Below, piece by piece: positions 1 through 64,000 of a stretch of DNA of 64,000 nt. The stretch comes from Pseudomonadota bacterium. GTDB taxonomy: Bacteria; Pseudomonadota; Gammaproteobacteria; Burkholderiales; Rhodocyclaceae. The position numbers and the translations under genes are program-made. The stretch spans positions 1 through 64,000 of the forward strand of contig JAGTRU010000014.1 of NCBI GenBank assembly GCA_018261905.1, read 5' to 3'. The notes beneath the pieces are model-generated. The model did not search any database. It had not been told where the DNA came from and worked only from the letters and a program-made list of their open reading frames with translations. The stretch's first letter is position 1, and the number at the start of each line of letters is the position of its first letter.

Positions 1-248
1 CCATCGAAGCCGCGATCAAGGACGTCGAATCCGTGCTGCGCGACGGCGACAAGGAAACCATCGTCGCCAAGACCGAAGCCCTGAGCCAGGCCGCCCAGAA
101 GCTGGGGGAAAAGATGTACGCCCAGCAACAGGCTGCAGGCGCAGCCGCCGGTGCCACCGGTCAGCAACAACCCGAGGGCGGCGAGAAAACCGTTGAAGGC
201 GATGTCGTCGATGCCGAATTCACCGAAGTGAACAAGGAAAAGAAATAA
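1..248 (+). CDS. dnaK: Chaperone DnaK (Hsp70), C-terminal end only
   Basis: The reading frame is open from base 3, so the gene enters from the left edge. The visible residues form the end of the Hsp70 substrate-domain lid: a helical stretch containing [13 protein letters not shown], followed by a Gln/Ala/Gly-rich linker and an acidic tail with GDVVDAEF, which is the typical DnaK terminus that recruits co-chaperones. DnaK is the ATP-dependent cytoplasmic chaperone that works with DnaJ and GrpE. dnaJ follows 131 bases downstream. A strong hairpin lies between them, so much dnaK transcription may stop before dnaJ. The identification rests on the C-terminal motif and the dnaJ neighbour. Confidence 0.93.
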
Positions 249-379
249 GGATCGAGGATCGAGCGATTTGCTGCCAGCAACCGGGTCGGGGAATATTTCC
301 CGACCCGGTTTTGAGCATCCTGATCCTTGACCCTCCTGAAGATCACTCGATCCTCTAACCCCTAATTCCTCGGTCCTAT
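249..379. repeat. Heptad-periodic intergenic repeat, copy A (dnaK-dnaJ)
   Basis: Directly after the dnaK stop come two tandem GGATCGA units (249-262). Toward dnaJ the opposite-sense form CTCGATCCTC appears (346-355), followed by CT-phased heptads (CTAACCC, CTAATTC, CTCGGTC) that run into the dnaJ ATG. A terminator hairpin sits in the centre. Four related elements occur in this window at 1514, 32406, 42016 and 43164. Confidence 0.7.
279..312 (+). terminator. Hairpin terminator after dnaK
   Basis: A perfect 12-bp stem (AACCGGGTCGGG at 279-290 paired with 299-310) encloses an 8-base loop and continues into TT. The T-run is short, so it may only partly terminate. It would lower dnaJ expression relative to dnaK. 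Confidence 0.65.
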
Positions 380-1513
<1,134 letters not shown>

Positions 1514-1634
1514 GCGTTAGTCGTTAGTCGTTAGTCGTTAGTCGTTAGTCGTTAGTCGTTAGTCGTTAGTCGTTAGTCGTTAGTCGTTAGTCGCTAGTCG
1601 CTAGTCGCTAACAGCTAGCGACTAATAACTAGAA
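1514..1634. repeat. GTTAGTC heptanucleotide tandem array, copy B
   Basis: Eleven exact tandem GTTAGTC units (1516-1592) are followed by two GCTAGTC units (1593-1606) and then by degenerate units ending in GACTAATAACTAG (1619-1631), which resemble the reverse complement of the array. The array begins two bases after the dnaJ stop. Together with copies A, C, D and E it forms a family of intergenic elements with a 7-bp period. The number of units is likely to vary between strains, as for any short tandem repeat. Confidence 0.92.
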
Positions 1635-1741
1635 CTTTCCCGTCATAACGCCCACCCGATATGCGAAAGCAAGCCGCCACAGGTTCCCCCGGCACGCTTT
1701 CGACTGTTAGAATCAGGAAATACATTTTGGGGGAGACCACA

Positions 1742-2890
1742 ATGCAAGTCCTGAAGAGACTGGTCGTGCTTGGCGCAATCGCCTGTTCGGCCCTGACTTG
1801 GGCCGGCGAGCCGGGAATTACCGATACCAGCATCACCCTTGGCATGTCCGCCCCATTGACCGGGCCCAACGGCGCCTACGGCCTGGACATGCGGCAAACC
1901 ATCCAGAACTATTTCGAGCAGATCAACAAATCCGGCGGCATCAACGGCCGTCGCCTCGACCTTACCGCGCTTGACGACGGCTACGAAACCGAACGCACGA
2001 TCGCCAACACCAAAACCCTGATCAACGACAAGCACGTCTTTGCGCTGCTTGCCTATTACGGCTCCAGCCCGACCACCGAAGCCATGAACAGCGTTTTCGG
2101 TCCGGCCCGCGTCCCGCTGGTCGGCACCATCTCGGGCGCCGCCACCCTGCGCGAACCGATCAGCAGCAATGCCAATGCACGCTACATGTTCAACGTCCGA
2201 GCGAGCTATGCCGACGAGACGGAAGCCATCGTCAATCAACTGGTATCGCTCGGTCTGAAAAGCATTGCCGTGTTCTACCAGAATGACGGCTTCGGCAAAT
2301 CAGGCCTCGACGGCGTCACCCAGGCACTGAAAAAGCACAAGCTGACCCCCTCTGCCGTCGGCACGGTGGAACGCAACTCGCTCGACGTCGGCAAGGCAGT
2401 CGAGCCGATTGCCAAGGCCAACCCCCAAGCCGTCATCATGGTTACCCTTTACAAGCCAACCGCCGCTTTCGTCAAGGCCATGAAAAAAGTCGGCCAGAAC
2501 CCGATGTTCATGACCCTGTCGCCGGTCGGTACCGAACAACTGGTCCAGGAACTCGGCCCCGAGGCGCGCGGCATCGGTATTTCGCAAGTCGTACCCTACC
2601 CCTGGAACGATATCGTTCCCATTGTCCGCGAATATCAGCGCCTGCCCGGCAGCAAGGCGGGAAGCTATTCCTACTACGGCATGGAAGCCTATCTGATGGC
2701 CCGCACCATGGTCGAAGGGCTGCGCCGGGCCGGCAAAGACCTGAGCCGCGAGAAACTGCTGACGGCGCTGGAAGGATTGAGCAACACCGATTTCGGCGGC
2801 TATCGCATCAACTACGGCAGCAACACCCGACAAGGCTCCCGCCATGTCGAACTGACCGTCGTCGGCCCGGGCGGCAAGATTCTCAAGTAA
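1742..2890 (+). CDS. Periplasmic solute-binding protein, branched-chain amino acid (LivK) type
   Basis: This encodes a 382-residue type I periplasmic binding protein. An N-terminal signal peptide (MQVLKRLVVLGAIACSALTWA) precedes the family opening TDTSITLGMSAPLTGPNGAYG and the [12 protein letters not shown] motif shared by ABC amino-acid and amide receptors. The start at 1742 is chosen over an upstream in-frame ATG at 1661 because it has a GGGGGAG ribosome site and begins the signal peptide. No permease or ATPase genes adjoin it, so it may serve a distant transporter or act as a sensor ligand-binding protein. A paralog lies at 24727. A terminator follows. The ligand is unknown. Confidence 0.88.
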   Translation: MQVLKRLVVLGAIACSALTWAGEPGITDTSITLGMSAPLTGPNGAYGLDMRQTIQNYFEQINKSGGINGRRLDLTALDDGYETERTIANTKTLINDKHVFALLAYYGSSPTTEAMNSVFGPARVPLVGTISGAATLREPISSNANARYMFNVRASYADETEAIVNQLVSLGLKSIAVFYQNDGFGKSGLDGVTQALKKHKLTPSAVGTVERNSLDVGKAVEPIAKANPQAVIMVTLYKPTAAFVKAMKKVGQNPMFMTLSPVGTEQLVQELGPEARGIGISQVVPYPWNDIVPIVREYQRLPGSKAGSYSYYGMEAYLMARTMVEGLRRAGKDLSREKLLTALEGLSNTDFGGYRINYGSNTRQGSRHVELTVVGPGGKILK

Positions 2891-2905
2891 GCGACAATAC
2901 GCCAA

Positions 2906-2937
2906 AATAAAAACGGCCCTGACGGGCCGTTTTTATT
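2906..2937. terminator. Bidirectional terminator between solute-binding gene and cysS
   Basis: A perfect 14-bp stem (2906-2919 with 2924-2937) has a 4-base loop and an A-run on one side and a T-run on the other. It can terminate the plus-strand binding-protein gene and the converging minus-strand cysS. Confidence 0.93.
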
Positions 2938-2949
2938 GCCACACCTGAA

Positions 2950-4320
2950 TCAGGCCCGCCGCCAGGTGGTCCCCTGCGGACTGTCGTCCAGAGCGATGCC
3001 CGCCGCTTTCAGTTGATCGCGAACACGGTCGGCCCCGGCAAAATCACGCGCCTTCTTGGCCGCCGTCCGCTCCGCGATCAAGCCTTCGATGGCCGCCTCG
3101 TCGAGACCTCCAACCTGAGCTGCACCACGCAGATAAACCAGCGGCTCGCGCACGAGCAGGCCGATGACGCCGCCCAGCGCCTGCAACAAACCAGCCAGTT
3201 CGGCACTGCGCTGGCGATTGACCTCGCCGGCCAACTCGAAGAGGACGGCAATCGCGCCGTGCGAATCGAAGTCCTCATCCAGGGCTGCGGCAAAACGGGC
3301 GGCGAAATCGTTCTGCCAATCGATGTCGACGGCACGCGGTGGCACATCGCGCAAGGCAAAGTACAGGCCATCCAGGCTGCGCTTAGCATCGTCGAGATGG
3401 GCATCGGAATAATTCAGGGCACTACGGTAATGGGCACGCAGAATGAAGAAGCGCACCACTTCGGCATCGAAACGCTCAAGCACTTCGCGGATGGTGAAGA
3501 AATTGCCCAGAGACTTCGACATTTTTTCGTTGTCGACGCGGACAAAACCATTGTGCATCCAATAATTGACAAAGTTGCACCGATGCGCCCCCTCCGACTG
3601 GGCGATTTCGTTCTCGTGGTGGGGAAATTGCAAATCCTGACCACCGCCATGTATATCGAAATGCTGACCAAGAATTTTCGAACTCATCGCCGAACACTCG
3701 ATATGCCAGCCCGGCCGCCCTTCACCCCACGGGGATTGCCAGGCCGGCTCGCCGGGCTTGGCATGTTTCCAGAGTACGAAATCGAGCGGATCCTGCTTCG
3801 CCGTATCGACCTCGACCCGCTCGCCGGCTCGCAAGTCGTCGAGCGACTTGCCGGATAGCTTGCCGTAACCGTCAAACTTGCGCACCGCATAATTAACATC
3901 GCCGTCGACCGCCCGATAAGCCAGGCCATTGGCTTCCAACTGACCAATCAGAGCGAGCATTTCGGGAACGAACTCGGTTGCCCGCGGCTCATAATCGGGA
4001 CGCAGGACGCCCAAGGCATCCGCATCCTCGTGCATGAAAGCGATAAAGCGGTTGGTCAACTGCTGGATCGTCTCGCCGTTTTCCGCCGCCCGCCGAATGA
4101 TCTTGTCATCGATGTCGGTAATATTGCGGACATAGGTCACATCGTAGCCACGCACCTTCAGCCAGCGATAAACCATGTCGAAGACAACCATGACGCGGGC
4201 GTGCCCAAGATGACAATAGTCGTAAACCGTCATCCCGCAGACATACATGCGAACCTTGTTGGCTTCAATCGGGGTAAAAACCTGTTTTTCCCGCTTCAGG
4301 GAATTGAAAATCTTCAGCAT
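2950..4320 (-). CDS. cysS: Cysteinyl-tRNA synthetase
   Basis: CysS charges tRNA-Cys with cysteine in the cytoplasm. The 456-residue length is normal. The class I signatures are visible: the HIGH-like HLGH after TVYDYC near residue 35, and KMSKSLGN around residue 267. The zinc-binding Cys near the N-terminus (YVCGMTVYD) and the Cys and His residues around WHIECSAMS and [10 protein letters not shown] are also present. It is a single-gene minus-strand unit, divergent from the TPR gene at 4425 and ended by the shared terminator at 2906. The start ATG has only a weak ribosome site. Confidence 0.98.
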
Positions 4321-4424
4321 GCCGGGATAAATTCGTGGTACCGCCGGCTCTAGAAGCCTATGGGAAAAGCGGCATTTTTGGTAGAATTGTACGATTGTAT
4401 AACTCTGGAAATTATAGCACAGCG

Positions 4425-5519
4425 ATGACTACGACCTCTCTGCCCCAGCCCCGTTTCCAGCAGCTCAAAGGGCTGCGCGCCCTGGCTCTTGGCTTGGCCA
4501 TCGGCTTTGCCGCGCCGGTCTTCGCCGACAACCTGCCGGACGTGCAGCGCCTGATCAAACAGGGTCAGTATCCGCAAGCCCTGGAAAAGGTCGACGCCTA
4601 CCTCAGCAACAAGCCCAAGGACGCCCAGGGCCGCTTCCTCAAGGGGCTGATTTATACAGAGATGAACAAGCCGGCTGACGCCATCGCCGTCTTTACCAAG
4701 CTGACCGAAGACTATCCGGAACTGCCCGAGCCCTACAACAACCTGGCTGTCCTCTACGCCCAGCAAAAGCAGTACGACAAGGCGCGCACCTCGCTGGAAA
4801 TGGCAATAAGGACTCACCCGTCCTACGCCATCGCCTACGAGAACCTTGGCGACGTGTACGCCAAGCTGGCCAGCCAGGCCTATGACAAGGCACTGCAACT
4901 CGACAATTCGAACCCGGCCACGCAGAACAAGCTGTCCCTGATTCGCGACCTGATCACCACCTCCGGCAAGGGCAACGTCAAGCCGAGCGCTCCGACCGCT
5001 ACGGCGCCAGCCGTTTCCGCTCCGCCGCTGGCCGCCAGCAAACCGGCCAACGCCGTGACGCCGACCGCCAGCATTGTCACCACGACGCCGGGCGCCGCCT
5101 CGACGGCCCAGAACAAACCGGCCGTTGCCGCTGCTCCGGCCCCGACCCCCGTCGCCCCAGCAGTCGTCAAGACCGACGCCGCCCACGACGATGTTGCCAA
5201 GGCCATCAACGCCTGGGCTAACGCCTGGTCGCGTAAGGATATGCGCGCTTATCTCGGCGCCTACGCCAACGACTTCGCGCCGTCGAACGGCCTCGCTCGC
5301 AAGGCCTGGGAAAATGAACGCGAGCACCGCATCGCCGGCAAACCAGGCAAGATTTCGGTGGATATCGACGAGCCGCAGATTTCGTTCAACGGCGACAAGG
5401 CTACCGCCAAGTTCCGCCAGCACTACAAGGCCGGCAGCCTGGCAACCTCGACGACCAAGACCCTGGTTTTCGTCCGCACCGGTAACAAATGGCTGATCAA
5501 GGAAGAAATTTCCCGCTAA
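4425..5519 (+). CDS. TPR-repeat periplasmic protein with C-terminal NTF2-like domain
   Basis: A 364-residue exported protein. A signal-like hydrophobic segment ([16 protein letters not shown]) precedes three or so tetratricopeptide repeats (about residues 40-150). A long Ala/Pro/Thr/Val-rich linker follows, then a C-terminal domain of about 100 residues beginning [19 protein letters not shown], of the SnoaL/NTF2-like type found after L,D-transpeptidases (Cds6-like). The next gene, overlapping at TAATG, is an L,D-transpeptidase ending in a related domain, so the pair probably act together in the cell envelope. An upstream in-frame ATG at 4335 was rejected because the signal peptide follows 4425. 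A possible -10 box is TATAAC at 4398. The function is inferred from context. Confidence 0.8.
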
Positions 5520-6790
5520 TGTTGGGCCGTCAGTTAGTACTTCTTGGATTGGCCAGTTGTCTGGCCGGCAGCGTTTGTGCCAGACCGCCCGAAAAGCCGA
5601 CAAGCCACGCCAGCCGCCACGGCGCGAGTAAGCCGGCGCCGGTGGCGGCATCGCCCAAGCGCCTGCCGAGCAGCATTTCCGACTCTGGCCCGGAGGCGCA
5701 ACTGGCAACCATCTTCAAGGAAATCGAGGCCAATCAGCTCGGTCGCGCCCTGGAACTGACCGAATCACTGCTCCGCCAGCATCCCAATTACCGGCTGGCC
5801 AATCTGATCAAGGGCGACCTGCTGCTCGCCCGCCACCAGCCGATCCAGACTTTCGGCGCAATGAGCGGCGCCCCGGCCGACAAAGTCGCCGATCTGCGCG
5901 CCGAGGCCATCGTTCGCCTGAAAGGCTATCGCGAAAAGCCGCTGGCCAATTTTGTGCCGCGCTATCTCCTCCAGATGCCGGCCGATCAGCGCTACGCCAT
6001 CGTCGTCGACACCAAGCGCTCGCGCCTCTACGTCTATGAGAACGATGTCGCCAATGGCGGCCGGCCGCGCTTCGTTGCCGACTACTATGTCACCCAGGGC
6101 AAGCTGGGTGCCGAAAAACTCGCCGAGGGCGACAAAAAGACGCCGATCGGCGTTTATCACGTCACCTCCAATCTGTCCCGGCAAAAACTCGGCGATCTCT
6201 ACGGCAACGGAGCCTACCCGCTCAACTACCCGAACGAATGGGACAAGCGCCAGGGCCGCAACGGTAGCGGCATCTGGCTGCACGGCACGCCCTCCGACAC
6301 CTTCGCCCGGCCACCGCGCGCTTCCGATGGCTGCGTCGTACTGACCAACCAGGATCTCGACGCCGTCGCCAAGAACCTGCAGGTCGGCATGACCCCGGTA
6401 ATCATCAGCAACTCCATCGAGTGGCTGTCGCTCGACGACTGGAGCAAGGAACGTAGCGAACTCAACAAGACTCTCGATGCCTGGCGCACCGACTGGGAAA
6501 GCCGCGACACCGACCGCTTCCTGAAGCATTATTCGAAACGCTTCAAGGCCGGCGAGCAGAATTTCGAGCAGTTCGCCACCCAGAAAAAGCAGGTCAATGC
6601 CAGCAAGGAATGGATCAAGATCAAGGTCGGCAACCTTTCCGTGTTCCGCAACCCGGGCAAGGAAGAAGTGGTCGTCGTCACCTTTGACCAGGATTACCGC
6701 AGCAACAACGTGAATAACGTGATGAAGAAACGCCAGTACTGGCTGCGCGAAGATGGCAAATGGAAAATCATCTACGAAGGAAGTGCCTGA
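5519..6790 (+). CDS. L,D-transpeptidase (YkuD family) with C-terminal NTF2-like domain
   Basis: A 423-residue envelope enzyme. A hydrophobic N-terminus contains LASC, which could be a lipobox, although ordinary signal cleavage near SVCA is also possible. The YkuD catalytic core spans roughly residues 160-300 and contains HGTPSDTF and SDGCVVL, giving the active-site His and Cys. YkuD enzymes form 3-3 peptidoglycan cross-links or attach proteins or D-amino acids to peptidoglycan. The last 110 residues form an NTF2-like domain related to that of the upstream TPR protein. The start at 5519 overlaps the upstream stop, which indicates translational coupling. Its exact substrate is not visible. Confidence 0.87.
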   Translation: MLGRQLVLLGLASCLAGSVCARPPEKPTSHASRHGASKPAPVAASPKRLPSSISDSGPEAQLATIFKEIEANQLGRALELTESLLRQHPNYRLANLIKGDLLLARHQPIQTFGAMSGAPADKVADLRAEAIVRLKGYREKPLANFVPRYLLQMPADQRYAIVVDTKRSRLYVYENDVANGGRPRFVADYYVTQGKLGAEKLAEGDKKTPIGVYHVTSNLSRQKLGDLYGNGAYPLNYPNEWDKRQGRNGSGIWLHGTPSDTFARPPRASDGCVVLTNQDLDAVAKNLQVGMTPVIISNSIEWLSLDDWSKERSELNKTLDAWRTDWESRDTDRFLKHYSKRFKAGEQNFEQFATQKKQVNASKEWIKIKVGNLSVFRNPGKEEVVVVTFDQDYRSNNVNNVMKKRQYWLREDGKWKIIYEGSA

Positions 6791-7362
6791 TGTTGAAAAA
6801 AATCTCCGCCCTCGCCGCCGGCCTGCTGCTTTCTGTCGCCGCCTGGGCGGCACCGAGTGTCGAAATAACCACCTCGCTGGGCAAGATCACCCTTGAGTTG
6901 TATCCGGAAAAGGCCCCGAAAACGGTCGAGTCTTTCCTCAAAAATGCCAAAAGCGGCTTCTACGACGCCACCATCTTCCACCGCGTGATCAACGGCTTCA
7001 TGATCCAGGGGGGCGGTTTCAGCATCGCCATGGAAGAGAAGAAGGTTCTCACCCCCGCCTTGCAGAACGAGGCCACCAACGGCCTGAGCAACGATCGCGG
7101 CACCGTCGCCATGGCCCGCACCGGCGACCCGCATTCGGCCCGCGCCCAGTTCTTCATCAACCTCAACAATAACGACTTCCTCAACCATCGCACGGCCGCC
7201 GATCCGCGCGGCTGGGGCTATGCCGTATTCGGCAAGGTGACCCAGGGCATGGATGTCGTCGACAAGATCGCCCGTGTGCCGACCGGCAACTCGGGTTATT
7301 TCGAAAACGTTCCGACGACCCCGGTCGTTATCCAGAACGTCAAAATCATCTCCGAAAAGTAA
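6790..7362 (+). CDS. ppiA: Periplasmic peptidyl-prolyl cis-trans isomerase (cyclophilin)
   Basis: A cyclophilin of 190 residues with a signal peptide (MLKKISALAAGLLLSVAAWA) that directs it to the periplasm, where it speeds proline isomerisation in exported proteins. The catalytic signatures [32 protein letters not shown] and GYAVFGKV match the bacterial cyclophilin core. The ATG at 6790 shares its A with the TGA of the L,D-transpeptidase, so the genes are translationally coupled. It is followed ten bases later by a second cyclophilin lacking a signal peptide, which looks like a duplication with retargeting. Confidence 0.94.
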   Translation: MLKKISALAAGLLLSVAAWAAPSVEITTSLGKITLELYPEKAPKTVESFLKNAKSGFYDATIFHRVINGFMIQGGGFSIAMEEKKVLTPALQNEATNGLSNDRGTVAMARTGDPHSARAQFFINLNNNDFLNHRTAADPRGWGYAVFGKVTQGMDVVDKIARVPTGNSGYFENVPTTPVVIQNVKIISEK

Positions 7363-7371
7363 GGATCCCCA

Positions 7372-7863
7372 ATGATCAAACTCACCACCAACCACGGCGT
7401 CATCACCCTCAACCTGGATGCCGAAAAGGCCCCGAAGACGGTTGCCAACTTCATTTCCTACGTTAAAGCCGGCCACTACGACAACACCATTTTCCACCGC
7501 GTCATCAAGAACTTCATGATCCAGGGCGGCGGCATGGAACCCGGCATGAACCAGAAGGAGTGCCGCGCCCCGATCGAAAACGAAGCGGCCAACGGCTTGA
7601 AGAACAAGCGCGGCACGGTTGCCATGGCCCGCACCAACGATCCGCACTCGGCCACCGCGCAGTTCTTCATCAATACCGTCGATAACGATTTCCTCGACTT
7701 CAAGTCGCCGTCCGGCCAGGGCTGGGGCTACTGCGTCTTCGGCGAAGTCGTCGAAGGGATGGACGTCGTGGACAAGATCCGCGCCGTCAAGACCGGCAAC
7801 AAGGGCTTTCACCAGGACGTGCCGGCCGAAGACGTGATCATCGAAAAGGCCGAGATCGTTTGA
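7372..7863 (+). CDS. ppiB: Cytoplasmic peptidyl-prolyl cis-trans isomerase (cyclophilin B)
   Basis: A 163-residue cyclophilin that starts directly with [15 protein letters not shown] and has no signal peptide, as expected for cytoplasmic PpiB. The active-site motifs [14 protein letters not shown] and [16 protein letters not shown] are intact, as is [10 protein letters not shown]. An AAGGA ribosome site lies seven bases before the ATG. Its stop overlaps the start of lpxH, the same ppiB-lpxH order seen in many proteobacteria. It is closely similar to the preceding periplasmic cyclophilin. Confidence 0.96.
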
Positions 7864-8594
7864 TCCTCTTCATTTCCGATCTGCACCTGTCGCCCCGGTC
7901 ACCCGGGGCGACTGCTTTGTTTCTCAGCTTTCTCGCCGGGCGGGCCCGTCAGGCGAGCGAACTGTACATCCTCGGCGACCTGTTCGAAGTCTGGGTCGGC
8001 GACGACGTCACCGATGCCTACTCGGCGCAGATCATCAGCGCCCTGCGTGCCGCCAGCGACGCCGGCCTGAAGATTCGGCTGATGCATGGCAATCGCGATT
8101 TCGCCATTGGCCAGGAATTTGCCAGCGCTGCCAGGGTCGAATTGCTGCCCGACCCCTACCCGTTGATCCTGCCCGAATGGCAATTCGTGCTCTCGCACGG
8201 CGATGCCCTGTGCCTGGATGACCACGCCTACCAGGCTTATCGCGCTAAGGTGCGCGATCCCGAGTGGCAACGGAAAATGCGCGCCAAGCCGCGCTTCCTG
8301 CGCCGCCTGCTCGGTCGCTACATCCGCTGGCAAAGCAGCCGCCGCAAACGCCATCACACCTGGGTTTATGCCGACCTGCACGCCGCCGCCACCGACGACT
8401 TCCTGCGCGACCACGGCTACGCCACCTTCATTCACGGCCACACCCATCAGCCGGCAAAACACGACCACATTATCGATGGCATCCATGTCGAACGCTGGGT
8501 GCTCGCCGACTGGCAGGAAGACCGGGGCGAATGCCTGGTCTGGGACGGCAAGGCGCTGAGCCGCGAAGCCCTCCGCGCCGAAGACCGGTCGTAA
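7860..8594 (+). CDS. lpxH: UDP-2,3-diacylglucosamine diphosphatase LpxH
   Basis: LpxH hydrolyses UDP-2,3-diacylglucosamine to lipid X, the fourth step of lipid A synthesis, at the inner membrane surface. The 244-residue protein shows the metallophosphoesterase motifs [30 protein letters not shown] and HGHTHQP. The start is a TTG at 7860 that overlaps the ppiB stop; the conserved first strand begins right after it, so no other start fits. This implies translational coupling to ppiB. recQ follows after four bases. Confidence 0.96.
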
Positions 8595-8598
8595 GCCG

Positions 8599-10419
8599 GT
8601 GCCCACGACCAACCGCGCCCTCGACATCCTGCGCGATGTCTTCGGCTACCCCGCCTTCCGCGGCGCCCAGGCCGAAATCATCGAGCATATCGGCAAGGGT
8701 GGTGATGCGCTCGTCCTGATGCCGACCGGCGGCGGCAAGAGCCTGTGCTACCAGATCCCCGCCCTGCTCCGCCCGGGCTGCGCCGTCGTCGTTTCGCCGC
8801 TGATCGCGTTGATGCAGGACCAGGTCGACGCCATGATCCAGCTCGGCGTCAAGGCGGCCTGCCTCAATTCGACGCTCGACTGGCGCGAAGCGCAGGCCGT
8901 CGAGCAGGCGATTTTCAGCGGCAATCTCGACCTCGTCTACATCGCCCCGGAACGCCTACTGCTCGACCGCACGCTGGCCATGCTCGACAGCCTTTACGAA
9001 GCCGGCAAGCTGGCGCTGTTCGCCATTGACGAAGCGCATTGCGTCTCGCAATGGGGCCATGACTTCCGCCCGGAATACCTGCAGCTATCGGCCCTGCACG
9101 AACGCTACCCGAACGTCCCGCGCATCGCCTTGACCGCCACCGCCGACCAGGCGACGCGCAACGAGATCCAGACCCGCCTCGGCCTCAATGGGGCCCGCGT
9201 CTTCCTCTCCAGTTTCGACCGCCCGAACATCCGCTACACGGTAGTCGAAAAGGATACCCCAAAGAAACAACTACTTACCTTCCTCGCCGGCCGCCAGGGC
9301 CAGGCCGGCATCGTCTATTGCCTGTCGCGCAAAAAGGTCGAGGAAACGGCCGAATGGCTCTCCAGCCAGGGCTATCCGGCCCTGCCCTACCACGCCGGCC
9401 TGCCGGCGCCGGAGCGCGCCGCCAACCAGCGCCGCTTCCTGCGCGAGGAAGGCCTGATCATGTGCGCCACCATTGCCTTCGGCATGGGCATCGACAAGCC
9501 GGATGTCCGCTTCGTCGCCCACCTCGACCTGCCGAAGAGCATAGAGGCCTACTATCAGGAAACCGGCCGCGCCGGCCGCGACGGTGAACCGGCCGAAGCC
9601 TGGATGACCTACGGCATGCAGGACGTCGCGTTGCAACACGCGCGCATCGCCGAATCGGGGGCCGGCGAAGGCCAGAAAATTCTCGAAGCGCAACGCCTAA
9701 CCGCCCTGCTCGCCTACTGCGAAGCGCCGCGCTGCCGGCGCCAGGTCTTGCTCAATTACTTCGGCGAAGAACGCGAGCCCTGCGGCAATTGCGATGTCTG
9801 CCAGGACCCGCCCGAACTGTGGGATGGCACACTCGCCGCACAGAAGGCACTATCGGCCATTTTCCGCACCGGCATGCGCTTCGGCGTCGCCCACCTGACC
9901 GACATCCTGCGCGGCAAGGCGACCGACAAGGTCAAACAATGGCACCATGACCAGCTCCCAACCTTCGGCGTCGGCGCCGATCTCGACGACCACGCCTGGA
10001 AAAGCGTCTTCCGCCAGCTTGCCGCCGCCGGCCTGGTGCATGTCGATATGGCAGAACATGGCGCCCTGCAACTGACCGATGCTGCCCGCCAGGTCCTGAA
10101 GGGCGGCCAGCGCGTCGAACTGCGCCGGCCGCTCAAACGCAAGAGCAGCAGCCCGTCACGCAGCAGCAGTACGGTCGTGCGTAGCGAACTGGCGCCGGCC
10201 GACGAAGCACTGTTCCAGCTCCTGCGGAGTTGGCGCGGCGACACCGCCCGCGAACAGGGGGTGCCGGCCTACGTCATCCTGCACGACAAAACCCTGCGTG
10301 AACTGGCCGAAGTCCGGCCGACCAGCCACGGCATGCTGGCCGGCATCACCGGCATGGGCAGCGCCAAGATCGAGCACTACGGCGAAGAACTGCTCAACCT
10401 GATCCGCAACGAGGGCTGA
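8599..10419 (+). CDS. recQ: ATP-dependent DNA helicase RecQ
   Basis: RecQ is a 3'-5' DNA helicase acting in recombination and replication-fork repair. The 606-residue protein has the full bacterial arrangement: Walker [13 protein letters not shown] (about residue 48), DEAH box in [16 protein letters not shown], helicase C motif GRAGRDG, a zinc site [13 protein letters not shown] followed by CGNCDVC, a winged-helix domain and a C-terminal HRDC domain with [11 protein letters not shown]. The start is GTG at 8599, five bases past the lpxH stop. It is probably the last well-known member of the plus-strand run that starts at 4425. Confidence 0.97.
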
Positions 10420-10420
10420 G

Positions 10421-11038
10421 ATGAAAAACCGCCATCTGCTGACCACCAGTCTGGCCACCATCGTCGTCGCCGCCCTAGTCGTTTCCGGCATCGCCCCCTT
10501 CGACCGCGCCACCTGGATCATGGAAGTTGCACCAGCAGTGATCGCGCTGGTGCTGCTCGCCGCCACGCGCAAAAGTTATCCGCTGACCACGCTGCTCTAC
10601 GTCCTGATCGCCGCCCACGCCCTGGTTCTCATCGCCGGCGGGGCCTACAGCTACGCCCGGGTACCATTCGGCTTCTGGCTGCAGGATCTGCTCGGCACCG
10701 CCCGCAATCCCTACGACAAGCTCGGCCACCTGCTGCAGGGTTTCGTACCGGCCCTGGTCGCTCGCGAAATCCTGCTGCGTGGTGCCTATGTCCATGGCCG
10801 CCGGATGGCCGGTTTCCTGTGCATCTGCATCGCCATGGCGATCAGCGCCTGTTACGAACTCATCGAATGGGGCGCCGCCCTGTGGCTGGGTCAGGGCGCC
10901 GACGAATTCCTCGGCACCCAGGGCGATCCCTGGGACACCCAGTCCGACATGCTGATGGCCCTGATCGGTTCCAGCCTGGCGATTGCCTTCTTCGCTGCCT
11001 GGCACGACCGGCAACTGGCGCAACTGCCCAAGGCATAG
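10421..11038 (+). CDS. yjdF: YjdF-like (DUF2238) inner membrane protein
   Basis: A 205-residue polytopic membrane protein with about five or six hydrophobic helices. It has the family pattern PYDKLGHLLQGFVPALVARE in mid-sequence and YELIEWGAAL followed by GTQGDPWDTQSDML near the C-terminus, which I recognise as DUF2238 (YjdF type). The conserved Asp, His and Glu residues lie at membrane ends and suggest ligand or ion contact, but the function is unknown. It starts two bases after the recQ stop and so belongs to that transcript. After it come about 60 bases with no clear terminator, then the kdp promoter. Confidence 0.85.
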   Translation: MKNRHLLTTSLATIVVAALVVSGIAPFDRATWIMEVAPAVIALVLLAATRKSYPLTTLLYVLIAAHALVLIAGGAYSYARVPFGFWLQDLLGTARNPYDKLGHLLQGFVPALVAREILLRGAYVHGRRMAGFLCICIAMAISACYELIEWGAALWLGQGADEFLGTQGDPWDTQSDMLMALIGSSLAIAFFAAWHDRQLAQLPKA

Positions 11039-11096
11039 CGCCGGCAACGGGCGGCGGACAAACACGCCCTTGCCGCCCCGGCCCGAAAACCGGATT

Positions 11097-11161
11097 TTTC
11101 CCGATTCTTTATATCGGCCTCCGCTATTTTTCGAAAATTTTGATATCAGTTTTCCTAGTAT
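11097..11161 (+). promoter_or_regulatory. Predicted KdpE operator and promoter of the kdpFABC unit
   Basis: Contains TTTCCC-N5-TTTATA (11097-11113), resembling the paired T-rich half-sites 11 bases apart that I recall for Escherichia coli KdpE, and a -10-like TAGTAT at 11156-11161. No good -35 lies 17 bases upstream (GAAAAT), as expected for an activator-dependent promoter. The segment from TTTATATC (11108) to TAGTAT is nearly repeated at 16396-16449 with the same 48-base offset. The first ATG lies 39 bases past the start of TAGTAT in both copies. Confidence 0.72.
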
Positions 11162-11194
11162 GACCCTATCGCAATACCAACAAGGGGAGTACTC

Positions 11195-11287
11195 ATGGAT
11201 CTCGTCTATCTCGCCGGCATCGGGCTGTTCTTTGCCCTGATGCTCGCCCTCGCCACCGGCTGTGCCCGGCTGGGAGGTGCCAAATGA
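11195..11287 (+). CDS. 30-residue membrane peptide preceding kdpF
   Basis: A 30-codon ORF (begins MDLVYLAGIGLFFALML, ends ARLGGAK) with a strong ribosome site AAGGGGAG seven bases before its ATG. It has one transmembrane helix with a short basic tail. Its stop overlaps the kdpF ATG (ATGA), so translation is coupled. Similar tiny ORFs ahead of kdpF are known to me from other proteobacteria but have no established function. Comparable KdpF stabilises the pump complex, so a stabilising or sensing role is a reasonable guess. It is the first gene of the pump operon. Confidence 0.75.
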   Translation: MDLVYLAGIGLFFALMLALATGCARLGGAK

Positions 11288-11376
11288 CCTGGCTTTTCGT
11301 TCTTAGCGGCGCCGTCGCCGCCGGCCTGCTGGTCTATCTCGTCGCCGCGCTGCTCAATCCGGAGAACTTCTCATGA
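11284..11376 (+). CDS. kdpF: Potassium-transporting ATPase small subunit KdpF
   Basis: A 30-residue single-helix membrane peptide (begins [20 protein letters not shown], ends LLNPENFS). The ending LLxPExF is the hallmark of KdpF, which sits against KdpA and stabilises the KdpFABC complex. It overlaps both neighbours by four bases: ATGA with the upstream 30-residue ORF and ATGA with kdpA. The ribosome site for kdpA, GGAG, lies inside its last codons. Confidence 0.92.
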
Positions 11377-13151
11377 GCAATCATGCCTGGATACTTCTCG
11401 GCCTTTTTCTGGTCGTCCTGCTGCTGACCGTCAAACCCCTGGGGACCTACCTCGCCAATGTGATGGAAGGCCGCTTCCGTCTGGCCGGCAGGATCGAAAG
11501 CCCGATCTATCGCCTGTGCGGCATCCGCCAGGATGAGGAAATGGGCTGGCTGAAATACGCCTTCGCCATCCTGCTGTTCAACGTACTCGGCGCCCTGGCC
11601 GTTTATGCCCTGCAACGCCTGCAGGCCGATCTGCCGCTCAATCCGCAGGCTTTCCCCGCGGTCAGCCCGGATTCGGCCTTCAATACGGCGATCAGTTTCG
11701 CCACCAATACCAACTGGCAGGGCTACGTCGGCGAAGCGACGATGAGCTACCTGACCCAGATGCTGGCGCTGGCCGTTCAGAACTTTTTCTCGGCCGCCAC
11801 CGGCATCGTCGTCGTCATCGCCCTGATCCGCGGTTTTGCCCGGCATAGCGCCAAGACGGTCGGCAATGCCTGGGTCGACCTGACCCGCATCACGCTGCAT
11901 GTGTTGCTGCCGATTTCCGTCGTTTACGCGGTCTTCCTGACCGGCCAGGGCGTCATCCAGAATTTCGATGCCTACAAGGACGTGACGACGCTGGAAGTGA
12001 CCAGTTTCGAGACGCCCAAGCTCGACGCTGCTGGCCAGCCGATGAAGGATGACAAGGGCGCCGCCATCACCGAGCCGGCCCAGACGCCAACCCAAACGCT
12101 GGCCATGGGCCCGGTCGCTTCGCAGGAGGCGATCAAGATGCTGGGTACCAACGGCGGCGGTTTCCTGAACGCCAACTCGGCGCACCCCTATGAAAACCCG
12201 ACGCCGCTGAGCAACTTCATCCAGATGCTGTCCATCTTCCTGATCCCGGCCGCGTTGTGCTTCACCTTCGGCCGCATGGTCGGCGATACGCGCCAGGGCT
12301 GGGCGGTGCTCGCGGCGATGACCCTGATGTTCGTCGCCCTGGCCTATGGCGCCATGCATTTCGAACAGCAGGCCAATCCGCTGCTCACCCAACTCGGCGT
12401 CGATCCGGCGGCCGGCAATATGGAAGGCAAGGAAACCCGCTTCGGCGTTGCCGATTCCGGCCTGTTCGCGACCATCACGACGCTCGCCTCCTGCGGTGCG
12501 GTCAACGCCATGCACGATTCGTTTACGCCGCTTGGTGGCCTGGTGCCGCTGATCGACATGCAGCTTGGCGAAGTGGTCTTTGGTGGTGTCGGTACCGGCC
12601 TCTACGGCATGCTCGTCTTCGCCATCATGGCCGTCTTCATCGCCGGCCTGATGATCGGTCGCACGCCGGAATACCTGGGCAAGAAGATCGAAGCCTTCGA
12701 AATGAAGATGGTCTCGATCGCCATTCTGGTCACCCCGCTGCTCGTGCTGGTCGGCACCGCCATCGCCGTCATGGCGGTCGACGGCAGGGCCGGCATCGCC
12801 AACCCGGGCGCCCATGGTTTCTCGGAAATCCTTTATGCCTTCACCTCGGCCGCCAACAACAACGGCAGCGCCTTTGCCGGGCTGTCCGCCAACACGCCGT
12901 TCTACAACGTGATGCTCGGCATCGCCATGTGGTTCGGCCGCTTCGGCGTGATCGTGCCGGTGCTGGCGATTGCCGGTTCGCTGGCCGCCAAGAAGCGCAT
13001 CGCCGTCGGGGCCGGCACGCTGCCGACGCATGGCCCGCTGTTTGTCACGCTGCTGATCGGCACGGTATTGCTGGTCGGCCTCCTGAATTACGTCCCGGCG
13101 TTGGCTCTCGGCCCCGTCATCGAGCACCTCGTGCTCTGGGCCGGTCACTAA
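11373..13151 (+). CDS. kdpA: Potassium-transporting ATPase channel subunit KdpA
   Basis: KdpA is the K+-selective, channel-like subunit of the high-affinity KdpFABC pump in the inner membrane. The 592-residue protein shows the four filter regions: [52 protein letters not shown] and [12 protein letters not shown]. It is somewhat longer than the E. coli protein (557). Extra length includes a charged, Pro/Thr-rich stretch before the second filter (around residues 205-240, [13 protein letters not shown]). It forms the operon kdpFABC with the genes on either side. Confidence 0.97.
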
Positions 13152-13169
13152 GCTAGGGGAGAGAAAATA

Positions 13170-15236
13170 ATGACCCGCAAGACTTTTACCCTGTTCGATC
13201 CGGCCCTGGCCCTGCCAGCCATCGCCGATGCCTTCCGCAAGCTGAATCCGGCCGTGCAATGGCGCAATCCGGTGATGTTCGTCGTCTACGTCGGCAGCAT
13301 CCTGACCACCATCCTCTGGGTGCAAGCCCTCGGTGGGCAAGGCGAAGCCCCGGCCGGTTTCATCCTGGCGATCACCATCTGGCTGTGGTTTACCGTGCTC
13401 TTCGCCAATTTTGCCGAAGCGCTGGCCGAAGGGCGCAGCAAGGCGCAGGCCGCTTCGCTGCGCGGCCTGAAAAAGGAAACCTGGGCCAAGAAACTGCTCG
13501 AGCCGAAGTATGGGGCCCAGTGGAATCTGGTCCCGGCCACCGACCTGCGCAAGGGCGACGTGATCTTCGTCCAGGCCCAGGAAACCATCCCGGCCGACGG
13601 CGAAGTCATCGAAGGCGTCGCCTCGGTGGACGAATCTGCCATCACCGGCGAATCGGCGCCGGTCATCCGCGAATCCGGTGGTGATTTCTCGGCCGTCACC
13701 GGCGGTACCCGCGTGCTGTCCGACTGGATCGTCGTTCGGGTCACGGTAAATCCGGGTGAAACCTTTGTCGACCGCATGATCGCCATGGTTGAAAACGCCA
13801 AGCGCCAGAAGACGCCGAACGAAATCGCCCTGACCATTTTGCTGGTGGCGCTGACCATCGTCTTCCTCGGTGTCGTCGTCACCCTGCTGCCGTTCTCGAT
13901 GTTCAGCGTCGAAGTGGCCGGGGCCGGCACGCCGATCAGCATCACCGTGCTGATCGCGTTGCTCGTCTGCCTGATCCCGACCACCATCGCCGGCCTGCTC
14001 TCGGCCATCGGTGTGGCCGGCATGAGCCGCATGATGCAGGCCAACGTGATTGCGACTTCCGGTCGCGCCGTCGAAGCCGCCGGTGACGTCGATGTGCTGC
14101 TGATGGACAAGACCGGCACGATCACGCTGGGCAATCGTCAGGCTTCCACTTTCCTGCCAGCCGATGGCGTGACCGAGGCCGAACTGGCCGATGCCGCCCA
14201 ACTCGCCTCGCTTGCCGACGAAACGCCGGAAGGCCGCAGTATCGTGGTGCTGGCCAAGCAGCGTTTCCAGCTGCGGGAGCGTGATATCCACGCGCTGGAT
14301 GCCCATTTCGTGCATTTTTCGGCCAATACCCGGATGAGCGGCGTGGACATGGCAGGCCGTCAGATCCGCAAGGGTGCGGCCGAAGCCATCAGGAAACATG
14401 TCGAAGCCCTGGGTGGCAGTTTTCCAAAATCCGTCATCGGCAAGGTCGATGAGGTCGCTCGGCGCGGTAGTACGCCGCTGGTCGTCACCGACGGGACGCG
14501 CGTCATGGGCGTCGTTGAGCTCAAGGACATCGTCAAGGGCGGTATCAAGGAGCGTTTTGCCGAACTGCGCCAGATGGGCATCAAGACCATCATGGTGACC
14601 GGCGACAACCGGATTACTGCGGCGGCGATCGCCGCCGAAGCCGGGGTTGACGATTTCCTGCCGGAAGCGACACCGGAAGCCAAGCTGGCGCTGATCCGCC
14701 AGTACCAGGCGGAAGGCCGTCTGGTCGCGATGACCGGCGACGGCACCAACGACGCGCCGGCGCTGGCCCAGGCTGACGTCGCGGTGGCCATGAACACCGG
14801 CACGCAGGCGGCCAAGGAAGCCGGCAACATGGTCGATCTGGATTCCAACCCGACCAAGCTCATCGAAGTGGTCGAAACCGGCAAGCAAATGCTGATGACG
14901 CGCGGTTCGCTGACGACGTTTTCCATCGCCAACGACATCGCCAAGTATTTCGCCATCATCCCGGCGGCTTTCGTCAGTACCTATCCGCAGCTTGCCGCAC
15001 TCAACGTCATGGGCCTGGCCAGTCCGAGTTCAGCCATCCTGTCGGCGGTGATCTTCAATGCGCTGATCATCGTCTTCCTGATTCCGCTCGCCCTGAAAGG
15101 CGTCAAGTACCGGCCGCTCGGCGCCGCGACGTTGTTGCGCCAGAACCTGGCGATCTACGGCCTGGGTGGCGTCATCGTTCCCTTTATCGGCATCAAGCTG
15201 ATCGACATGGCGATTGCCGCCGTCGGTCTGGCCTGA
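13170..15236 (+). CDS. kdpB: Potassium-transporting P-type ATPase subunit KdpB
   Basis: KdpB hydrolyses ATP to drive K+ uptake through KdpA. The 688-residue protein has the P-type signatures: TGES in the actuator domain ([10 protein letters not shown]), the phosphorylated Asp313 in DKTGTIT, the KGAAEAI nucleotide-binding segment, MVTGDN and [12 protein letters not shown] ribosome site AGGGGAGAG precedes the ATG. Spacing from kdpA is 18 bases and kdpC follows after ten. A Ser and Glu rich loop and all catalytic residues look intact. Confidence 0.98.
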
Positions 15237-15246
15237 GGAGAAACTC

Positions 15247-15819
15247 ATGAAAACCCTGTTACGTCCCGCCGTCAGTCTCTTTGTCCTGCTCACTGCCGTC
15301 ACCGGTGTGCTTTATCCGCTGGCTGTCACCGGCGTCGCCAAGACAGTCTTTCCCGAGGCGGCCGATGGCAGCTTGATCGTCAAGGATGGCAAGGCGGTCG
15401 GCTCGCGCCTAATCGGCCAGAACTTCAGCGATTCCAAGTACTTCTGGGGCCGCCCGTCGGCTACCGGGCCGATGTCCTACAACGCCAGCGCTTCCAGCGG
15501 CTCCAATCAGGGGCCGCTCAACCCGGCCCTGGTTGATGCCGTCAAGGGGCGGATCGACGCCCTGAAGGCAGCCGACCCCGACAACAAGCTGCCGATTCCG
15601 GCCGATCTGGTCAATGCCTCGGCCAGCGGTCTCGATCCGCACATCAGCCCCGAAGCAGCGGCGTACCAGGTGGTTCGCGTCGCCAGCCAGCGCCATCTGC
15701 TGCCGGCCGATGTCAAGGCGCTGGTCGCCCAGCACACCGAAGGCCGGCAATGGGGCATCTTCGGCGAGCCGCGGGTCAATGTCCTGCAACTCAATATCGC
15801 GCTTGATGCACTGCGTTAA
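15247..15819 (+). CDS. kdpC: Potassium-transporting ATPase subunit KdpC
   Basis: KdpC is the single-span periplasmic subunit required for assembly and high-affinity transport by the KdpFABC pump. The 190-residue protein has an N-terminal membrane anchor ([20 protein letters not shown]), the family motif [14 protein letters not shown] and the conserved [12 protein letters not shown], and ends in the typical [13 protein letters not shown]. The start at 15247 follows GAGGAGAAACTC and is preferred to an in-frame ATG at 15214 that lies inside kdpB. Confidence 0.97.
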
Positions 15820-15855
15820 ACCAGGAACAGACAGTTGCAATGCAGCGCAGTCATT

Positions 15856-15880
15856 CCGCCAGCCGATCAAACGCTGGCGG
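15856..15880. other. Hairpin between kdpC and the EIIA gene
   Basis: A perfect 8-bp stem (CCGCCAGC at 15856-15863 with 15873-15880) has a 9-base loop and no T-run. It lies in the 88-base gap between kdpC and the next gene and could stabilise the kdpFABC messenger or reduce read-through. No function is proven. Confidence 0.5.
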
Positions 15881-15907
15881 ACCCATCATCCAGAGGAGGA
15901 ATTCCCA

Positions 15908-16369
15908 TTGAAACCGATCGCTGATCTTCTTCCCGCACGGGACATCATCCTTGACCTGGAAGTGGCGAACAAGGACCAACTCTTCGATGCAATCGGCCGC
16001 CACATGGAGGCGAACCACGGCATGCCGAAGGAGTGGGTCGTCCTCAGCCTGGCACGTCGGGAACAGGTCGGATCAACGGGGCTGGGCGAAGGGGTGGCCA
16101 TTCCGCACGCCCGCATCAAGGATCTTCTTTGCATACAACTGGCCTACGTTCGTCTCAAATCACCGATTCCGTTCGATGCCCCGGACGGCAAGCCGGTCTC
16201 CGACATTCTTGTTCTGCTGGTGCCCAAGCAGGCGACGCAGGAGCACCTGACCATCCTGGCCGAAGCGACACGGCGGTTTTCCGATGCCCGCTTCCGTGAG
16301 CGTCTGCATCAGTGCGGACAGCCGGTCGCGGTAAAGCAATTGTTTGCCGACTGGCCCGTTCCGGCCTGA
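15908..16369 (+). CDS. PtsN-like PTS EIIA protein in the kdp cluster
   Basis: A 153-residue phosphotransferase EIIA domain of the fructose/nitrogen type. The phospho-acceptor signature GLGEGVAIPHARI places the active His at residue 67, and the C-terminal LAEATRRFSD segment is typical of PtsN. It starts at TTG 15908, with AGAGGAGG seven bases upstream. In E. coli EIIA-Ntr binds KdpD and stimulates its kinase. A copy placed between kdpC and the kdpDE operon is therefore likely to be a dedicated regulator of potassium uptake. No HPr or EI gene is nearby. Whether it is phosphorylated or is the only PtsN in the genome cannot be seen here. Confidence 0.88.
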   Translation: MKPIADLLPARDIILDLEVANKDQLFDAIGRHMEANHGMPKEWVVLSLARREQVGSTGLGEGVAIPHARIKDLLCIQLAYVRLKSPIPFDAPDGKPVSDILVLLVPKQATQEHLTILAEATRRFSDARFRERLHQCGQPVAVKQLFADWPVPA

Positions 16370-16384
16370 TTCCGCAGCCGCTTC

Positions 16385-16449
16385 TTTACGTTCTTTTTAT
16401 ATCCAGCCCCCGATATTTTGCAAAATCTTGAAATTGCCCTGGCTAGTAT
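16385..16449 (+). promoter_or_regulatory. Predicted second KdpE operator and promoter (regulatory operon)
   Basis: Contains TTTACG-N5-TTTATA (16385-16401), half-sites 11 bases apart, and a -10-like TAGTAT at 16444-16449 with a poor -35 (CAAAAT). From TTTATATC (16396) onward it is a near copy of the kdpFABC promoter at 11108: the offset to TAGTAT (48 bases) and from there to the first ATG (39 bases) are identical. This implies that KdpE also controls the operon that encodes KdpDE. Confidence 0.72.
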
Positions 16450-16482
16450 TTGCCATGTACCGGACCCGTTGAGACGAGAGAC

Positions 16483-16566
16483 ATGGATGCCGTGAATTTT
16501 CTGCTGGCGGTGGCCGTTTTTATCATTCCATTGGGACTGGCCTGGTTGTTTATCAATCGAAAGTGA
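16483..16566 (+). CDS. 27-residue membrane peptide opening the kdpDE unit
   Basis: A 27-codon ORF (begins MDAVNFLLAVAVFIIPLGLA, ends INRK) that is almost entirely one transmembrane helix with a positively charged end. It sits at the same distance from its promoter as the 30-residue peptide ahead of kdpF, and both begin with MD. A purine-rich GAGACGAGAG precedes the ATG. It could be a KdpF-like partner for KdpD, CorA or the pump. The similarity in placement is seen, the role is inferred. Confidence 0.62.
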   Translation: MDAVNFLLAVAVFIIPLGLAWLFINRK

Positions 16567-16574
16567 AGGATCAC

Positions 16575-16874
16575 ATGAACTCAGACTTATGCATCGGTAT
16601 TGCTGCGACGAATGACGCGCTTGAGATCGCTGCCCTGGAACCCGGCAAGGCTGCCGTGGTGATGAAATTCCCGGCGACGGGAATGGGCGTCGAAGGGATC
16701 AGGGTCTTTTTGTCCGGTTACAGCAATCCGGTGCGCATGGCGGTGGCCGGTGTCGCGGCGCTGAGTGTGGCGCTGAGCCTGGGCAATGTCTGCGGGCGGG
16801 AAACCTTTGTCGTTTCCTCCAGCATCGCCGATCAGGCAGTGGCCCTGGCGCGTTATGCCGAACATGCGGCATGA
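16575..16874 (+). CDS. Unknown 99-residue protein in the kdpDE unit
   Basis: I do not recognise this 99-residue protein. It starts at ATG 16575 with GAAGGA five bases upstream, nine bases after the small membrane peptide. It has an alternating hydrophobic pattern (LCIGIAATNDALEIAAL, FLSGYSNPVRMAVAGVAALS) and ends ADQAVALARYAEHAA. No signal peptide or clear membrane segment is present and it looks like a small soluble alpha/beta domain. It is co-transcribed with kdpD and kdpE, so a regulatory or ligand-binding role in potassium response is possible. Confidence 0.72.
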   Translation: MNSDLCIGIAATNDALEIAALEPGKAAVVMKFPATGMGVEGIRVFLSGYSNPVRMAVAGVAALSVALSLGNVCGRETFVVSSSIADQAVALARYAEHAA

Positions 16875-16880
16875 ATCGCC

Positions 16881-17075
16881 ATGGCCCGACATATCTGCCC
16901 GGTTTGCGGCAAGCCTCACGAGGTCCATGCCGTGCTCGATCAATTGTCCTACGGTCGGCACAAGACCTGCTCTCCGCACTGCAAGTCAGTTTTCCCCGGG
17001 CTGGTTCGCGCCCGGGTACTCGCTGAAATGAGCAAAAACGCGCAGGATGGAGACTGTCGAAAAGCCGGGGGATAA
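16881..17075 (+). CDS. Small zinc-ribbon protein in the kdpDE unit
   Basis: A 64-residue protein with an N-terminal CPVCGKPHEVH knuckle and a second pair CSPHC near residue 30, which together could bind one zinc ion. The rest is basic and Ala-rich. It starts six bases after the preceding gene and ends three bases before the CorA gene, so it is inside the operon. Such mini zinc ribbons often bind nucleic acid or proteins, but no specific family is recognised. The short length lowers confidence slightly, while the operon context supports it. Confidence 0.68.
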   Translation: MARHICPVCGKPHEVHAVLDQLSYGRHKTCSPHCKSVFPGLVRARVLAEMSKNAQDGDCRKAGG

Positions 17076-17078
17076 AGA

Positions 17079-18044
17079 ATGCTGATCAATTGTGTCGCCT
17101 ACGAAAACGGTTCGCGCCTGGCGGATCTGTCGGTCGAAGAAATCAGCGACTATCTGCTCAGGCCGGACGCATTTGTCTGGGTTGCCCTGCGCGACGCGAC
17201 GCCACAGGAACTCGATAAGATGCAGGAAGAGTTCGGCCTGCATGCACTGGCCGTCGAGGATGCCCGGCATGGCCACCAGCGGCCGAAGATGGAGGAATAC
17301 GGCGACTCGGTTTTCGCCGTCATGCACCTGCTGGAAGAGGACAAGGGCGAGTTCAATATCGGTGAGGTCAATGTCTTCGTCGGGAAAAACTACGTCCTGT
17401 CGGTCAGAAACCATAGTCAGCAGGGCTTTCTCGGGGTGCGCGAGCGCTGTGAGCGGGAGCCGCATCTGCTCAGCCATGGGTCTGGCTTTGTCCTCTATGC
17501 GCTGATGGATGCGGTTGTCGATCGCTACTTTCCGATCATGGATCGCCTGGAGTCGGAACTCGAAGAAATCGAGGAGCAGATCTTTGCCAAAGATGCCGCC
17601 CGCAGCAATATCGAACGGCTTTACGACCTGAAGCGCAAGATCACTTTTCTCAAGCATGCGGTCGCGCCGATGATGGAGGCCACCGGCAAGCTGTCGGGCG
17701 GTCGCGGGCCGGAGGTCTGTGCCAACAGCCGGGAGTACTTCCGCGATGTCTATGACCATCTTTCCCGGATCAATGCCTCGCTCGATAACATCAGGGACAC
17801 CATCGGCACAGCCATTCAGGTCAATCTTTCGATGGTGACCATCGAAGAAAGCGAAGTGAACAAGAAGCTGGCGGCCTGGGCCGGTATTTTTGCCGTCGCC
17901 ACGGCGTTTGCCGGCATCTGGGGGATGAATTTCAAGGCGATGCCCGAGCTGCAGTGGGAGTACGGTTACCCGATGGCACTTCTGGCGATCAGCGTTGCCT
18001 GCGTTGCTCTTTACGCAAATTTCAAACGAGTCGGTTGGTTATAA
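17079..18044 (+). CDS. corA: CorA-family divalent cation channel
   Basis: A 321-residue CorA-type protein: a large cytoplasmic domain, a long helix (residues 150-255) and two C-terminal membrane helices joined by the family signature GMNF (in WGMNFKAMPELQW). CorA channels let Mg2+ (also Co2+ or Ni2+) enter, or in some relatives export. The ATG at 17079 follows GGGGGATAAAG and lies three bases past the zinc-ribbon stop, while kdpD follows after two bases. Its place inside a kdpDE operon is unusual and suggests that Mg2+ and K+ homeostasis are linked. The transported ion is not determined. Confidence 0.92.
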   Translation: MLINCVAYENGSRLADLSVEEISDYLLRPDAFVWVALRDATPQELDKMQEEFGLHALAVEDARHGHQRPKMEEYGDSVFAVMHLLEEDKGEFNIGEVNVFVGKNYVLSVRNHSQQGFLGVRERCEREPHLLSHGSGFVLYALMDAVVDRYFPIMDRLESELEEIEEQIFAKDAARSNIERLYDLKRKITFLKHAVAPMMEATGKLSGGRGPEVCANSREYFRDVYDHLSRINASLDNIRDTIGTAIQVNLSMVTIEESEVNKKLAAWAGIFAVATAFAGIWGMNFKAMPELQWEYGYPMALLAISVACVALYANFKRVGWL

Positions 18045-18046
18045 CA

Positions 18047-20752
18047 ATGTCAGATCAACGCCCTGATCCCGACCAACTGCTGAGTCGCCTGAATGAGGAA
18101 GAGGCCCGGACCCGGCGCGGCAAGCTGAAGATCTTTTTCGGCGCCTCGGCCGGTGTCGGCAAAACCTACGCCATGCTGGGGGCTGCCCGCCAGCAACTGC
18201 TGGCCGGGGTGGATGTGGTCATCGGCATCGTCGAGACGCATGGCCGGATGGAAACGGAAGTCATGGCCGACGGCCTCGAATGCCTGCCCTTGCGTGACAT
18301 TCCCTACCGTGACCGGGTGCTCAAGGAATTCGACCTGGACGGCGCGCTGGCCCGCCAGCCGGCCTTGATCCTGATGGACGAACTGGCCCATTCGAATGTT
18401 GCCGGCTCACGTCATGCCAAGCGCTGGCAGGACGTCGACGAATTACTGGCGGCCGGCATCGACGTCTATTCGACGGTCAACGTCCAGCACCTGGAAAGCC
18501 TCAACGACGTGGTCACCGGCATTACCGGCATCCGCGTCTGGGAAACGGTGCCCGACAAGGTGTTCGATGCCGCCGACGAGGTCGTGCTGGTCGACCTGCC
18601 CCCCGACGAACTCCTGCAACGCCTGCAGGCCGGCAAGGTCTATTTGCCCCATCAGGCGGAACGCGCCATCCGCAATTTTTTCCGCAAGGGCAACCTGATC
18701 GCCCTGCGCGAACTGGCACTCCGGCGCACGGCCGACCGCGTCGACGACCAGATGTTGCAATACCGGCGCGACCAGTTCGTCTCCTCGGTCTGGCAGACGC
18801 GGGACTCTTTGCTGGCCTGCATCGGCACCGGCGCCGGCGCGGAAAAGGTCGTGCGCACCACATCCCGCATTGCCAACCGCCTGGAAGCCCCGTGGCACGC
18901 CATCTATATCGAGACACCAACACTGCAGCGCCTGTCGGAAGCCAGCCGCCATCGCATCCTGCGCAACCTCAAACTGGCCGAGGAACTGGGGGCGCAAACG
19001 GCAACCCTGTCGGGCAGCGAGGCCGATCAGGTGGCGATCAAATACGCCCGCGACCACAATCTGGCAAAGATCGTTGTCGGCCGCGATCACCCGCGTTCCT
19101 GGCGCCCCTGGTACCGCTCCTTCGCCGACCGGGTCGGGCAACAGGCACCCGATCTCGATGTGCTGCAGGTCGCCCGCTCCGAAACCGAGCACGATTCCGG
19201 CAAACACTCCCGGGCAGCCGTCAACGAAAGCATATTTGACCAGTGGCCCAGCTACGCCAAGGCGGCTGCCGGTTGCGCGCTGGCCGGCGTTGCCGCCGCC
19301 GCCTTGTTCCCGATTGTCGATCTGCCCAACATCGTCATGGTCTTTCTACTGGCGGTAGTGCTGGTCAGCGTGCGTTATGGCCGCGGCCCGGGCGTCCTGG
19401 CCTCTTTCCTGTCGGTGGCCATTTTCGACTTCTTCTACGTTCCGCCGCGCTTCTCCTTCGCCGTCAGCGACGTCCAGTACCTGATGACTTTTGTCGTCAT
19501 GCTGGTGGTCGGGCTGATTACCGGCCAGCTCACCGCCGGCTCGAAATACCAGGCCAAGGTGGCGACGCGCCGCGAGCAGCGGGTCCGTTCCCTCTATGAA
19601 ATGTCGCGCGACCTCTCCGGTGCGTTGATGCCGGAACAAATTGCCGAAATCGGCGAGCGTTTCATCGTCGCCGAACTCGGCGCCCGGGCCGCCTTCCTGT
19701 TGACCGACGACAACGACCAGTTGCAGCCGGCCCTGCCCTCGGCCAACGGTCTGCCCGCCGTCGACCTGGGCATCGCCCAGTGGGCCTTCGATCACGGCGA
19801 AGCCGCCGGGCAAGGTACCAACACCCTGGCCGCCAGCCCCATCCTGTATCTGCCCCTGAAAGCGCCGATGCGCCTGCGCGGCGTACTGGCGCTGGAAATG
19901 CATCACTCCGACCGCCTGCTCATCCCGGAACAACGGCGCCTGCTCGACACCTTTGCCTCGCTGATCGCCATCGCCCTGGAACGCGTGCATTACGTCGAAG
20001 TGGCGCAGAGCACCACCGTGCAGATGGAATCCGAACGCCTGCGCAACTCGGTGCTGTCGGCCATCTCGCACGACCTGCGGACACCGATGAGCGTCCTGGT
20101 CGGCCTCGCCGACTCGATGTTCCTGACCCAGCCGCCGCCGACCGGCGCCCAGGCCGAGATCGCCCGCTCGCTGAAGGAGGAGGCGCTGCGCGTCAGCGGC
20201 CAGGTCAACAACCTGCTCGACATGGCCCGCCTGCAGGCCGGCCGGGTGGAATTGAACCGGCAATGGCAACCGCTGGATGAAGTCATCGGCAGCTCCCTGA
20301 AAATCGTCGAACGCGCGCTGGCCGGACGCACCGTCAAAGTGGCGCTGGACGATGAACTGCCCCTGGTGGAAATCGACTTTACCTTGATGGAACGGGTGTT
20401 CTGCAACCTGCTGGAAAATGCCGCGAAATACACGCCGCCGGACAGCCAGGTGAGCATCGGTGCGCGCGCCACGGCCAGTGCCATCGAAATATGGGTCGAG
20501 GACAACGGTCCCGGTTTTCCCGGCGGCAAGGAAGAGATGATTTTCAAGAAATTCGAACGCGGCCAGACGGAAAGCGCGACGCCCGGCGTCGGCCTGGGCC
20601 TGGCCATCTGCCGGGCGATCATTGCCGCGCACGGCGGTGAAATCCGCGCCGAAAACCGGCCGACGGGCGGGGCACGCTTCCTGTTCACCCTGCCCAAAGG
20701 CAATCCACCGCAGCTTGAAGCCGAACTGCCGGAAGTCGAGGAGAAGTCCTGA
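18047..20752 (+). CDS. kdpD: Potassium-responsive sensor histidine kinase KdpD
   Basis: KdpD senses K+ limitation and phosphorylates KdpE. The 901-residue protein has the full layout: an N-terminal KdpD domain with Walker A GASAGVGKT (residues 32-40) and Walker B LILMDELAHSN, a universal-stress-like domain, four membrane helices (about residues 400-500), a GAF-like segment, the phospho-acceptor His675 in SAISHDLRTPMS and an ATPase domain with DNGPGFPG and GVGLGLAICRAI. The ATG at 18047 is two bases after the corA stop, with little ribosome site, so it probably depends on coupling. It ends overlapping kdpE. Confidence 0.97.
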   Translation: MSDQRPDPDQLLSRLNEEEARTRRGKLKIFFGASAGVGKTYAMLGAARQQLLAGVDVVIGIVETHGRMETEVMADGLECLPLRDIPYRDRVLKEFDLDGALARQPALILMDELAHSNVAGSRHAKRWQDVDELLAAGIDVYSTVNVQHLESLNDVVTGITGIRVWETVPDKVFDAADEVVLVDLPPDELLQRLQAGKVYLPHQAERAIRNFFRKGNLIALRELALRRTADRVDDQMLQYRRDQFVSSVWQTRDSLLACIGTGAGAEKVVRTTSRIANRLEAPWHAIYIETPTLQRLSEASRHRILRNLKLAEELGAQTATLSGSEADQVAIKYARDHNLAKIVVGRDHPRSWRPWYRSFADRVGQQAPDLDVLQVARSETEHDSGKHSRAAVNESIFDQWPSYAKAAAGCALAGVAAAALFPIVDLPNIVMVFLLAVVLVSVRYGRGPGVLASFLSVAIFDFFYVPPRFSFAVSDVQYLMTFVVMLVVGLITGQLTAGSKYQAKVATRREQRVRSLYEMSRDLSGALMPEQIAEIGERFIVAELGARAAFLLTDDNDQLQPALPSANGLPAVDLGIAQWAFDHGEAAGQGTNTLAASPILYLPLKAPMRLRGVLALEMHHSDRLLIPEQRRLLDTFASLIAIALERVHYVEVAQSTTVQMESERLRNSVLSAISHDLRTPMSVLVGLADSMFLTQPPPTGAQAEIARSLKEEALRVSGQVNNLLDMARLQAGRVELNRQWQPLDEVIGSSLKIVERALAGRTVKVALDDELPLVEIDFTLMERVFCNLLENAAKYTPPDSQVSIGARATASAIEIWVEDNGPGFPGGKEEMIFKKFERGQTESATPGVGLGLAICRAIIAAHGGEIRAENRPTGGARFLFTLPKGNPPQLEAELPEVEEKS

Positions 20753-21441
20753 TGTCCAGCTTACCCAAGGTCATCGTCGTCGAGGATGAGGCCAATATCC
20801 GGCGCTTCATCAAACTGACGCTGGAGTCGGAAAACTGCGAAGTCTTCGAAGCCGATGGCGTCAAACGCGGCCTGATCGAAGCCGGAACCCGCCGTCCCGA
20901 CCTGGTGGTTCTCGACCTCGGCCTGCCCGATGGCGACGGTATCGACTTCATTAGGGATTTTCGTAGCTGGTCGGGGATTCCCGTCATCGTCCTCTCGGCG
21001 CGTACCGCCGAAGCCGACAAGGTGGCGGCGCTCGATGCCGGCGCCGACGATTACCTGACCAAGCCATTCGGCGCCGACGAACTGGCCGCCCGCGTCCGGG
21101 CCCATTTACGGCGGCATTTCAAGACCGGCAGCACGGAAAGCGCGACCTTCGAGTTCGGCCGGATGCGCGTCGATTTCGCCCGACGGGTGGTCGAGAAGGA
21201 TGGCCAACAGATCCATCTGACGCCCATCGAATTCCGCCTGCTGGCCTACCTGATCGCCAACCCCGATTGCGTGCTGACGCATCGCCAGCTCTTGAAAGCG
21301 GTCTGGGGCCCCTCGCATGCCGAGGACAGTCACTACGTCCGGGTCTATATGGGGCATGTGCGAAAGAAAGTCGAGGACGACCCGGCCCGCCCCCGGCATA
21401 TCGTCACCGAGTCGGGCGTCGGCTATCGCTTCCTGCCCTAG
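20752..21441 (+). CDS. kdpE: Response regulator KdpE
   Basis: KdpE is the OmpR-type activator of kdpFABC. The 229-residue protein has a receiver domain with the acidic pair ED at residues 11-12, phospho-acceptor Asp55 in LVVLDLGLPD and Lys in YLTKPFG, and a C-terminal winged helix with HLTPIEFRLLAYL and ESGVGYRF. It overlaps kdpD by one base (TGATG). The two T-rich promoters at 11097 and 16385 are its likely targets. The gene ends 12 bases from the converging acyl-CoA synthetase gene, with no evident terminator between. Confidence 0.97.
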   Translation: MSSLPKVIVVEDEANIRRFIKLTLESENCEVFEADGVKRGLIEAGTRRPDLVVLDLGLPDGDGIDFIRDFRSWSGIPVIVLSARTAEADKVAALDAGADDYLTKPFGADELAARVRAHLRRHFKTGSTESATFEFGRMRVDFARRVVEKDGQQIHLTPIEFRLLAYLIANPDCVLTHRQLLKAVWGPSHAEDSHYVRVYMGHVRKKVEDDPARPRHIVTESGVGYRFLP

Positions 21442-21453
21442 ACGGGCCTCCGG

Positions 21454-23112
21454 CTACATCCGCAAAGCTTCGGGATCGGCCCGCATCAGGCGCTTGTTCA
21501 TCTTGCCGACGCTGGTCTTGACCAGGGTCTTGACGAAACTGACCTGCAGCAGCACGCCGTAGCGCGAAATGCCGGCTGTCTCGATGGCGTGCGCCGCGTA
21601 GTTGCGCAATGCGTGCTCGGTGATCTGGTCGAGGAATTCCGGCTTGAGCACCACCAGGGCCAGCGGCCGCTCGCCCCATTTGTCGTCGGGCACGCCGATC
21701 ACCGCCACTTCGTGCACCGCCTCGTGCTTGCCGATGAGGTCTTCCAGTTGCAGCGAGGACGTCCATTCGCCGCCAGTCTTGATGACGTCCTTGATGCGGT
21801 CGGTGACTTTCAGGTAGCCGGCCGGGTTGATGTTGCCGATATCCGCCGTGTGCAGGTAACCGCCGGCCCACAGCGCCTCCGAAGCTTCCGGCGCGCTGAG
21901 GTAGCCCTGGGTCAGCCAGGGCGTGCGCACCACCACCTCACCGGTGCTTTTACCATCGTGGGCAACCTCCTGCATTTGCGGATCGACGACGCGCAGGTCG
22001 ACCAGCGGCAGCGGCAGGCCGGTCTTGGCGCGCAATACGGCCTGCTGTTCGAGCGGTAGTTCGAGATCGCTGCTGGAAAGGTGGGCGATGCTCAACACCG
22101 GACAGGTTTCCGACATGCCGTAGCCGGTGAACAGGTCCATGCCCTTTTTCTGGGCGGCGATGGCCATTGCCTCGGGCAGTGCCGAACCGCCGATGAGGAT
22201 CTTCCAGCCGGAGAAGTCCTTGTCGCGGGCCTGTGGGTGGGTCAGGATCATGTGCAGGATGGTCGGCACGCAATGCGAGAAAGTCACTTTCTCTTCGGTG
22301 ACCAGACGACAGATCAGCTCCGGCTGGTAACGGCCGGGATAAACCTGTTTGAGGCCAAGCATGGTCGCCAGGTAAGGGAATCCCCAGGCATGCACATGGA
22401 ACATCGGGGTGATCGGCATGTACACATCTTCGCGATGGATATGGCCCTGGCGGTTGGCGCCGCCGAGCATCGCGGCACAGCCCAGGGTGTGCAGCACGAG
22501 CTGGCGATGGCTGAAATAGACGCCCTTCGGATTGCCCGTTGTGCCCGTCGTGTAGAAGGTGGTCGCCTGGGCGTTTTCGTCGAAATCGGGGAAATCGTAG
22601 TCGACCGAGGATTCGGCCAGCAGGCTTTCATATTCGGCGGCCATGGGCGCCGGCAGCGCCGGCATTGCCGCCTCGTCGGTAAAGAAAACGAAGGACTTGA
22701 CGGTTTCCAGCCCGCCGGCGATCTGCGCGACGATCGGAAAAAACTCGCTGTTGACCAGCAGCACGTCGGCTTTCGCATGGTTCAGCGTGTATTGGATCTG
22801 TTCCGGGCTGAGGCGGACATTCACCGTCTGCAGCACCGCCCCCATCATCGGCACGGCGAAGAAACATTCGAGGTAACGGTGGCTGTCCCAATCCATCATC
22901 GCCACTGTCTGCCCGGCGTCGACGCCGAGGCTCGACAAGCCATTGGCCAGCCGGCCGATGCGCTCCTTGAGCGTGCGGTAGCTGTAGCGCAGCTTGCCCT
23001 GGTAGGTGATCTCCTGGTCCGGCGCGATGGCCAGCGGGGTCAGCAGCAACTGCTTGATGAGCAACGGATAACGATAGGCTGACGCCGTCGATTGAACGAG
23101 TTTTACCGGCAT
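21454..23112 (-). CDS. Fatty acid-CoA ligase (AMP-binding, AlkK type)
   Basis: A 552-residue member of the adenylate-forming enzymes that activates a carboxylic acid with ATP and joins it to CoA. Seen: the P-loop-like TTGTTGNPKGV, YGMSETCPV, the hinge region DRIKDVIKTGGEW and the catalytic Lys near the C-terminus in VGKMNKRL. The sequence resembles the medium- or long-chain AlkK group rather than acetyl-CoA synthetase. A GGGAGAG ribosome site precedes the ATG. It stands alone on the minus strand and converges on kdpE, so the substrate cannot be inferred from neighbours. Confidence 0.92.
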   Translation of the reverse strand: MPVKLVQSTASAYRYPLLIKQLLLTPLAIAPDQEITYQGKLRYSYRTLKERIGRLANGLSSLGVDAGQTVAMMDWDSHRYLECFFAVPMMGAVLQTVNVRLSPEQIQYTLNHAKADVLLVNSEFFPIVAQIAGGLETVKSFVFFTDEAAMPALPAPMAAEYESLLAESSVDYDFPDFDENAQATTFYTTGTTGNPKGVYFSHRQLVLHTLGCAAMLGGANRQGHIHREDVYMPITPMFHVHAWGFPYLATMLGLKQVYPGRYQPELICRLVTEEKVTFSHCVPTILHMILTHPQARDKDFSGWKILIGGSALPEAMAIAAQKKGMDLFTGYGMSETCPVLSIAHLSSSDLELPLEQQAVLRAKTGLPLPLVDLRVVDPQMQEVAHDGKSTGEVVVRTPWLTQGYLSAPEASEALWAGGYLHTADIGNINPAGYLKVTDRIKDVIKTGGEWTSSLQLEDLIGKHEAVHEVAVIGVPDDKWGERPLALVVLKPEFLDQITEHALRNYAAHAIETAGISRYGVLLQVSFVKTLVKTSVGKMNKRLMRADPEALRM

Positions 23113-23175
23113 GACTCTCTCCCTGATCTGTAATTTTTTTATCGCGCCGAAGCGCGAACAGGGAGTTTACAACCC

Positions 23176-23196
23176 GGGCGCCCTTTTGGGGCGCCC
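23176..23196 (-). terminator. Hairpin downstream of rhlE
   Basis: GGGCGCCC occurs at 23176-23183 and again at 23189-23196. As the unit is itself palindromic, the two form a GC-only 8-bp stem with a 5-base loop, starting nine bases beyond the rhlE stop. The following sequence on the minus strand is only weakly T-rich. Confidence 0.55.
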
Positions 23197-23204
23197 ATTG
23201 TTAC

Positions 23205-24482
<1,278 letters not shown>

Positions 24483-24726
24483 GGGGTTCTCCTGGAACGT
24501 AAGCCCGGGGCCCATCGTGCGGACACGAACCAGTCGAGGCAAGGCAGAAATCGGAATTGAAATGACGGGGAAATCCGCCTGACGCCACAGACCATGACTG
24601 ATTCCAGTCTGCGGCGCCGGCATTTTACCACGCCAGGTGGGCGGCCCGGCCGGAACTCCGGCGAAAGTAATATTCCGGCAATATTGCCCCTCTAGACTGC
24701 CCGGCTCCCAACTCCCCCCTCGAACC

Positions 24727-25851
24727 ATGTCGCAATTTCGTGCTTATTGGGCGGCCTTGGCCATTGCCGTTTTTTCCCTGGGTGCCTGGGCAGCAAGCGG
24801 CAACAGCGAGAACGGCCCGCTGGTCATCGGCCAGGTCGTCGACCTGAGCGGGCCCAATGCCGATTTCGGCCGCGATTTCAGCCTCGGTGCCAAAGTCTAC
24901 TTCGATTCTGTGAATAGCAGCGGTGGCATCAATGGCCGCCGCCTGCTCTATCGCAGCCAGGACAGCGCCGGCTCGACAAACCAGGGAGTGAATGCCGCCC
25001 ATGCCCTGATCAAGGACGGGGCCGGCCTGCTGTTCGGCATCAACGGCGACCCGATCATCGAGGCGATCGCTCGCGATGCGACGGTCCGTCACGGCGATCT
25101 GGCGATTTTTGCGGCCACCGGCGGCAGTAACCGGCTGGGCGCCAAGGACGGGGTCTTTTATCTGCGGGCCGGTACCGCCCAGGAAATCGAAGCTCTGGTC
25201 GCCCACCTGGCGCCGCTCGGCATCCGCAGCATCAGCCTGGCCAGCAGCGCGGAATACGCCGAGGAAGCGGGCGCCGCGCTAAGCGAGGTAGGGCGCCGCT
25301 ACGGCGTAAAAATCGGCGCCACGCTACGTTTCAATGTCGCCGACGACGGCCCCGCCCTGGCGGCGCAGAGCATTGCCCGCGACAAACCGCAGGCGGTCAT
25401 CGTTGCCGCCGACACGCTGGCCGTCGCACAGTTTTTCAAACGTTACCGCAGCCTTGACCAGGGCGCCTTCCTGGCCACCACCTCGCAGGTCAACGTCCGC
25501 ACCGTGAGCGCCATCATGGGCCTGGCGGCGGCACACGGCCTGATCATCAGCCAGGTGGTGCCCGACCCGGCATCGATCAGCCCACTGACCCGCGAACACA
25601 AGAAAATGATGGAGCGTTTTGTCGACGAACCGGCTTCTTACGCCACGCTGGAAGGGTTTGCCGCCGCCAAGACCTTGGTCATGGCGTTGCGTCGCAACCG
25701 CGACAGTAGCAAGAATGGCCTGCAGCAAAACCTGCAACGCGAGGGAGTTTTCGACCTGGGCGGCTACCTGCTCAATTTCAGCAAGGGCGGCCGCGCCTCG
25801 AGTTTTGTCGAACTGACGGTGCTCGGCCGCAACGGCCAACTGCTGCGCTAA
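24727..25851 (+). CDS. Second LivK-type periplasmic solute-binding protein
   Basis: A 374-residue type I periplasmic binding protein related to the one at 1742. A signal peptide ([22 protein letters not shown]) precedes [17 protein letters not shown] and [13 protein letters not shown]. The start at 24727 is preferred to the in-frame ATG at 24637 because the signal peptide begins there. No transporter partner genes are present, and the following HD-GYP gene is convergent. It may feed a distant Liv-type permease or act as a sensor input. The ligand is unknown. Confidence 0.87.
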
Positions 25852-25869
25852 ACGGCAGCCGGCAGCGGC

Positions 25870-27108
25870 TTACTTGCTGCCTTCGATGTAGTAATCGACA
25901 CGGCCGCGCGGGGCCAGGTATTCGACGACATCCAGGGGAAGTTTGGCCGGATTGAGGGCCGTTTGTATGCTCAGGTCGGTTTCCCGCAAGTCGACCAGCA
26001 AGGCCTCGTTGCGTGGTACCGACGAGTCGTGCAGCATGACCAGGGGACGCAATAATTCCTTGCTGTTGGTTTCGACCACCAGACCGGTACTGCCATCGCT
26101 GAGCAAGACAAAACTACCCGGCGGATACACCCCCAGCGCCTTGACGAAGGCATGCAGCATTTCCGGGTCATAGGCCCCGGCTTCCTTCTTGAACATCAGG
26201 GCCACCGCTTCGGCGGGCGTGCGCGCCGTCTTCAGATCGAAGGGGTTGCAGAGATTTTCATAGCGATTGGCGATCGCCACCATGCGGGCCAGTTTCGGGA
26301 TATTCGTGCCACTCAGCTTGTTCGGAAAACCTTGGCCATCCCAGCGTTCATGGTGACAGGCGATGATGTTTTTGACCGGCACTTCGATGGTCGGAATACT
26401 CGCCACGCCCTTGATCCCATAACCGACATGGGCCTGGTAAAACAGTTCTTCCGACGGCGTACGCTGGGCGTTGCGCAGAACCCGGGCCGGCACCTCGATC
26501 TTGCCGATATCATGAAACAGGGCGCCGATGCCGAGATGTTTCATCTCGTCTTCGCTCGCCCCGAGGGTTTTGCCGATCAACAGCGAGAGCACCATGACGC
26601 TCATCGCGTGATGGGCCAGCCCCGGCTCCTTGGTTTTCATATTGACCAAGTGAACGGCAACGCTATCGGCGTTGACCAAACCACCGACCAGCCGACTGAC
26701 CATGACTTTGGCCTTGCCGTGCGACTCGGCGGGACGCGACCCGAGATCGCGCAGAATGTCGGAAACGCCCGTCGTTTCCTTCTCAAAGAGTCGTTCGCAA
26801 CGGGCCAGCGACTCGCGCTGAACCCGGACGGTTTCGGTACGCTGGCGTTTTAGATCGAGCATCGACTGCAAGGCATTGCCGCCGAAATCGACTTCCGGTG
26901 CCGCCACGACGGGCTCGCTCAAGGGCTGGGCGGTACTCCGGGCCGGGTCCCACTCCACCGTTTTCAGGCCCATTTCGCGCAATATGCGAATCTGGTCGGG
27001 ACCGCTCAAACGGAAGCGGCTCAACAAAAACGGGTGATCGAGCCAGCCCAAGCTGCTCAGTGAAATGAAAACTCCGGGTTGCAGGCGATCGACGGGAACC
27101 GATGGCAT
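25870..27108 (-). CDS. HD-GYP domain protein, likely cyclic-di-GMP phosphodiesterase
   Basis: A 412-residue cytoplasmic protein. The N-terminal 100 residues start with the opening seen in DUF3391 (PVDRLQPGVFISL), and the HD-GYP domain (about 150-330) contains LFHDIGKIEVP and HHERWDGQGFPNKL, the metal and GYP-region signatures. Such proteins hydrolyse cyclic di-GMP and control motility and biofilm. It begins six bases after the metZ stop on the same strand, so it is probably cotranscribed with metZ and purF, an odd pairing that is likely just read-through. No receiver domain is attached. Confidence 0.9.
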   Translation of the reverse strand: MPSVPVDRLQPGVFISLSSLGWLDHPFLLSRFRLSGPDQIRILREMGLKTVEWDPARSTAQPLSEPVVAAPEVDFGGNALQSMLDLKRQRTETVRVQRESLARCERLFEKETTGVSDILRDLGSRPAESHGKAKVMVSRLVGGLVNADSVAVHLVNMKTKEPGLAHHAMSVMVLSLLIGKTLGASEDEMKHLGIGALFHDIGKIEVPARVLRNAQRTPSEELFYQAHVGYGIKGVASIPTIEVPVKNIIACHHERWDGQGFPNKLSGTNIPKLARMVAIANRYENLCNPFDLKTARTPAEAVALMFKKEAGAYDPEMLHAFVKALGVYPPGSFVLLSDGSTGLVVETNSKELLRPLVMLHDSSVPRNEALLVDLRETDLSIQTALNPAKLPLDVVEYLAPRGRVDYYIEGSK

Positions 27109-27114
27109 GGCGAT

Positions 27115-28293
27115 TTATCGCGACAAGCCGGACTCAAGGTCGCACTGCAAGTCCGCCACCGCCTCCAGGCCGACGGCAACGCGCAGCAAACCTTCGCCGA
27201 TCCCGGCCGCCGCCCGCACTTCCGGCGAAACACGACCGTGCGTGGTAGACGCCGGATGGGTGATGGTCGTCTTGGTATCGCCGAGATTGGCCGTGATCGA
27301 CAGCAGACGGCAGTTATCGACCACCCTCCAGGCCGCCTCGCGACCGCCCTTGACGACGAAGGAGACGATTGCCCCGCCGCTCTTCTGCTGGGTCTTGGCC
27401 AGTTCGTGCTGGGGATGCGAGGGCAGGCCTGGGTAGTACACCCGCTCGACGGCGGGATGCGCTTGCAGCCAGGTGGCCAGTTGCAGGGCATTGGCGGCCT
27501 GGGCTTCGACGCGAATTTTCAGCGTTTCCAGGCCCTTGAGCAGGACCCAGGCGTTGAAGGCGGAGAGGGTCGGACCGGCCGTGCGCAGGTACTTGAAGAC
27601 TTCCTCGGTGAGCTTTTTGGCGCCGCAGACGGCACCGCCCAGCACCCGGCCCTGGCCGTCGAGATACTTGGTGGCGGAATGGACGACGAGGTCGGCGCCG
27701 AGCTCGAGCGGGCGCTGCAGGATTGGCGTGCAGAAACAGTTGTCGACCGCAACCAGGATGCCGTGAGCGTGGGCGATGGCGCTGATGGCGCGGATATCGG
27801 CGATTTCGGTCAGCGGATTCGACGGCGTTTCCAGGAAGAAGAGTTTCGTTTCCGGGCGGATTGCTGCCTGCCAGGTGGCCGGGTCGGATTGCGAAACGAA
27901 AGTCGTGCTGATGCCGGTGCGCGACAGGATGTTCGAGAACAGTTGCACGGTGGCCCCGAACAGGCTGCCGGAAGCGACGATGTGATCGCCGTTCTTCAGG
28001 TGCGCCAGGCAGACGGCCATGATCGCCGCCATGCCACTGGCCGTGGCGACGCAATCCTCGGCGCCTTCGAGGGCGGCGAGGCGTTCCTCGAACATGGTCA
28101 CGGTCGGGTTGGAAAAGCGGGCGTAGACATTCCCCTCTTCTTCGCCGGAAAAACGGGCGGCGGCCTGGGCGGCACTCTTGAAAACGAAACTGGAGGTCAG
28201 GTACAAGGCCTCGGAATGCTCGCCGAACTGGCTGCGTTCCTGGCCGGCGCGGACGGCCAGCGTTTCCAGTTGGAAATCCGGGGTCTCGCTCAT
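27115..28293 (-). CDS. metZ: O-succinylhomoserine sulfhydrylase
   Basis: MetZ makes homocysteine from O-succinylhomoserine and sulfide using pyridoxal phosphate. The 392-residue protein has the Cys/Met-metabolism signature with the PLP Lys in HSATKYLDGQGR, NPTVTMFEERLAALEGAE and the substrate segment ETPSNPLTEIAD. The start at 28293 overlaps the purF stop (TGATG), so the longer open frame upstream inside purF was rejected. The purF-metZ order is common in betaproteobacteria. Cystathionine gamma-synthase is the main alternative, but the sequence and context fit MetZ. Confidence 0.93.
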   Translation of the reverse strand: MSETPDFQLETLAVRAGQERSQFGEHSEALYLTSSFVFKSAAQAAARFSGEEEGNVYARFSNPTVTMFEERLAALEGAEDCVATASGMAAIMAVCLAHLKNGDHIVASGSLFGATVQLFSNILSRTGISTTFVSQSDPATWQAAIRPETKLFFLETPSNPLTEIADIRAISAIAHAHGILVAVDNCFCTPILQRPLELGADLVVHSATKYLDGQGRVLGGAVCGAKKLTEEVFKYLRTAGPTLSAFNAWVLLKGLETLKIRVEAQAANALQLATWLQAHPAVERVYYPGLPSHPQHELAKTQQKSGGAIVSFVVKGGREAAWRVVDNCRLLSITANLGDTKTTITHPASTTHGRVSPEVRAAAGIGEGLLRVAVGLEAVADLQCDLESGLSR

Positions 28294-29834
28294 CAGTCTT
28301 GCGCCTCGGTCGCCAGTTGCAGTACCAGTTGTTGCGAGGCGCGACCATCGCTGTCTTCGTCGTTGCTCTTGCTCGCCTTGCCGCCGCGCTTGCCTTCGAC
28401 GGCATCGAGATAGTACTCGTCGATGTCGCCGGTGATGTAGCAACCGTCGAAACAGGAGGCGTCGAACACCGTCAGGTCGGCGCGCAATTTCGTCACCGAG
28501 TTCTTCAAGGCATCGAGATCCTGGTAAACCAGCGCATCGGCGCCGATTTCGGCGGCAATGCCGGCATCGTCGCGACCGGTGGCGATCAGTTCGGCCCGGG
28601 TCGGCATGTCGATGCCGTAGACGTTCGGGAAACGCACCGGTGGCGCGGCCGAAGCGAAATAAACCTTGGTCGCCCCGGCGGCCCGCGCCATTTCGACGAT
28701 CTCGCGACTGGTCGTGCCACGCACGATGGAGTCATCGACGAGCAGGACGCGCTTGCCCTTGAATTCCTGGCCGACGGTATTGAGCTTCTGGCGCACCGAT
28801 TTCTTGCGCATCGCCTGACCGGGCATGATGAAGGTCCGGCCGACATAGCGGTTCTTGACGAAGCCTTCGCGGAACGGGATGCCCAGCGCCTGCGCCAGTT
28901 GCATGGCGGACGGCCGGCTGGAATCGGGAATCGGAATGACGACGTCGATGTCCTCGACCGGGATGTGCAGCTTGACCTTCTCGGCCAGCGACTCGCCCAT
29001 AGCCAAGCGCGATTCGTAGACCGAAACGCCGTCGATCACCGAGTCCGGACGAGCCAGGTAAACGTATTCGAAGATACACGGCGCGTACATCGGCTGCTGG
29101 GCACACTGGCGGCTGTAGAGCTGATGATCGAGACTGACGAAGACGGCTTCGCCCGGTTCGATGTCGCGGACGATGTTGAAACCCAGGGTATCGAGGGCGA
29201 CCGACTCGGAGGCGATCAGGTATTCGGTGCCTTCCGGCGTTTCGTTCTGGCCATAGACCAGCGGCCGGATGCCGTTCGGATCGCGGAAGGCGAGCAGGCC
29301 GTAACCGGCGATCAGGGCGACCACGGCATAGGCGCCGCGGCAACGGCGATGGACGCCGGCCACCGCCTGGAAAATGCTGTCCACGTCCAGTTCGTAACCG
29401 TGCGAGGAGCACTGCAGTTCATGCGCCAGCACGTTGAGCAGCACTTCCGAGTCGGAATTGGTATTGATGTGCCGGCGATCGAGCCGGAACATTTCGCCCT
29501 TCAACTGTTCGGCATTGGTCAGGTTGCCGTTGTGACCGAGCACGATGCCGAACGGCGAATTGACGTAGAAGGGTTGCGACTCGGCAAAATTGTAGGCCGA
29601 ACCGGCGGTCGGGTAACGGACATGGCCGATCCCCCAGTTGCCTGGCAGGGCCCGCATGTTGCGCGTCCGGAAGACGTCGCGGACCAGCCCCGGCCCCTTG
29701 TGCAGATGGAAAGTATTGCCTTCCGCCGTTGCAATTCCGGCTGCATCCTGGCCGCGGTGCTGGAGCACCATCAGGCCGTCGTAGAGCAACTGGTTAACCG
29801 GCGACGTCGCCATCACACCGAGAATCCCGCACAT
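28293..29834 (-). CDS. purF: Amidophosphoribosyltransferase PurF
   Basis: PurF catalyses the first committed step of purine synthesis, making phosphoribosylamine from PRPP and glutamine. The 513-residue protein begins MCGILGVM, so the catalytic Cys becomes the N-terminus. It has the glutaminase region HNGNLTNAEQL and the PRPP site VLLVDDSIVRGTT. The start at 29834 is fixed by the need for Cys2; the open frame extends 15 codons further upstream. It lies 13 bases downstream of cvpA, the same cvpA-purF operon known from E. coli. Confidence 0.97.
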   Translation of the reverse strand: MCGILGVMATSPVNQLLYDGLMVLQHRGQDAAGIATAEGNTFHLHKGPGLVRDVFRTRNMRALPGNWGIGHVRYPTAGSAYNFAESQPFYVNSPFGIVLGHNGNLTNAEQLKGEMFRLDRRHINTNSDSEVLLNVLAHELQCSSHGYELDVDSIFQAVAGVHRRCRGAYAVVALIAGYGLLAFRDPNGIRPLVYGQNETPEGTEYLIASESVALDTLGFNIVRDIEPGEAVFVSLDHQLYSRQCAQQPMYAPCIFEYVYLARPDSVIDGVSVYESRLAMGESLAEKVKLHIPVEDIDVVIPIPDSSRPSAMQLAQALGIPFREGFVKNRYVGRTFIMPGQAMRKKSVRQKLNTVGQEFKGKRVLLVDDSIVRGTTSREIVEMARAAGATKVYFASAAPPVRFPNVYGIDMPTRAELIATGRDDAGIAAEIGADALVYQDLDALKNSVTKLRADLTVFDASCFDGCYITGDIDEYYLDAVEGKRGGKASKSNDEDSDGRASQQLVLQLATEAQD

Positions 29835-29847
29835 AGTTTCTTCCTGC

Positions 29848-30339
29848 CTAGCTGAATCGAATTCGTTTTGCCAAATCATCCGGCAGCCAGGGTTTGACTG
29901 CCAGCACGGCGGTTTCCAGGGGCGGTGCCAACCTCGCTTCGCGCCACCACGTCTGCTTCGGCGCTGCGGTCATACCGCCCAGGCCAACCAGAAGCATGGT
30001 CAGCAGGACACCGCGCACCAAACCAAAAAGCATTCCCAACAAGCGATCCGACATGGACAGCCCCAAGGCCTTGACCATATGCTGTACCGCCAGGCGAACC
30101 AGGGCCATCGCCACCAGAACGCCGACAAAAACCAGAACACACCCGGCCAGGGTACGCATCGAAGGGTCGCTGATCCCGCTGAACGCCAGATGCCCGACCT
30201 TGCTGCCAAACTCGAAGGCAGCGAACAGTCCCATGCCCCAGGCGAGTAGCGCGATCAATTCACCGACCACGCCGCGCCACAATCCAAAAATCAAAGACAG
30301 GCCGACAATGCCCATCACCACATAGTCAAAAACCGTCAT
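29848..30339 (-). CDS. cvpA: CvpA family inner membrane protein
   Basis: A 163-residue membrane protein with four hydrophobic helices and the family features MTVFDYVVMGIVGLSL and GLVRGVLLTMLLV. CvpA is needed for colicin V production in E. coli and also for resistance to bile and envelope stress, but its molecular function is uncertain. It overlaps the SPOR-domain gene by one base and precedes purF by 13, in the usual order folC-dedD-cvpA-purF. Confidence 0.94.
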   Translation of the reverse strand: MTVFDYVVMGIVGLSLIFGLWRGVVGELIALLAWGMGLFAAFEFGSKVGHLAFSGISDPSMRTLAGCVLVFVGVLVAMALVRLAVQHMVKALGLSMSDRLLGMLFGLVRGVLLTMLLVGLGGMTAAPKQTWWREARLAPPLETAVLAVKPWLPDDLAKRIRFS

Positions 30340-31094
30340 TACTTGGCCGCAACAACACCGGTAACCCCGATGCGCTGCATTTTCTCCTGCGCTTTCACCG
30401 CCGCCTCTCGACTGGCGAAGGGCCCGGCCCGCAGGCGGGTTTTCTTGCCCTGCGGTGTATCGAGTGGTTCGCTGAAGGTCTTGATGCCCTGCTCGGCGAG
30501 CTTGGCCTTCAGACTTTTGACATTGGCTTCGTTGGAAAATGCCCCAATCAGCACCAAAAATTCGCCGGATTTGCCGGCTGCTTTGCTTTCAGCCCCCTGC
30601 CCGGCCAAGATGGCGGCGGCCCGCTTGGCATCTTCATTCTTGACGACGGATTTTTCGGCTGGCTTGTCGGCCGGTTTCTCCACCGGCTTTTCCGCCTTCG
30701 TGGCCGGTTTCTCGGCTACCTTCTCGACCTTGGTCGGCGGCTTGTCGACCGCCTTCTCGGCCGGCTTGTCGCTATTTTTGTCCTTGACGACTTCGACCAC
30801 CCGGCTGTTCGGCACAACGGCGGGCTTCGCCTCCGGCACGGCGGCGGGCGTGACGACCGGAGCCTCGACGGCTTTGTCGACAGTTTTTTCGACCGGCACT
30901 ACAGCGAATTTCGGAGCGAATGGTTTTTCATCCTGGCCGGGAATACGGATTTCCACCTCTTGCACCGCCTGCCGGGGCTCGTGATCCATCACCATGGGCA
31001 GCACCACGGCAACCACGGAAACGAAGGCGACCGCGCCCACCAGCCGGCGACGGGCGCGCTTCTTGAGTTGCAACTGGGCGTCGTTATCTTCCAT
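30339..31094 (-). CDS. dedD: SPOR-domain membrane protein (DedD-like)
   Basis: A 251-residue protein with one N-terminal membrane helix (VGAVAFVSVVAVVLPMVM, residues 18-36), a long periplasmic linker rich in Lys, Pro, Ala, Val and Glu with repeated KPAEK/KPADK units, and a C-terminal SPOR domain (FLVLIGAFSNEANVKSLK) that binds denuded septal glycan. DedD helps constriction at the division site. It follows folC by three bases and overlaps cvpA. The linker is low-complexity and likely variable in length. Confidence 0.9.
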   Translation of the reverse strand: MEDNDAQLQLKKRARRRLVGAVAFVSVVAVVLPMVMDHEPRQAVQEVEIRIPGQDEKPFAPKFAVVPVEKTVDKAVEAPVVTPAAVPEAKPAVVPNSRVVEVVKDKNSDKPAEKAVDKPPTKVEKVAEKPATKAEKPVEKPADKPAEKSVVKNEDAKRAAAILAGQGAESKAAGKSGEFLVLIGAFSNEANVKSLKAKLAEQGIKTFSEPLDTPQGKKTRLRAGPFASREAAVKAQEKMQRIGVTGVVAAK

Positions 31095-31097
31095 GAC

Positions 31098-32405
31098 CTA
31101 GGTCTTTTTGCGTAGCGCTGCGAGCGCCCCGGCTACCGTATAGAACGAACCAAAGGCCAGAATTCTATCACTATCGGTCGCCGAGCCCTTGGCTGCCTGC
31201 ATGGCGAGTTCCGGCGAGGCATGGCAAATCACCTCGCCGCCCAGATCGGCCGCCGCAATAATCGCCGCCAACGCTTCGCTGCTGGTGCCGCGTGGACCGC
31301 CCAGGGTCGCCGCGTGCCAATAGTCGATCTTGCCCTTGAGCGGCAACAGGGCGCCGGCAATATCCTTGTCGTTCAACATCCCGACCACGGCATGGGTGCG
31401 ATCGAAAAAGCCCATGCTCGAAATGTTGTCGGCCAGCACCTTGACCGCCTGCGGATTGTGCCCGACATCGAGCACAATGGCCGGCACCCCGGGGATGACC
31501 TGGAAACGCCCGGCCAGTTCGGTCTCGATCAGACCCGGCCGGATCGCCTGCATGGTGATCGGCAGCTTGTCGGCAATGGCTTCGAGCGCCGCCAGCGTCA
31601 CCGTCGCATTGAAGAGCTGGGTCGGGCCGCGCAGGCCAGGATAAGCCAGCGAACGTTTCATCAGCTTGTCGCCGGAACGGCACCACCAACGCCATTGCAG
31701 TCGATTTTCGCTGGCCTCCGGCGCCGGCCGCTCGAAGCCGAAATCGCGACCGAGCAGGCGCAGATCGGCGCCGATTGCCACCGCATGATCGAGCAGGCTT
31801 TGTGGCGGGTGCGGATCGGCACACAGGGCGGGTTTGCCGGCGCGGTAGATACCGGCCTTTTCGAAACCGATGGACTCGCGGTCATTGCCCAGCCAGTCGG
31901 TGTGATCGAGCGCCACGCTGGTGACGATGGCGACATCCGGCTCGTAGGCGTTCACCGCATCAAGCCGCCCGCCCAGCCCGACTTCGAGGATCACCGCCTC
32001 GACCCCGGCCGCAGCAAAGACTTCCCAGGCGGCCAGCGTGCCAAATTCAAAATAGGTCAGGGCAATGTCACCAGCCGCCCGCCGGGCCGCTTCGACGCGG
32101 CCAAAGGCGGCACACAGCGCGGCGTCATCGACCGACTTGCCATTCAGGCGAATCCGTTCGTTGTAATCAAGCAGATGCGGCGAGGTATAGCAGCCGACCC
32201 GGTAACCGGCACGGTCAATGATGCTTTCGAGATAGGCACAGGTCGAGCCCTTGCCATTGGTGCCGCCAACGATGATCACCGGACAGTGCTGGGTCTGCCC
32301 CAGCGCCGCCTTGACCAGGCGAACGCGCTCAAGGCCCAGCTCAATGCCGGCCTGCCCCTTGGGATGCAGGCCTTCGAGATGGGCCAGCCAGTCGTTTTTA
32401 GTCAT
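31098..32405 (-). CDS. folC: Bifunctional dihydrofolate/folylpolyglutamate synthase FolC
   Basis: FolC adds glutamate to dihydropteroate and then to tetrahydrofolate, completing folate synthesis. The 435-residue Mur-ligase-type protein has the P-loop IVGGTNGKGSTCAYLE, YTSPHLLDYNERI and LDVGHNPQAV. A heptad-repeat element fills the whole gap between this gene and accD upstream, so accD-folC read-through passes through it. Downstream, the SPOR gene starts three bases away. Confidence 0.97.
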   Translation of the reverse strand: MTKNDWLAHLEGLHPKGQAGIELGLERVRLVKAALGQTQHCPVIIVGGTNGKGSTCAYLESIIDRAGYRVGCYTSPHLLDYNERIRLNGKSVDDAALCAAFGRVEAARRAAGDIALTYFEFGTLAAWEVFAAAGVEAVILEVGLGGRLDAVNAYEPDVAIVTSVALDHTDWLGNDRESIGFEKAGIYRAGKPALCADPHPPQSLLDHAVAIGADLRLLGRDFGFERPAPEASENRLQWRWWCRSGDKLMKRSLAYPGLRGPTQLFNATVTLAALEAIADKLPITMQAIRPGLIETELAGRFQVIPGVPAIVLDVGHNPQAVKVLADNISSMGFFDRTHAVVGMLNDKDIAGALLPLKGKIDYWHAATLGGPRGTSSEALAAIIAAADLGGEVICHASPELAMQAAKGSATDSDRILAFGSFYTVAGALAALRKKT

Positions 32406-32490
32406 TAGTTGCCTAGTTGCCTAGGATCGAGCAAAAACCACCGCGCGCCTCTGCTCACTCGATCCTCGATCCTAATAACTCGATCCTCGC
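32406..32490. repeat. Heptad-periodic intergenic repeat, copy C (accD-folC)
   Basis: The entire 85-base gap is the element: tandem TAGTTGCC (period 8) and GGATCGAG on the left, a 30-base centre, then CTCGATCCTCGATCCTAATA followed by another CTCGATCC on the right. It begins at the folC start codon and runs to the accD stop. Layout matches copies A, D and E. Confidence 0.85.
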
Positions 32491-33360
32491 TCAAGTTGCC
32501 ACGGGCAGCTTGAGCAACAGCGCCAGCACGCGGGCCACCTGGTCGCGTAGTTGGCGGCGGTCGACGATCATGTCGATGGCGCCTTTTTCGAGGATGAACT
32601 CGGAACGCTGGAAGCCTTCCGGCAACTTTTCGCGCACCGTCTGCTCGATGACGCGCGGACCGGCAAAGCCGATCAGGGCCTTCGGTTCGGCGATCACCAC
32701 GTCGCCGACAAAGGCAAAGGAAGCGGAAACGCCGCCCATGGTCGGGTCGGTCAGGATCGAGATGAAAGGCAGACCGGCTGCGGAAAGCTTGGTCAGCGAA
32801 GCCGTCGTCTTGGCCATCTGCATCAGCGAGAACAGGCCTTCCTGCATGCGCGCGCCGCCGGAGGAGGTGATGCAGATGAACGGGGCTTTTTGTTCAATGG
32901 CGGCGTTGACGCCGCGCACGAAGCGCTCGCCGAGCACCGAACCCATCGAACCGCCCATGAAGTCGAACTCGAAGGCGGCAGCAACCACCGGCATGTTCTT
33001 GATGGCCCCCTGCAGGACGACCAGCGAATCCGTCTCGCCGGTCGACTCGTTGGCATCCATCAGGCGATCCGGATAGCGCTTGCTGTCCTTGAACTTCAGG
33101 GTGTCGACGGGGATGACTTCGGCACCGATCTCAAAACGGCCTTGGCTATCGAGCAGCAGATTGAGGCGCTGCCGCGCGTTCAGGCGGTTGTGGTGGCCAC
33201 ACTTCGGACAGACCTGCAGATTCTTTTCCAGGTCGGTGGCGTAGAGCACCGCCTCGCAGGACGGGCACTTGCTCCACAGACCTTCGGGCAGCGTGCCACG
33301 GCGCTGGACGCCTTGTTCGCGTTTGATTTTCGGGGGCAGCAGTTTGTCTAGCCAGCTCAT
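32491..33360 (-). CDS. accD: Acetyl-CoA carboxylase carboxyltransferase subunit beta
   Basis: AccD, with AccA, transfers the carboxyl group from biotin to acetyl-CoA to form malonyl-CoA for fatty acid synthesis. The 289-residue protein has the N-terminal four-Cys zinc ribbon ([13 protein letters not shown], then [10 protein letters not shown]) and the crotonase-like core with [20 protein letters not shown]. It overlaps trpA by four bases (ATGA), the common trpBA-accD-folC arrangement. Its last codon and stop (CTCGCTCAAG on the plus strand) adjoin repeat copy C. Confidence 0.97.
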
Positions 33361-34163
33361 GGTTTTACCTCGTCGACACCACGGCGAATGTCTGCCACCA
33401 GCGCCTTGACGTTGGCGCAGGCAGTTTCTACCGTCGATTTTTCAATTTCTTCAATAATCCGGCTGCCAACGACGACCGCATCGGCGATGCCGGCAATGCG
33501 GGCGGCCGTCGCGGCATCGCGGATGCCGAAACCGACGCCGACCGGCAGGCCGGTCTTTTCGCGGATCAGCGGCAGGCGCCCGGCGACCGCCTCGACATTC
33601 AGCGCGCCAGAACCGGTCACCCCGGCCAGCGAGACGTAATAGACATAACCAGAGGCAATTTCTGCCACCTGCTCGATACGCTCGACACTTGAAGTCGGCG
33701 CCAGCAGGAAAATCGGATCCATGCCGTGTGCCTTCATCGCCGCACCAAAAGCGGCGGCTTCTTCCGGCGGGTAATCGACAACCAGCACGCCATCGACGCC
33801 CGCTTGCGCCGCAGCAGCAGCGAATTTCTCCAGGCCCATGGCCTCGATCGGATTGGCGTAGCCCATCAGCACGATCGGCGTCTTGCCATCGGTCTGGCGG
33901 AAATTGACCACCAGTTGCAGCACCTTGCGCAGCGTCATGCCCTTGGCCAGGGCGCGCTCGGAAGCGCGCTGAATGGTCGGGCCGTCGGCCATCGGGTCGG
34001 AAAACGGCACCCCGAGTTCGATCACGTCAGCGCCGGCTTCAACCAGCGTGTGCAGCAGCGGCAAGGTCAGCGCGGCATCCGGATCGCCAGCGGTGATGAA
34101 GGGGATCAGCGCCTTGCGGCCTTCGCCATGGAGGCGTTCGAAAGCTTGTTGAATGCGCGACAT
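33357..34163 (-). CDS. trpA: Tryptophan synthase alpha subunit
   Basis: TrpA splits indole-3-glycerol phosphate to indole, which is channelled to TrpB. The 268-residue TIM barrel has the signature [11 protein letters not shown], the catalytic Glu in [16 protein letters not shown] and the phosphate-binding GVGFGIRDA. Its start overlaps the trpB stop by one base and its end overlaps accD by four, so translation of the three genes is coupled. Confidence 0.98.
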
Positions 34164-35368
34164 CAGAAAACGATCCCCGACTTTTCGGCCACGGTATGCA
34201 TGTCCTTGTCACCCCGGCCGGAGAGGTTGACCAGCAGAATCTTGTCCTTGGGCAGGGTCGGCGCCAGCTTGGCGGCGTAGGCCAATGCATGGCTGGATTC
34301 GAGCGCCGGGATGATGCCTTCGATGCGGCACAGCGTGTGGAACGCGGCCAATGCCTCGCTGTCGTCGATGGTCTGGTATTCGGCGCGGCCGATATCCTTG
34401 AGCCAAGCATGTTCCGGGCCGACGCCCGGGTAATCGAGACCGGCTGAGATCGAATGCGTTTCGATGATCTGGCCGTCTTCATCCTGCAGCAGGTAGGTGC
34501 GATTGCCGTGCAGCACGCCGGGTACGCCGAGCGTCAGGGACGCCGAATGGCGACCAGTAGCGATGCCGTCGCCGGCTGCTTCGACGCCGATCAGGCGGAC
34601 GTTTTCTTCATTGATGTACGGATAGAAAATGCCCATCGCGTTGGAGCCGCCGCCGACACAGGCGATCACCGCATCCGGTTGGCGGCCGGTCATTTCCGGC
34701 ATCTGCACCAGACATTCCTCGCCGATCACCTTCTGGAAATCGCGGACCAGCATCGGGTACGGATGCGGGCCGGCGACCGTGCCGATGATGTAGAAGGTGT
34801 TGTGGATGTTGGTCACCCAGTCGCGCATCGCTTCGTTGAGCGCATCCTTGAGCGTCTTCGAGCCGGATTCGACGGGCACCACGGTGGCGCCCAGCAGCTT
34901 CATGCGATAGACGTTGGCGGCCTGGCGCTTGACGTCTTCGCTGCCCATATAAACGACGCATTCCATACCGTAGCGGGCGGCGACGGTGGCTGTCGCGACA
35001 CCATGCTGGCCGGCGCCGGTTTCGGCGATGACCCGCGGCTTGCCCATGCGCCGGGCGAGAATGGCCTGGCCGATACAGTTATTCACCTTGTGGGCACCGG
35101 TGTGGTTGAGGTCTTCGCGCTTCAGATAAATCTGCGCGCCACCGAGCATTTCCGACCAGCGCTTGGCGTGGTAGACCGGCGACGGGCGGCCGACGAAATG
35201 CTTGAGTTCGTATTCGTATTCGGCACGAAAGGCCGGATCGGCCTGCGCCGCGGCATAGGCCGCTTTCAGTTCATCAAGGGCGCCGAACAGCGTCTCGGCG
35301 ACGAAGACGCCACCGTAGGGGCCGAAATGGCCGCGCGCGTCGGGAAAATCATAGGCGGGATGGGACAT
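34163..35368 (-). CDS. trpB: Tryptophan synthase beta subunit
   Basis: TrpB condenses indole with serine to give tryptophan, using pyridoxal phosphate. The 401-residue protein has the PLP-lysine motif [16 protein letters not shown], the ammonia-gate [12 protein letters not shown] and the phosphate-binding GGGSNAMG. A gap of about 120 bases separates it from trpF and holds no recognisable element apart from weak ribosome-site sequence (CTCCTGG on the plus strand) before the ATG. Regulation by attenuation was not seen. Confidence 0.98.
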
Positions 35369-35487
35369 GGCTAAACTCCTGGAAATAATTGGACGAAAAG
35401 GAACGATCGCCCACCTTCAGGGATGATTCGCCAGATGATGCCGCCAACAGGTTCGGGTGATACCACCCGCCGATTCCCGCATAGTCC

Positions 35488-36126
35488 TTACCCTTCGTTA
35501 ATCGCTGCGTCCGCCGCGCGCACCGCCGCGACAAAGGCCGCGATTTTCGCGTGATCCTTGATGCCCTTGCGCATTTCCACCCCCGACGAGACATCGACCG
35601 CCGCCGGGCGCACACGCCGCACGGCAGTTCCGACATTCTCGGCAGTGAGGCCGCCGGAGAGTACCAGAAAGCCCGGCAAGTCCGGCGGAATCAGCATCCA
35701 GTCGAAGACATGCCCGCCACCGCCGTAACCTTCGACAAAGGCATCGAGCAACAAGCCGCGACGCTCGGGAAACGCGCCGGCGAATTCTACCAGATCGAAC
35801 CCCGGCCTCACCCGCGCCGCACGCAGATAGGGCTGGGCGAACTGGCGGCAATAGGCGTGATCCTCGTCGCCGTGGAATTGCAGCAGGTTGATCGGCACCT
35901 GTTTACAGACGGCGCGCACGGTTTCCGGCGTCTCGTTGACGAACAGGCCGACGACATCGACGAAGGGCGGAATGTGCCGGGCCAGTTCAGCGGCGCGCTG
36001 CGGTTTCACGTAGCGGGGGCTGGGCGGATAGAAGACAAAACCGATGGCATCGGCGCCAGCCGCCACGGCCGCATCGACATCTTCTTCACGGGTCAGGCCG
36101 CAGATCTTGATCCGGGTTTTTTTCAT
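35488..36126 (-). CDS. trpF: Phosphoribosylanthranilate isomerase
   Basis: TrpF converts phosphoribosylanthranilate to CdRP in tryptophan synthesis. The 212-residue TIM barrel begins MKKTRIKICGLTREEDV with the catalytic Cys, and has YPPSPRYV, LLQFHGDE and DVSSGVE. The start at 36126 overlaps truA by four bases. The frame stays open upstream within truA, but the conserved KICG strand fixes the start. Confidence 0.97.
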   Translation of the reverse strand: MKKTRIKICGLTREEDVDAAVAAGADAIGFVFYPPSPRYVKPQRAAELARHIPPFVDVVGLFVNETPETVRAVCKQVPINLLQFHGDEDHAYCRQFAQPYLRAARVRPGFDLVEFAGAFPERRGLLLDAFVEGYGGGGHVFDWMLIPPDLPGFLVLSGGLTAENVGTAVRRVRPAAVDVSSGVEMRKGIKDHAKIAAFVAAVRAADAAINEG

Positions 36127-36911
36127 TTGAGCATCCCATCCAGGAAATCGTCTTGCGGGTCGGGCAATTGCCAGTGCGGCTCGTAGATCGGCCCGCGAAA
36201 ATACAGGCCATCCGGCGAGAAGGTCGGGGCCGCCTCGGTCCGATCGCGGGCCAACAGCAGTTCGTCGATCCAGGCCGCCGGCTGCGCCCCTTTGCCAATA
36301 TAGACCAGGCTGCCGACGAGATTGCGCACCATGTGATGCAGGAAGGCGCTGGCCTCGAAATCGAAGACCAGCAGATTGCCCTGCTGTTGGACATTGGCCC
36401 GCCATAGCGTCTTGATCGGCGTCTTGGCCTGGCAGCCGGCGGCACGGAAGGCGGAGAAATCGTGCTCGCCGAGCAGTCGACCGGCTGCCGCCTGCATCGC
36501 CGCCAGATCGAGCGGCAGATGAAACCAGCCGACCCGCCCTTGCCATAGCCCAGGCCGCTGCGGCCGATTGACCAGCAGGTAACGGTAGCGCCGGCCGCGA
36601 GCGCTGAAACGGGCATGGAATTCGTCACTGACCGGCTGCGCCCAGCGCACCGCAACACCTGCCGGCAAATGCGAATTGACGCCACGCACCCAGGCGCTCA
36701 GCGGCCGCTCGACCGGCGCATCGAAATGCACCACCTGTTGACTGGCGTGAACCCCGGCATCAGTCCGCCCGGCGCAGATCACGCCGACGAATTGCCCGGC
36801 AATCGCCGTCAAGGCTGCTTGCAAAACATCCTGCACGGTCGCACCGGATGGCTGACTCTGCCAGCCATGAAAGTTCGTACCGCAATATTCCAGCCCCAGG
36901 GCGATTCTCAC
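36123..36911 (-). CDS. truA: tRNA pseudouridine synthase A
   Basis: TruA converts uridines 38-40 in the anticodon arm of many tRNAs to pseudouridine. The 262-residue protein has the catalytic Asp in CAGRTDAGVHA, the LEYCGTNFHGWQ opening and FLHHMVRNLVGSL near the C-terminus. It overlaps trpF downstream and the unknown membrane-protein gene upstream, each by four bases, which fits the fimV-truA-trpF order of betaproteobacteria. Confidence 0.97.
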   Translation of the reverse strand: MRIALGLEYCGTNFHGWQSQPSGATVQDVLQAALTAIAGQFVGVICAGRTDAGVHASQQVVHFDAPVERPLSAWVRGVNSHLPAGVAVRWAQPVSDEFHARFSARGRRYRYLLVNRPQRPGLWQGRVGWFHLPLDLAAMQAAAGRLLGEHDFSAFRAAGCQAKTPIKTLWRANVQQQGNLLVFDFEASAFLHHMVRNLVGSLVYIGKGAQPAAWIDELLLARDRTEAAPTFSPDGLYFRGPIYEPHWQLPDPQDDFLDGMLK

Positions 36912-37501
36912 AACAATACCGCTCCCAGCAACAGGGCTGCGGCGAGCAGCACCGCCAGGGTATCGCGGACTGCCCAGTGCGGCAGACTGAGATGCAGCAC
37001 GTCGGGACCGCCGGCAAAAGCCGGCGCAGCGGCCAGCATTTTTTTCCAGGCCCCCTTCTCCGGCGGTGCCTGCAGGTTTTCCAGAACCAGCGACAAGCGG
37101 ATGACCAGACGTCCGCTATCCAGCCCGCCCTTTCGCAGAGGCTGCAACATCCCCCACAGGGCGCTGACCAGCCCGTCCCGCCCGAGATGGGCAAAGAGCC
37201 AGGCCAGGCAACCGAGCATGGCGACCAGGCGCACGGCCTGCAAATTGGCCTCCGCCATGCCTTCATAAGTCGGCGCCCAGGCCAGATCGGCAAGCGCCTC
37301 GCCGGGTGTGTTGTAGGCCAGGATCAGCCAGAGGGTCAGCAATAACCAGCGCGCCCGCCGCACATAAGACAGCCAGGAACGATAGAGCCGGGGCTGGGAA
37401 AGCAGCATCCCCGCCGCCAGCACCCCGAGCCCGGCGTAGCCGACGAACTGGGTGGCCAGCACGGCCGCCAGCCAGACAATCAAAGCGCTAGTTGGATGCA
37501 A
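36908..37501 (-). CDS. CbiQ/EcfT-like membrane protein of unknown function
   Basis: A 197-residue membrane protein with about four or five hydrophobic helices. The central segment GMLQPLRKGGLDSGRLVIRL recalls the coupling helix region of CbiQ/EcfT transporter subunits, but the resemblance is weak and no ATPase gene is nearby. I place the start at TTG 37501 because GGGAG lies six bases before it. The next upstream in-frame start, at 37552, would put the fimV downstream hairpin inside the coding region. It overlaps truA by four bases. Function unresolved. Confidence 0.68.
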   Translation of the reverse strand: MHPTSALIVWLAAVLATQFVGYAGLGVLAAGMLLSQPRLYRSWLSYVRRARWLLLTLWLILAYNTPGEALADLAWAPTYEGMAEANLQAVRLVAMLGCLAWLFAHLGRDGLVSALWGMLQPLRKGGLDSGRLVIRLSLVLENLQAPPEKGAWKKMLAAAPAFAGGPDVLHLSLPHWAVRDTLAVLLAAALLLGAVLL

Positions 37502-37517
37502 ATCAGGCTCCCAAAAT

Positions 37518-37545
37518 GCACACAGCCCCTTGCGGGGCCATGTGC
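37518..37545 (-). terminator. Hairpin after fimV
   Basis: A stem of GCACA..GCCCC with GGGGC..TGTGC encloses the loop GCAA (37518-37545), about 20 bases past the fimV stop, and is followed on the minus strand by ATTTTGGG. The T-run is short, so termination is probably partial and the next gene may still be read. Confidence 0.55.
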
Positions 37546-37563
37546 CGATCACAAGCCGGAATT

Positions 37564-40500
37564 TTACTCGCCTATTCGGCCGAGAATCGCATGCGCCTGC
37601 TCGACGAGATCGACCGAACCCTCACCGACCACTTCCTGCAGCAGCTCGCGCGCCCCTTCGAGATCGCCCATTTCTTCGTAGGCCTTGGCCAGATCAAGCT
37701 TGGTGTTGACCTGTTCCCAATGCGCATCTCTGACGCCGTCTTCGTCCGGCACCGGAGCGGCTGCCGCCGGCGCTTCTGCCTGCTCGGGAATGGCTGCTGG
37801 CGTCGTCGGCTCGGCGGCCAGATCCAGATTGATCGAACCGATATCGAAGTCTTGCGGCATCATCGGCTGACCGAGGAAAACCGAATCGGTCAGCTTGACG
37901 TCGAATTCCAGAGAATCCGCATCCGGCCCGATCACCGTTTCCGCCAGTTGCGGATTGTCGACATCGATTTCCGGCACGGCCGAGGAAATATCGAAGAACT
38001 CAGACGAAAGGCTTTCCGGCAACGGATTGACCACGGTCTGGGTAGACGGCGAACTGATATCGAAGTCGAAATCGCCCAGCGCCTGCTCGGCCAACGCCTC
38101 GGACGGCTTTTCCGGCTCTTCGACAGCAGCGGCCGGTGTCGCTTCGCCACCAATGTAGGTCGACACCCCGATATCCTCGACCCCGGACGGCATCACCATC
38201 GTACCGGCCGGCGAGAAATCGTGACTCGCATCGGCAGATTCGACATCTTCAGCGACGGAAATTTCGCCACCCAGATCGAAATCGACGATTTCGCCGCCCA
38301 ACTCTTCAATTTCGGGCAATTCGCCAGCTCGTTCGGCGACTGGCTCAGGCGCCGGCTCGGCACCGCCCAGGTCGAAATCGAGAGCCTTGGATTCACCCGT
38401 CACCACCGTGTCGATATAGGGCTCATCAAAAACCGGCGGTGTCGGCTCGACCACCGGCTCCGCCCGGACTTCCGGCTCGGCGGCGGGAACATCGAAGGCG
38501 AAATCGAAACTGGGCAATTGCTCAGCCGCTTCTTCCGGAACCTCGGCGACGGGCGACGCGACCGGCGGCAGCTCAGCCACCACCGGCTCTTCGGCCAACG
38601 CAAAGAATGGTTCGGGCTCGGCAACGTCGGCCGTGCTCAACGGCTCATCCGGCACAACCAAGTCTAACTCGTCGGGGATCACCGGCAGCTCGGCTTCGGC
38701 CACCGGCGCCGACGCGACACGCGCCCCGGAATAGAGCGGATTCTCCGGATCGATACCGACCCCCAACTCGGCAACCTTTTCCCACTCCGGGCCAACCCCG
38801 GCCGTTTGCGCATAAAGCTCGCTGGCCAAAGTTTCAAATTGCTTGACACTCTTCCGGTTGGCGTAGATCTCCAGCAACTTGGCATGAATCGCCGTGCGCT
38901 GCGGATCCTTCTGCAGCGCTTCAAGAAGAATTTCTTCGGCCTGCGTGTCGCGACCGTAGGCCATATACACATCGGCCTCGGCCACCGGGTCGACTTCGTC
39001 GGTATCGATGCTGCCCGGCCCGGTCTGGCTGAAATCACCGGTTTGCGGCGCGATATTGGAGGTGTCGATACTCTGACCGCCGGTCATCCGGAAAACGGAA
39101 TTCGGCCCCAGACTGGAGGGCGACGGAGCGGTCGTCGTTTCGGGCGACGACTCGCCCTGCGGACGCCGCCGCCGGGCAACGAAATAGGCCGCCAGCAGCG
39201 CCAGGACACCGCCCCCACCAAGGAGGGGCAAGGGATTGCTCAACAACGCATCGAGCCAGCCCGGTTCCTCGACTTCAGGATCCGCCGGCGGCGCCAGCTC
39301 AGCGGGTGGCGCCGGCGGCACCGGCTTTTCCTCGAGCGGCTTGGCGACTTCGACCGGCGCAACCGCTTCAACCGGTTTGGCGACCTCGGCAACCTTCGGC
39401 GCCTCGACCGGCTTGACCTCTTCGGCGGGCTTGGCCGGCTCAACCGGCTTCGGCGCTTCAACGACCTTGGCTGGCTCGACCACCTTGGCCGGTTCGGCCG
39501 GCTTGACGTCTTCCTTCTTGGCCGCGGGTTGTTGCTGCAACTCGGCCAGCTTCTTGTTCTTCAGCTCAAGAAGCTTCTGCAAATCATCAACATTTTTTTC
39601 CAGCACCGCCAGACGCCCCTGGGCATCCTTCAACGCCCGGTCCTTGGCCACCTGATCGGCCTCGGCAGCAGCGGCAGCCTTGCCGGCCAGCGCCCCCTTG
39701 GCGGCGAGCTCGGTGCGCGAAACCTTGACCTGATCCTTGCTCGACTCGGCGGGAGCCGCCTTCTCGTCAAGTTTGGCAGTAATTTTTCCCGAACTCGCCT
39801 GGGCGGCGCCAGCTTCCTCGCGGGCCGGCGCCTTGGCCACACCAGCCGCCAGCTTTTGCCGATAGGCGTTCCAATCGCTGGCATGGGCCAGGTAAACTTT
39901 TTTCGCCTCGCCCGGCGAGACCGCCTCAACCTTGCTCTGCTCCGGAATACCAAGTATCGCCCCGGCCTTCAGGCGATTGATGTTGTTGCCCATGAAGGCA
40001 TCCGGATTGCTCTGGTACAGACCGACCAGCATCTGTTCGAGCGAAACGCCTTCGTAGTGGTTTTCCCCGGCAATCTTGCGCAGGGTTTCACCGGGTTGAA
40101 CGATGCGCACGCCCGACGCCTCGGCCTTCGGCTCCGGCACCGGCTTCGCGGCCGCGGCAGGAGCTGGACGCGGAGCCGGTTCCGGCGCCACTTTGCTGGG
40201 TGCCGGCTGGCGAGTCGCATAGTCACGACTGCGTAGCGTTTCGACAACCTTGGCCTCGGCAACAGAGACCGGAGCCGGCGCGCCCTTCGCCATCATTTCG
40301 GGGGGATCGAGCAGGAAGGTATATTCGCGGACCAGACGCCCAGCCGGCCAGTTGAGCTCAACCAGAAAATCAAGGAAAGGCTCGTTGATCGGCTTGAACG
40401 ACGTCACTTTGACAACGGCCTGCCCATTTCCTCGCTTTTCCACGGAGAAGCGCAGATCGCGCAACACCGAGGCGTAATCGATACCGGATTGACTGAAAGC

Positions 40501-40713
40501 GTCGACCGGCGCCAGACGCGCCGCCATGCCCGCCAGTTCATCCCGGTTGGCGGCGATTTCCAACTCGGCCCGCAAGGGCTGACCCAGTCCGGAAAAAACC
40601 GTGATTTTACCGAGGCCTGCCGCATCGGCAACCCATGGCATTACAGACAGACATGAAGCAACAGCGAGTGCTGCCGCACGCTTCTTGAATTTGGAGCAGT
40701 TAGTTTCGGTCAC
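37564..40713 (-). CDS. fimV: FimV/HubP-type polar peptidoglycan-binding protein
   Basis: A 1049-residue envelope protein that organises the cell pole and type IV pili in relatives. In order: signal peptide (ALAVASCLSVMPWVADA), the FimV N-terminal domain (AGLGKITVFSGLGQPLRAEL), a LysM motif (VRIVQPGETLRKIAGENHY, about 206-260), a coiled coil (about 350-400), Pro/Glu/Lys-rich repeats, one membrane helix (LLGGGGVLALLAAYFVA), a very acidic cytoplasmic region and a C-terminal TPR-like FimV domain (KLDLAKAYEEMGDLEGAREL). It starts at GTG 40713. A promoter with TTGCAT and TAATTT lies just upstream. Confidence 0.95.
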   Translation of the reverse strand: MTETNCSKFKKRAAALAVASCLSVMPWVADAAGLGKITVFSGLGQPLRAELEIAANRDELAGMAARLAPVDAFSQSGIDYASVLRDLRFSVEKRGNGQAVVKVTSFKPINEPFLDFLVELNWPAGRLVREYTFLLDPPEMMAKGAPAPVSVAEAKVVETLRSRDYATRQPAPSKVAPEPAPRPAPAAAAKPVPEPKAEASGVRIVQPGETLRKIAGENHYEGVSLEQMLVGLYQSNPDAFMGNNINRLKAGAILGIPEQSKVEAVSPGEAKKVYLAHASDWNAYRQKLAAGVAKAPAREEAGAAQASSGKITAKLDEKAAPAESSKDQVKVSRTELAAKGALAGKAAAAAEADQVAKDRALKDAQGRLAVLEKNVDDLQKLLELKNKKLAELQQQPAAKKEDVKPAEPAKVVEPAKVVEAPKPVEPAKPAEEVKPVEAPKVAEVAKPVEAVAPVEVAKPLEEKPVPPAPPAELAPPADPEVEEPGWLDALLSNPLPLLGGGGVLALLAAYFVARRRRPQGESSPETTTAPSPSSLGPNSVFRMTGGQSIDTSNIAPQTGDFSQTGPGSIDTDEVDPVAEADVYMAYGRDTQAEEILLEALQKDPQRTAIHAKLLEIYANRKSVKQFETLASELYAQTAGVGPEWEKVAELGVGIDPENPLYSGARVASAPVAEAELPVIPDELDLVVPDEPLSTADVAEPEPFFALAEEPVVAELPPVASPVAEVPEEAAEQLPSFDFAFDVPAAEPEVRAEPVVEPTPPVFDEPYIDTVVTGESKALDFDLGGAEPAPEPVAERAGELPEIEELGGEIVDFDLGGEISVAEDVESADASHDFSPAGTMVMPSGVEDIGVSTYIGGEATPAAAVEEPEKPSEALAEQALGDFDFDISSPSTQTVVNPLPESLSSEFFDISSAVPEIDVDNPQLAETVIGPDADSLEFDVKLTDSVFLGQPMMPQDFDIGSINLDLAAEPTTPAAIPEQAEAPAAAAPVPDEDGVRDAHWEQVNTKLDLAKAYEEMGDLEGARELLQEVVGEGSVDLVEQAHAILGRIGE

Positions 40714-40746
40714 GGCGAAACCCTGAGCATGGAATTTGGGGGTTTT

Positions 40747-40775
40747 AAATTAACATCATGCACTTAGCAATGCAA
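40747..40775 (-). promoter_or_regulatory. Predicted sigma-70 promoter of fimV
   Basis: On the minus strand TTGCAT (40775-40770) is followed after exactly 17 bases by TAATTT (40752-40747). This puts a start site near 40740, about 27 bases before the GTG of fimV. Confidence 0.55.
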
Positions 40776-40824
40776 GCTGAATTACTTTCTCAGTACCAGG
40801 CTTTGGGCATAATTCCAACATGCC

Positions 40825-40850
40825 AATAACGGGGCCGCAGCCCCGTTATT
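40825..40850 (-). terminator. Terminator after asd
   Basis: A perfect 11-bp stem (AATAACGGGGC at 40825-40835 with 40840-40850) and 4-base loop sit 16 bases beyond the asd stop. The stem is symmetrical with AT-rich ends, but the T-run on the minus strand is short. It separates the leu-asd unit from fimV. Confidence 0.7.
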
Positions 40851-40865
40851 CATGCCGAACGACGA

Positions 40866-41999
40866 TCAGGCGTCGAGCAGGATGCGCAGCATGCGGCGCA
40901 GCGGCTCGGCAGCCCCCCACAGCAACTGGTCGCCACAGGTGAAGGCGGCGAGGTATTCCGGACCCATCGCCATCTTGTGCAGGCGGCCGACCGGCACGGT
41001 CAGCGTGCCGGTGACGGCAGCCGGCGTCAGTTCGCGCTCGGAGATCTCGCGCTCATTCGGCACCACCTTGGCCCACGGATTGGCCTTGGCGAGCATGTCG
41101 GAAATCTCGTCGAGCGGCACATCCTTCTTCAGCTTGATGGTCAGCGCCTGACTGTGGCAACGCATCGCACCGATGCGCACGCACAGACCGTCGATGGGGA
41201 TCGATCCAGCCGTGCGGAAAGCCGGCTTGCCGAGGATCTTGTTGCATTCGGCGCCGCCCTTCCATTCTTCCTTGGACTGGCCGTTCTCGTAGGGCACGTC
41301 GATCCACGGAATCAGCGAGCCGGCGAGCGGCGTGTTGCGGAAGTTCTTCTTCGGGAAGGCATCGGAACGGATGGTTTCGGCAACCTTGCGGTCGATGTCG
41401 AGAATGGCGGAAGCCGGATCGGCCAGCAGGTCGGCCACCGACGCATGAATGGCGCCCATCTGCGATATCAGCTCACGCATGTTCTGCGCCCCGGCGCCGG
41501 AGGCGGCCTGATAGGTCATTGAGGTCGCCCATTCGATCAGGTCGTTCTGGAACAGGCCACCGAGGCCCATCAGCATCAGCGACACCGTGCAGTTGCCGCC
41601 GATCCAGTTCTTGCCGCCCTTGACCAGCGCGTCCTTGATGACGTGCATATTGACCGGGTCGAGCACAATCACGGCATCTTCAGCCATGCGCAGCGACGAA
41701 GCCGCGTCGATCCAGTGACCGTTCCAGCCGGCCGCCCGCAGCTTGGGGAAGACTTCCTTGGTGTAGTCGCCGCCCTGGCAGGTGATGATGATTTCGCAGG
41801 CCTGCAGCGCCTCGATATCGGATGCGTTCTGCAGCGGCAGGGAGGCTTCCTTGCCACCCAACACCGGCGCCTTGCCGCCGGCAGCGGACGTCGAGAAATA
41901 CACCGGATCGATATGGGCGAAATCACCCTCCTCAACCATGCGCTGCATCAGCACGGAACCGACCATGCCACGCCAACCGACCAGACCGACTTTCTTCAT
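40866..41999 (-). CDS. asd: Aspartate-semialdehyde dehydrogenase
   Basis: Asd reduces aspartyl phosphate to aspartate semialdehyde for Lys, Met, Thr and diaminopimelate. The 377-residue protein has the N-terminal nucleotide site [14 protein letters not shown], the catalytic Cys in [10 protein letters not shown] and the [15 protein letters not shown] segment of the long gram-negative form. AAGGAAG precedes the ATG. Repeat copy D lies between it and leuB. Confidence 0.98.
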
Positions 42000-42015
42000 G
42001 ACTTCTTCCTTTTAT

Positions 42016-42104
42016 AGCTAGTTGCCTAGGATCGAGGATCGAGCTGCTAGTAAAACCCTCGCCCCAATAACTCGATCCTCGATCCTAATAACTCGATCCT
42101 AACC
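42016..42104. repeat. Heptad-periodic intergenic repeat, copy D (leuB-asd)
   Basis: Left arm TAGTTGCCTAGGATCGAGGA plus TCGAG (from 42019), a 30-base centre, and right arm CTCGATCC-TCGATCC-TAATAAC-TCGATCC-TAACCTC in strict 7-bp phase, ending at the leuB stop codon. It is the clearest example of the GGATCGA/TCGATCC family. Confidence 0.88.
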
Positions 42105-43157
42105 TCAAAGCGCCGCGAGTACCGCGTCGCCCATTTCCCTGGTGCCAACCTTATTGGTCCCGCGCTCGTAGATGTCGCCGGTCCGGTAGCCCTGGGCGAG
42201 CACCTTTTTGACCGCATTTTCGACGCGCAGTGCCGGCTCTTCGAGACCGAAGGTGTAGCGCAGCAGCATGGCCGCCGAGAGGATGGTGGCCAGCGGATTG
42301 GCCACGCCCTTGCCGGCGATGTCCGGTGCGGAGCCATGTGACGGCTCGTACAGCCCCTTGTTCTTGTCATCGAGCGAGGCGGAGGGCAGCATGCCGATCG
42401 AACCGGTCAGCATCGAGGCTTCGTCGGACAGGATGTCGCCGAACATGTTGCCGGTGACCATCACGTCGAACTGCTTCGGTGCCTTGACCAGCTGCATCGC
42501 GGCATTGTCGACCAGCATGTGGCTGAGTTCGACATCCGGGTATTCCTTGCTGATCTCGATCATCACGTCGCGCCAGAGCTGGGTGCATTCGAGCACGTTC
42601 ATCTTGTCCACCGAACACAGGCGCTTGTCGCGCTTCTGCGCGGCCTGGAAGGCGACGTGGCCGATGCGGCGGATTTCCGACTCGCTATAGACCATGGTAT
42701 TGAAGCCGACGCGCTCGCCGTTTTCCTCGCGGATGCCGCGCGGCTGGCCGAAATAGATGTCACCGGTCAGTTCGCGGATGATCAGGATATCCAGCCCGGC
42801 GACGATTTCCGGCTTGAGCGTCGAGGCATTGGCCAGTTCCGGGTAAAGAATCGCCGGACGCAGGTTGGCAAACAGGTTCAGATCCTTGCGGATACCGAGC
42901 AGGCCGCGCTCCGGGCGCTGCTCGCGCGGCAGGCTGTCCCACTTCGGGCCGCCGACGGCGCCGAGCAGGATGGCATCGGCTTGGCGGGCCAGCTTCTGCG
43001 TGGCCTCGGGATAGGGATTACCGGTCGCGTCAACCGCGCACCCACCCAGCAAAGCCTCTTCCATCTCGAACTTGAGGTCGAGGGCATTCAGAACACGCAC
43101 GGCCTCGGCCGTGATTTCAGGACCAATGCCGTCACCCGGCAGAACACAAATTTTCAT
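42105..43157 (-). CDS. leuB: 3-isopropylmalate dehydrogenase
   Basis: LeuB oxidises 3-isopropylmalate in leucine synthesis. The 350-residue protein has the opening [15 protein letters not shown], the substrate motif DYNAAMQL-like [11 protein letters not shown], the metal-binding [16 protein letters not shown] and the NAD motif [14 protein letters not shown]. The ribosome site is poor (GGATCCTAAAAAATATG), since the heptad repeat copy E reaches almost to the start codon. Confidence 0.98.
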
Positions 43158-43163
43158 ATTTTT

Positions 43164-43274
43164 TAGGATCCAGTGGTTAGGATTCAGGATCGAGCCAGAA
43201 GCGTTGCAAGTCGGTAATGCTCGTGCTCACTAATAGCTCAAACCCCTAATAACTAATAGCTAATGACTAACTAA
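43164..43274. repeat. Heptad-periodic intergenic repeat, copy E (leuD-leuB)
   Basis: Left arm carries TAGGATCC, GGTTAGGATTCAGGATCGAG; right arm is CTAATAA-CTAATAG-CTAATGA-CTAACTA (43247-43274) in 7-bp phase. The leuD stop codon (CTA on the plus strand, 43267-43269) is one of the repeat units, so the element has reached into the gene end. Confidence 0.82.
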
Positions 43275-43905
43275 ACAGCCAGGGCTGGCTGATACGACGT
43301 TTATCTTCAAATTCGCGAATCTTCGCCGCATGGCGCAGGGTCAGGCCGATGTCGTCCCAACCGTTGATCAGGCATTCCTTACGAAACGCATCGATCGGGA
43401 AGGGAATGGCGTAACCATCGGGACGAACGACGACTTGCCCCGGCAGATCGACGATCAACTTGTAGCCGGGCGTGACCTCGACCTGGCGGAACAGGGTTTC
43501 GATTTCCGAGGCGGGCAAGACAATGGGCACAATGCCGTTCTTGTAGCAGTTATTGAAGAAAATATCGGCAAAGGACTCGGCGATGATCGCCTTGAAACCA
43601 AAATCGAGCAGCGCCCACGGGGCATGTTCGCGCGAACTGCCACAGCCGAAATTGGCGCGCGTCAGCAGCACTTCAGCCCCCAGGTAACGCGGCAGGTTAA
43701 GCACGAAATTCGGATTCTTCGGACGCGCCGAATTGTCCTGGCCGGGCTGGCCGATATCCATGTAACGCCATTCGTCGAAGGCATTCGGGCCGAAGCCGGA
43801 ACGCTTGATCGATTTCAGGAACTGCTTCGGGATGATCACATCGGTATCGACGTTGCTACGGTCGAGCGGCGCCACCAAGCCCTCCAGACGAACAAATTTA
43901 TCCAT
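43267..43905 (-). CDS. leuD: 3-isopropylmalate dehydratase small subunit
   Basis: LeuD is the swivelling small subunit of isopropylmalate isomerase and works with LeuC. The 212-residue protein has [14 protein letters not shown] and the catalytic [18 protein letters not shown] ribosome site lies inside the last codons of the upstream lipoprotein gene, whose stop overlaps the leuD ATG by one base. The stop codon falls in repeat copy E. Confidence 0.98.
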
Positions 43906-44153
43906 TACTCCACCACTTTCTGCACGGCGTCGCCCGACTTCTTCAGAGCGCCACCCACCGCCTCGCCGCCCTTCTGCAGGGCGCCGCCGACGACTTCACC
44001 AGTCTTGTTCAAGGCGTGGCCGACGGCCTCGCCACCTTTTTGCAGGGCTTCGCCGGTCACCTCGGCACCGTGTTCGACGTCCTTCTTGACGCCCTGTGCC
44101 GTATTGCAAGCAGCCAAACCAAGAACCATCAATGCCATCAACAGAACGCGCAT
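43905..44153 (-). CDS. Small entericidin-like lipoprotein embedded in the leu operon
   Basis: An 82-residue protein with a lipoprotein signal ([16 protein letters not shown], lipobox LAAC, Cys16) followed by three near-identical turns of about 11 to 13 residues ([42 protein letters not shown]) that should form an amphipathic helix. It resembles entericidin-type or late-embryogenesis-like repeat lipoproteins in composition only. It lies between leuC (11 bases) and leuD (one-base overlap), so it is co-expressed with leucine synthesis. Function unknown. Confidence 0.85.
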
Positions 44154-44164
44154 GACCGCTCTCC

Positions 44165-45571
44165 TTACAGGACTTCCCGCACATCGGCGAAGCGCCCGGC
44201 GATCGCCGCGGCTGCCGCCATGGCCGGGCTGACCAAGTGGGTACGTCCACCGGGTCCCTGCCGACCTTCGAAATTGCGGTTGGAGGTCGAAGCACAACGC
44301 TCGCCCGGCTCCAGACGGTCGGCATTCATCGCCAGACACATCGAACAGCCCGGCTCGCGCCATTCGAAACCAGCCGCCACGAAAACCTTGTCCAGCCCCT
44401 CGGCCTCGGCTTGCCGCTTGACCAGGCCGGAGCCCGGCACAGCCAGGGCCAGCTTGATATTGGCGGCAATATGCCGGCCCTTGAGGACGGAGGCGGCCTC
44501 ACGCAAATCCTCGAGGCGCGAGTTAGTGCAGGAACCGATGAAGACCTTATCCACGGCAATGCTCTGGATCGGGGTATTGGGATTTAGACCCATGTACTGC
44601 AAAGCCCGTTCCATGCCCTCGCGCTTGACCGGATCGGTCTGCTTGGCCGGATCGGGCACCACGGCGTCGATCGCCACGACCATCTCCGGCGACGTTCCCC
44701 AGGTCACCTGCGGCCGGATATCTTCGGCCCGCAAGCTAACGACGCGATCGAACTGGGCGCCGCTATCGGAATGCAGCGTCCGCCAATACGTCACGGCCCG
44801 CTCCCAGATTTCGCCCTGCGGCGAGAAGGGGCGACCCTTCAGATAATTGATCGTCGTCTCATCGACGGCGACGAAACCCATCCGGGCGCCCCCCTCGATG
44901 GCCATGTTGCACAGGGTCATGCGCCCTTCCATCGACAGGCCGCGAATGGCGCTGCCGCCGAACTCGATGGCGTAACCGGTGCCGCCGGCCGTGCCGATGG
45001 TGCCGATGATGGCCAGCGCCACATCCTTGGCGGTAACGCCCTTGCCGAGTCGCCCGTCGACGGCGACCAGCATGGTCTTCGACTTCTTCTGCTGCAAACA
45101 CTGGGTGGCCAGCACATGCTCGACTTCCGAGGTGCCGATGCCGTGCGCCAGACAGCCAAAGGCGCCGTGCGTCGAGGTATGCGAATCACCGCAGACAACC
45201 GTCATGCCGGGCAACGTCGCGCCATTTTCCGGGCCGACGACATGCAGGATGCCCATGCGCGGATCCTTGAACGGGAAATAGGCCAGGGCGCCAACTTCGC
45301 GGATATTGGCATCGAGGGTTTCCACCTGCAGCCGGGAAACCGGGTCCTTGATGCCTTCGTCCCAGTGATTGGTCGGGGTATTGTGATCGGGCGTCGCGAC
45401 GATGGAAGAAACGCGCCACGGCTTGCGCCCGGCCAGCTTCAGGCCTTCGAAAGCCTGCGGGCTGGTGACTTCGTGCACCAGGTGACGATCGATATAGAGC
45501 AGTGCCGAGCCGTCCTCTTCAACGTGGACGACATGGTTTTCCCAGAGTTTGTCGTAAAGTGTCTTTGCCAT
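44165..45571 (-). CDS. leuC: 3-isopropylmalate dehydratase large subunit
   Basis: LeuC carries the 4Fe-4S cluster of isopropylmalate isomerase. The 468-residue protein begins [15 protein letters not shown] and has the cluster Cys residues in [12 protein letters not shown] and CSMCLAMN, and the substrate region [15 protein letters not shown]. The start at 45571 is preferred to the in-frame ATG at 45583 because it matches the family opening. It is the first gene of leuC-lipoprotein-leuD-leuB-asd and follows the MFS gene by 32 bases. Confidence 0.98.
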
Positions 45572-45603
45572 GAAGTGCTTCAAATAGGCCGTAAAGCCTT
45601 GAA

Positions 45604-46791
45604 TTATGGCACAGGATCAGGGGTTTTTGCCCGGCCGGCAGCGTCAATTCCACCGTCATCACGCACCCAGCCCCAGACCAGCAAAAAGCCGGCAAGCGCG
45701 AAGAGCGAGCCAAGCGAAAACGTCCACCCCGCCCCCCAGGTTTCCCAGGTATGGCCACTGATCAGGGAACCGAGCAGACCGCCGGCGCCAAAGGACAAAC
45801 TGGAATAGAGCGCCTGCCCCCGCCCCTGGGCCCGTCCCGGAAACCAGCGGTTGACCGCGGCAATGGCCGAGGCGTGATAGGCACCGAAGGTCAGGCCGTG
45901 CAGCAACTGGACAGCAATCATCAGGGCCAGCGAGCCGACGCCCCAGCCCATCAGCAGGAAGCGCAAGACCGCCGCGGCAAAGCTGGCGAGCAGGATGGTA
46001 CGCAAGGAGAAACGCCGGGCGAGACGGGCCATCCACATGAAAACAACGATCTCGGCCACCACCCCGAGCGACCACAGGGCGCCGACTTCGGTCTTGCTGT
46101 AGCCGTGCCCGGCGAGATGAATCGAGTAGAAAACATAAAAAGCGCCATGCGCCGCCGACATCATGAAACAGGCCGCCAGCAAGGCCTTGACCTTGGGCTG
46201 CCGAAGGATCGCCGCGATCGGGCGGAGCGCGTCGCCGAGCGGTGCCGGCGCCGCTTCCGGCAGAACCGCGGCAAAAACCAGGATGCCGAGCAGAATGCTC
46301 CAGCATATCCAGAGCACGGCAATCGGCGGCGCCGCATCGAGCAGCACCCCGGTCCCCATCACCGCGGCGATGAAGCCAATCGAGCCCCACAGCCGAATCC
46401 GGCTATAACGCCCGCAGTCGTCGCGCAAATGATCAAACGTCAGGGTTTCGACGAGCGGCAGAGCGGCGCTCCAGAAGAAGGCCAGGGCCGCCATGGCGAG
46501 CAGCATGCCGGGCAATCTATCGAGCCAGAAAAAGGCGGTGAATCCGGCCAGGGCGATCGCGCCAGCCAGGCGGATGATCACCAGGCGATGATCGAAACGG
46601 TCGGCCAACCAGCCCCACAGATAGGGCCCGAACATCCGCATCATCTGCATCTGGGACATCAGCAGGCCGATATCCCAGGCGGAAAAACTCAGGGATTGCA
46701 GATAAAGCCCGAAATAGGGCGAGAAGGCGCCCAAGAAGGAAAAATAAAAAAGGTAATAGCCGGAGAGGCGCCAATAGGGCAATGCTTGCAT
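45604..46791 (-). CDS. MFS transporter (HcaT/MFS_1-like)
   Basis: A 395-residue, about 12-helix major facilitator. It opens with [20 protein letters not shown] and has [19 protein letters not shown] in helix 2, the pattern of the 3-phenylpropionate transporter-like branch found in many betaproteobacteria. The GxLaDRfxxR-like loop is present as [10 protein letters not shown]. The substrate is unknown. A hairpin at 46788 covers the start codon and could limit its translation. The leu genes follow closely downstream on the same strand. Confidence 0.9.
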
Positions 46792-46811
46792 CCGGCAATT
46801 TTACCGGATGC
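46788..46811 (-). promoter_or_regulatory. Hairpin covering the MFS gene start codon
   Basis: GCATCCGG (46788-46795) pairs perfectly with CCGGATGC (46804-46811) around an 8-base A/T loop. The MFS ATG (46791-46789 on the minus strand) is inside one arm, so the messenger would hide its start. No ribosome site is obvious outside it. Confidence 0.5.
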
Positions 46812-46832
46812 CACCGCCGAAGAGCGGCCTAA

Positions 46833-47099
46833 TCAGGCGCCGACCGATTGCTGGCCGGCCCGGAAGGCGAGCAACAGGTGATAAAGCTCGTCCTTCAACT
46901 TGACACGCTGCTTTTTCATATCTTCGAGCGTGAAATCGGCGACCGGCATATCGCTCTCTTCAAGATCCTCGACATTGCCCGTCAGGCGCTGGTAGGATGC
47001 AAACAGCTTGGCGAACTGGGCATTGCCGGTCTTCAACGCATTAATCGCCTCGCCGAACTCCGGAAACTCGTGGTGCAGGTCGTGATGCTCGATTTGCAT
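46833..47099 (-). CDS. YdcH-like (DUF465) small coiled-coil protein
   Basis: An 88-residue protein made of two helices with the DUF465 pattern: HHDLHHEFPEFGEAINAL in the first helix, then the charged turn and KKQRVKLKDELYHLL in the second. It matches YdcH, a small soluble protein of unknown function seen in many proteobacteria. A CAGGGAGAG-type ribosome site precedes the ATG. It lies between aroC upstream (54 bases) and the MFS gene. Confidence 0.88.
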   Translation of the reverse strand: MQIEHHDLHHEFPEFGEAINALKTGNAQFAKLFASYQRLTGNVEDLEESDMPVADFTLEDMKKQRVKLKDELYHLLLAFRAGQQSVGA

Positions 47100-47153
47100 T
47101 TTGCTCTCCCTGAGGCAAATTTCCGCTGCAACAGCGGGGAATGACGGGAAATC

Positions 47154-48254
47154 TCAGGCGATCTCCCCTGGAATACGCGGCGTCTGACAGAGCACGTCGC
47201 CGCATTGCGCCCGCTGACGCAAGGCATGATCGATCAAGACCAGAGCCAGCATGGCCTCGGCGATCGGCGTCGCGCGAATGCCAACACAGGGATCGTGCCG
47301 ACCTTCGGTGGCAACCAAGATCGGCTTGCCCTGCGTATCAATCGAATTTCTTGGCTGGGCGATCGACGAGGTCGGCTTGATGGCCATGTTGACGACGATT
47401 TCCTGACCGGTCGAAATACCGCCGAGGACACCGCCGGCATGATTGGAGGCGAAACCCTGAGGCGTCATTTCGTCGCCGTGCTGGCTGCCTTTTTGCACCA
47501 CCGAGGCAAAGCCGGCGCCGATTTCGACGCCCTTGACGGCATTGATGCCCATCATGGCATAGGCGATTTCGGCATCCAGCCGGTCATAGACCGGCTCGCC
47601 CCAGCCCGGCGGGACGCCGGTGGCGGTGACGGTGATTTTTGCACCGACCGAATCGAGCGACTTGCGCAGGCTGTCCATATAGGCTTCGAGTTCCGGCACG
47701 ATGGCGGCATTCGGCGCAAAAAAGGCGTTTTCGGCAACATGCTCGGCCGAAACGAACGGGATTTCAATCGGCCCAAGGGCGCTCATCCAGCCGCGAATTT
47801 TCACCCCGTAGCGTTCATCCAGCCACTTGCGGGCAATCGCCCCGGCCGCAACCCGCACCGCCGTTTCGCGGGCCGAGGAACGGCCGCCGCCGCGATAGTC
47901 GCGGAAACCGTATTTCTGGGTATAGGTGTAATCGGCATGCCCGGGCCGGAAAGTCTCGGCGATGTTGCCGTAGTCCTTGCTGCGCTGGTCCTGGTTGCGG
48001 ATCAGCAGACCGATCGGCGTGCCGGTCGTTTTGCCCTCGAACACACCGGAGAGAATCTCGACCGTATCCGGCTCGCGACGCTGCGTCACATGGCGCGAGG
48101 TGCCCGGCTTGCGGCGATCGAGCTCGGCCTGGATGTCGGCTTCGCACAGACTGAGACCCGGCGGACAACCATCAACCACGCAGCCGATGGCCGGGCCGTG
48201 CGATTCGCCGAAGGAGGTAACGGTAAACAGGGTGCCAAAGGTATTGCCGGACAT
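47154..48254 (-). CDS. aroC: Chorismate synthase
   Basis: AroC makes chorismate from EPSP in the shikimate pathway and needs reduced FMN. The 366-residue protein has all three family signatures: [38 protein letters not shown] and [17 protein letters not shown]. It runs divergently from a 52-residue ORF at 48292, with only 37 bases between the two start codons, so their promoters must overlap. Confidence 0.98.
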
Positions 48255-48291
48255 GGAGCGCTACAGTCTAAAATGGATGCAGGAGTTTACC

Positions 48292-48450
48292 ATGCCGAAC
48301 AAAAAGCCCCCTGCCACACCGTCAATAACAACGCGACGCACGACGCGACCGGCCGAACGAAAAAACACCGGACCGACCGCCGCCAATCCCCGCCCGCAAG
48401 CCGACAACCGCTGGCAGCGGACCAAACGCTACGGCTGGGACAGCCGCTAA
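48292..48450 (+). CDS. Small basic 52-residue protein of unknown function
   Basis: Starts at ATG 48292 with CAGGAG seven bases upstream. The protein (opening MPNKKPPATPSITTRRTTRP, ending NRWQRTKRYGWDSR) is Pro/Thr/Arg-rich, strongly basic and probably disordered, suiting RNA or protein binding. A possible -10 (TCTAAAAT) lies just upstream, divergent from aroC, and a bidirectional terminator follows six bases after its stop. That complete unit supports it being a gene despite its small size. No family is recognised. Confidence 0.6.
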   Translation: MPNKKPPATPSITTRRTTRPAERKNTGPTAANPRPQADNRWQRTKRYGWDSR

Positions 48451-48456
48451 ACGAGC

Positions 48457-48488
48457 ATGAAAAAAGCGGCATCCGCCGCCTTTTTCAT
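48457..48488. terminator. Bidirectional terminator between the small ORF and the CBS gene
   Basis: A 14-bp stem with one mismatch (48457-48470 with 48475-48488), four-base loop, an A-run on the left and a T-run on the right. It fits the end of both the plus-strand 52-residue ORF and the minus-strand CBS gene. Confidence 0.88.
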
Positions 48489-48499
48489 CCCCGGTGCGT

Positions 48500-48946
48500 T
48501 CAAGCCGGCGCCTCGTCGGGCCAATTCTTGATATAGCTTTTGAGCATCTTGTTTTCGAAGCTCTGCTCTTCAAGCACGGCCTTCGCCACATCGAGGAAGG
48601 AAATCACGCCCATCAAGGTAGCGCCGTCCATTACCGGGACATAGCGCGAACGCTTATCGACCATCACCCGGCGCAGGTCGTTGACATCCATCTCGGGATA
48701 GACGGTCACCGGGTCTTTGACCATCACCTCGCCGACCGTCACCGCATCGACCAGCGAACCACGCCGCTTGAGCGCCACCAGGACTTCGCGGAAGGTCAGC
48801 AGGCCGACCATCTTGCCGTGCTCCATGACGACCAGCGAACCGACGTCGAACTCGGCCATGGCATCGACGGCAGCAGCCAGCGACTGTTGCGGCGCAATCG
48901 TATACAGCGCCACGTCCTTGAGCCGAAAGATCTCCAGCACCTGCAT
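48500..48946 (-). CDS. Twin-CBS-domain protein
   Basis: A 148-residue soluble protein consisting of a Bateman pair of CBS domains. Typical elements are LAAAVDAMAEFDVGSLVVME and GLLTFREVL in the first domain, and VTVYPEMDVNDLRRVM with RYVPVMDGATLMGVISFLD in the second. CBS pairs bind adenine nucleotides and act as energy or ligand sensors. No fused effector is present. It is divergent from the HTH gene at 49217 across an AT-rich 270-base gap, and ends at the shared terminator. Confidence 0.9.
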   Translation of the reverse strand: MQVLEIFRLKDVALYTIAPQQSLAAAVDAMAEFDVGSLVVMEHGKMVGLLTFREVLVALKRRGSLVDAVTVGEVMVKDPVTVYPEMDVNDLRRVMVDKRSRYVPVMDGATLMGVISFLDVAKAVLEEQSFENKMLKSYIKNWPDEAPA

Positions 48947-49143
48947 TGCACGCTCCCCAACAAATATTTATTGATCGTTCCGATCTTAGAACATCCACCG
49001 GATTAGGGAAAGACCAATCCGCGAAAGCCGCACCAGATCATCGATTGGTCAGACCAAGTGGATGAATCGAATACCTTTCCGGAAAAATATTTTTTGAAAT
49101 ATATGGCATTGGCACTTGCGCTACGCCATTTGCATCTATACAC

Positions 49144-49193
49144 TAGGTCATATTACCTAAGTCATACACCGCTAGGATGCTTGGGTAAGCCTA
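49144..49193. promoter_or_regulatory. Palindromes upstream of the HTH gene (likely operators)
   Basis: An inverted repeat TAGGT-N6-ACCTA (49144-49159) is followed by an interrupted one, TAGGATGCTT-GGGT-AAGCCTA (49173-49193). Both sit in unusually AT-rich DNA between 24 and 73 bases before the ATG of the HTH gene and share the TAGG/CCTA half-site, as expected for a regulator binding its own promoter. Confidence 0.5.
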
Positions 49194-49216
49194 TTACACT
49201 AGCGTATGGAGAGTGG

Positions 49217-49525
49217 ATGATGACTACCGTCAAAACCATCGAAAAGATCGACGCCCGCGAGATCCGGCGCAAACTTGGCCTCAACCAACAACAATTCTGG
49301 TCCACGCTGGGTGTTACCCAGAGCGGCGGCTCCCGTTACGAAAGCGGCCGCAACATGCCGAAACCGGTGCGTGAACTGCTGCGCCTGGTGCACGTCGAAC
49401 AGATCGACATCAAGTCGATCAAGCGCGAAGACTGGGATATTGTTGAGTACCTGAAGTCGCAGGAACCGGAACTCTACAAGTCCCTGAAGAAGTCGGCGCG
49501 TAGCCGTAGCAAGAAAGCCGCCTGA
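49217..49525 (+). CDS. Xre-like helix-turn-helix regulator
   Basis: A 102-residue protein with a helix-turn-helix at residues 14-55 (IRRKLGLNQQQFWSTLGVTQ, then SGGSRYESGRNMPKP), like the DNA-binding domain of Cro/antitoxin-type regulators, and a Lys/Arg/Ser-rich end. The start is ATG 49217 (or 49220), with GGAGAG seven bases upstream. A longer open frame to 49058 has no support. AT-rich DNA with TAGGT palindromes lies upstream, and a strong terminator follows. No toxin gene adjoins it, so it is probably a stand-alone regulator. Confidence 0.85.
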   Translation: MMTTVKTIEKIDAREIRRKLGLNQQQFWSTLGVTQSGGSRYESGRNMPKPVRELLRLVHVEQIDIKSIKREDWDIVEYLKSQEPELYKSLKKSARSRSKKAA

Positions 49526-49536
49526 GTTTCGGCGCC

Positions 49537-49555
49537 CCGCGGTCACTGACCGCGG
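49537..49555 (+). terminator. Hairpin after the HTH gene
   Basis: CCGCGGTC pairs with GACCGCGG around the loop ACT (49537-49555), 12 bases beyond the HTH stop. There is no T-run; it stands directly before the stronger terminator at 49557 and may protect the 3' end of the messenger. Confidence 0.5.
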
Positions 49556-49556
49556 C

Positions 49557-49599
49557 AACGGGCATCACGGGGAAACCATCACCCGGATGCCCGTTTTTT
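49557..49599 (+). terminator. Terminator overlapping the 3' end of the radical SAM gene
   Basis: AACGGGCATC (49557-49566) pairs perfectly with GATGCCCGTT (49586-49595), followed by TTTT. The loop is the end of the converging radical SAM coding region, so the element both ends HTH transcription and encodes the last codons of that protein. Confidence 0.75.
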
Positions 49600-50401
49600 C
49601 ATGGATTTCGGCGGCAAAAGCTTCCAGTTCCGCCGCCGCCAGGCGCGTCAGCCGCGGCGCCGCCGCCTGCCGCGAGGGGCGGGCCAGACCATAGAGATGG
49701 ACGCCGGCGAGCCTGTCGGCCAGCGGCTTGAGCAAGGCGCAGTACGCCGCCCGCGCCACCGCCGAAGGCGATTCGCCATCCAGCCCGAACCAGCAGGTCT
49801 GCACCCAGGTTGGCGCCAGTCGGGCGCAGCATTCCAGATGATCGGCGATCTTCTCGGTACGCAAAGGCACGCCGTTGATCCTGGCGATCTCGGCCGCCTC
49901 GGCGCGATCGATCTTGAACCAGACTTCGCCCCCCAGTTGGCCCAGGCGCCGGATTCCGGCCTGCACCTCCGGCCGGTGCAGCAGACTGCCATTGGTGATC
50001 AGGCGCAGCGGCAAACTGCCGAGCAATTCGAAATGCGCCAGCACCGCCCCGACCCGGCTCACCGCCTCGGCAAATTCCGGGGCACTGGTCGGCTCGCCGT
50101 TGCCGGAAAAGGCGACATCCATCAGATGCCGGACTTCCGGCGCCACCTGGCGCTGCATGAAATCGCCGCGCAGCAGATCGCTGAGAAAACCGGTCAATTC
50201 ACGCTCCAGACGATCCAGGTCGAGCGGCGGCGGACCACCGCGCGTCAGATTCTCGACCTGGCAATAGAGACAGGCCCAGTTGCAGGCATTATTGGTATTC
50301 AGGTTGATGCCGACCGAAACGCCACCGGCGCGGCGCGACACCACCGGATACACATAAAGCAGGCCGGCGCTGTCCCGGCGATGATCATCTGTGCTGAGCA
50401 T
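49565..50401 (-). CDS. Radical SAM protein (COG0731-like)
   Basis: A 278-residue iron-sulfur enzyme with the cluster motif in NNACNWACLYCQVENL (CxxxCxxC, about residues 39-46), the glycine-rich strand AFSGNGEPTSAPEFAEAV and a third-strand VWFKIDRAEAAEIARING. This matches the wyosine-synthase-like COG0731 set rather than QueE. The divergent neighbour is queD, so a nucleoside-modification role is conceivable. The start is ATG 50401 (an in-frame TTG at 50422 is a weaker choice). The substrate is unknown. Confidence 0.82.
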   Translation of the reverse strand: MLSTDDHRRDSAGLLYVYPVVSRRAGGVSVGINLNTNNACNWACLYCQVENLTRGGPPPLDLDRLERELTGFLSDLLRGDFMQRQVAPEVRHLMDVAFSGNGEPTSAPEFAEAVSRVGAVLAHFELLGSLPLRLITNGSLLHRPEVQAGIRRLGQLGGEVWFKIDRAEAAEIARINGVPLRTEKIADHLECCARLAPTWVQTCWFGLDGESPSAVARAAYCALLKPLADRLAGVHLYGLARPSRQAAAPRLTRLAAAELEAFAAEIHEKTGIRVMVSP

Positions 50402-50445
50402 GGCGCATTGTATAATCGCCAACCGCCTAGCAGAGCAAAACCGCC

Positions 50446-50898
50446 ATGTTTATCACCCGCCGCCTCGAATTCGATGCCGGGCATCGCATCCCCGATCACA
50501 AAAGCCAGTGCCGGCATCTACACGGGCATCGCTACGTGATCGAAATCACCCTCTCCGGGAGCATCATCAACAAGGCTGGCGATGCGGCCAATGGCATGGT
50601 GATGGATTTCTCGCAGGTCAAGGAACTGGCCAAGTCTCATCTGGTCGATCAATGGGACCATGCCTTTCTTGCCTACGCCGGCGACACCGCCATCGTCGAC
50701 TTCCTGAATTCCCTGCCCGGCCACAAAACGGTGCTCCTCGATCGCGTGCCAACGGCCGAAAACCTGGCGCATATCGCTTTCGAGCGACTGGCCGCGGTTT
50801 ACCGCGACACCTACGGCAACCACCTGCAACTCGAACAGGTCCGCCTTTACGAAACGCCCAACTGCTGGGCCGATGCGCTGCGCTCACGGCTCGACTGA
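50446..50898 (+). CDS. queD: 6-carboxy-5,6,7,8-tetrahydropterin synthase QueD
   Basis: QueD makes carboxytetrahydropterin from dihydroneopterin triphosphate, an early step toward queuosine and 7-deazaguanine. The 150-residue protein has the zinc His residues in FDAGHRIPDH and CRHLHGHRYVIEI, the catalytic Cys in KSQCRHLHGH, and the second part VDQWDHAFL and PTAENLAHIAF. TATAAT at 50411 is a probable -10 box. Confidence 0.95.
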   Translation: MFITRRLEFDAGHRIPDHKSQCRHLHGHRYVIEITLSGSIINKAGDAANGMVMDFSQVKELAKSHLVDQWDHAFLAYAGDTAIVDFLNSLPGHKTVLLDRVPTAENLAHIAFERLAAVYRDTYGNHLQLEQVRLYETPNCWADALRSRLD

Positions 50899-50975
50899 AC
50901 CGAGCGCGCCCCTCGACGCCGGGCATTCCCGACTGGCCGAGCGCGCCAGCGCGGGCGCCGGCCGGTGAATAGACG

Positions 50976-52121
50976 ATGGGCCTGACCCCGGCGACGCCAA
51001 AAACCGCCCTCATCCTGACCGGCGGTGGCGCCCGGGCCGCTTACCAGGTTGGCGTCCTGCTCGCCATTGCCAAACTTTCGCGCCACCGCAAACGCAATCC
51101 CTTTCCCATCCTGTGCGGAACCTCGGCCGGTGCCGTCAATGCCGCCGGGATCGCTTGCCTGGCCGACAACTTCGGCAAGGCGGTGGCGATTCTCGAGCGC
51201 ATCTGGCGCCAGATGCGGGCGGCCGACGTTTACCGGGCCGACGCCCTCGGCATCAGTGCTTCCGGCGCCCGCTGGCTGAAGGCGCTGGCCCTCGGCTGGC
51301 TGATCGGCGACCCGCCACGCTCCTTGCTCGACAACGCCCCGCTCCGCCAATTGCTGACCCGCAGCCTGGATTTCCCCGGCATTGAGCGCGCCATTGCCAA
51401 CGGCGCCCTGCACGCCCTCAGCATTTCGGCCTCCGGCTACGAAACGGGGCAAAGCATCAGCTTCTTTCAGGCGCATCCGGCGGCCCACCCGTGGAACCGC
51501 GTGCAACGAATGGGCATCCGTTCGCTGATCGGGGTCGACCACCTGCTCGCTTCGAGCGCCATTCCCTTCATTTTTCCGGCCACCCGCATTCACCGCGAAT
51601 ATTTCGGCGACGGCTCGATGCGCCAACTGGCGCCGATTTCACCCGCCATCCATCTCGGCGCCGAACGCGTCCTGGTGGTTGGCGCCGGGCGCGCCAGCGA
51701 ACCGCAGATCCGTCGGGCCACCGATACCTACCCGTCGCTGGCGCAGATTGCCGGCCATACGCTGTCGAGCATTTTTCTCGATGGCCTGGCCGTCGATATC
51801 GAGCGCATGCAGGGCATCAACCAGATGCTGGCAGCAATGCCGGCGGAGATCCGTTGCCACCCCGAGATTGCCTTGCGGCCGATCAAGACCCTGGTCATTT
51901 CGCCTTCCGAGCGCCTCGACAAAATCGCGGCCGAACATGCCGGCGCCCTGCCCTGGGCGGTCAAGGTGCTGCTCACCGGATTGGGCGCCATGAACCGCCA
52001 CGGCGGCGCGCTGACCAGCTATTTGCTATTCGAAAAGCCCTATACGCAAGCCCTGATCGATCTCGGTTACGCCGACACCCTGGCCCGCGCCGAAGAAGTC
52101 GGCACCTTTCTCGAACTCTGA
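50976..52121 (+). CDS. Patatin-like phospholipase
   Basis: A 381-residue serine hydrolase of the patatin family. The oxyanion GGGARAAYQVGVL and nucleophile GTSAG (ILCGTSAGAVNAAG) occur near residues 16-55, and the catalytic Asp in FGDGSMRQLAPI near residue 210. Patatins cleave acyl chains from phospholipids. There is no signal peptide, so it acts in the cytoplasm or on the inner membrane. The C-terminal 120 residues resemble the DUF3336-free short bacterial type. Spacing from queD is 77 bases. Confidence 0.92.
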   Translation: MGLTPATPKTALILTGGGARAAYQVGVLLAIAKLSRHRKRNPFPILCGTSAGAVNAAGIACLADNFGKAVAILERIWRQMRAADVYRADALGISASGARWLKALALGWLIGDPPRSLLDNAPLRQLLTRSLDFPGIERAIANGALHALSISASGYETGQSISFFQAHPAAHPWNRVQRMGIRSLIGVDHLLASSAIPFIFPATRIHREYFGDGSMRQLAPISPAIHLGAERVLVVGAGRASEPQIRRATDTYPSLAQIAGHTLSSIFLDGLAVDIERMQGINQMLAAMPAEIRCHPEIALRPIKTLVISPSERLDKIAAEHAGALPWAVKVLLTGLGAMNRHGGALTSYLLFEKPYTQALIDLGYADTLARAEEVGTFLEL

Positions 52122-52142
52122 GCGGCCGGCCGTTCCGGGCAA

Positions 52143-52493
52143 TCAGCCGTGCAATTCTGAGGCCATCCTCGGCTTGGCGTCGAGCAAGCCGAGATTGACG
52201 ACCCGCTCGTGCGTCACCGACAGGCTGCTATTGCTCAGCAACTGACAATGCTCAAGGCGCTCGGCGCACTCGCCGGACCCCGCCTTGAGGCGCCGACACA
52301 TCAGGCAGAAACGGGATTCGACATTGCGCACCGAGGTCGAACACAAATCCTTGCGCCGCCCGATTTCCACGGCCAACTCGTGCACGTGCAGTGACATATG
52401 GCGCAACGGCGCGGCACGCGTCGTGTCATCGGCCCACCCCTTGGCAACGACGGCAACCCGGGCCAGGTATTCGCGCAGCAAACTCTTATTCAT
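52143..52493 (-). CDS. Unknown 116-residue Cys-containing protein
   Basis: I do not recognise this protein. It has an Arg- and Leu-rich helical N-terminal half (LLREYLARVAVVAKGW, HMSLHVHELAVEIGRRKDL) and a Cys cluster in the middle (FCLMCRRL, GECAERLEHC) that could bind metal or form a ribbon. It converges on the patatin gene with 21 bases between. No signal peptide or membrane segment was seen. It may be a lineage-specific small protein. Confidence 0.6.
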   Translation of the reverse strand: MNKSLLREYLARVAVVAKGWADDTTRAAPLRHMSLHVHELAVEIGRRKDLCSTSVRNVESRFCLMCRRLKAGSGECAERLEHCQLLSNSSLSVTHERVVNLGLLDAKPRMASELHG

Positions 52494-52542
52494 AATCCGG
52501 CCAATTCACTGGACAACATCCCTTGATCACATCAGTTAAACC

Positions 52543-52680
52543 CAGAAACGCCACAGAAGCGCAGAGACACCGCGGAAAAACAAAGACTTGCCCAACTTAT
52601 TCGGCGCACATTCTGGGTCAGACCGATAAACGATGCAAGTGACGGTTGAACGATTTTCTCTGCGCCTCGGCGACGCTGCT
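52543..52680. repeat. Degenerate inverted repeat with CGCAGAGA motif
   Basis: The left part has CGCCACAGAAGCGCAGAGACAC-type sequence (52548-52570), like the CACAGAGGCACAGAGA repeats scattered in many environmental genomes. A related inverted piece TTTTCTCTGCGCCTCGGCGA occurs at 52654-52675. No gene was found in the 230-base gap, and the arms are too diverged to prove an element. Confidence 0.35.
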
Positions 52681-52725
52681 CCAATGCGCTACGGTTTCTC
52701 GGTTGCAAGGTCCGGCCCATGGTCG

Positions 52726-54408
52726 TCAACGGACCAGTTGCGGGGCGCCGCATTTCAGGCTGAAAACGGTGACGTCGGCAATCCCGAGCTGGATGCCGAG
52801 CAATTCCAGGACCGGATTCAGCAGCGCATCGAGCAAGGCGAGAACCGGCGTGAGCAAAGTCAGCAGAACCTTGACCAGCGGGTCCAGCGAAATTTCAAGG
52901 CCCAGCAGTTCAACACTCAAATGCAGATTGTTTTCATCGGTCACCAATTTGGAATACAGACCGGTCGTCGATAGGCCATGCACCGACTGCGTGTTGCCGC
53001 TATTGAACGGACCGTTGAAGGCCAGCGCCCCATCGTAGCTGGGCAGGGCCACCTCGGCCCGGGCGGTGATCTTGATCAGCCCGAGGACGTTGACCAGGTC
53101 GGCATCGGAAACCGTGGGCAAGGTGTTGCGGTTGGTCATCACATCAGGATTCACTTCGCCGAGATAAACCTGCAGGGCGCTCGAATAGACGCCGACATCG
53201 ACCGTACTGTCATCTCGCGGGTAGCGGCATTGGATACGATCGACCCAGGCGGTACCGGAGGCGATTTCGACATAGAGCGGCACATGCACGGCCGCCGTAG
53301 CCCCGGCCGCGTTATAGCCGAGGCCTTGCAACAGGTCGAGATCGAGTTTGAGCCGGGTCTGCGCGGTATGCACCTCGGTCCGCCAGTTGCCGCTGCCATC
53401 CTTGCCGGCCGGGCCGATCGCGATACTCGGCGATTCGATCAGGGTAAGCGCGACACTCAACTTCGCCAAACCGCCCAGGTCCACGCTGACGACCGGCAGG
53501 CTGATGGCATTTTTCCCATTGGCCACCTGTGCTGCCAGCGAGATCAACTGCAGCAGATTGATCTCCGCCCCCGCCGCATCGTTGCCCGAGGCCATCGAAA
53601 GCTTGATCAAATCGCCCAGTTTCAGATTTAGATCGCCACCGGTCCGCAAGGCCAGCAATTTGACGGTATCGATCACCGTCGCATCGAGCCCGAGAATATT
53701 TTTCTTTTCCAGGGCCGTCGCCGTCAGGTTGAGCAGATCGGCCACCGACAGGTTGAGCCGGAGAAGTTCGTCGACCGTACCAATCGAGGCGTCCGCGTTG
53801 ACCAGATCGAGGAGGCTCAGGCTGGCCCCGACCAGGCCCTGGTAGGCTATTACGCTCAGATCAAGCGTGGTATTCAGCAACTTGCCGAGCAGGGCGTTGA
53901 GCAAAACCGATTTCTGCGTATCGATATTGAGCAGATTGGTCCCGATCGAGATCCCCGCAATATCGTTGCGGACGGCCGTTGCCGTGGCACTGAGGGCGCG
54001 ACTGCCGAGCATGAAAAAGTAGGGCTCGTTGGTCGTCACCGTGACCTGCACGGCATTCCAGTCGGCCGCCGCAGCCGTCGGGTCGAATGCCCGGGTCAAA
54101 AAGTTATAGCTCCCGGGAAGCGTGCTCAATTGATTGGCATGTGGACCGGGCAAGGCAAAGCCATTCAGTCCGGCGGCATTGATGGCGATGGCATTGGCCG
54201 CCGGAATATCATTGACGGCCGAAAGCGCCGCCGTATCGGCGATCGTCTGCAATTGCCGTTTGCTGTAGTACAAATTGCCCAGATCGACCCCGAGGCTTGC
54301 GGCGCCGACCAGCAAAGCCATGCCGACGGCGGCCATGACGCTGATCACGCCACGCTGCCAACGGCGAGCAGCGGCGCCGCCGTCGCCCCGGAAAGCTGAA
54401 GGATTCAT
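52726..54408 (-). CDS. tadG: TadG-like pilus-assembly protein
   Basis: A 560-residue protein with an N-terminal Tad domain: one membrane helix (VISVMAAVGMALLVGAASLGV) followed by DLGNLYYSKRQLQTIADTAAL, as in TadG and other pseudopilin-related proteins. The large periplasmic part is rich in Leu/Asn repeats and ends in a hydrophobic Leu-rich stretch with LLDALLNPVLELLGIQ. No von Willebrand domain was seen. It is the last gene of the tad cluster, 15 bases from the DUF3613 gene. Its role in the Flp pilus is inferred from domain and place. Confidence 0.85.
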   Translation of the reverse strand: MNPSAFRGDGGAAARRWQRGVISVMAAVGMALLVGAASLGVDLGNLYYSKRQLQTIADTAALSAVNDIPAANAIAINAAGLNGFALPGPHANQLSTLPGSYNFLTRAFDPTAAAADWNAVQVTVTTNEPYFFMLGSRALSATATAVRNDIAGISIGTNLLNIDTQKSVLLNALLGKLLNTTLDLSVIAYQGLVGASLSLLDLVNADASIGTVDELLRLNLSVADLLNLTATALEKKNILGLDATVIDTVKLLALRTGGDLNLKLGDLIKLSMASGNDAAGAEINLLQLISLAAQVANGKNAISLPVVSVDLGGLAKLSVALTLIESPSIAIGPAGKDGSGNWRTEVHTAQTRLKLDLDLLQGLGYNAAGATAAVHVPLYVEIASGTAWVDRIQCRYPRDDSTVDVGVYSSALQVYLGEVNPDVMTNRNTLPTVSDADLVNVLGLIKITARAEVALPSYDGALAFNGPFNSGNTQSVHGLSTTGLYSKLVTDENNLHLSVELLGLEISLDPLVKVLLTLLTPVLALLDALLNPVLELLGIQLGIADVTVFSLKCGAPQLVR

Positions 54409-54423
54409 CGCCGACCGTTTGGC

Positions 54424-54753
54424 TCAGCGGCTACTGGGCGTCGAGCCGGCGCTGCTGTTGGTCGCCGCAACCGATTCATCGCCACCGCGTTTGGGGCTCG
54501 GCATCGGCTGATTGAAACTGTCCAGATAGCGTTTATAGGAACGACCGGCCACCTCGCCGCTGAGCGGCTGCACTTTTCCGGAGGCCAGGCCGGAGCGCTG
54601 CAATTCGAGCACGGCAGCCGCCCGACCGCCCGCCGGGAGCTGACTTTCGCTACTCTCCGAGTTTTCCGTTGCCGCCTCGGCCAGCGCGGCGCCGGAAAAA
54701 ACCGTCACGACCAGCAGGCCGAGGAAGATCCGGGAATTTAGCAGGGCGTTCAT
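54424..54753 (-). CDS. DUF3613-like small periplasmic protein in the tad cluster
   Basis: A 109-residue protein with a signal peptide (IFLGLLVVTVFSGAALA) and the DUF3613 pattern LELQRSGLASGKVQPLSGEV, a family known to me as a recurrent but uncharacterised tad neighbour. The remainder is Ser-rich and ends with a low-complexity tail. A GAACGAAGA ribosome site precedes the ATG. It lies 15 bases before tadG and 52 bases after the regulator gene. Confidence 0.8.
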   Translation of the reverse strand: MNALLNSRIFLGLLVVTVFSGAALAEAATENSESSESQLPAGGRAAAVLELQRSGLASGKVQPLSGEVAGRSYKRYLDSFNQPMPSPKRGGDESVAATNSSAGSTPSSR

Positions 54754-54805
54754 TTCTTCGTTCTCAATAAGCGGGATTGGTCAAGGCGAGGCGGCCGCAA
54801 CGAAC

Positions 54806-55474
54806 TCAGGCCGCCGCGTTCAAGGGGGCGCCATGGGGCTGGATACGGGGCCGGTAGGCCAGGCAGGCCTTGATATAGCCCTGCAACTGGTCAAACGACA
54901 GGGGTTTGGTGAAAACGGTGATATCCGGCGCCAGCCCGCCCTTCTCGGCAATTTCTTCCGGCTCCATGCCGGTCACCACGGCGATGCTCAAACTGCTGAG
55001 GACCGGATCGTTGCGCAACAGGCGAATGATCTCGAATCCGTCGACGCCCGACATCCGCAAGTCGGTGATCAACAGGTCCGGCGCCTTGCGGCCGATCACC
55101 ACCAGGGCCTCGAAAACGCTGCTCACGAAGGCGACCTGGATCGGCATCTGCCAGGTCGCCATATGCAGCCGGTAGAGCTTCAACATATCCTCGTCATCTT
55201 CGAGGACCAGAATGCTGAACTCGGCCGGCGTCGCGGCGGGCGCCACGACGGGGGCCAGCGTGGCGCCCTTGCTCATCCGCTCGCGGATCAACTCGCGTAC
55301 CGAACTCAAGGCCAGACGCCGATGACCGCCATCGGTCTTCCAGGCCTTCAGGTTGCCGCTTTCGACCCATAACTGCACCGTGCGCAAGGAAACGCTGAGC
55401 ATTTCAGCCGCCTCGCGGGTGGTGCAATAGACCTCGACACCTTCCGGCTTTTCGACACTTCTCTGTTTAGTCAT
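54806..55474 (-). CDS. Regulator with excisionase-like HTH and receiver domain
   Basis: A 222-residue protein whose N-terminus is an excisionase/MerR-like winged helix (YCTTREAAEMLSVSLRTVQL, then GGHRRLALSSVRELI), and whose C-terminal 120 residues are a receiver domain with the acidic pair EDDED, phospho-acceptor Asp in LLITDLRMSG and Lys in FTKPLS. DNA-binding-before-receiver is the reverse of the usual order. Lying inside the tad cluster it probably controls it. No kinase gene is in view. Confidence 0.85.
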   Translation of the reverse strand: MTKQRSVEKPEGVEVYCTTREAAEMLSVSLRTVQLWVESGNLKAWKTDGGHRRLALSSVRELIRERMSKGATLAPVVAPAATPAEFSILVLEDDEDMLKLYRLHMATWQMPIQVAFVSSVFEALVVIGRKAPDLLITDLRMSGVDGFEIIRLLRNDPVLSSLSIAVVTGMEPEEIAEKGGLAPDITVFTKPLSFDQLQGYIKACLAYRPRIQPHGAPLNAAA

Positions 55475-55543
55475 AATTTTTAAATACCTGAATAATTGAT
55501 CTTTGAGCCAAGCCCGCTCCTGCGGCGCCGGGGAAGTTGAACT

Positions 55544-56332
55544 TTACTCCCGGGCCGACCGGGGAGCCCCCTCTACCTTATCAATTTTTTGCTTATTTGC
55601 ATCGAATTCCGCAGATTCATCGCCCGACTTCGCCTTGACTGCCTGCAATTCCTGAAATTTTCGGTAGATTTCCTGGCGTTTGCTATCCGGCAACTGGTAC
55701 CACTTCATGATGCCCTGCGCCCGCTCCGGCTTATTCTCGAGCAGATAGAGCAGGGCCAGATTGCCCCCCACCCGGCTATTTCGCTGATCGAGCTCGGCGG
55801 CCTTGTGCAGGCTCAGGCGAGCGTCGTCCGCCCGACCGGCGAGAAGCTGCGAATAGCCCAGGTCGTTGAGGATGAAGACATTGGTCGGCGCCAGTTGGTT
55901 GGCTTTTTCCAACGCTTCCAGGGCGGCGCGCTGATCGCCCTGGCGTGCTGCAATAATGCCCAGGCCGTGATAGGCGGCGGCCGACTGCTCGCCCTTGAGC
56001 AAATTGCGATAAATCGCCTTGGCTCTTTCAAAATATTCGGTTTCCCGCAACGCATCGCCACGCAGCAAGGCCGCCCGGGCATTTCCCGGCCAGCGTCGCT
56101 CGAAGGCATCGAGATGGGCGAGGGAGGCAAAGTAGAGATTTTTTTCCTGCATCCGGGCAATCAACTGCAAATAGAGCTGCGGATCGTTTTCCGCCTCCGG
56201 CGAGGGCCCGCCCGCCTCTTCGCTGGCCATGGCGGCGGGCAACGGCGAGTTTTCCGCCCGGCACGCCCCTCCGACCGTCAGCAAGGAGAGCGCGACAAAC
56301 AGCGGGAGCAGCGCATGGCGACTGAATTTCAT
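55544..56332 (-). CDS. tadD: TPR lipoprotein-like protein TadD
   Basis: A 262-residue protein with a signal sequence (LLPLFVALSLLTVGGACRA) containing a possible lipobox Cys (GGAC, Cys24), followed by four or more tetratricopeptide repeats with YFERAKAIYRNLLKG and PTNVFILNDLGYSQLLAGR. TadD is the pilotin-like TPR protein of Flp pilus systems. It overlaps tadC by four bases, and the regulator gene follows after 69 bases. Confidence 0.88.
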   Translation of the reverse strand: MKFSRHALLPLFVALSLLTVGGACRAENSPLPAAMASEEAGGPSPEAENDPQLYLQLIARMQEKNLYFASLAHLDAFERRWPGNARAALLRGDALRETEYFERAKAIYRNLLKGEQSAAAYHGLGIIAARQGDQRAALEALEKANQLAPTNVFILNDLGYSQLLAGRADDARLSLHKAAELDQRNSRVGGNLALLYLLENKPERAQGIMKWYQLPDSKRQEIYRKFQELQAVKAKSGDESAEFDANKQKIDKVEGAPRSARE

Positions 56333-57276
56333 GTCAGATTCCCCAGGGCCTTGAACAGCGACAGGAAGCCGGGACCGGCGGTAACGATGATGAGGGCCGG
56401 GAGCAGGAAGAGAATCATGACGACGACCATCTTGGTCGCCATCTTGCCGACGAATTCCTGTGTCTCGAACCGTTTCTTTTCCGTCAGGCGCACCGAGAAC
56501 AAGCGGAGCGGCTCCTGCACGCCGGCCCCGTAGCGATCGGTCTGGCAGATCAGCGCCACCAGTTCGGCCAGTTCGGCAACATCGAGCTGCTTGGCCATTT
56601 GCTGCAAGGCCTCGCTGCGCGGCCGGCCACTGCGGATGGCCAGATTGACAGCATTGAATTCGTCAGAAAGGATGGGCAAGCCAAGGCGCCCATCCTCGGA
56701 AAAGAGCAGGATCGATTGCTCGAAACTGATCCCCACGCTGTGCATCATGCGCAGAAAATCGACGAAGACCGGCAATTCCTCGGCCAATTCGCGCAGCCGT
56801 CGGCGCCCCAGATAAGTAAGGAAATATTTGGGGGCAAGATAGAGCACGATGCAAACAGCGAGCAATTTGAGCCAGGCATCCAGACTGCCGGTGAGCAGCG
56901 CATAGGCGGCATAGAGGACGCCGCCGGCGATCGGCAGCAGCAGGCGGAGGGCCTGGAAGAAGAGGACCGCCCGGATGCTGCGAAAACCGGCACGAATGAG
57001 CAGCAAGCGTTCTTCCGAATCGCGTTCGGCGGCCCCCTCGGCGGCCATCCGGCCAGAGAGGAAAAGCGCGGCGCGCTCGAGCCGCGGCAATTCTTCGCTG
57101 CCCCGCTCCATCTCGCTCGGCCGGTTGCCCTGGCCCAGCATCTTGTCCAGCCGGTGAAACTGGCGCTGACGTTGAATCTGGCGCTGGGCACCGAGAAAAT
57201 AGCCATAGACCAGCCAGCTAATGCCGAGCACCGCCAGGCCCACACTACCCGCCACCAGCCAGGGAATCATCTGCAT
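56329..57276 (-). CDS. tadC: Flp pilus inner membrane platform protein TadC
   Basis: A 315-residue type II secretion F-like protein with membrane helices at the N-terminus, in the middle (two near residues 105-155) and at the end (MVVVMILFLLPALIIVTAGP). It has the family segment ELPVFVDFLRMMHSVGISFEQ. TadB and TadC form the inner membrane platform for the TadA ATPase. It starts 13 bases after tadB and overlaps tadD. Confidence 0.93.
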   Translation of the reverse strand: MQMIPWLVAGSVGLAVLGISWLVYGYFLGAQRQIQRQRQFHRLDKMLGQGNRPSEMERGSEELPRLERAALFLSGRMAAEGAAERDSEERLLLIRAGFRSIRAVLFFQALRLLLPIAGGVLYAAYALLTGSLDAWLKLLAVCIVLYLAPKYFLTYLGRRRLRELAEELPVFVDFLRMMHSVGISFEQSILLFSEDGRLGLPILSDEFNAVNLAIRSGRPRSEALQQMAKQLDVAELAELVALICQTDRYGAGVQEPLRLFSVRLTEKKRFETQEFVGKMATKMVVVMILFLLPALIIVTAGPGFLSLFKALGNLT

Positions 57277-57289
57277 TTGCCGTCGCCCC

Positions 57290-58210
57290 TCATTTCATCC
57301 TGGCCATCCGGAACAACAGCGCCATGCCGACCACCTGCAAAGCGGCGGCGGTAAGCAGCAGGCGTTGCCCCATCGGGTCGCGCCACATGCCGAGCAGGTA
57401 GGCCGGATTGGAAAACAGGGTCATCCCGCCGACGAACAAGGGCAAGGCACAAAGCACCCAGGCGCTGGCCCGGGTCTCGGCCGTCATCGCATGCAACTCC
57501 TTGGCGCCGCGCTGCTGCTCGCGCATCCCCTGGGCCAGGCGCTCGAGCACGGCATGGGCATTGCCGCCGTAACGGACGCCGAGGTAAAACACCGAGGCGA
57601 CGAAATTCAACTGACGGATGGCGTACAGTTCGGCCACCTGATTCATCGCATCTTCCAGCGCCAACCCGGCCCGGGTCCGCAGCAGGATCAGCTGGACGAT
57701 GCTGCGCAAGGGCTCGGCGCAGTCCTCGCAGGCATTGCGAAAGGCCAGTTCCAGGCTGCAGCCGACGGTAAGAATGCGCGAGATGGCATCGAGAAAGCCG
57801 GGCAGTTGCTCGACGACCTGGCGTCCGAAGCGCTCCACCCGCCAGCTCAGGAATACGCCGAGGAGAAGCGGATACAGCAGCAGGAGACCGAACAGTCCGG
57901 CCAGCCACCCGAACAGGGCGGCGCCGAGAACGAAGATCAGCACGGCGGGCAACGCGAGCAAGACATAGAGTTGTCGGCACGGCAGCAAGCCGGCCCGTTG
58001 CAAATAGCTGTCGAAGAGCGGCGGCACCCAGGCCTTGGCCGGCCCTTGCGGCACGAACTCGGTGGGCGACTCGAGGCGGATGAGCGCCGAGTTCAACCGT
58101 TGCCGCCCCTTGGCCAGGCGCTCCTCGCCACTGCCGCCGTGCAGCAGCAGGGCGGCCGCCGCCAGCAGGCTGAATACCGCCAGGCCGATCAGCCATTGAA
58201 GCTCAGTCAC
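57290..58210 (-). CDS. tadB: Flp pilus inner membrane platform protein TadB
   Basis: A 306-residue type II secretion F-like protein with helices at the N-terminus, a central pair (about 85-120) and a C-terminal one. The characteristic QLPGFLDAISRILTVGCSLE and GGNAHAVLERLAQGM segments are present. It overlaps tadA by eight bases and pairs with TadC as the platform of the pilus machine. Confidence 0.93.
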   Translation of the reverse strand: MTELQWLIGLAVFSLLAAAALLLHGGSGEERLAKGRQRLNSALIRLESPTEFVPQGPAKAWVPPLFDSYLQRAGLLPCRQLYVLLALPAVLIFVLGAALFGWLAGLFGLLLLYPLLLGVFLSWRVERFGRQVVEQLPGFLDAISRILTVGCSLELAFRNACEDCAEPLRSIVQLILLRTRAGLALEDAMNQVAELYAIRQLNFVASVFYLGVRYGGNAHAVLERLAQGMREQQRGAKELHAMTAETRASAWVLCALPLFVGGMTLFSNPAYLLGMWRDPMGQRLLLTAAALQVVGMALLFRMARMK

Positions 58211-59510
58211 GACCGCCCCCGAGCAGGAATACCGGGTTTGTCGAAAAGCGTTTCAGTTTTGCCGATTTCGGCTGACATCCGGTATTGACCCAAGCTTCCC
58301 GGCCATTGCGACTCGCCGCTTCGTAGCGGAATAGTTCCTGCATGCCGACCAACTCGTCCTGCACCCCGGTCAGTTCGCTGATCGAAATGACCCGCCGCGT
58401 GCCGTTCGGCAGCCGGGCCAGTTGAACGATCAGGTCGATAGCGCCGACGATCTGTCGGCGCAGGTTGAACTCGCCGCCCTGCCAGCCGCCAAAATGGAGC
58501 AGCATCTCGAGGCGATGCAGACACTCGCGCGGCGAGTTGGTATGGATCGTAGACATCGAGCCATCGTGGCCGGTATTCATCGCCTGCAGCATTTCAACCG
58601 CCTCGCCGCCGCGCACTTCGCCGACGATGATGCGGTCCGGCCGCATGCGCAGGCTGTTGCGCAAGAGATCGCGGGCCGTCACTTCGGCAACGTTTTCCAG
58701 ACCGCCCGGCCGCGACTCGAGACGAACGACGTGCTCATGCAGCAACTGCAATTCGGCCGCATCCTCGATGGTGATGATGCGTTCGCCTTCGGGAATGAAC
58801 TGGGCCAGCATGTTGAGAAAGGAGGTCTTGCCCGAGCCGGTGCCGCCACTGATCAGGATGTTGCATTTCATTTCGGCGGCATGGCTGAGGAAATCGAGCA
58901 TTTCCTGGTTCAGCGTGCCATAGGCGAGCATGTCGGAAGCCTGCAGCGGATGGCTGCGGAACTTGCGGATCGAGACCACCGGCCCGTTCAGGGAGACCGG
59001 TGGAATGATCACGTTGAGCCGGCCGCCATTGGGCAGGCGGGCATCGACCATCGGGCTGCCCTCATCGACCCGCCGGCCGAGCGGCGCGATCATGCGCTGG
59101 ACGATACGCATCAGGTGCTTGTTGTCGATGAAGCGGATCTTGCTCCGTTGCAGCAGGCCGTTCCTTTCGATGAACACTTCCTTGTAGCCGTTGATCAGGA
59201 TATCGGCCACCGATTCGTCGTTCATCAGCTCCTGCAACGGCCCGAGGCCGGTCAATTCGTCGGTCAGGTCCTTGACGATGAGCTGGATGTCGGTCGCATT
59301 GAGCGGCACGCGATGGCTGCTCGTAAAATCCTCGACCTCCTGGGCGACGAAACGCTGCACGACATTCAACGGCCAGTTGACGAAATCCGCCCCCAGATCC
59401 TCGATGCGATCGACCAGGCTCTTGTGCATCACCGCCTTGATGTCCTGGAACTCGTCGGACTGGTGAAACTCGCTATGCGGATCGGTACCCAGGGTGAAAT
59501 CGAAATCCAT
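58203..59510 (-). CDS. tadA: Flp pilus assembly ATPase TadA (CpaF)
   Basis: The 435-residue hexameric ATPase that powers Flp pilus assembly. It has an N-terminal helical domain, the Walker A motif ISGGTGSGKTSFLN, Asp box ITIEDAAEL, GEVRGGEAVEML and the His box TGHDGSMSTIHTNSP. It acts on the cytoplasmic face with TadB/TadC. The tail after residue 395 is short. It is ten bases downstream of tadZ. Confidence 0.96.
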   Translation of the reverse strand: MDFDFTLGTDPHSEFHQSDEFQDIKAVMHKSLVDRIEDLGADFVNWPLNVVQRFVAQEVEDFTSSHRVPLNATDIQLIVKDLTDELTGLGPLQELMNDESVADILINGYKEVFIERNGLLQRSKIRFIDNKHLMRIVQRMIAPLGRRVDEGSPMVDARLPNGGRLNVIIPPVSLNGPVVSIRKFRSHPLQASDMLAYGTLNQEMLDFLSHAAEMKCNILISGGTGSGKTSFLNMLAQFIPEGERIITIEDAAELQLLHEHVVRLESRPGGLENVAEVTARDLLRNSLRMRPDRIIVGEVRGGEAVEMLQAMNTGHDGSMSTIHTNSPRECLHRLEMLLHFGGWQGGEFNLRRQIVGAIDLIVQLARLPNGTRRVISISELTGVQDELVGMQELFRYEAASRNGREAWVNTGCQPKSAKLKRFSTNPVFLLGGGRD

Positions 59511-59520
59511 GGCGACCTTC

Positions 59521-60717
59521 TTACTTCAACAACGGCGTGAGCAAACGGCGAAACAACGAGGCTGGGTGCGGCACCCCCGCGGCCGGCGAGGCCGCCGGAT
59601 GGCGGTAATTCCCGAGCAGGCCGCGCAAGACCTCGAGGTAGGGGTCTTTCGGGGCGACCTCCGACAGCGACTTGCCCTGGTTGGCGCAGGCAATCATCTT
59701 GTCGGTGCGTTGCGGCAGATTGTCGACCCAGGGAATCTGCAGGTTCTGGGCGATCTGCAGCGGCGCCATGTCGATCCGGGCATCGTACTTGCCGGTCAGC
59801 AGGCCGATGCGCTCGGTCTCGAACTCGCGTTCGCGCAGGTTGTGCAACAGTTGGCGAGCCGAAAAGACCGAAGGCAGCGTCTGTTCCGAAACCATCAGGA
59901 TGCGCTCGGAAATCCCCAGGGCGTACATCAGCAGATCGACCCCGGCAAAACCGCCGAGATCGACGACAACGACCTTGAAATAGGACTTGAACAGACTGAG
60001 CAGGGTCATCGCATCGGCCGGCGAGATATCGCGCAGATCGGCCAGATTCTGGGGCAGCGACAGGATGGCCAGGCCGCTCTTGTGGTGGGCGAAGGCGGTG
60101 TTGAGCAGGGCATGGTCGAAGCGCCGCAGGCTGCGTACCGCATCGCAGAAGTTGAAGCCGACCTTGGTGTCGAGGTAGAGCGCCGCGTCGCCCGAGGGAT
60201 AACCGAAATCGAGCAACAGCACCGGCTCGCTGGGCATCACTTCCTGTTTCAGGAGGAGCGCCAGATGCACCGCGGCGGTCGTCGTTCCGACCCCCGGCCG
60301 GGCCCCTAGCAGGGTGATCATCTCGCCGGTCGACTTGGCCGGCCGGGTCGGCGATTGCTCGAGCACATGCTGCACCGAACGGCGAATCGCCTCGCGTGGC
60401 GCCTGCAACTCGACGAAATCGCGAGCCCCCGAACGCATGGCTTCGATAATCAGCGCATTTTCGGCGCGCGGCGCGAAGCCGACGATCCACAACCGGGGAT
60501 AGACGGCGAGCAGACTGGAGGTCAACTCGGCTGCTTTTTGCGAGTTCTGGTCGGAAAACTCGACAAAGACGATATTGGTGCCGAGCGAGCCGACCAGTTG
60601 CGACAGCACGTCGGTATTCCAGTGCAGCCAGACGGCAACGCCGATGCTCTGCAGGGCCTCGTTAAGCTGGGCAAAGTGGGATTCCTGCTCGCTGACGACG
60701 ATAAAGCGATGTTCCAT
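59521..60717 (-). CDS. tadZ: TadZ/CpaE-like pilus localisation protein
   Basis: A 398-residue protein with an N-terminal receiver-like fold that lacks the phosphorylation Asp pattern, followed by a ParA/MinD-type ATPase domain. The P-loop is altered: in ITLLGARPGVGTTTAAVH the usual Lys is replaced by Thr, as in other TadZ members. Such proteins place the pilus machine at the pole. It sits between the secretin (18 bases upstream) and tadA (ten bases downstream). Confidence 0.92.
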   Translation of the reverse strand: MEHRFIVVSEQESHFAQLNEALQSIGVAVWLHWNTDVLSQLVGSLGTNIVFVEFSDQNSQKAAELTSSLLAVYPRLWIVGFAPRAENALIIEAMRSGARDFVELQAPREAIRRSVQHVLEQSPTRPAKSTGEMITLLGARPGVGTTTAAVHLALLLKQEVMPSEPVLLLDFGYPSGDAALYLDTKVGFNFCDAVRSLRRFDHALLNTAFAHHKSGLAILSLPQNLADLRDISPADAMTLLSLFKSYFKVVVVDLGGFAGVDLLMYALGISERILMVSEQTLPSVFSARQLLHNLREREFETERIGLLTGKYDARIDMAPLQIAQNLQIPWVDNLPQRTDKMIACANQGKSLSEVAPKDPYLEVLRGLLGNYRHPAASPAAGVPHPASLFRRLLTPLLK

Positions 60718-60735
60718 GTTCGATCCCGCCCCTGC

Positions 60736-62163
60736 TTATTTGGAAAAACCGGTGTAGCGGGCGTTCTCTTCGTCGTCCGACAACAACAATGCCCGCCACA
60801 GGTTCGGATTGAAGTTCGCCTTCTCTTCGCCGGGCAACGGCCCGAGGTCGGTGCCCGCGGCCAGCGGCTGGACCAGCCGGGGCGTCACGATGAACAACAA
60901 CTCCTTGTCTTCGCGCGACAGGCTGATGCTTTTGAAAAAAGCACCGAGCACCGGAATATCGCCCAACCCCGGAATCTTGTTCACGTTCTTGGTGATGCTC
61001 TGGCTGACCAGGCCGCCGATCACGAAACTCTCGCCATTGCCCAGCTCGATGCTGGTCCCGGCCCGGCGCGTCGTCAGACTGGGAACGGCGACGCCGTTGA
61101 TGGTAATGGCATTCTCGAAATTCAGGTCGCTGACTTCCGGCTCGACGGTCAGCGCGATACGGTCGCCGGCCAGCACGGTCGGCGAGACATCGAGCCGAAT
61201 CCCGAAGGGCTTGTACTGGATCGTCGTTTGCCCCAAGGCCTGCGGCACCGGCACCGGAAATTCGCCACCGGCCAGGAAATTCGCCGTCCGCCCGCTTTGG
61301 GCGACCAGGGTGGGCTGGGCCAGGGTGCGGGCGAAACCGTTGCCCTCGAGAACGCTGAGTATGCCCAGGATGTTTTCCGAAGCCGAACCCACCACCAGAT
61401 TGAGGGCCTGGGAAATCGGCAACGTAAACTCGCCGGTGATCCCGCTGCTGGTCAGTTGCGTTTTGGTCAGACTGCTTGGCGCAAAGGTTCCGAAGGTAAA
61501 TCCCGACTTGTTGGAAATCAGGCTGAGCCCGGCCTTCTTCAATATTTTTCGGCTGAACTCGACGACCCGCACATCGATCTGCACTTCGCCGCCATAGGGC
61601 AGCGCGGTTGTGTCGAGCACCGCCGCCTTGGCATCGCCCCCGGCATGAGCCGCCAGCTGACGGGCGGCATCGTGTTGCTGCATGGTGCGCGGCGCGCCGC
61701 CGAGAATGGCGAGATCGCCGGAAGATTTGAGCGTGATGTCGCTCACCCCTTCGCCGGCCGGAACCCCCGCCGCCTTGTTCACCTGCAGGCGGTAGTTTTT
61801 CGCCGCCGCCCCGCCCTTGAACCAGATCAACAGGCTGGTTTCGCCGGGCCGGTTGCCCTGCAGCAGCAATTCCCGGCTATTCAAGACCTTGGCCTCGGCC
61901 ACTTCGCCGCTCCCGACCGCCACCCGCAACATCGGCTGGGGCAGCTTGAGCAGATGCTGGCCACCCGACGAGACGGTGATAACGTCAATTGCTTCGGCCG
62001 CGGAGGCCGTCCGCTGGCCGAAGACAAACAACAGGCAGGCCAGGCCCAGGACGCTCCACCACAATAGCCACTGCCGACCATGACTGCGGCCGGCCCGTCT
62101 CACCACGGCGGCGCGATACTGGTTTCTGCTCATTTCTCGTTCTCTGTGCACCGGATTTCTCAT
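60736..62163 (-). CDS. rcpA: Outer membrane secretin RcpA (CpaC)
   Basis: A 475-residue secretin that forms the outer membrane pore of the Flp pilus. An N-terminal membrane segment (LLWWSVLGLACLLFVFG) and signal cleavage near TASAAEA precede the pilus-N-terminal domain (LPQPMLRVAVGSGEVAEAKV), a BON-like part and the secretin core (GGEFPVPVPQALGQ, VPSLTTRRAGTSIELGNGES, PGLGDIPVLGAFFKS). The start is ATG 62163, overlapping the cpaB stop (ATGA), with GAGG seven bases upstream; an internal ATG at 62133 is the alternative. Confidence 0.94.
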   Translation of the reverse strand: MRNPVHREREMSRNQYRAAVVRRAGRSHGRQWLLWWSVLGLACLLFVFGQRTASAAEAIDVITVSSGGQHLLKLPQPMLRVAVGSGEVAEAKVLNSRELLLQGNRPGETSLLIWFKGGAAAKNYRLQVNKAAGVPAGEGVSDITLKSSGDLAILGGAPRTMQQHDAARQLAAHAGGDAKAAVLDTTALPYGGEVQIDVRVVEFSRKILKKAGLSLISNKSGFTFGTFAPSSLTKTQLTSSGITGEFTLPISQALNLVVGSASENILGILSVLEGNGFARTLAQPTLVAQSGRTANFLAGGEFPVPVPQALGQTTIQYKPFGIRLDVSPTVLAGDRIALTVEPEVSDLNFENAITINGVAVPSLTTRRAGTSIELGNGESFVIGGLVSQSITKNVNKIPGLGDIPVLGAFFKSISLSREDKELLFIVTPRLVQPLAAGTDLGPLPGEEKANFNPNLWRALLLSDDEENARYTGFSK

Positions 62164-63092
62164 GGCCGCGCCTCGGTTTGTTTCGTTTCCAGATAGACGG
62201 ATTTTTCCTTCAGTCCATGCAGAACGCTGACCGTTTTCCCCGGCGCTGCGCCGCTCTTTACCACAGGAGACGCAAGACGCCCGCTGCGCTCACCGCTTTT
62301 CGGCGTAGCGACCAGTTCGCGCAGGGTCAGCGTCACCGGCGTCATTTTGGCCGCCGTGCTGGCTAACTTCGGAGCAGCTTCCGTCGGCGCATCGCCGGCC
62401 GCTGCTGGCGGCGCCTCGGGCGGCCGCAAGGCCAACAGCAGACGCCCGGTTTCGGCGGCCAGCATCAACTTGTCGACGTCCGGCAACTTAACCGCCAACA
62501 CCGCAGTTTTCGGATTATCGACGGCGCTGCGCACCGAACTGCCGGCCTCCTTGGCCGCCACGCCGTCCTTGTTGCCGAAGGCGAGAATGCGCAGCTTTTC
62601 CAGCACCAGACGCGACTGGGTATCGGGAATTTCGTCGTTGTTGCGGCGCAGGGTAACGTACGCATCGACCAGGTCGCCGGGGCTGAGGCGGTTGCCGACG
62701 GCAATCACGTCATCGACCCGAATCGCCATCGCCCGCTCGCCGCTTTCAAGATGCTGCAGCATGACTCGCGTGTTGCCCTCGACCCGTTCCTTGAGCAACG
62801 GCTCACCGAGCGCGACATCGGAAGCGACCGGCTTGCCCACCAGCCCCTTGATGTCCGCATAACTGCCCTCGGGGGGCGTCGGAAATCCGCTCAGGCGCAG
62901 CATTTCCGGGGTCATCACGGTGCCGGCCGGAATGCGCACCGCGGCAACCACCACCGGCTGCATCTGCAATTGCGCCTGGCGCTGCTCGGCGGCCATGCGA
63001 TTGCTGATGGTCCAGGCATAGGCGGCCAGCCCAAGCGCCAGGAGGATCAACATGCCACCGATTATCTTCTGTATCTTGCCCAATTTGCCCAT
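62160..63092 (-). CDS. cpaB: Flp pilus assembly protein CpaB/RcpC
   Basis: A 310-residue protein with an N-terminal membrane helix (GGMLILLALGLAAYAWT), an SAF domain (VVVAAVRIPAGTVMTPEML, about 45-110) that is proposed to bind glycan, and the RcpC region (GLVGKPVASDVALGEPLLKE, then SPGDLVDAYVTL). The ATG at 63092 is chosen; an in-frame TTG at 63101 is possible. It overlaps rcpA by four bases and follows tadE by 23. Confidence 0.91.
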   Translation of the reverse strand: MGKLGKIQKIIGGMLILLALGLAAYAWTISNRMAAEQRQAQLQMQPVVVAAVRIPAGTVMTPEMLRLSGFPTPPEGSYADIKGLVGKPVASDVALGEPLLKERVEGNTRVMLQHLESGERAMAIRVDDVIAVGNRLSPGDLVDAYVTLRRNNDEIPDTQSRLVLEKLRILAFGNKDGVAAKEAGSSVRSAVDNPKTAVLAVKLPDVDKLMLAAETGRLLLALRPPEAPPAAAGDAPTEAAPKLASTAAKMTPVTLTLRELVATPKSGERSGRLASPVVKSGAAPGKTVSVLHGLKEKSVYLETKQTEARP

Positions 63093-63115
63093 CCCTCTCA
63101 ACGAAGATTCCGCAC

Positions 63116-63559
63116 TCAGTTAACATTCACCGCATCGAGCTGCACTGTCGCCTGGGCCGACAGCGTATCGGGAAGCGGAATGCCCAACCCCGGCAGGGGC
63201 GGCACAATGGGATTGGCGGCGTAGTTATAGACCAGGGCCACCTTCAGGCAGACAAAGCCGGTCGCCGCGCAGGTCACCGCGGTCACTTGCGGCACCGGCG
63301 CCTGTTTTCCCATCCAGGCAACCGCTGCCGTCGCCGTCGACGCGGCCAGGCTCTTGCGCTCGGCCAGGCCACCGACATCGGCCACCGCCGCCCGCGCCCC
63401 TTCATTCACGGCATGGGTCAGCGAGTGTTCGATGGCGAACACGATGCCATAGGCCACCACCCCGTACATCACCATGAAGAAAATGACAAAGACCAGGGCG
63501 AACTCGATCGCCACCGCCCCGCGCTGGGGAGAACGCCGGTCAAGCGGCAGCTTATGCAT
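63116..63559 (-). CDS. tadE: TadE-like pseudopilin
   Basis: A 147-residue protein with the TadE N-terminus: a short basic leader (DRRSPQRG) and the membrane helix AVAIEFALVFVIFFMVMYGV, where the Glu is at position 5 as in pilins cut by a prepilin peptidase, followed by a periplasmic domain with two Cys residues. The leader should be processed by the TadV-type peptidase encoded immediately upstream, which overlaps it by eight bases. Confidence 0.92.
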   Translation of the reverse strand: MHKLPLDRRSPQRGAVAIEFALVFVIFFMVMYGVVAYGIVFAIEHSLTHAVNEGARAAVADVGGLAERKSLAASTATAAVAWMGKQAPVPQVTAVTCAATGFVCLKVALVYNYAANPIVPPLPGLGIPLPDTLSAQATVQLDAVNVN

Positions 63560-64000
63560 GAGCCGGAACCGCCCAGGGAGTGGGCAGGATGCTCACATCC
63601 AGCCAGCCGAAGATGAGGGCGACGAGCACTGCCGCAACCCCGGCGCCGAACGGAATGCGTCCTTGCAGGCGCGCCGCCAGCCAGGCATCCGACATCCAGG
63701 GCCGGACCATTGGCGACGACACCAGCAGGGCCATGACGCCCGCCAGAAGGGAAGCAAAAAGAAACACCACCAGCAGCACCTGCGCCCCCCCCAGCCAACC
63801 GACCACTGCCATCAACTTGACATCCCCGGCCCCCATCCAGCCCCTGGCGTAAAACGCCAGCAGGGCCAGCAGGCCGAGCAGCGCCGCCAGCAAACCGCTG
63901 GCCACCGAGGCCCCGAACGGAGTAAGGCCATAGACCAAGCAATGGGCGGCACCAATCAGCACACCGCCGAGCAGCAGTGAATTGGGCAAACGTCGCCAGC
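63552..64000 (-). CDS. tadV: Prepilin peptidase TadV/CpaA, cut by the window edge
   Basis: A partial type IV prepilin peptidase. The visible part is about 149 residues and has the conserved RRLPN motif at the very edge (WRRLPNSLLL), about six membrane helices, and the active-site region GAGDVKLMAVVGWL with the second catalytic Asp. The first catalytic Asp, which normally lies shortly before RRLPN, is outside the window. It heads the tad operon as far as seen; the flp pilin gene would be expected further right. Confidence 0.9.
   Translation of the reverse strand, partial: WRRLPNSLLLGGVLIGAAHCLVYGLTPFGASVASGLLAALLGLLALLAFYARGWMGAGDVKLMAVVGWLGGAQVLLVVFLFASLLAGVMALLVSSPMVRPWMSDAWLAARLQGRIPFGAGVAAVLVALIFGWLDVSILPTPWAVPAHA

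What the first reader, a model, noticed from the sequence alone, without database searches (positions are those of the whole stretch)
11097..21441. Duplicate KdpE-type promoters split the Kdp region into two co-regulated units
The segment before the first kdp unit (11108-11161) and that before the regulatory unit (16396-16449) are near copies. Both have TTTATATC, a T/A-rich block containing TATTTT, and TAGTAT, with the same 48-base offset, and in each the ATG of a tiny membrane peptide lies 39 bases after the start of TAGTAT. T-rich half-sites 11 bases apart stand in front. Seen: the duplication and geometry. Inferred: KdpE drives both the pump operon and its own operon (kdpD, kdpE, CorA, small proteins), giving positive feedback. 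E. coli kdpDE is not known to me to have its own KdpE box.
Basis: partly seen in the sequence, partly recalled or inferred. Interest (0 to 1): 0.78.

Follow-up and report, generated by a model that had tools for sequence, protein, structure and literature searches.

The report
Second potassium-switch promoter before kdpDE
In this bacterium the potassium-starvation switch KdpE appears to have two matching start sites, one for the potassium pump and one for a small accessory gene set that now also carries the sensor genes, which is a neat regulatory rearrangement of a well-known system and not a new kind of system.

Summary
Boxes A (11108-11161) and B (16396-16449) match at 34 of 54 bases with the stated geometry. 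A 72-base profile from 41 pump promoters of relatives, own sites excluded, scores A 66.0, B 57.2 and the next unrelated site in the window 8.2. A model from 30 such promoters finds three places in the 4.9 Mb genome: A, B, and one before a paralogous KdpD/KdpE-like pair. The E. coli kdpF promoter, whose KdpE half-sites are known, scores 52.5.

The pair is not a recent duplication: A and B of one genome are no more alike than A and B of different genomes.

Of 79 loci with kdpC before kdpD, 14 have a second site in between: 14 of 21 with the small genes p99/p64 there, 0 of 58 without (0 of 16 among equally long gaps). In four genomes p99 lies elsewhere, and a box lies upstream there too. B is most likely the KdpE promoter of an accessory unit (pepB-p99-p64-corA) that lies in the operon and now also drives kdpDE. 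Co-regulation is supported by sequence; positive feedback is plausible, but a straight kdpFABCDE operon would already allow it. No binding or transcript data exist here. p99 has an IS110/IS621 recombinase-like fold.

The parts
11092..11163 (+). Promoter A, pump unit: half-sites S1 11097-11102 (TTTCCC, degenerate), S2 11108-11113 (TTTATA), S3 about 11128-11133, S4 about 11139-11144, -10-like TAGTAT 11156-11161 (half-site places counted by me)
   Evidence: Profile 66.0; model R1 E 5.4e-11 in the whole genome; sequence
11195..11287 (+). pepA, 30-aa hydrophobic peptide, first gene after promoter A
   Evidence: ORF; tblastn finds a similar ORF in 23 of 49 fetched loci; no Pfam or NCBIfam family
11284..11376 (+). 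kdpF
   Evidence: Potass_KdpF 4.4e-10
11373..15819 (+). kdpA (11373-13151), kdpB (13170-15236), kdpC (15247-15819)
   Evidence: TIGR00680, TIGR01497 and NF001454, each over its curated cut-off
15855..15882 (+). Stem-loop between kdpC and the EIIA gene, no T tail
   Evidence: Fold of 15818-15910, z -3.4; not among the terminator-like sites
15908..16369 (+). PtsN-like PTS EIIA gene with a GVAIPH motif
   Evidence: PTS_EIIA_2 8e-27; below the PtsN equivalog cut-off; second EIIA gene of the genome at C9
16380..16451 (+). Promoter B: S1 16385-16390 (TTTACG), S2 16396-16401 (TTTATA), S3 about 16416-16421, S4 about 16427-16432, -10-like TAGTAT 16444-16449
   Evidence: Profile 57.2 against 8.2 for the next unrelated site; R1 E 1.5e-9; sites at the same place in relatives
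16483..16566 (+). pepB, 27-aa hydrophobic peptide MDAVNFLLAVAVFIIPLGLAWLFINRK, first gene after promoter B
   Evidence: dN 0.05-0.12 against dS 0.45-1.29 over four relatives
16575..16874 (+). p99, 99 aa, RNase H-like fold closest to the N-terminal domain of IS110/IS621 recombinases
   Evidence: Model pLDDT 86.4; Foldseek best IS621 8wt6 E 2.3e-5, TM 0.81; family profile finds ISCro4 transposase E 8e-4; dN below dS in seven comparisons
16881..17075 (+). p64, small protein with two Cys pairs (CPVCG, CSPHC)
   Evidence: Alignment of 14 homologues; no significant family
17079..18044 (+). corA
   Evidence: CorA 2.2e-53; TIGR00383 over its cut-off
18047..20752 (+). kdpD
   Evidence: NF007793 1183 bits, cut-off 1123
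20752..21441 (+). kdpE
   Evidence: NF007820 346.6 bits, cut-off 325; three DNA-binding residues shared with E. coli

Best explanation
Promoters A and B are two KdpE-dependent promoters of the same architecture: an upstream pair of T-rich half-sites 11 bases apart, a second T-rich pair about 20 bases further where a -35 element would be, then about 10 bases and a -10-like element. Shown: the architecture in sequence, its conservation in relatives and in the E. coli kdpF promoter, and the tie of B to the p99-p64 genes. Inferred: phosphorylated KdpE binds both and recruits RNA polymerase under K+ limitation. A drives pepA-kdpFABC and probably the EIIA gene. B is the promoter of an accessory unit, pepB-p99-p64(-corA), that came to lie between kdpC and kdpD; it now also drives kdpDE and so keeps sensor and regulator under KdpE control, with positive feedback. 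No terminator-like site lies between kdpC and B, so read-through from A may add to kdpDE expression.
For: Profile scores with own sites left out. Genome-wide model: hits in 43 of 46 genomes with KdpD and in 2 of 21 without a full-length match, both at E about 0.02; 29 of the 46 gave training sites, and of the other 17, 14 have hits, one of them (G149) weak and not at kdp. The E. coli kdpF promoter scores 52.5, the top site of its 13 kb; its half-sites TTTATA and TTTACA bind KdpE (PMC3264566, abstract and passages). KdpE keeps R193, R200 and T215 named there (mapping counted by me). B-type sites: 14 of 21 gaps with p99/p64, 0 of 58 without, 0 of 16 among gaps of 600 bases or more. p99 occurs in 15 of 199 family genomes, all 15 among the 46 with KdpD (in G062 kdpD is cut by a run of N). 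11 of 15 have a box besides the pump promoter upstream of the p99 unit: seven in the gap, one after kdpE, three on another contig or 1.4 Mb away; in the other four p99 follows kdpC on the same strand.
Against: No binding or expression data. Azonexus sp. GS18 (L086) keeps pepB-p99-p64 but has lost box B, so B is dispensable there. In all, 7 of 24 p99 genomes (4 of 15, 3 of 9 further named loci) have no box of their own before p99. In G031 and G088 the box is about 1.8 and 1.0 kb upstream of p99 with other genes between. Box scores in G042 and G098 are low (15.2, 26.5), though the next site is below -7. Two weak terminator-like sites lie inside pepB, downstream of B (5-pair stems; 2 found, 0.9 expected by shuffles). 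The scan found no sigma-70 consensus promoter near B, but shuffles give only 0.4, so this says little. A paralogous KdpE (59% identical, C68) with similar half-sites could bind A and B too. Loci are related, so counts are not independent. The profile was seeded from window A.
Confidence: 0.8

Rival explanations
1. A copy of promoter A was selected as an autoregulatory promoter for kdpDE; the accessory genes are passengers.
For: A and B share geometry and 34 of 54 bases; kdpDE lies at the end of the B unit.
Against: A and B of one genome are no more alike (mean 33.3 of 54 over seven genomes) than A and B of different genomes (32.3), so no recent copying. No second box in 58 of 58 gaps without p99/p64. 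Boxes precede p99 where it lies away from kdpDE. An old copying event is not excluded.
Confidence: 0.12
2. The paralogous regulator KdpE2 (C68, beside a short KdpD-like kinase and a kup gene), not KdpE, drives A and/or B.
For: KdpE2 is 59% identical to KdpE and keeps the same three residues. 13 of 15 short-kinase loci have a KdpE-type half-site pair upstream.
Against: The one genome of the control group with a short-kinase match and no full-length KdpD, G147, has no R1 hit. E. coli KdpE binds this kind of half-site.
Confidence: 0.1
3. The likeness is chance similarity of T-rich promoter DNA with no shared regulator.
For: Both segments are T-rich.
Against: Next unrelated window score 8.2 against 57.2; sites at the same place in relatives; only A, B and one paralogue site in the genome at E up to 0.1.
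Confidence: 0.01

Closest known systems
E. coli kdpFABC promoter and KdpE box (TTTATA N5 TTTACA)
   Same: Half-sites, 11-base spacing and, over about 60 bases, the second T-rich stretch; profile from relatives plus the window scores it 52.5
   Different: One promoter precedes kdpFABC and kdpD overlaps kdpC; no second site near kdpD among the best five of the fetched 13 kb
S. aureus kdpDE, transcribed from a promoter of its own
   Same: KdpE reported to bind both kdpFABC and kdpDE promoters (Xue 2011 as cited in PMC5401905, passage; the original was not held)
   Different: A review says kdpDE there seems not to be autoregulated and gives a divergent layout (PMC8774646, passages)
M. smegmatis kdpFABC / kdpDE
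   Same: Two operons, co-transcribed at low K+ (PMC5401905, passages)
   Different: KdpE did not bind the kdpDE promoter there (same passages)
D. radiodurans kdp
   Same: The response regulator binds a T-rich site between signalling and structural genes, and both are induced at low K+ (PMC5716572, abstract and passages)
   Different: Only one such site was described in what I saw, and the gene order differs
PhoB-type promoters in which the activator box replaces the -35 element
   Same: Second pair about 10 bases before the -10 (recalled comparison, not tested)
   Different: Other half-site sequence; two pairs instead of one (recalled)

Membership tests
KdpE-dependent kdp promoter | Two T-rich 6-base half-sites 11 bases apart | tested here: met
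   B fully (TTTACG, TTTATA); A only with a degenerate first half-site (TTTCCC)
KdpE-dependent kdp promoter | Whole-promoter similarity to pump promoters of relatives, own sites held out | tested here: met
   66.0 and 57.2 against 8.2; R1 E 5.4e-11 and 1.5e-9
KdpE-dependent kdp promoter | Cognate KdpD and KdpE encoded | tested here: met
   Both over NCBIfam cut-offs
KdpE-dependent kdp promoter | Binding by KdpE and induction at low K+ | not testable with these tools
   Needs footprint and transcript data
Autoregulated two-component operon | Regulator's box upstream of its own genes in one transcription unit | tested here: inconclusive
   Box B lies upstream on the same strand; two weak terminator-like sites inside pepB, near chance level (scanned 15700-16600 only); no transcript shown
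IS110/IS621 recombinase (p99) | RuvC-like N-terminal fold | tested here: met
   TM 0.81 to IS621; of 15 matches with E up to 0.001, 11 are IS621/ISCro4 and 4 pantothenate kinases, so the fold match is not exclusive
IS110/IS621 recombinase (p99) | Catalytic residues and C-terminal domain | tested here: not met
   99 aa only; at column 10, the place of the first catalytic Asp as I recall it, Asp is present in one of 12 rows (L016) and Ala in the window

The most novel reading that the evidence does not exclude
KdpE controls a potassium-starvation module, for which my searches found no description, made of a membrane peptide, a domesticated and probably catalytically dead piece of an IS110-type bridge recombinase (p99) and a zinc-ribbon-like partner (p64). 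The module travels with its own KdpE promoter, lies between pump and sensor, after kdpE, or at distant loci, and its products tune the K+ response, perhaps as nucleic-acid-binding regulators. (Searches.)
Probability: 0.3. Interest if true: 0.72.

Novelty: new variant of a known kind. Interest (0 to 1): 0.5.

Why it matters
It suggests how a module lying inside a conserved operon can bring a promoter for the same regulator, so that the sensor genes behind it stay under the same control. It extends the KdpE promoter from one half-site pair to a conserved stretch of about 60 bases shared with E. coli, which lets KdpE regulons be mapped by sequence. It also points to untested small proteins, one apparently of recombinase origin, in the K+ starvation response.

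Tried and rejected
Recent duplication of A: rejected by identities. The identities alone do not sort the sites into two clean classes (A of the window matches three B-type sites at 34-38 and three A-type sites at 37-39; B of the window matches the pump promoters of L022 and L030 at 39 and 38), so the age of the pair rests mainly on both being at the same places in relatives. KdpE loss in Dechloromonas denitrificans (G062/L120), suggested by a short KdpD match: rejected, kdpD there holds a run of N and an 81% KdpE lies on contig C21. A strict half-site pattern as a genome-wide finder: not specific (7 matches, reversed control 25). A terminator between kdpC and B: none found. Translation of pepB from 16484 was one base off; its ATG is 16483. 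Literature searches without a direct answer: KdpE+CorA+regulon, KdpE+RegPrecise, KdpE+Dechloromonas, IS110+domesticat+RuvC, kdpDE+autoregulat+promoter, kdpFABCDE+transcript. Only listings, abstracts or passages of papers were seen, never a whole text.

In one search the upstream stretch of L069 was widened to about 1.1 kb (its site lies 999 bases upstream of the kinase match); 12 of 15 have the site within 320 bases.
Full report
WHAT IS THERE. The window holds pepA-kdpF-kdpA-kdpB-kdpC-EIIA, then pepB-p99-p64-corA-kdpD-kdpE, all on the + strand. KdpA, KdpB, KdpC, KdpD and KdpE pass curated NCBIfam cut-offs. The genome has 4.92 Mb in 68 contigs; the named relatives closest in KdpD (86-89%) include Azonexus, Dechloromonas and Propionivibrio records.

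THE OBSERVATION. Coordinates, offsets and start-codon distances are as stated. Identity A/B is 34 of 54; the best of all other 54-mers in the window is 27. The shared pattern with up to 3 mismatches occurs only at A and B in the genome, 0 times reversed. B carries a full pair of half-sites, TTTACG N5 TTTATA; in A the first is degenerate, TTTCCC.

IS IT A KdpE PROMOTER. KdpD relatives were sought in 199 genomes of the family; 98 matched at E up to 1e-100, short kinase paralogues included. I fetched 49 regions from 48 of them and mapped them. Upstream of the pump genes a common promoter is visible by eye. An iterative 72-base profile, seeded from window A, kept 42 of 46 loci, the window included. 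With the own site left out it scores A 66.0, B 57.2 and the next unrelated place 8.2 over 127,858 positions, mean -51, sd 11.7. The consensus has two T-rich pairs and a CTAGNAT element. A sequence-only model from 30 of the relatives' promoters was run on 67 genomes: hits at E up to 0.1 in 43 of 46 with KdpD and 2 of 21 without a full-length match (both E about 0.02). 29 of the 46 gave training sites; of the 17 others 14 have hits, that of G149 weak and before a short kinase. In the own genome the hits are A (5.4e-11), B (1.5e-9) and C68:9023-9088 (6.3e-4). The E. coli kdpF promoter scores 52.5, top of its 13 kb. Its half-sites TTTATA and TTTACA are the shown KdpE sites, and R193, R200 and T215 matter for binding (PMC3264566, abstract and passages); these residues are kept here (mapping counted by me).

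WHAT B BELONGS TO. Across 79 loci with kdpC before kdpD (own, fetched and named; 8 duplicates dropped), a second site of 14 bits or more lies in the gap in 14: 14 of 21 with p99 or p64 there, 0 of 58 without (Fisher 9e-11). 13 of the 58 gaps are too short to hold a site; among gaps of 600 bases or more the figures are 14 of 21 and 0 of 16 (Fisher 2e-5). Related genomes are not independent. p99 occurs in 15 of 199 family genomes, all among the 46 with KdpD, and in none of the 368 other genomes of a class-wide sample. 11 of 15 have a box upstream of the p99 unit besides the pump promoter: seven in the gap, one after kdpE (G088, L066), three elsewhere (G031 on another contig; G098 on another contig and G042 about 1.4 Mb away). 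The last two score only 26.5 and 15.2, with the next best below -7. In G031 and G088 other genes lie between box and p99. In the other four (G059, G109, G094, G190) p99 follows kdpC on the same strand. Among nine further named p99 loci six have the box (L085, L087, L088, L091, L103, L112) and three do not (L086, L097, L115). L086, Azonexus sp. GS18, has lost the box but kept pepB. L027 and L104 have p64 and a box in the gap without p99.

AGE OF THE PAIR. A of the window matches 11 other pump promoters at 26-39 of 54 and B at 34; B matches the sites in L012, L013 and L024 at 40-42, L016 at 35, and those of G088 and G031 at 28 and 26. Over seven genomes that have both, A-A averages 35.0, B-B 38.0, A-B within a genome 33.3 and between genomes 32.3. 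So there was no recent copying; since both sites lie at the same places in these relatives, the pair is likely older than their split. The 48-base offset is 49 in the pump promoters of L012, L013 and L024.

HOW IT PROBABLY WORKS. Inferred: KdpE-P binds both promoters at low K+. kdpDE are under KdpE control through B and possibly through read-through from A; no terminator-like site was found between kdpC and B, and two weak ones, near chance level, lie inside pepB. A stem-loop lies between kdpC and the EIIA gene. The straight operon, with a gap under 600 bases in 42 of 79 loci and overlapping genes in E. coli, would give the same feedback by read-through, so B would preserve rather than invent it. 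The literature is mixed on kdpDE autoregulation: KdpE did not bind the kdpDE promoter of M. smegmatis (PMC5401905, passages); S. aureus KdpE is cited there as binding it, while a review says kdpDE seems not to be autoregulated there (PMC8774646, passages). PtsN binds KdpD in S. fredii, as found also in E. coli, R. leguminosarum and P. putida (PMC9239096, passages), which makes the EIIA gene a plausible KdpD partner.

THE ACCESSORY PROTEINS. pepB, p99 and p64 show dN well below dS in each of the four, seven and three comparisons made. p99 has a confident model (pLDDT 86.4) whose best solved match is the IS621 recombinase (E 2.3e-5, TM 0.81); pantothenate kinases follow at 2e-4. The family profile weakly finds ISCro4 and IS621 transposases (E 8e-4 and 0.009), and one of 12 members hits the IS110 Pfam family below its cut-off. 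Function is untested.

A PARALOGOUS SYSTEM. The third genome site precedes a short KdpD-like kinase and a KdpE-like regulator 59% identical to KdpE, followed by a kup-type K+ transporter gene (PF02705). 13 of 15 such loci have a half-site pair upstream, one of them only after I widened the stretch; these are all 13 matches in 219 kb counted over both strands. KdpE-family regulators may thus commonly control their own genes.

Noticed in passing
16575-16874: p99 has an RNase H-like fold closest to IS110/IS621 bridge recombinases and is too short to be one; found in 15 of 199 family genomes, all with KdpD.
   Followed up: partly
16881-17075: p64, a small Cys4 zinc-ribbon-like protein that accompanies p99 also at distant loci (L082, L083); no known family.
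   Followed up: partly
15908-16369: A PtsN-like EIIA gene beside kdpC, one of two EIIA genes in the genome; the His of the GVAIPH motif is Cys in L014 and L015. PtsN is a known KdpD partner.
   Followed up: partly
L062 885-5094 (genome C68): Paralogous short KdpD-like kinase and KdpE-like regulator with their own KdpE-type half-sites, followed by a kup-type gene.
   Followed up: partly
L086 9300-9530: Azonexus sp. GS18 lacks box B but keeps pepB-p99-p64: a natural promoter loss.
   Followed up: partly
L036 7966, L039 8767, L106 4925: A second KdpE-type site lies about 315 bases upstream of the pump promoter, before another small ORF in L036 and L039.
   Followed up: no
L012 4712-4759 (- strand): pepB has lost most of its coding sequence while box B remains.
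   Followed up: no
L112 2270-2400: The pump promoter lacks its -10 and the start of pepA; possibly an assembly error.
   Followed up: no
L016, L017, L020, L027, L036, L046, L064: A porin-like gene often follows kdpC or a KdpE box; the L036 copy is Pfam Gcw_chp, the others were recognised by eye.
   Followed up: partly
15855-15882: Strong stem-loop (z -3.4) between kdpC and the EIIA gene, without a T tail.
   Followed up: no
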